A stretch of 20,205 nt of DNA, from positions 1 to 20,205 of IMG/VR virus record IMGVR_UViG_3300047326_000064; one strand, 5' to 3'. Below, piece by piece: positions 1-20,205 of this stretch. Source of the stretch: a virus. Made by a program: the position numbers and the translations under genes. Positions within the stretch are counted from its first letter, which is position 1. The number at the start of each line of letters is the position of its first letter. The notes below the pieces were generated by a model. It searched no databases, was not told where the DNA came from, and worked only from the letters and a program-made list of their open reading frames with translations.

Positions 1-104
1 CCGTTAGGTAGCTTTCGAATGAAAGCGATTTTGACGAGAGAATCCATTGTCGCGGCATCGGCAAATTCACGAGCAATTGAATTGAGTTTGAATGGGGAGG
101 TCAT
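1..104 (-). CDS. Hypothetical protein, N-terminal fragment cut by the left edge
   Basis: An open minus-strand frame starts at ATG 102-104 and runs off the left end without a stop, giving 34 residues that begin MTSPFKLNSIAREFADAATM. It lies 19 bases downstream of the stop of the 137-residue gene and reads the same way, so it continues the virion-type operon. No strong ribosome-binding site is visible before the ATG. The fragment is too short to assign to a family. The call rests on the open frame, the tight spacing and the shared orientation. Confidence 0.6.
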   Translation of the reverse strand, partial: MTSPFKLNSIAREFADAATMDSLVKIAFIRKLPN

Positions 105-123
105 TTGATTTTGAGTATATGGG

Positions 124-537
124 TTATTTGCCGTGAGCTTTGATTGCTTTGCGGATCTTTTCTGCGTTCTTGCATCCAAGGAATACATCATTGAGAGAGC
201 CATTGCCATCTAACTCGGACATTGCTCTAATTTGAAAAGCATTTATATATACTATCAGATCGCTTTTTGTTTTCCCGCTCTTGTCAATATAGTAGCACTG
301 AATAGTAATGAATCGATCTAATACTTCGATAAGTTTGCCTATAATTACCGAATTCATAGGTATTGAATATTCCTCCCATGAAATATTTTCTGCTTGGTCT
401 CCGATGTAAAATTCAAGCACTTTTCCCTTGAATTTGGTGAGTAATTCGTCTGAGAATGATTTTAGAGACGAAGGTTGTGCGGCAGATGAGAAAGCATCAA
501 TTGGATTATCACTCTGTTTGGGCTTTTCGTTTGCCAT
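124..537 (-). CDS. Hypothetical protein, 137 aa, in virion operon
   Basis: This 137-residue soluble protein is not recognised. Residues 1-25 are polar and probably disordered (MANEKPKQSDNPIDAF). The rest alternates beta-like stretches (VLEFYIGD, NSVIIGKLIEVLDRFITIQCYYID, SDLIVYINAFQIRAMSEL) and ends in a basic helix (KNAEKIRKAIKAHGK), which suggests a small beta-rich fold. Its ATG overlaps the stop of the transglycosylase gene by one base (TAATG), so translational coupling is likely. An AAAGGA ribosome-binding site sits five bases before the ATG. Because it follows the transglycosylase directly, a tail or baseplate accessory role is possible, but that is inference from position only. Confidence 0.8.
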   Translation of the reverse strand: MANEKPKQSDNPIDAFSSAAQPSSLKSFSDELLTKFKGKVLEFYIGDQAENISWEEYSIPMNSVIIGKLIEVLDRFITIQCYYIDKSGKTKSDLIVYINAFQIRAMSELDGNGSLNDVFLGCKNAEKIRKAIKAHGK

Positions 538-1658
538 TATCGTCCTTTGATTATCTTGAGGTTGAACATCCTGTAATATCTCTCCGCGGTCTGCGCATCC
601 AATTCCGGTAGAACTGATTTGGCATTCAGTATCAGATTGCTATCCATCTTGATACTGGCAAATTTCTTTGTAGCATCAGTGAATGCATTCGCCACGGCTT
701 TCGAGACCTCCAATATAGCTCTTTCGCTATCTTTATCTCCATAATCTGACTTGATTTCCAAATCTACATTGTCTCCATTTGTGCGAACTTCGCTCTTCAT
801 ATCGAGCTTTTCCTTCAACGTAATGGCGAGAACTCGTGCATATTCCACTTTTGATGCCAAATCACTCTGAGATTTGATTGTAAGAAGATGAGTTTTATGA
901 GATGCATCAGCAATCTTTCCGACAAAATCATTGAGCTTATTTAGGAATACATCGACAATTCCTCCTTTTGGAGGATCTTGATCTGTTGATTGGGCTAATT
1001 GATTTGGTGGCAATTGGGTAGTAGAGTCTTCTTCCGAAGGAGTCTTTTTACCGGTGAATTTTCCAGAGAAATCCGATACTTGTCCGCTGCCCGCTGTTTG
1101 ATTCAACCGAGCAAGAGCTTTCTGAAAACCCGGATTCTTTGCAGTCTTTGACAATGTTCGGATAATATCAGCCACGGTAATGTATCCATCATCATTTGTA
1201 TCGAGAATCTTATTCTCTGCGTATGCGGCTCTTTGTCGAGGATCCTTTGAAAATTTGCTCACTATTACAACACCACGATTTGCATATGGATCACTTCCGT
1301 GCCACCTATATAATGTCGCCGGGAAAAAGTTAGCGTGGTAGTATTGCGCAGCGGACTTGAATGGTTCTCCATGCATAATCTGGCTTTTACCCTCGATATA
1401 TTTCTTGACCCAATCTAATTGTTCCTCGGCGGGCTTTTGTCCAAAATTCTTCACCTCATCAGCATCCGCACCCATTCCTTTCAATGTGGATGGCATAAAC
1501 TGAATTAGACCTTGAGCATTGCCGTGAGGATTTACGGCCGCAGGGTTGAGTCCTGCACTCTCAAAGAACATGACCAAGAGCAAATCTCTTGGATTCATTC
1601 CGAGATCTTGGCTAATAGAATTCAACTTTGAATAGAACGATTCGCCGAGTTGCACCAT
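537..1658 (-). CDS. Lytic transglycosylase (SLT-type) with EF-hand-like loop; probable virion-associated muralytic protein
   Basis: The N-terminal ~150 residues look like a soluble lytic transglycosylase domain, which cleaves the glycan strands of peptidoglycan. The catalytic Glu lies in FFESAGLNPAAVNP and is followed by GNAQGLIQFMPST, the typical E-S and GL(I/L)QF signatures, then an AQYYHANF segment. After it comes a canonical 12-residue EF-hand loop, DTNDDGYITVAD, with acidic or Asn residues at positions 1, 3, 5 and 12, Gly at 6 and Ile at 8. Residues ~190-235 are polar linker, and the last ~110 form an alpha/beta domain I cannot name. There is no signal peptide. An upstream in-frame TTG (1667) would add three residues; I prefer the ATG at 1658, which begins one base after the upstream stop. 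A role in cell-wall penetration during DNA injection is inferred from the virion neighbourhood. Confidence 0.85.
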   Translation of the reverse strand: MVQLGESFYSKLNSISQDLGMNPRDLLLVMFFESAGLNPAAVNPHGNAQGLIQFMPSTLKGMGADADEVKNFGQKPAEEQLDWVKKYIEGKSQIMHGEPFKSAAQYYHANFFPATLYRWHGSDPYANRGVVIVSKFSKDPRQRAAYAENKILDTNDDGYITVADIIRTLSKTAKNPGFQKALARLNQTAGSGQVSDFSGKFTGKKTPSEEDSTTQLPPNQLAQSTDQDPPKGGIVDVFLNKLNDFVGKIADASHKTHLLTIKSQSDLASKVEYARVLAITLKEKLDMKSEVRTNGDNVDLEIKSDYGDKDSERAILEVSKAVANAFTDATKKFASIKMDSNLILNAKSVLPELDAQTAERYYRMFNLKIIKGR

Positions 1659-1659
1659 T

Positions 1660-3447
1660 TCATTCAACCTGGAAGTTTTTCTGGATGGTTCTAATCGATA
1701 GCGTGCCCGAGAAAGCTGACAATCTACACCATATTTTCATCTTCACAATGCCTTTGAGCTTGCGATCGATGGATGGCAAATTTACATAGGAGTAGATTTC
1801 AAGATAACGATCACGAGGATTATGCGGGTCTTCTGTTTTAGCGCTGGTGAGAACAATTCCACGAACAATCGCAAGCTTCAATTCGGTGAGAATTTTCTGT
1901 TCGAGATGACTGCCAAAATCTGATACATTGAAGTTCAGGTCAAAGAGCCGCTTGATGAACACATTGGAAATGTGGGCTGCGGCAGCTGGGGTAATCCTGA
2001 TTTTATCCGCGGTGATGTTCTTGAGGAATGGGATAGAGAAATACTTCTGATTGACCGTGCCCTCGGGAATACCGTGATCAACGGGGACATTACGGGCAGG
2101 AGGGGGAGTCAGCGCAAGAGGATCGGAAATTGCGGGAGCTGATGGCTTTACGGCTTTATCTTCTTTGACGGTTTTCTTCTCGGTCTTACCAAGGAGAGCA
2201 TAATTATCGTCTATCAAACCTTCTGCAATTGCAATTAGCTTGAGAGCATCGTTTTCATTGTGCTCCTCAACAATTGCTGCGTATTTCAGTATTGTGTCAA
2301 TAATTGAATGAATGCTATTTGAGCTTGCGAGCTTTTCAAGTTGAGCAATGAATTTAGTGTGGCTGAGTTTTGTTTCTGCTTTGATTCCAGGCTTTAAGGC
2401 AACCGAATCTGGGGAGATATTTGGAACACCAGTCTCATCTTCTCCCCCATTGAGATTCTCTAATTCGTTGAGCGCATTATGTTTGGCATCATTCGGGACA
2501 TTTGGAACTTTGGGTTCGTTTCTTGAATCGAGATCCTCCAAAACTTTTCCGCGCTCTTTTGCATCCGGAAAACCATTTGGAGCTTGCGGTGTTTGATTTG
2601 GAATTTCGCGAATGCGATCTGCCTGATGCTCAAGAGCTTTCGCCTTGTCTTCTTCGGCCTGACGAAGTTGTTCTTCGTGCTTTTCTTTTAGTGGCAAGAT
2701 ATTTGAGTTGTAATACTTGACGAACAACTTATGGTAGTTGGCAAACTTGCGAACAAAATCGGTCGCAAAACCAATATAGTCCTCGGCATTACGAGTGGCG
2801 AGAGCAGTGGCAAGTTTGCGGAACAATGACATAATATAGGATGAGAAATCCTCTGTTTTGTCAACCATTGTGTTCGATTCGGTTTTTAGTTGCTTGAGAA
2901 ACCCAACCGAAAAACGCTTTTCAAGCGCACGCATAGCTATTGACCGACTATTGGTCAGATTTTGAGCCATATCACTCATTGGTAGAGATAGAAAATCTGA
3001 CAAGCTGGCAATCTTTTTTAGCGAATCGCTAATAGCTTGAGCTTCAGCTGTTGATAATGGCTCTTGAGCCAGACTTTTCTCAGGATCATAGCCAAATAGC
3101 TTCTCTTTGTATTCATCATCGAATTGATCGAGAAGAAACTTGTAGTGCTTGAGATTTACTTTGCTTTTGCACTGTTCGAGATCGAAAGCGATCTGGCGAC
3201 ATCGTTCATGAAATGCGGAGATATTGAGAGCCGCGGATAGATAATCACGACGATTGACAAGAGTTCTTGACCACTTGACGATATTTCGAATACCAGATGC
3301 TTGGTTGCGAATCTTTTCATCGGTAGAACGCAAATTATCCATCATCTGAGCAAACTCAGGATTTATTGACTCTAAGACTTTTCCGCTGAGATTGGTTTTC
3401 TCGCGTAGTTTATTTAGCCACGAGCGTTCTTGTGCCGTTTTACGCAT
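1660..3447 (-). CDS. Large hypothetical virion-type protein, 595 aa
   Basis: This gene lies directly downstream of portal (30-base gap), and its stop is one base from the preferred start of the transglycosylase. Residues 1-280 are largely helical and end in a charged stretch (residues ~255-282) likely to form a coiled coil. Residues 283-360 are Pro/Asn/Asp-rich and probably disordered. Residues 365-413 form a helical hairpin unit (SIIDTILKYAAIVEEHNEND then ALKLIAIAEGLID). After a Pro/Ala-rich linker (~428-455), the last 115 residues form a separate alpha/beta domain. GGAG seven bases before the ATG supports the start. Position next to portal suggests a structural, scaffold or head-tail component, but no family is recognised. 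No transmembrane segment or catalytic motif is seen. Confidence 0.8.
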   Translation of the reverse strand: MRKTAQERSWLNKLREKTNLSGKVLESINPEFAQMMDNLRSTDEKIRNQASGIRNIVKWSRTLVNRRDYLSAALNISAFHERCRQIAFDLEQCKSKVNLKHYKFLLDQFDDEYKEKLFGYDPEKSLAQEPLSTAEAQAISDSLKKIASLSDFLSLPMSDMAQNLTNSRSIAMRALEKRFSVGFLKQLKTESNTMVDKTEDFSSYIMSLFRKLATALATRNAEDYIGFATDFVRKFANYHKLFVKYYNSNILPLKEKHEEQLRQAEEDKAKALEHQADRIREIPNQTPQAPNGFPDAKERGKVLEDLDSRNEPKVPNVPNDAKHNALNELENLNGGEDETGVPNISPDSVALKPGIKAETKLSHTKFIAQLEKLASSNSIHSIIDTILKYAAIVEEHNENDALKLIAIAEGLIDDNYALLGKTEKKTVKEDKAVKPSAPAISDPLALTPPPARNVPVDHGIPEGTVNQKYFSIPFLKNITADKIRITPAAAAHISNVFIKRLFDLNFNVSDFGSHLEQKILTELKLAIVRGIVLTSAKTEDPHNPRDRYLEIYSYVNLPSIDRKLKGIVKMKIWCRLSAFSGTLSIRTIQKNFQVE

Positions 3448-3477
3448 ACCTATACTCCGTGTTTAGATACGGAAATA

Positions 3478-5328
3478 TTATATGGATGGCGGCGGAGGTG
3501 GGCTCGGTGGCGAACTGCCGCCAGGTGGCGCGGGAGGAGCGCCGAGATCGGGTGTGCCCCCAGCTCCACCACCGCCAAGTCCTGGTAGACTCATTGCTCC
3601 CCCTGCCCCTCCTGGCAGACCCGCGGCTCCTCCGGCAGGATCCGCATACGGACTATCAGCAGGCACGGCATCGTCTAAAATGTCGGGAATGTCGTCGCTT
3701 TCGCTCAATGCTCGCAATTCCGTCAACGGCATTCGTCCGAGTGTTGCTAATTCCTTTGTGCGAATAGCTTCTGCAATGTCTTCCTTTCGGATCTTTCTGC
3801 GCTCTTCATCATAATCAAGACCAAGAGAACGATAGAGAGATTGCTGACTAACTTTCTTTTGATCGCCAGAAAGCTGAACAAGAACATTGATAAAGTCCAT
3901 ACTTTCAAACAGAGTCATATAGTTCCAGTCTACTTCGGGTATGATAAGCTTTTTGATACCATCTTCGTAGTCATAGAAGTCATTCAGTTTTGCAATTGGA
4001 GCGAAAATCTTGTTCTTGAGCCAAGCTGCCATCATATTACGAAATTGCATATAGCGCTGACGAAGAACATCGAGAGAAACGCCTCCGTTTGCGTAAGTAA
4101 TATCGCCTCCGCCATCCATTAGAACAGATGGCACCATTAGACCCATATACACTTCCTTGATGAGTTGAGTGATGTCGCTTGAAATATCTACGATAGCTGA
4201 ATTCCAACCAACTCGTTCGACCGAGACTCCATCGTGAGTAAAGAGCTTGAAGTTCTTGTCGAATTCTGCTTGTTCGAATTGTTCTCGGTAGCTTTCGAGA
4301 ACATCCATCGTTGGTTTGAATCCATCTTGCCCAGCTCCACCTACTTTGACGATGGTCATTGGGGTAATCATTGATTGGGCTTGAACGAATTTGCTCTCCC
4401 TAAGCTGGTCAAACAGGCAGAGCTGACGAAAACAACTCACCGCCAGCCCCGTCCCACGCACTTCATATGGACTAATTCTTCGAGCAATATGTGATACATA
4501 AAAGCTACTTAGCGGGATATTCTCTCCTCGTTTGATATGTTCTACAATTGTTGGGTTCAGCTGAGCCTTCTGCTCCAGATCTGCCGGACGATTAGAGAAA
4601 ACAATTCGACGCAAGTTCTCATCGGGTCGCATCATTATAATTGGTTCACTCGCAAGCACACTTCGCTTTACCTCCATGTAATCGGGATTTTGAACAACAA
4701 GACGACTCCATTTTGCTTGGACTTCGTCCAGTTCCGCATAAATAAATGCCTCTCCAAGTAGCCAATATTCCTGGGCTACTTGCACGCAAACATTCATCAG
4801 ATCAATCTCCTCAATCATAGTATTGAAGAATTGCTCCACCTTCTTGTTTGGACACTTGATATTGAGCTTACTAATAGGGTATGTGGAGTGAAGATTGATA
4901 GCGTTATGAACGATTGGATTGAGCGCGTAGAAAGAGCGATTCCAAGCATTGATTGTAGCTCTGTCGCGTGGGAGATTTAGGTTTGAGTTTAGCCAGAGAG
5001 GCGAGTAGACCTCAGGCATTTGTCGCACCGTATTTGATTGTCCTCCCCAACCTCCGCCGTTATTTTGTCGCCCATTTGCTCCATAGGCTTGAGCATTTTT
5101 TAGCATTGGGTATCTTTCAGAGGCGGATGCGCTCTTTACTGAAGAGATGACATTACTGAGTGGGTTAGACTCAGTTGGGGTCGCCGATCCATCTCGATAA
5201 GACCCTTGTTTTACCTCTTGTTCGAGAGTTCCCTTGCGATACTGGGAGACATTCTTATACATACCAGGCGATACGATTGGTGGAAGTCTACGGGATTCGA
5301 GGTGCTTTTCGGATTTGGATTGGATCAT
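3478..5328 (-). CDS. Phage portal protein, 616 aa, with Gly/Pro-rich C-terminal tail
   Basis: This is the dodecameric channel at the capsid vertex through which DNA is packaged and ejected. The call rests on length, on its place directly after TerL (30-base gap), and on portal-like features: a central wing/stem region containing NPIVHNAINLHSTYPIS (137-153), a QEYWLLGEAFIYAEL segment (186-200), VGWNSAIVDISSDITQLIKE (373-391) and YMGLMVPSVLMDGGG (394-408), the usual arrangement around the portal tunnel. Residues 1-105 are polar and Gly/Asn-rich. Residues 551-616 form a low-complexity tail of Gly, Pro and Ala ending in a Pro run, which is unusual for portals and locally raises GC (about 3482-3660). 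An AGAGAG purine tract before ATG 5328 is a possible ribosome-binding site. I could not assign a portal subfamily. Confidence 0.9.
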   Translation of the reverse strand: MIQSKSEKHLESRRLPPIVSPGMYKNVSQYRKGTLEQEVKQGSYRDGSATPTESNPLSNVISSVKSASASERYPMLKNAQAYGANGRQNNGGGWGGQSNTVRQMPEVYSPLWLNSNLNLPRDRATINAWNRSFYALNPIVHNAINLHSTYPISKLNIKCPNKKVEQFFNTMIEEIDLMNVCVQVAQEYWLLGEAFIYAELDEVQAKWSRLVVQNPDYMEVKRSVLASEPIIMMRPDENLRRIVFSNRPADLEQKAQLNPTIVEHIKRGENIPLSSFYVSHIARRISPYEVRGTGLAVSCFRQLCLFDQLRESKFVQAQSMITPMTIVKVGGAGQDGFKPTMDVLESYREQFEQAEFDKNFKLFTHDGVSVERVGWNSAIVDISSDITQLIKEVYMGLMVPSVLMDGGGDITYANGGVSLDVLRQRYMQFRNMMAAWLKNKIFAPIAKLNDFYDYEDGIKKLIIPEVDWNYMTLFESMDFINVLVQLSGDQKKVSQQSLYRSLGLDYDEERRKIRKEDIAEAIRTKELATLGRMPLTELRALSESDDIPDILDDAVPADSPYADPAGGAAGLPGGAGGAMSLPGLGGGGAGGTPDLGAPPAPPGGSSPPSPPPPPSI

Positions 5329-5358
5329 TGGTGGTCTTCTCTCTTGCTTGGGTATATA

Positions 5359-8271
5359 TCAGCGCATTTTGGGCACATAGCCGGTAATAATTAGAGCCTG
5401 CTCTTTTTTGACGGTGTTATTGGCTCCAACTTGGATTTTGAAGCCGTTTGAGATGTAGAATTTGTAGGCGAGATAGGCATTGAGTAGTGCCATGAATCCG
5501 TCGTTTGGTGCAGAGCCCTTTATGTAATGAGCCTCGAAATCTCCGCCACGAGACATTGATGGTTTTATCTCCATACTGGTACAGTGATTTATTAGCCACG
5601 AAATAGCTTCATAATCTCCAAGTGGAAATCTAATACTACCTTTTTTCATTTGTTCATATAATTGACCAATATAAAAATCTTTTTCAAAACGAATTTCTTT
5701 CGGTGTAATATCTTCGTGAAACTTTATATGATTATTCAATTTACCAGCTACGCGAGATGAAAGAAATTTATCACCATATTCCATAGATAATATTTCATTT
5801 AGATCTTGCGCGTGCCCAATATCACAAACACCTAAATTACAAGAATATCTTCTCATTATTTCATCAATAATACCTTTTTTTGAAGCAAGATCGTTTCTTT
5901 TGAATTTGCAGGCATATATGATTTCCAACCTGGTTGGACCAGTAGCCTCTAAAACAACAGCTGTTGAATAAGACTGTCCTTGATTTCTTGATTTATCATT
6001 GTCAGCTAATTGTGCTATATCATTTTTACTTCCAATATCTACTCCTAGGAATATTGGATTTTCTGGACTTGAAATTGCGTTGGCTTTGAACTTTCTTCCG
6101 ATATCTCCACAAATTTCTCTTACCTGATCTGGTGTCATGCTGGAAGCTTCACCTTGAAAGAACTCGCCAAGAACTTCATTTTGATATGATCTTTCAGTAT
6201 TTATTGTAGAGACGCCTGGTTTTTCTGACATCATCTTCTCTTTACTTATACCTGGCATAAATAATTGATTGATGAAAAAGCCAACAAACTTGGCATCTGG
6301 ATCTTTATTCGCCGCAATCCATTTTCCCCTTTCGGCAGCTTCAAACTTATCTTGCTCACATCCACAATGCGTGCAGCGAACTGTAAACCCAGAAATCCAA
6401 ATATCTTCCCACTCATTAGACCCTGGGGTATAGAGAGGAAAGTATTCTTTACATTTTTCACAACCAAGATGGTAAAATTGCTGGCTACTTTTGCTCCACA
6501 TATCTGCAAAAGTAGAATTACGAGATTTTGGAGTTCCAAAGTATACTTGAACACCGGAACCTGTTGCACCATATTGCGCGCGATTGAGAACTTTGGTTGC
6601 ATTTCCGAGAGCAGCTTGACTCATTTCTTGAATTTCATCAAAAAAGATAATATCAGCTGTATTATGTGTTGGTATAAAATTTTCTGTTATCAAGAATAAA
6701 CCATTAGGACTATCTACCGTTAGGCAACGCATTGGCGTGGGCTCTATCAACTTAACACTTTTTATATATCGGTGTGTACTCATACACGTAGCTGTATTTT
6801 TAGTTCTTTGATTTTTAAATTTTCTCGCTAATCTAAATACTGGTAATTTTGTTGTAAAATTTATTCTGAATCTGTTTTTACATTGTTTTTCATACAACCA
6901 GCTTTCATTTTCTATAATATGTGCCTTAATACCCATACTTAAAAGTAATTTATATACATCGTAGGAAAGTTCTCGAATTACTGATGTAAATTCAATTCTT
7001 CCATTTGAATCGCAGAATCCATCGGTATCCATCAAACCCTGTATCAACGCAAGCCTTTGCTCACATGAGCCCATCATATACTCTGTCGGTATTCGTTTTT
7101 CATAAACATTGTTATAGTCTTTATGATTATTAATCAATAGACCAAGTTTGCGAAGTTTTGTAGTTAGTCCAACAACCCTGTATGTGTTAGATTTTGATCC
7201 ATTATCAATTGATGATGGAATTACTCTATGCTCAAAATTATTTAATATTTCTGGATCAGCAGTCTGTATTCCTCCACCACCATTACCATCTCCCAACCAA
7301 AGTCCAAGAAGATATGGATCAATTATTTGATCTTTTTGTGAAAAATTTACCGGCAAACAATTGGGAATTGAATGATTATTTTCTTTATTGTTGCATACTT
7401 TTAATGTTGCTAATATTTCCTTTGTAGTTTTAACTTTTGGAATAGGTGCATTTTTACATTTACCTCTATTAAATTTAGCAATATTTATTCGATCTCTTTT
7501 TGTGTATGTTAGCCACAGATGATCTGCGCAAGCCTTTACTATGGTTCCATCGTCGAATGTTATTTCATACGATTCTGGCGATATATTAATCGGATGCAGC
7601 TTGATAACTTTACATATATTACCATTCTCATCAAATAAACTATCTCCTTGTTTTACATCTGATAGTTTTACAAAACCATTTGGCGTTGGTATTTTCGTAT
7701 CAAGAGCAAGTTGCTTTCCTCTAAATCTTTCTGCACTCAATCCTGTACTTTCAATCCAAATGTGATTTCCGCCCTTGAATTGTTTGAATTGTAAACTGTC
7801 ATTTGTTGGAGCACTCGTGTCCAACAATGATTGCATATATGATTTTCTTTGACCTTTACCGTCATAATTTTCTTCAGGAATTGATGAGGCTATCATTCCA
7901 TTCAATTTTACTTTTGAATAGGATGCAGCTAAATCTAATTGTGGAAATGCATGTATAATTCTTATTGGTGGTTTATCATCGGTTCCAAACAAGCCAGAAC
8001 CCATAAAATACATTTCAAGAGCATTCGCTATAGTACTTAGTCCTGATTGACGAGACTTAAGTACAACGATAGGTAATGAGTTTTTTTCTAATGCTTTGAT
8101 TCCAATATATCGAATAATTTCTGCATGTGGTTTATATCCACTTTTAGATAATCTGTAAGGTTTTCCATCCAAATTTAGGTAGTGCTCACAGAAAGCTACC
8201 GGGTCTATTTGAGAAAGTTTTTCTTTTATACGATTGAAAATAAAGTCATCTGGTCTTTCAATTGCTGACAT
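5359..8271 (-). CDS. terL: Terminase large subunit (TerL), interrupted by an in-frame intein
   Basis: This is the ATPase and nuclease motor that packages and cuts phage DNA. The precursor is 970 residues; removing residues 187-537 leaves a 619-residue TerL. A Walker-A-like motif LKSRQSGLST lies at 71-80, and Walker B IIFFDE at 541-546, just after the intein. A C-x2-C...C-x2-C cluster (604, 607, 633, 636) followed by RGKWIAANKDPDAKFVGFFI resembles the zinc-ribbon region of GpA-like terminases. Nuclease-domain acidic residues are probably D745 (FLGVDIG), D817 (GVCDIGHAQD) and D924 (NDGFMALLNAY). AGAGG ten bases before the ATG is a fair ribosome-binding site. Unlike portal, most of the gene is AT-rich. 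It is the first leftward gene after the rightward methyltransferase island, so it probably has its own promoter or depends on read-through. Confidence 0.95.
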   Translation of the reverse strand: MSAIERPDDFIFNRIKEKLSQIDPVAFCEHYLNLDGKPYRLSKSGYKPHAEIIRYIGIKALEKNSLPIVVLKSRQSGLSTIANALEMYFMGSGLFGTDDKPPIRIIHAFPQLDLAASYSKVKLNGMIASSIPEENYDGKGQRKSYMQSLLDTSAPTNDSLQFKQFKGGNHIWIESTGLSAERFRGKQLALDTKIPTPNGFVKLSDVKQGDSLFDENGNICKVIKLHPINISPESYEITFDDGTIVKACADHLWLTYTKRDRINIAKFNRGKCKNAPIPKVKTTKEILATLKVCNNKENNHSIPNCLPVNFSQKDQIIDPYLLGLWLGDGNGGGGIQTADPEILNNFEHRVIPSSIDNGSKSNTYRVVGLTTKLRKLGLLINNHKDYNNVYEKRIPTEYMMGSCEQRLALIQGLMDTDGFCDSNGRIEFTSVIRELSYDVYKLLLSMGIKAHIIENESWLYEKQCKNRFRINFTTKLPVFRLARKFKNQRTKNTATCMSTHRYIKSVKLIEPTPMRCLTVDSPNGLFLITENFIPTHNTADIIFFDEIQEMSQAALGNATKVLNRAQYGATGSGVQVYFGTPKSRNSTFADMWSKSSQQFYHLGCEKCKEYFPLYTPGSNEWEDIWISGFTVRCTHCGCEQDKFEAAERGKWIAANKDPDAKFVGFFINQLFMPGISKEKMMSEKPGVSTINTERSYQNEVLGEFFQGEASSMTPDQVREICGDIGRKFKANAISSPENPIFLGVDIGSKNDIAQLADNDKSRNQGQSYSTAVVLEATGPTRLEIIYACKFKRNDLASKKGIIDEIMRRYSCNLGVCDIGHAQDLNEILSMEYGDKFLSSRVAGKLNNHIKFHEDITPKEIRFEKDFYIGQLYEQMKKGSIRFPLGDYEAISWLINHCTSMEIKPSMSRGGDFEAHYIKGSAPNDGFMALLNAYLAYKFYISNGFKIQVGANNTVKKEQALIITGYVPKMR
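6661..7713 (-). other. Class 3-like intein with LAGLIDADG homing endonuclease, inserted in TerL
   Basis: This 351-residue insertion (TerL precursor residues 187-537) separates FRGK from TADIIFFDE, which rejoin to a normal terminase Walker B region. Block A reads QLALDTKIPTPNG, matching the usual CLALDTPIPTP start except for Gln at position 1. Block B is GTIVKACADHLW, with His at B10 and Trp at B12. Block F is MRCLTVDSPNG, with Cys at F4 where most inteins have Asp. Block G is NFIPTHN, with Thr-His-Asn at the end and Thr as +1 residue. Trp-Cys-Thr is the class 3 signature, in which the block F Cys acts as first nucleophile. Two DOD endonuclease motifs are present, LLGLWLGDGN (321-330) and LIQGLMDTDG (409-418), with acidic residues intact. 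Boundaries are set by alignment to intein blocks and the extein motif. Confidence 0.93.
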
Positions 8272-8322
8272 GTCAAAATACCTCTATATTCGCTGATTAT
8301 AGAACGAATTTCGCTCATCTAC

Positions 8323-8351
8323 TTTACAAACGCCCTACTGGTGGTTATATA
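8323..8351 (+). promoter_or_regulatory. Predicted sigma70-type promoter for the rightward island
   Basis: TTTACA (8323-8328), 17 bases, then TATATA (8346-8351) fit a sigma70 -35/-10 pair. The expected start of transcription is at about 8357-8359, which coincides with the ATG at 8359. The pair lies in the 87-base divergent gap between terL and the 55-residue gene. No ribosome-binding site is seen before that ATG, which agrees with a very short or absent leader. Assignment rests on sequence match only. Confidence 0.5.
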
Positions 8352-8358
8352 TCCCAAC

Positions 8359-8526
8359 ATGAACCAGCTCACCTTCATCTCCGTCGTTGCCCCAGACGAG
8401 GCAACCGCCCGAACCCTCATCGAAGCCGAGCTTCGGCAAAGACGCGAATGGCAGCGTCTGCGAGCCCTCCTGAAGCTTCCTCCGACCATCGAGCCGCTCG
8501 GCACCGTCCTCATAGGATCGGTCTAG
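8359..8526 (+). CDS. Small hypothetical protein, 55 aa, first gene of the methyltransferase island
   Basis: ATG 8359 opens a 55-residue frame (MNQLTFISVVAPDEATARTL...) that stops three bases before the methyltransferase ATG, so the two form a rightward unit against the leftward flow of the region. The coding stretch is clearly richer in G and C than the flanking terL gene. The protein has a beta-like start (LTFISVVAP), then a charged helix rich in Arg and Glu (residues ~18-42), then a Pro-containing tail; no family is recognised. An upstream in-frame GTG (8341) would add six residues but overlaps the predicted -10 element. Minus-strand frames over the same bases are alternatives, but context favours this one. 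Residual doubt comes from its small size and missing ribosome-binding site. Confidence 0.6.
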   Translation: MNQLTFISVVAPDEATARTLIEAELRQRREWQRLRALLKLPPTIEPLGTVLIGSV

Positions 8527-8529
8527 CCA

Positions 8530-9288
8530 ATGCGCACCCAGACCTTCAAAAATGGCATTGCCGTGCATGGGTCATTTGGTTCGCCAGAAATTCAAAACTA
8601 TCTTCTATCATTAGATAAATTTCCACTCGTTATTTCTGATCCGCCATATGGGAATATTGTTCCTGATGGTTGGGATAAGTATTCGGAAGAAGCACTCTGT
8701 GCGTCTTTAATCTCTTGGTCAAACCAAGTCAAAGAATTGCTTGTTCCCGGCGGATCATACTACTGCTATGGTGGAATAGGAAAACCTAATGATCGTCCAT
8801 TCTTTCGTTTCCTTTCTATCGTAGAAAAAGAAACCGGTTTACAAATGCGCAATATGATCTGTTGGAAGAAATGTAGGGCATATGGAAAAAAGGATGATTA
8901 CTTATTTACCAGAGAGGAAATAGCTTGGTTCGTAAATGGCGAAAAGCCAGCTATCTTCAATATCCCTTTGCTCGATACAAAACGCGGCTATGCTGGATAC
9001 AACAAGAAGTATCCCGCCAAAAGTGAATTCTATCGCAGAACCAATGTATTCACCGATATCAACGAAATATTCAAAGGTAAACTTCACGTTGCCCACAAGC
9101 CAGAGAAGTTGGCAGAAGTTTTTATTTCCACTCACACTCACGAAGGAATGACTATACTTGATCCATTCGCCGGTTCGGGCAGCTCAGCGGTTGCCGCGCT
9201 CAACCTCAAACGCAAATTCGTCGTCATCGAAAAAGACCCAGAGACATTCGACAAGATGTGCGCGAGACTCACTGCTCTAAACGCTTAG
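8530..9288 (+). CDS. DNA methyltransferase, N6-adenine type (DPPY), beta-class order
   Basis: This 252-residue enzyme transfers a methyl group from S-adenosylmethionine to a DNA base. The catalytic motif IV is SDPPYG (D37-Y40), typical of N6-adenine (possibly N4-cytosine) methyltransferases. The cofactor motif I, LDPFAGSGSS (~210-219), is near the C-terminus and is followed by FVVIEKDPETF. Motif IV before motif I is the beta-class order. HVAHKPEKLAEVFI (~185-198) matches the KP-LL-type motif X region before the binding loop. No target-recognition domain can be assigned. No restriction endonuclease is adjacent, so it looks like an orphan enzyme that could protect phage DNA or alter regulation; that role is inference. 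Its stop is six bases from that of the convergent 213-residue gene. Confidence 0.92.
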   Translation: MRTQTFKNGIAVHGSFGSPEIQNYLLSLDKFPLVISDPPYGNIVPDGWDKYSEEALCASLISWSNQVKELLVPGGSYYCYGGIGKPNDRPFFRFLSIVEKETGLQMRNMICWKKCRAYGKKDDYLFTREEIAWFVNGEKPAIFNIPLLDTKRGYAGYNKKYPAKSEFYRRTNVFTDINEIFKGKLHVAHKPEKLAEVFISTHTHEGMTILDPFAGSGSSAVAALNLKRKFVVIEKDPETFDKMCARLTALNA

Positions 9289-9294
9289 CCAATA

Positions 9295-9936
9295 TTAGCG
9301 TTGTTTATTGCCAGCTGGCATGCATCCACCAAAAGGATCATTATCCTTGGATGACCCGTCATCGCTCTGGCTGAAATCTGCCTTACCAATCTGCATACCA
9401 AGCTCACTACTCGGATGTAGCATCTGAGCTTCCATAATCTTATCGTTGATATAACGCTTCACATCCTCCGAAACATCATCAGCACTGGGCAATTTTGCTT
9501 TGATGCTGCGAATTTTCAGCAGAGCGTGAACAACGGCATCCACGGCAATACCGGGACGATCCGCCACATAGTTATCAATGAAAACACGCATATCCGGAAT
9601 CTTGGCGAAGATTTCTGGTATCTTTATGACGGGCATCTCCTGCAATGCTTCCGCTTTCTTATTGAGTAGGTCGTAGAGACCAGTGCGTTTTTGCATATCA
9701 AGAACGGCTTCTTGGACGCTCGAATACTTGCTTTTGTTTCCAAGGATCTGATTTATCTGATCAAAAGTAGAGTTGATATTTGAACGAGGATTGGCTTTGC
9801 TTTTTGGTTGAGTGCTGGCTTTTTCAAGCTCGGCGGCGAATTGATTGAACCAATCTGAACGAGTAGTTTCGCGCTCACGAGAGTCCTCGTCTCTGCTTAT
9901 TATTGGTTGATTGCGTGAGTAGTATTTTTTCGACAT
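9295..9936 (-). CDS. Hypothetical protein, 213 aa
   Basis: Last gene of the leftward virion-type run before the methyltransferase island. The N-terminal ~60 residues are polar and charged (MSKKYYSRNQPIISRDEDSR), the middle is helical (FDQINQILGNKSKYSSVQEA, AVLDMQKRTGLYDLLNKKAE), then comes IPEIFAKIPDMRVFIDNYVADRPGIAV and a helix ALLKIRSIKAKL. The last ~35 residues are acidic and Gly-rich. No family is recognised; the mix of helical core with disordered ends fits a small virion or scaffold protein. A weak AAGG lies before the ATG. It starts nine bases after the stop of the 301-residue gene and meets the methyltransferase gene tail to tail. Confidence 0.8.
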   Translation of the reverse strand: MSKKYYSRNQPIISRDEDSRERETTRSDWFNQFAAELEKASTQPKSKANPRSNINSTFDQINQILGNKSKYSSVQEAVLDMQKRTGLYDLLNKKAEALQEMPVIKIPEIFAKIPDMRVFIDNYVADRPGIAVDAVVHALLKIRSIKAKLPSADDVSEDVKRYINDKIMEAQMLHPSSELGMQIGKADFSQSDDGSSKDNDPFGGCMPAGNKQR

Positions 9937-9945
9937 TGGTAAACC

Positions 9946-10851
9946 TTAGTTATTGTAGTTCGCCATCCAATCGAAGTTATCGACTGATTTGGGGTCGATT
10001 TGCTCATCCAGCTTGTATCCACGCGGTCTACGCACCGGAAACCCCATGTCCGTTAGACAGGCCACCAATTCTAATTGCTCGCGATCATCGAGCTTGTATT
10101 TCTCAATCAATTCATGTGCCACTCGTTCAATATCTTTTCCTGCACTCACACAACTATTGATGCAAGTTCGTGCAAGAGTCGAAATTAGAAGCGGAATTGT
10201 AATCACCATTCCATTGATAGCAGTCGTCTTTTGTGCTTCTTTTACAATCTCTTCAACTTTCTCTTCCGCGCGCTTTTTCCTACGACCACTTTCCTGCTTC
10301 TCACGAGCATCCTCGAGTTTATCAATTCCATCACGGATGGAAGTCCTTGCAGCTTCTACCATTGCAATATCAGCCTTACCTTCGAGATCATTAGCAATGA
10401 GATCAGATAACTTACGATCGAGCTTTTTCAGGTAGCTCATTGTTCTTTCAATCCCAAGCGACTCCCCATTATGACGAGGAAGAGCTGAGAATCTTTCCTG
10501 GATCCATGGCACAATCTGCTCCGATCTCAGATCATTGACATCCCAAGCATCGCGGATTTCAATGTCTTTCTTTGTCTCCCGCGTCTTTGAGTCGCTTTCG
10601 GGCTCGTCGTCGGTCGAAACCTCAAGAATCTCTACATTGCATCCTGGGAGGCTACCGAGGTCAAATTTTATGCCCTCATGCGCGTGTGTATTGCCATTAT
10701 GTATATCTTGTTCTGGAGCCACTTCCAATTCTACAACATCCTCATCTTCGTGATTCTGAGGCGCATCAAAAAGGATAACCTGATCCTCGTCTCCAAAACC
10801 CTCGATTGTGTCTTTGGCATCTTGCAATTGTGCACTTTTGAATAGAGGCAT
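9946..10851 (-). CDS. Hypothetical protein, 301 aa, acidic N-terminus and central coiled coil
   Basis: Not recognised. Residues ~1-100 are strongly acidic (FGDEDQVILFDAPQNHEDED and following) and probably disordered. A central segment of Lys/Glu/Arg-rich helix (about residues 135-215, including EDAREKQESGRRKKRAEEKV) should form a coiled coil. It is followed by a hydrophobic helix (AINGMVITIPLLISTLARTC), which is more likely buried than membrane-spanning. The C-terminal part contains ELIEKYKLDDREQLELVACL and a Pro/Arg/Gly loop, which could be a small helical domain. CAGGAG before the ATG supports the start. Its place between two small genes in the virion run suggests a structural or assembly role, without direct evidence. 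Confidence 0.8.
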   Translation of the reverse strand: MPLFKSAQLQDAKDTIEGFGDEDQVILFDAPQNHEDEDVVELEVAPEQDIHNGNTHAHEGIKFDLGSLPGCNVEILEVSTDDEPESDSKTRETKKDIEIRDAWDVNDLRSEQIVPWIQERFSALPRHNGESLGIERTMSYLKKLDRKLSDLIANDLEGKADIAMVEAARTSIRDGIDKLEDAREKQESGRRKKRAEEKVEEIVKEAQKTTAINGMVITIPLLISTLARTCINSCVSAGKDIERVAHELIEKYKLDDREQLELVACLTDMGFPVRRPRGYKLDEQIDPKSVDNFDWMANYNN

Positions 10852-10869
10852 AGTATGAAACTCCTGGTG

Positions 10870-11364
10870 TTATGCAGATTTATGGCTTTGGAAGAAGCTG
10901 GCTCGTAATTGCAGCCTAACACTTCTTTCACTACTGGCTTGCTGATAGGTTGTATTGTATGGATTGTTGGTAATGGCGCCGGGCTCATTTAGCACACTAC
11001 CCGAGTAGTATTCTACTGATGGATAGGTTAAAGTTCCCTCGGTGCCAGTTGCACCATATGGACTTGTATAGGATGGAGTAGGTTGTAGAGGGACATTTCC
11101 ATCCATTTTGCGCATATCCTCAAGCTTCTTGTGCATTGCTCGCATTTTCTTTAGTCGCTCGATTATTCGTTTTCTTCGTTTTTGGATGGCATAGAATTCT
11201 TTGTTATCAAAGCCATATGGCTCGTGATTTTCCCGTCTATCCTGATCCATTGTTCGATCGCCATCAATGCCCGGAATAGCACCTTGAAGTTCAGTATATG
11301 CGTGCTCTTGCTGAACATTACTGACATCGTCAAAGTAGGCGAATTTGTCGAGAATATCGGTCAT
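10870..11364 (-). CDS. Hypothetical protein, 164 aa, basic helix plus Tyr/Thr/Pro-rich tail
   Basis: ATG 11364 overlaps the stop of the nucleotidyltransferase gene by four bases (ATGA), a strong sign of translational coupling. Residues ~55-88 form a very basic helix (EFYAIQKRRKRIIERLKKMR), suited to binding nucleic acid or an acidic partner. The tail from ~90 is rich in Tyr, Thr, Pro, Ser and Gly (PTPSYTSPYGATGTEGTLTY) and likely disordered. No family is recognised. The pairing with the upstream nucleotidyltransferase raises the possibility of a joint function, but a small structural protein is equally plausible. Confidence 0.78.
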   Translation of the reverse strand: MTDILDKFAYFDDVSNVQQEHAYTELQGAIPGIDGDRTMDQDRRENHEPYGFDNKEFYAIQKRRKRIIERLKKMRAMHKKLEDMRKMDGNVPLQPTPSYTSPYGATGTEGTLTYPSVEYYSGSVLNEPGAITNNPYNTTYQQASSERSVRLQLRASFFQSHKSA

Positions 11365-12311
11365 TTTCCTACTCTATCTGGTCTTGTGTTTAGGATCTTT
11401 TTGATGGTCTTAGCTCGTCTTTTGCGGCGTTTTTTACGCCAATCCATCACACTCTTGTATTTGGACATATCACCATGGTAGAGTCCTACACCTGGTCCAG
11501 TTGAGCTATCTGCGTAGTCAAAATTCATAAACAACTGCGCAGTTTTATGTCTCTTTTGGTAGAATGGCAGTATCTCATTAGTTATCGGCACCAAATCCCA
11601 CAAACCAGTCTTATTGAGAAGATCAATCGCAATATCTGGATTTGCCTTGAATGCTTTGTTTAGATTTTTTGTCAGGTAGGAGTCCGAAGATGCGCGAATT
11701 ACCTGCTTGTTATCTACAATCCACTTGATGATACTGGGATCAACACCGAATCCAAGCTTGGCTGCCAAATAGATTACGCGAATAATCCTATTGGGATTAC
11801 TTCTGAAAGTCGCGTCAGGAGAAAGACAGGTTCGAATCATCTTTGCTTTGATGTCTTTGATCCCGAATTTTGTGGGATCTTTTATCTTGCGCATATCTGG
11901 TGATAAAAGTAGCGCATTGCAAGTAAAATCTCGACTAAACATCTCTTTTTGAAGAGGTGTTGGGTTTTTTATTCCTCTTGCGGCGAGGAGCTTATCAATA
12001 TTAGGATCAATGAAGTTCGAAGAGAAGTCCACTTTGAAGTCGCCAATATAGACAGAAGTATGTCCGTCATTCATTAGCTTAGAACTAACATCATATGACT
12101 TGGATAATTCAGAAACAAAAAGCTTGGCAAGATTGTGAACGGTTGGGTCGCCCGTGGTAATATCTAAATCTGAAACATCGATTTCGTTCTTGGTATGAAA
12201 AACGGACTCGATTGCTTTGGCTCTGGCTATTCCTCCGGCGATCCAAACATTTGATATACCATTCTTTTGCGCCAAATCCTCAAGCAGTGTCAGTATTTCT
12301 CGGAGTTTCAT
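11361..12311 (-). CDS. tRNA nucleotidyltransferase / poly(A) polymerase-family protein (CCA-adding type head domain)
   Basis: This is a 316-residue class II nucleotidyltransferase, the family that adds CCA to tRNA 3' ends or adds A tails. The head domain shows VWIAGGIARA (Gly pair at 26-27) and the catalytic DxD in DVSDLDITTGD (D48, D50), with a likely third carboxylate in FKVDFS (D95). The family motif RDFTCNALLL begins at R127. DIKAKMIRTCLSPDATFRSN and PNRIIRVIYLAAKLGFGV match the DLK...R and DPxRxLRxxRFAAxL segments of the neck. The C-terminus (280-316) is very basic. A strong AAGGAGTGAG site precedes ATG 12311. It is shorter than cellular CCA enzymes (about 400 residues). It is coupled to the downstream 164-residue gene and sits inside the virion-type operon, which is unexpected. 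Whether it adds CCA, A tails or something else cannot be read from sequence. Confidence 0.87.
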   Translation of the reverse strand: MKLREILTLLEDLAQKNGISNVWIAGGIARAKAIESVFHTKNEIDVSDLDITTGDPTVHNLAKLFVSELSKSYDVSSKLMNDGHTSVYIGDFKVDFSSNFIDPNIDKLLAARGIKNPTPLQKEMFSRDFTCNALLLSPDMRKIKDPTKFGIKDIKAKMIRTCLSPDATFRSNPNRIIRVIYLAAKLGFGVDPSIIKWIVDNKQVIRASSDSYLTKNLNKAFKANPDIAIDLLNKTGLWDLVPITNEILPFYQKRHKTAQLFMNFDYADSSTGPGVGLYHGDMSKYKSVMDWRKKRRKRRAKTIKKILNTRPDRVGK

Positions 12312-12326
12312 TTCTCACTCCTTAGA

Positions 12327-14006
12327 TTATACAGCAGGGGCTTGTGCTATTGGGGCTGGTTTCTTTGGTGCTGGAGCTTCCGTTGCGTCAGGAGCTGGGC
12401 TTTCCGCCTCAATTGAGGCGGGTTGCTCACCCACTTCTCCCCCAGGATTTTCTATTTCAGGCTTTACTTTCTCGGCAAGCTGATTGTCCTGCATTTCCTG
12501 ACGAAGACGCTTTTTCTCGCGTTCCTTGTTTTCGCCATCCTGCAATGTCTGCTTTAGCTTACGCGCTTCTTCCGTGGGCGGCTCACCTGATGGTCTGAGC
12601 GCAATATCAGAGATGTGTGATGAGGCATGCAGGCGTGAGATAATGTCTTCTAAACGAGTGAGACAATACTGACCACTATCAAGCGTCTTTGAGGTAATTT
12701 CACCCAACGACGGGAACATTTCGGCCAGTCCAAGTTTGTTGAGCATGAGGTCAACAATAGCCAGATTTCGAGCAATCTCACGATTACGGAAGATCTTTGA
12801 GATATCTTCAAGCTTGGAAAGGATGTGCTCGACTTTCAGATCTCCAAGGGTCGCATCAATAAGGTCATCGTAGTTGTCGCGTTTTGGCTCTGTATTTGGG
12901 ATCGCAGATTGTCCTTTTGACGGAGAGTGCATCTGCTCACCTTCTTTTTCCGGAGCGGGGATGGTGGTTTTCTTGCGGGTCGCTGGGACTTCTTCAGGAG
13001 CCATCTGGGCATGAACTTGGATTTCGGCATCAGGAATGACTTCCTCGTCAAGCAGAACATCATCTTCGAGATCTACCTCGTCTTTGGCTTCATTTGAATC
13101 CTCGGAATCATTCTTATCGAAAAGAGTTAGTCCGGCACCTTCGAGATTCTCAAGGAATCCTGGAATTCCATCTTGCGGCACCTGCTTGTCTTCGACATTT
13201 AGCTGGGGATTTGTCGGATCCGGCTGGTGCTGCGTGAGGGCATCAAGCGGAAGGTTATTACCGAGCGACCCTTGACCCTGAGGCTGACTGCCTCCGAGAG
13301 GAATCTCGCCCATATTAGCAAGTCCATTAGATGGCGAGTTCTGAGCGAGCTTGAGCATAAAACCCGAAGCATCATTGAATCCCTCTTTACGAAGGATGTT
13401 TGCCTGACGAATGATTAGGTCTACACAGGTTTGCGCGGACAAGCTAACTTTGTTGACAAGAGCAATTTGACGCTTTAACTCGTATATTGCACCAAGGAGT
13501 CGCTCAAAATCGGCACCAGCAAAGATTTGACCATTCTGACTATTGAGCAGCTTCTCGACCGAATTAAGTCGTCCGAGGATTTTATTGCGTTGCTGGTCGA
13601 TAATTCTTTGACGCTCTACTTTGGGATCTTCCTTTGGAAGCTCTGGCGCGGCGGGGGCTGAGCTTTGCAACTGATCATTGACACTTCGAATAGGACTTGG
13701 AGCCTGAACTTTTGGATTAGGAAGATAGTAATTTGGCACCGTTTCGCTCATATAGAAAGAGCTTTGCTGAGCGGTCTTATACTTGAGCTGGTCGCCGCTC
13801 TCATAGTATTTCATCCAATTGAGGAAATCGAATCGCTCGGTATTTGACCAGTCTTTAGTCAGGGTATCAATTGCGGCCTGACGGGAATGACCAAGGTGAG
13901 CTTGAAGGTGTATATTTTTGAATGCCTCGATCCATTTCGCCAGATTGTATGATTGCGAAGGGGACTGATCGGAATAATTTGGGTAGGCAAGCTTATGTTG
14001 CATCAT
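12327..14006 (-). CDS. Large hypothetical virion-type protein, 559 aa, with acidic and Pro/Ala-rich segments
   Basis: Not recognised. The N-terminal ~80 residues include FDFLNWMKYYESGDQLKYKT, a conserved-looking aromatic and charged segment. Residues 125-222 are helical and hold a hairpin unit (IIRQANILRKEGFNDASGFM, then LKLA) similar to ones in neighbouring proteins. Residues 225-290 are Pro/Gln/Gly-rich. Residues 297-328 are strongly acidic. Residues 380-462 form a second helical domain (LSKLEDISKIFRNREIARNL through YCLTRLEDIISRL), followed by a charged helix (475-515) and a Pro/Ala/Glu tail (~520-559). The order of ordered and disordered parts suggests a multidomain structural or assembly protein. 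Two adjacent ATGs at 14006 and 14003 are possible starts; neither has a clear ribosome-binding site. Confidence 0.8.
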   Translation of the reverse strand: MMQHKLAYPNYSDQSPSQSYNLAKWIEAFKNIHLQAHLGHSRQAAIDTLTKDWSNTERFDFLNWMKYYESGDQLKYKTAQQSSFYMSETVPNYYLPNPKVQAPSPIRSVNDQLQSSAPAAPELPKEDPKVERQRIIDQQRNKILGRLNSVEKLLNSQNGQIFAGADFERLLGAIYELKRQIALVNKVSLSAQTCVDLIIRQANILRKEGFNDASGFMLKLAQNSPSNGLANMGEIPLGGSQPQGQGSLGNNLPLDALTQHQPDPTNPQLNVEDKQVPQDGIPGFLENLEGAGLTLFDKNDSEDSNEAKDEVDLEDDVLLDEEVIPDAEIQVHAQMAPEEVPATRKKTTIPAPEKEGEQMHSPSKGQSAIPNTEPKRDNYDDLIDATLGDLKVEHILSKLEDISKIFRNREIARNLAIVDLMLNKLGLAEMFPSLGEITSKTLDSGQYCLTRLEDIISRLHASSHISDIALRPSGEPPTEEARKLKQTLQDGENKEREKKRLRQEMQDNQLAEKVKPEIENPGGEVGEQPASIEAESPAPDATEAPAPKKPAPIAQAPAV

Positions 14007-14018
14007 ATGGATGCCGAG

Positions 14019-14771
14019 TTATTGCGAGAGCTTATGATTTGTGGTGAATTCCAGAGCTTTTGCTTCGTTTAGACGGACTTCAATTGGGAGTGGAACGGAT
14101 TCCTCGGCTTTGAGTTTGCTCATTTCCTCGTTATACATATCCATAAAACGCATACTTGCATCGAGATCAATCTCGGAGAGAATACGGGTAATGAGGTTAG
14201 AAACCATTGCTATGTGCTTATCCACTACCTGGATTGAAAAGTTGTTCTGTATATTGACTTGGCTGCCGGTAGTGCCATTGATAATGGGTTCGAATTTCTC
14301 GCAAGTGGAAAGGAGAAGGTTCATCATATCAACAAATCCTTTATCCATTTTTGTGTTCCGCGAATCTTCCTGAATTAGATCGAATAATTGCTCAGCCCTC
14401 GTTTCGATCGAGGCAACAAGTTTAGCTATGATTTCACGAACATTGACTTCTTTATTCGTATAGCGTTCTAATGCTTTCTGATAGGTAATATTGCCTGCAA
14501 GAGCGGTTTCTACTTGCTGGTTTGGCGAGGCAGAAGAGACTTTTTGGGCGTCTTCACGAACGATTGTGTAGAAGTCGTAGTATTGTTCGTAGAATGTCTT
14601 GAGGACTTTCTCGCTGAGGCAAAACTTTTTCTCATCAATGGATTCATACTTACAAGCAAGCCACTCGGATATATCGGATGGCGATGTTCCGATGGCAAGC
14701 TTTGCTATGATTTCATCCTTGTCAGGATGATCAAGAATTGTCTTGGGATCAAACTTTTTTGTGGTGGCCAT
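14019..14771 (-). CDS. Hypothetical protein, 250 aa, with N-terminal HTH-like region (possible small terminase)
   Basis: The first ~65 residues (DEIIAKLAIGTSPSDISEWL, then a short loop and LSEKVLKTFYEQYYDFY) have the helix-turn-helix look of DNA-binding domains that begin small terminase subunits and some phage regulators. The middle is helical (VREIIAKLVASIETRAEQLF, KGFVDMMNLLLSTCEKFEPI) and leads to a short beta-like stretch VNIQNNFSIQVV (172-183), then more helix. This HTH-plus-coiled-coil-plus-strand arrangement and the length fit a TerS oligomer, but TerL is more than 5 kb downstream and the match is by shape, not by signature. AAGGAAGC before the ATG is a good ribosome-binding site. A virion or regulatory DNA-binding protein is the alternative. 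Confidence 0.8.
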   Translation of the reverse strand: MATTKKFDPKTILDHPDKDEIIAKLAIGTSPSDISEWLACKYESIDEKKFCLSEKVLKTFYEQYYDFYTIVREDAQKVSSASPNQQVETALAGNITYQKALERYTNKEVNVREIIAKLVASIETRAEQLFDLIQEDSRNTKMDKGFVDMMNLLLSTCEKFEPIINGTTGSQVNIQNNFSIQVVDKHIAMVSNLITRILSEIDLDASMRFMDMYNEEMSKLKAEESVPLPIEVRLNEAKALEFTTNHKLSQ

Positions 14772-14796
14772 TATACGGCTTCCTTGAGAATATTTA

Positions 14797-15510
14797 TTAG
14801 CTATTCATTCCAAGCCTGGAAGATCTCGTGTCAAATATAGTATGGACATCATTCGTGCCCTGCTCCATCACACGAGATTGGTTTGCCACGCTTGTAGGTG
14901 GTATTTTTGTGCCTGATAAAGTTTGGTACCCAAGCTCGAAATTTATTTCGGCTCCGTCCATTGGACACCTATATTGATTTTCACCAGTTCTTTGGAGCGA
15001 AACTCCTGGATGACTTGTGCAATATCGGCTGGAAAGAGTCGTATCCCGGTGTTTTGGCCTATCGATCACTCCACTATCTTTTAGTGTCTTGAGGTCATCA
15101 CCGACCTTATTTTGAGTTTCATTGACTTTCTTGGCATTATCCTGATACTTCTTTTTGAGTTCACTAATACGATCTTCCTCAGCCTTCTTGAATGAGAAAC
15201 CAAAGCCCTTCGGTGCTCCGATTGTCAACAAAATATCATCGAGCACCGCGGCTTCTTTACACAACCCTTCAGCATCAAGCGCTGCCGCGGTTGCCGCAAT
15301 CTCTTCGAGCTTCTCAGCTGAAAACTGGGCTTCCTCTGGCTCACGAGCTGCAACATACTCCGCGGTCTCATTGAGAGCGTCGCTGGCAATCGTCAGTGCT
15401 GTAGCCACAGCCCTCAATGCCTCATCATTGCCATCGGCATCAGCCAGAAGTTCATTGTCTTCGTGTGCGAGCCAAGCGGCTAAACATTGTAGCTTGTCAG
15501 ATAGTCTCAT
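14797..15510 (-). CDS. Hypothetical protein, 237 aa, with helical repeat and possible zinc-finger-like segment
   Basis: Residues 1-55 form an Ala-rich helical region. Residues 67-97 carry a helical hairpin, KLEEIAATAAALDAEGLCKE then AAVLDDILLTIG, of a type seen in neighbouring proteins. Residues 108-145 are a charged coiled coil. The C-terminal part holds CTSHPGVSLQ and YRCPMDG (C164, H167, C182, D185), spaced like a small metal-binding finger, but the fourth ligand position is Asp instead of Cys or His. GAGGAAA seven bases before the ATG supports the start. No family is recognised. It sits between the 542- and 250-residue genes with short gaps (11 and 25 bases) and is probably a virion or assembly component. 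Confidence 0.8.
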   Translation of the reverse strand: MRLSDKLQCLAAWLAHEDNELLADADGNDEALRAVATALTIASDALNETAEYVAAREPEEAQFSAEKLEEIAATAAALDAEGLCKEAAVLDDILLTIGAPKGFGFSFKKAEEDRISELKKKYQDNAKKVNETQNKVGDDLKTLKDSGVIDRPKHRDTTLSSRYCTSHPGVSLQRTGENQYRCPMDGAEINFELGYQTLSGTKIPPTSVANQSRVMEQGTNDVHTIFDTRSSRLGMNS

Positions 15511-15521
15511 AGGTTTTCCTC

Positions 15522-17150
15522 TTAGATGAACACTTTTGAGTTCATTGAATACACAGCTTCATTTGTTTCGATTTGTGCCGCTCTGGTTAGACTTATACAC
15601 TGACCATTTTTATCCACCGTGGTCTTGTATAGGGGAAGATTTAGATGTCCGCAGAGTGGATGAATACTTGAAGCGGTTTTTACTTGCATTGTGCATTTGC
15701 TTTCAGGAGCGACCGCAGATTTTACACCGGCAAGAGCCCCACTAAACACTGCAAAAGCAGTATTATACGCCTTGTCATCTCCGCTCTGGCTCAGAATATT
15801 GAGAGCATCCTCGGCTTTAGCGTAATTCTCTTCGGCACTTGCGCTCTTTACAATTGCCACAAGCTCACTGGGTTTTAGTCCGTAGTTTGCACTTGCCACA
15901 GCCGCGGTTTTGAAATCCATAGATTGCTCAGTCGCAATTCTACGAATGCTCTCCTGAGAAAAACTCTCCGGCATTCCACCACTAATCATTAGTGAAGGAT
16001 AGCAAACTTTTCCCGATTCAATTTTGACTGGAACCTTGAAAGCAACTCTTCCTGCGTTCGATGCTACCGCGTAGAACACACAACTATCATTGCTATCACA
16101 AACGCTTACTTGAGCATCTTTTAGACCAAAAGAGCTGGCAGTCTTGCGAACCAAATCAAGCCCTGCTGCGACGACGGGTGCCTTGTGCCTATAGGACGCA
16201 ATTCCTTGAGGGGAATCAAAAGCACGCGCAAACGACTCAATCTCGGCATCTTTATACTGTGGCATCTTGACAACAAGATTATCTTCGTATGATTCGAGCT
16301 TCTGACCCGTAATAGAGGGAGCAAGATATTCAGACTGAGCTTCTCGTGTTGCGTTCAACTTCGTAATCGCGAGATCTACTTCGCTGACTTTTCCGCTCGC
16401 ACTTCCCTTGATGCTTAGCGCTGCGTTGAGAACGATACTTGGGCTAACGGCAAGCTTTTTTCCAGCATTTGCATAGATATAGGAAGAAAGCGACTCCTTG
16501 CCGAGATCCTGGGGTCCGGAATTTCCAATGAAGACCTCAGGAGAAAGTGCGCTTTGCTCCGAGAACTCTACCGGCACAAGCACGCTGGTCTCACCGCGTG
16601 GCGTCTCAAACGAAGCTCGAACGACTAACACACCATCTTTTGCGTCTACAACGGAAAAAGACTTTCGAAGGTTGATTCCCATTGTTTTGACTTCGCAGGC
16701 GGTCTTTGCTCGCGATGCCATAGTATCATTGAGCGGCAGACTTGGTGTTCCAAATGCGTTATTTAGAGCAGAGGCAAGAACTGGATCAATGAGTTTATCT
16801 TTCATTGCCTGGTCAACACGACCAAAAGTATCTTCGTCTTGGCGATTGTAGGTTTGAATTGGAGACACTTCTTCACGACCAAGCTCATCGGCAAAAATAG
16901 AAGCAAACTTGGTGTTTCGTGAGTAGAGTTTGTTGTAAAGCTCACGAATTTCAGAGCGAGAGATGTAGAGATGACGATCGCCATTCATTCTTGCAATGAC
17001 TTTATTCAGCATTCCAACCGTGTAATCATCAGGATTTTCAGACGCAGCTTTGGAAAGCTTGGAAGCCAGAAGAGGAACCGCAATTTTCTCGCTATCGTGA
17101 GCCTGCTTGGATAGTGTTTCAGCGATTCTTTTTATGTGTGCGAAGTCCAT
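15522..17150 (-). CDS. Hypothetical virion-type protein, 542 aa, with an internal domain duplication
   Basis: Not recognised. The N-terminus is helical (IKRIAETLSKQAHDSEKIAV) and includes ISRSEIRELYNKLYSRNTKF (63-82). Two similar beta-rich units follow. Unit 1 (about 165-222) reads FSVVDAKDGVLVVRASF ... SVLVPVEFSE ... PEVFIGN ... LGKESLSSYI. Unit 2 (about 347-403) reads VSVCDSNDSCVFYAVAS ... AFKVPVKIES ... PSLMISG ... FSQESIRRIA. The shared order (strand, D-D turn, strands, VPV strand, S/N-G loop, S-x-E-S helix) points to ancient duplication. The last ~130 residues include a helical region and a Cys-containing end. AGGA before ATG 17150 supports the start. Size and place suit a structural protein, but I saw no signature of a known capsid or tail protein. 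Confidence 0.82.
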   Translation of the reverse strand: MDFAHIKRIAETLSKQAHDSEKIAVPLLASKLSKAASENPDDYTVGMLNKVIARMNGDRHLYISRSEIRELYNKLYSRNTKFASIFADELGREEVSPIQTYNRQDEDTFGRVDQAMKDKLIDPVLASALNNAFGTPSLPLNDTMASRAKTACEVKTMGINLRKSFSVVDAKDGVLVVRASFETPRGETSVLVPVEFSEQSALSPEVFIGNSGPQDLGKESLSSYIYANAGKKLAVSPSIVLNAALSIKGSASGKVSEVDLAITKLNATREAQSEYLAPSITGQKLESYEDNLVVKMPQYKDAEIESFARAFDSPQGIASYRHKAPVVAAGLDLVRKTASSFGLKDAQVSVCDSNDSCVFYAVASNAGRVAFKVPVKIESGKVCYPSLMISGGMPESFSQESIRRIATEQSMDFKTAAVASANYGLKPSELVAIVKSASAEENYAKAEDALNILSQSGDDKAYNTAFAVFSGALAGVKSAVAPESKCTMQVKTASSIHPLCGHLNLPLYKTTVDKNGQCISLTRAAQIETNEAVYSMNSKVFI

Positions 17151-17164
17151 TTGATGTTCCTAAG

Positions 17165-17623
17165 TTAGGCCAATTCCGGATATAGTTTGAGAACCTTTTG
17201 CCTTTCGTCTTTTGGAAGCTCATTGAGAAGAGCGGTGGCAAGGGACTTGTCGCCCGCAAGTTTCTTTGGGAGAAAACGCCTGACGGTGTCTAATTCGGCG
17301 GGCTCGACTCCAATAGTAGAAGAAGCGAATTTCTTTAGGTGTGTCTGCTTGTAGAAGACATTGAATTCGCCTGCGGTCTTATTGATTTGCACCGACCAGT
17401 CTGATGCGGTCTTTTTATCGGTATCTTCCTCGTATAGGGCAACAATTATGGGGGATCCATCATCGGCATTTTGAATTTGCCATAACTCGTCGGTAGTTTG
17501 ATCCTGAAATCTTACAAGATCAAACGCAACTTTTACAAGCTTATTTTTGACATCCGCGTATTTATAGGTTTTACGTTCTACGGTTTCCGCGATTTCATTG
17601 TAGTTCAGATTGAATTTAGACAT
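17165..17623 (-). CDS. Hypothetical protein, 152 aa, in virion operon
   Basis: Not recognised. The N-terminal 30 residues are helical and charged. The centre is beta-like, with DELWQIQNADDGSPIIVALY, WSVQINK and FNVFYKQTHLKKFASS, then an acidic-basic helical C-terminus (ELDTVRRFLPKKLAGDKSLA, LLNELPKDERQKVLKLYPEL). Two ATGs lie back to back at 17626 and 17623. The AAAAGG tract ends three bases before the first and six before the second, so I chose the second; the first adds one Met. It ends 14 bases before the 542-residue gene. Small globular virion or accessory protein is the best guess from context. Confidence 0.78.
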   Translation of the reverse strand: MSKFNLNYNEIAETVERKTYKYADVKNKLVKVAFDLVRFQDQTTDELWQIQNADDGSPIIVALYEEDTDKKTASDWSVQINKTAGEFNVFYKQTHLKKFASSTIGVEPAELDTVRRFLPKKLAGDKSLATALLNELPKDERQKVLKLYPELA

Positions 17624-17672
17624 CATTGACCTTTTATGCTATGCTATTATGGCTATATTATATGCTGAATTA

Positions 17673-18008
17673 TTAGGTTGAGATGACGGGCTTGGATGGT
17701 AAACCAAAAAGCTGCATACAAATTGGATCAAGAACGCTCTTGATTTGACGCATTTGATCTGGCTTATTTTTCCACTTGGCCTTACCGCCCGCGAGGACTT
17801 GCACATCCACATAACCTTCGGCAGGAAGCGGCTGAACACCTTCTGAGCCCGTGAGCCCGTAGCCAAGAGGAGCGAGGACTGAGGCGAGAGTGGCCGCGTG
17901 GTCTTCTTTAGGAGCGGGAGAAGATTGGGAAGTAGGCGTGTGCTCTTGCGCTCGACGCTCAAATGATGCTGATTGTTCCAAAAGAGCCTTGAGTGTTGAA
18001 CGGAGCAT
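17673..18008 (-). CDS. Hypothetical protein, 111 aa, first gene of the virion-type block
   Basis: An AAGGA site ten bases before ATG 18008 supports this frame over the overlapping 107-residue frame at 17639-17962, which is Pro/Ser-rich and has no good start context. The protein starts with a helix (MLRSTLKALLEQSASFERRA), has a polar linker (~20-38), then HAATLASVLAPLGYGLTG, a beta-like EGYVDVQVLAGGKAKW, and a helix with IKSVLDPICMQLFGL. No family is recognised. It is the first gene after the 127-base non-coding gap, so its upstream region is the likely promoter for the leftward block. Confidence 0.7.
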   Translation of the reverse strand: MLRSTLKALLEQSASFERRAQEHTPTSQSSPAPKEDHAATLASVLAPLGYGLTGSEGVQPLPAEGYVDVQVLAGGKAKWKNKPDQMRQIKSVLDPICMQLFGLPSKPVIST

Positions 18009-18073
18009 TTGTGGATATTCCTTGTGGTAGAGGCGTGAGGATGTATGTGTATACTGAATTATTGATACGAGGG

Positions 18074-18085
18074 ATCTAATTAGAT
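18074..18085. promoter_or_regulatory. 12-base perfect palindrome ATCTAATTAGAT, candidate operator
   Basis: The palindrome is flanked by GGG on the left and ACCC on the right, so the near-symmetric core extends to about 18 bases. It lies in the 127-base gap between the HTH regulator stop and the start of the 111-residue gene, about 66 bases upstream of that ATG on the minus strand. Dyad symmetry of this size fits a dimeric regulator site. No well-spaced sigma70 -35/-10 pair could be placed with confidence around it. Confidence 0.4.
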
Positions 18086-18094
18086 ACCCCTCAA

Positions 18095-18121
18095 CAATGC
18101 TTAATGTTTGCTATAGCATTG
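18095..18121. repeat. Inverted repeat CAATGCT / AGCATTG, 13-base spacer
   Basis: Seven-base perfect arms at 18095-18101 and 18115-18121 lie ten bases from the 12-base palindrome and just downstream of the HTH regulator gene. It could be a weak stem-loop ending that transcript or a second half-site pair for a regulator. There is no T-run after the repeat on the minus strand, so a rho-independent terminator is not well supported. Confidence 0.35.
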
Positions 18122-18135
18122 ATCGAGAGATGAAA

Positions 18136-18627
18136 TTAGATCCAGGATTCATCGCGTATAGCGGCTATGCGGGCAAGGATGGATTGGATTTTGGGGTCTT
18201 TGTCGATGAGAGCGCGGAGTTTGGCGCGGGAACCACCTGAAGAGTTTATCTTGTTATCTTGGTTGCTTGTCTTTTTACAACTACTATTCCCTGCAAAGTT
18301 TTTTACCACGGAACTCTGGTTGATTGAAAGTTCTTTCGCTATCTCGGTCTGAGTGCTGCCTTTTGCCATTCCCTTGATAATCTGTAATTGTCTATCTGAC
18401 AAATTTTCTTCTGCCAATCTCCAAAACTCTATTCTCAATTCTTCCTCAAGAAGCAATATGTCTTCATTATAGTCAAATGGATTTAGTCTCTTTAGCAAAC
18501 CCTCTTCATTAGGGAAGGTTTCCATTATATCGACCGCCACTGTTATTTCGTTGTATAGATACTGGTATGAATTAGATCTGACACTTTTTCCCTGTCTTAT
18601 TGACGACTGCTTTTTTGGATTAGACAT
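18136..18627 (-). CDS. HTH transcription regulator, sigma-70 region 4 / LuxR-like, 163 aa
   Basis: Residues 76-110 read LSDRQLQIIKGMAKGSTQTE then IAKELSINQSSVVKN, a typical four-helix sigma region 4 or LuxR-type DNA-binding unit with recognition helix near 102-110. The C-terminus (GGSRAKLRALIDKDPKIQSI) is a separate helical extension. There is no recognisable sigma region 2, so it is more likely an activator or a partial sigma-like factor. ATG 18669 would add 14 residues but has no ribosome-binding site; GTGGAG lies six bases before the third of three tandem ATGs (18633, 18630, 18627), so I chose 18627. It follows the 58-residue gene closely and lies just upstream of the virion-type block, a sensible place for a late-gene regulator (inference). 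Confidence 0.78.
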   Translation of the reverse strand: MSNPKKQSSIRQGKSVRSNSYQYLYNEITVAVDIMETFPNEEGLLKRLNPFDYNEDILLLEEELRIEFWRLAEENLSDRQLQIIKGMAKGSTQTEIAKELSINQSSVVKNFAGNSSCKKTSNQDNKINSSGGSRAKLRALIDKDPKIQSILARIAAIRDESWI

Positions 18628-18674
18628 CATCATCTCCACTTTGTAAGGTTGGTATCTACTTGCTGGCATTTGAA

Positions 18675-18851
18675 CTAATAGCTATACTGCTCTTTACCAG
18701 AATAGATAGGATCATTGGGTTTATACATTTCGATTAGCTTTTTAGCTGATGCTCCAAATATGTATGTATCGCAAATGTTAGCTTCGTCTTTGTTAGATAG
18801 GGCATATCTTTTTAGGTATTGCTCGTATGATTGTCTACTGGCATCGCTCAT
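18675..18851 (-). CDS. Small hypothetical protein, 58 aa
   Basis: A minus-strand frame of 58 residues starts at ATG 18851 with a near-consensus GGGAGG site two to three bases upstream and begins MSDASRQSYEQYLKRYALSN. It ends at TAG 18675-18677, just before the earliest possible start of the HTH regulator, so the two probably share a transcript. The protein is soluble, helical and rich in Tyr, Lys and Ser (IFGASAKKLIEMYKPNDPIY in the C-terminal half). No family is recognised. The ribosome-binding site is slightly close to the ATG, but the full-length frame and tight packing support a real gene. Confidence 0.68.
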   Translation of the reverse strand: MSDASRQSYEQYLKRYALSNKDEANICDTYIFGASAKKLIEMYKPNDPIYSGKEQYSY

Positions 18852-18903
18852 ACCTCCCTATATACCCCCAGCTTCCTTCAATTTCTCGCCCTAAAACGCA
18901 GAA

Positions 18904-18934
18904 AGCCGCCGAAATCTCCAAGATCTCAGCGGCT
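18904..18934 (-). terminator. Hairpin terminator after the primase gene
   Basis: A 14-base-pair stem with two G-T pairs and a three-base loop (arms AGCCGCTGAGATCT and AGATTTCGGCGGCT on the minus strand) begins 55 bases downstream of the primase stop. It is followed by TTCTGCGTTTT, an interrupted T-tract. It separates the primase transcript from the 58-residue/HTH unit. The stem is strong; the T-tract is imperfect, so partial termination is possible. Confidence 0.65.
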
Positions 18935-18988
18935 CATTGTATATCAGAGAGTATTGCTCATACTCTCCCAATGTCAGTTTATGCCAAA

Positions 18989-19747
18989 CTAACCAATCAT
19001 TTTCCTAACATCATCAATATTATTCTCTCTGACAAGGTCATACAAGTCTTTGTATCCTTCCGGGATATGACCCACCTTTATATCGGCAAGGCTTGAATAT
19101 TGTCTCGCAATCTTATCTGCCCCCACTCGCCCAGCCTCATCATTATCCAGCAGCACAATAAAATTCTTTGTGTATCGCAAAAGCAGCGATACCTGCTCAA
19201 AGCTCATTGCCGATGATCCAAGAGCTACAACATTGCACATTTCCTTGTTGTGAGCTGCAATCACATCAAATTGCCCCTCGACAATATAGCAGCAATTGTC
19301 CCTTACAATACTTTTCTTGCCTTCAAAAAGCCCGAATAGATTAGCTCTTTTCTCAAAGCTCGTATTCTTATACTTTGGAATCTTGGCAATAGCCCTCTCG
19401 CTATCATTCAGTATAGAACGCCCAACAATTCCAACAATCTCGCCATATGCATTTCTATATGGCATCACAAGATTATGATTCTCGAAAGATGCGTGGCGCT
19501 CGTGAATAAACTCGTCTCCGTTATAGTATGTTCTATCGTAGATAATATCTAATGCAGATAGTTGTGCATCGGTCAAATATGACTCCAATAACTTCAACTT
19601 GTGATTACTGGGGAACCAACCGATCCCAAATGACGCTTGGGCAGATCGTGGTAATCTACTATCCACATATAGCCGCGCATCTTGCGCCGCTTCCTCATTT
19701 ACAAGGAATTCAGAGCAGCAAGAGATTAGAGTATCAAAATCATTCAT
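18989..19747 (-). CDS. DnaG-type primase catalytic core (TOPRIM), without zinc-binding domain
   Basis: This 252-residue protein is the RNA-polymerising part of a bacterial/phage primase, which makes primers at the replication fork. The N-terminal ~135 residues contain ASFGIGWFPSNHK (38-50), NLVMPYRNAYGEIVGIVGRS (92-111) and KYKNTSFEKRANLFGL (125-140), typical of the primase core before TOPRIM. The TOPRIM domain shows IVEGQFDVIAAH (E157) and VLLDNDEAGRVGADKIAR (D201, D203), followed by a short GYKDLYDLVRENN end. Usual DnaG enzymes start with a CHC2 zinc finger and end with a helicase-binding domain; both are missing, so a partner gene may supply them. GGAG five bases before the ATG is the ribosome-binding site, and a hairpin sits just upstream of it. 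Confidence 0.92.
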   Translation of the reverse strand: MNDFDTLISCCSEFLVNEEAAQDARLYVDSRLPRSAQASFGIGWFPSNHKLKLLESYLTDAQLSALDIIYDRTYYNGDEFIHERHASFENHNLVMPYRNAYGEIVGIVGRSILNDSERAIAKIPKYKNTSFEKRANLFGLFEGKKSIVRDNCCYIVEGQFDVIAAHNKEMCNVVALGSSAMSFEQVSLLLRYTKNFIVLLDNDEAGRVGADKIARQYSSLADIKVGHIPEGYKDLYDLVRENNIDDVRKMIG

Positions 19748-19765
19748 TTTGTCTCCGCAAGGATA

Positions 19766-19786
19766 CCCCCGCCTTCATGGCGGAGG
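19766..19786 (-). repeat. Hairpin 1: 8-bp stem with TGAA-type pentaloop, next to the primase ribosome-binding site
   Basis: On the minus strand, CCTCCGCC pairs with GGCGGGGG (one T-G pair) across loop ATGAA. It ends 18 bases before the primase ATG. It shares its loop form and stem outline with hairpin 2, with a compensatory change at one pair. A role in translation control, RNA processing or protein binding is possible. Confidence 0.7.
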
Positions 19787-19837
19787 AGGAATTGCGTTCT
19801 CATAATTGATCTATACATTACTTATCTCGACCGAAAA

Positions 19838-19855
19838 TGAGCATTTGACTGCTCA
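19838..19855 (-). repeat. Inverted repeat TGAGCA / TGCTCA with trailing TTTT
   Basis: Six-base perfect arms with a six-base spacer lie midway between the two covarying hairpins. On the minus strand the repeat is followed by TTTT, so it may act as a weak transcription terminator or pause. The stem is short and only half G-C, so support is modest. Confidence 0.3.
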
Positions 19856-19927
19856 ACTATGACTGTGGTTTCGCTCATCTAACCGATTCGCTTCAACAAC
19901 AGTTGATTACTCTGTTTTGCAAGCAAG

Positions 19928-19948
19928 CCTCCGGCTTCAAGCCGGAGG
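19928..19948 (-). repeat. Hairpin 2: 8-bp stem with TTGAA loop, terminator-like or paired with hairpin 1
   Basis: On the minus strand, CCTCCGGC pairs with GCCGGAGG across loop TTGAA. It lies 21 bases after the stop of the gene at the right edge. The stem is very stable, but no T-run follows, so intrinsic termination is not clearly supported. Similarity to hairpin 1 suggests a common element, such as an RNA-binding site or mobile-element end. Confidence 0.7.
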
Positions 19949-19969
19949 TTATTGACTCTGTTAGCTAAC

Positions 19970-20205
19970 TTATCGTATGTATTGCTCTAACTCTTCCATA
20001 TCACGCAGGTCATTTACCGGAACACACCACTTTTTTGGATCAATATTCCATCGCTTCGTGATATCACTCTCTATTACCCATCCAGCCAATATCACCTCAT
20101 TTGCAGTATCGCGACTTTTTCCGATTGTAAAAGCCGCGACATAGATCATATTCGAATGAAATTCTCTCTCTGGTATAACCAGATTGAGGTATTGTATTCG
20201 TTCTT
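19970..20205 (-). CDS. Hypothetical protein, C-terminal fragment cut by the right edge
   Basis: An open minus-strand frame enters from the right edge and ends at TAA 19970-19972, giving about 77 residues. It includes REFHSNMIYVAAFTIGKSRD, then TANEVILAGWVIESDITKRW and WCVPVNDLRDMEELEQYIR. The pattern of a beta-strand pair, a GW-containing strand and a W-C-V-P strand followed by an acidic helix looks like the end of a compact alpha/beta domain. No family can be named from the fragment. It reads in the same direction as the primase gene and is separated from it by a 222-base gap with three stem-loops. Confidence 0.7.
   Translation of the reverse strand, partial: ERIQYLNLVIPEREFHSNMIYVAAFTIGKSRDTANEVILAGWVIESDITKRWNIDPKKWCVPVNDLRDMEELEQYIR

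Follow-up and report, generated by a model that had tools for sequence, protein, structure and literature searches.

The terminase gene of an uncultivated virus very likely harbors a splicing-competent and probably still mobile class 3 intein of the LAGLIDADG type, in which the first residue, Gln1, would serve as a leaving-group residue; this reading combines the sequence, a structure model and the analogy to studied class 3 inteins. The window, i.e., the whole stretch of DNA analyzed here, is a complete IMG/VR record of 20,205 bases and represents a single 20-kb metagenomic assembly. Its minus strand encodes a terminase precursor, into which a segment of 351 residues is inserted in frame.

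5359..8271, minus strand: intein-containing GpA-type terminase large subunit (TerL) precursor, 970 aa (ORF; Pfam GpA_ATPase PF05876, E=1.2e-9, residues 537-651)
7714..8271, minus strand: N-extein, residues 1-186, ending with ...RFRGK (flank ...ERFRGK; ungapped at the joint against intein-free relatives)
6661..7713, minus strand: class 3 intein, 351 aa, precursor residues 187-537 (translation, class 3 alignment, superposition of the structure model)
7711..7713, minus strand: Gln1, codon CAA, position 1 of block A (translation, empty-site relatives, superposition, Walker A relatives)
5362..6660, minus strand: C-extein, residues 538-970, starting with the +1 Thr, TADIIFFDE (Walker B; translation, intein-free relatives)

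The insert starts with QLALDTKIPTPNG, ends with ENFIPTHN, its last codon being AAT (Asn), and is separated by three residues from the Walker B segment IIFFDE. It interrupts the packaging ATPase, which is intact in near relatives lacking the insert; the Pfam match corresponds to the C-terminal part of the precursor. The sequence-only reading had placed a terminase intein at positions 6661-7713 and predicted a spliced product of 619 residues, and the translation bears out both: removal of the 351-aa intein from the 970-aa ORF leaves exactly this length. A chance resemblance is ruled out, since full-length relatives match the intein with 52-67% identity across all 351 residues and with E values down to 3e-160.

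Intein-free relatives and the structural register fix Gln1 as the first residue

Residue 1 had been proposed to be Gln because only this choice would restore the terminase sequence upon excision. Alignment of six intein-free relatives (L409, L410, L413, L416, L417, and L418) with the joined flanks is ungapped at ..RG(K/R)-(T/S).., where the hyphen denotes the splice site. The relative L409, which reads RLRGRTADVMFLDE, is 85% identical to the spliced product over all 619 residues. Moreover, related inteins with Gln1 reside in P-loops, as in L004 (GKHGIGK-Q...N-T), L016 (GGHGRGK-Q...N-T), and L019 (GLHGVGK-Q...N-T). In these three the junction is forced, because the Walker A motif GxxGxGKT is restored only if Gln is excised together with the intein. 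In addition, superposition of the structure model places its residue 7, which corresponds to Gln1, on residue 1 of the solved inteins 6bs8, 6rix, and 6riy, and Asn351 on the last residue of the solved class 3 inteins.

Taken together, the empty-site homologs, the P-loop relatives and the structural register establish Gln as residue 1. An alignment placing the N-terminal junction at another residue had been named as the finding that would overturn the proposal; both the empty-site and the structural alignments keep Gln1. Other N-terminal junctions are ruled out by the intein-free relatives together with the Walker A relatives.

The insert aligns in register with class 3 inteins

Relatives were collected from viral and bacterial collections using four differently seeded alignments, and near copies were removed, resulting in a non-redundant set of 295 sequences including the window (294 relatives). 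Within the intein, the motifs DHLW, RCLTV, and PTHN start at residues 64, 329, and 348, respectively, and provide the following residues.

7519..7521, minus strand: His65, block B position 10 (B10; invariant, 295/295)
7513..7515, minus strand: Trp67, block B position 12 (B12), the W of the Trp-Cys-Thr (WCT) triplet (invariant, 295/295)
6724..6726, minus strand: Cys330, i.e., precursor Cys516, block F position 4 (F4), the C of WCT and predicted first nucleophile (invariant, 295/295)
6667..6669, minus strand: Thr349, block G position 5 (G5), the T of WCT (invariant, 295/295)
6661..6666, minus strand: His350-Asn351, penultimate His and cyclizing Asn (sequence)

The terminal Asn (G7) likewise never varies across the 295 sequences, 290 of which also have the penultimate His. 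The proposed WCT set, Trp at B12, Cys at F4 and Thr at G5, is thus found as Trp67, Cys330, and Thr349. The alignment with the solved class 3 intein MchDnaB1 (6rix) is gap-free from residue 2 to residue 69, and His65 and Trp67 even share their numbers. The active site of MchDnaB1 comprises Cys124, His65, and Thr143 with Trp67 (PMC7664689), the counterparts of which are Cys330, His65, Thr349, and Trp67. This common register upholds the class 3 identity that had been claimed for the element.

The AlphaFold2 model of the intein (pLDDT 93.5, pTM 0.92) points in the same direction. Its splicing domain adopts the HINT fold of the solved class 3 DnaB inteins (1.3-1.8 Å), with Z 20.4 and 1.3 Å over 125 residues for MsmDnaB1 (6bs8) and Z 20.9/20.5 for MchDnaB1 (6riy/6rix). 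The class 1 intein gp41-1 superposes nearly as well (Z 18.3 vs 20.4-20.9), and this similarity would also suit a class 1 intein, or one that has lost the nucleophile at residue 1, with a WCT-like triplet arisen by chance and the true junction located elsewhere. At B12, large hydrophobic residues, Trp among them, are also known from class 1 inteins (PMC7891396), and gp41-1 has Thr at G5 (PMC7664689). However, class 1 inteins carry a nucleophile at residue 1, whereas the residue found here is Gln, and Cys, Ser, and Thr are absent at or beside the N-terminal junction. Moreover, the F4 Cys is present in 295/295 sequences while residue 1 takes 11 different residues, and the junction is fixed by the empty sites. 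The class 1 interpretation is already largely refuted, and the probability we leave to it is negligible.

A direct attack of Thr(+1) on the N-terminal scissile bond, for which the F4 Cys would be dispensable, is very unlikely as well. Residue 1 is non-nucleophilic, as in the class 2 KlbA inteins, but class 2 is characterized by the lack of WCT and by Cys at +1. In the window the WCT triplet is complete and +1 is Thr, whereas Cys starts the class 2 reaction (PMC10663303); besides, class 2 had until then been represented by KlbA only (PMC3196547). Assignment of the insert to class 3 is supported by the WCT triplet, by the modeled fold and by a first residue that is not a nucleophile. The element is of an already known kind, a WCT class 3 intein with the mechanism ordinary for this class.

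Several known inteins serve for comparison. MchDnaB1 (6rix/6riy) and MsmDnaB1 (6bs8), both from Mycobacterium DnaB, share His65, Trp67, the F4 Cys, the G5 Thr, and the terminal His-Asn. Unlike the window intein, both are mini-inteins that lack an endonuclease and reside in DnaB, and MchDnaB1 carries Ala at residue 1, Asp at block B position 7 (B7), and Val at block F position 2 (F2). Judged by its published description, the founding class 3 intein in DnaB of mycobacteriophage Bethlehem has the same triplet and a predicted start by the block F Cys (PMC3196547). The mycobacteriophage intein TerL1-e, likened by description, is also of class 3 and also located at the Walker B motif of a phage terminase (PMC5050341), although its host belongs to the TerL1 family and that of the window to the GpA type. 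Further counterparts occur in the GpA-type terminases of uncultivated phages (L012, L013, L001, and L006), at the same site (RG(K/R)-T or MGR-T), with Gln1 and 53-67% intein identity.

Gln ranks second at residue 1 among the class 3 relatives surveyed

At position 1, relatives sharing the WCT triplet show many residues that are not nucleophiles. In the non-redundant set (n=295) we counted Ala 163, Gln 61 (window included), Leu 21, Pro 14, Met 13, and Gly 10, followed by the rarer Cys 4, Glu 3, Arg 3, Asp 2, and His 1, i.e., 11 residues in all; the numbers vary with the seeds and should not be taken as frequencies in a population. Gln therefore ranks second behind Ala (61 vs 163), and the rarity of Gln1 implied by the sequence-only reading does not hold. 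The survey of class 3 relatives rules out Gln1 as a rare residue.

Gln1 is spread over several groups of the tree, with 8 changes among labeled groups, at least 7 of which are forced by supported branches. It is found at the terminase site of the window, in a P-loop ATPase, and in many P-loop terminase inteins (many of them in Firmicutes genomes). A separate reading of named phages with a clear H-x-W motif (n=24) yielded Gln in 1, Glu in 2, and Leu, Arg, and Asp in 1 each, the others being small. A survey from 2020 comprised 1,701 class 3 inteins (PMC7891396), and Gln1 may already be among these. Among the papers covered by our literature search, none described class 3 inteins starting with Gln or the coupling treated below.

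These data confirm the freedom at residue 1 in class 3 inteins and add a documented Gln1 set (61/295). In consequence, tools that seek Cys, Ser, or Ala at position 1 may overlook such inteins or misplace their boundaries.

Four relatives (L062, L082, L285, and L388) combine the full WCT triplet with Cys at residue 1 and thus possess each of the two candidate first nucleophiles. Lys occupies position -1 in 263/294 relatives, and Ser or Thr position +1 in 293/294; the 294 relatives surveyed are mostly located at P-loop-like GK-S/T sites. The RGK-T site before Walker B in the window looks like the product of a jump to a mimic of this P-loop-like sequence.

Proposed splicing pathway and mobility

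The steps proposed for the window intein are taken from studied class 3 inteins (PMC7664689, PMC7891396, PMC3196547). By analogy, Cys330 of block F would attack the peptide bond between Lys(-1) and Gln1, which would be activated by His65 with Thr349 and by a strained junction. The N-extein would then be transferred from Cys330 to Thr(+1), Asn351 would cyclize, and the ester would rearrange to an amide to yield the 619-aa terminase. Gln1 would act exclusively as a leaving-group residue and perform no covalent chemistry of its own. As judged from covariation, its side chain is probably accommodated by the small residue at B7 (Cys62) and by Met328 at F2, which replace the Asp and Val of Ala1 class 3 inteins.

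The endonuclease domain is marked by two motifs.

7285..7311, minus strand: LAGLIDADG motif 1 (block C), LLGLWLGDG, with Asp142 (sequence)
7018..7047, minus strand: LAGLIDADG motif 2 (block E), LIQGLMDTDG, with Asp229 and Asp231 (sequence; Pfam LAGLIDADG_3, E=7e-9)

The two motifs with their acidic residues as well as the fold are those of a LAGLIDADG homing endonuclease. The model superposes on the PI-SceI precursor (1jva) over its whole length, with Z 27 over 322 residues (PI-SceI superpositions Z 24-27). The motifs had been described as intact, and D142, D229, and D231 are indeed all kept. Since D142 and D231 are retained, while 62 of the 295 sequences have Asn at the first motif, the window copy may still be mobile.

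It is likewise very improbable that the intein has decayed and that the terminase of the phage is non-functional. One inactive class 3 intein is documented, namely Arth_1007 (PMC3196547), and a record consisting of one metagenomic assembly would be compatible with such decay. Nevertheless, the window retains every catalytic residue, the Asp of both endonuclease motifs and an uninterrupted frame of 970 aa, and Arth_1007 lacks the F4 Cys and the B10 His, both of which are present in the window intein.

In P-loop terminase inteins with Gln1, e.g., in L118, L130, and L154, the first motif reads WLGNGN, with Asn replacing the first endonuclease Asp. This replacement suggests a reduced or altered endonuclease activity in these inteins.

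Residue 1 covaries with B7 and F2

Two further residues of the intein covary in relatives with residue 1.

7528..7530, minus strand: Cys62, block B position 7 (B7), coupled to residue 1 in relatives (covariation)
6730..6732, minus strand: Met328, block F position 2 (F2), coupled to residue 1 in relatives (covariation)

Of 163 relatives with Ala1, 143 have Asp at B7. Asp is absent from this position in relatives with Gln1, which carry Gly (48) or Cys (12) there, and Met occupies F2 in 58/60 of them. More generally, a large residue 1 (Gln/Met/Leu/Glu) pairs with a small B7 (Cys/Gly) and Met at F2; where residue 1 is small (Ala/Pro/Gly), its partners are Asp at B7 and Val/Thr at F2. An unbiased scan of columns for information on the class of residue 1 ranked F2 first (0.78 bit), followed by 46, 43, B7, and 48.

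The recurrence of this pattern was assessed on a tree of class 3 relatives only, from which the columns of residue 1, B6-B8, and F1-F3 had been left out. On this tree the size class of residue 1 changed 17 times. The size class was used because Gln1 alone is uninformative as a test, Gln mostly swapping with residues of the same background. Over 15 supported independent pairs, F2 changed 10.3 times in the same and 0 times in the opposite direction (p about 0.002), and B7 8.9 and 1.1 times, respectively (p about 0.02). A paired test over 308 columns singled out 328, 43, 325, 46, 62, and 48, with 8.8-11.5 net pairs compared with 6.1 for the next column and a median of 1.3, though all these values are inflated, as the sign of each column was picked from the same data. 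Among named phages outside the tree, Asp at B7 occurred in 0/6 with a large versus 8/18 with a small residue 1 (Fisher p 0.066), and Val/Thr at F2 in 1/6 versus 14/18 (Fisher p 0.015).

The distribution lends about even weight to the notion that class 3 has two interchangeable designs of the N-terminal junction, between which lineages have repeatedly switched: either Asp at B7 and Val/Thr at F2 accompany a small residue 1 (Ala/Pro/Gly), or a large one (Gln/Met/Leu/Glu) is combined with Cys/Gly at B7, Met at F2, and changes at 43, 46, 48, and 325. In the crystal structure of the class 3 intein AceL NrdHF, B7 is close enough to hydrogen-bond with the carbonyl of residue 1 and with the scissile amide; according to the authors, class 3 inteins lack a conserved B7 residue (PMC7891396). 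In our reading, B7 appears unconserved in class 3 because it tracks residue 1; if true, the existence of two designs would explain the published alignment. Located two residues ahead of the catalytic Cys, F2 plausibly points its side chain into the same pocket.

As regards the coupling only, the pattern could instead reflect shared ancestry of two splicing-domain lineages, the seeming recurrence being due to tree error or to recombination between splicing and endonuclease domains; we place this at somewhat under an even chance. All coupled columns lie within the splicing domain, and a tree built from this domain only yields 3 independent supported pairs, which are too few branches for a coupling test. 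When pairing was extended to all branches of that tree, the six columns showed 11-13 co-changes versus at most about 8 elsewhere, a lenient comparison, because the other columns built the tree. The choice of column signs in the 308-column scan from the same data also leaves room for shared ancestry. On the other hand, the full tree without the trait columns gave the F2 and B7 results over 15 pairs mentioned above, the named phages outside the tree bear out the F2 result and show the same direction for B7, and in the published structure B7 sits next to the carbonyl of residue 1 and the scissile amide.

The coupling of residue 1, B7, and F2, as read from the alignments, may be new. If real, it predicts which residue 1 is tolerated by a given class 3 intein and would help to choose inteins for protein engineering.

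Genomic surroundings and paired inteins in relatives

Downstream of the terminase, a portal protein gene is located at 3478-5328. Family matches are absent for most other large ORFs of the record. Upstream and on the opposite strand, a DNA methyltransferase gene (N6_N4_Mtase; 8530-9288, plus strand) apparently stands alone among minus-strand genes, and the regions 11361-12311 and 18989-19747 (both minus strand) show matches to tRNA nucleotidyltransferase and DNA primase.

Unlike the window, four of the relatives (L013, L014, L017, and L018; terminase ORFs of 1081-1345 aa) contain an extra, class 1-looking intein 9 extein residues downstream, so that two inteins of different class surround Walker B. 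The order in all four is the class 3 intein with Gln1, the extein segment TADVIFFDE or its like, and then the class 1-looking intein, which starts with CFPY and ends with HN-C. Each of the two also occurs singly: the class 1-looking intein alone in L414 and L415, and the class 3 intein alone in the window.
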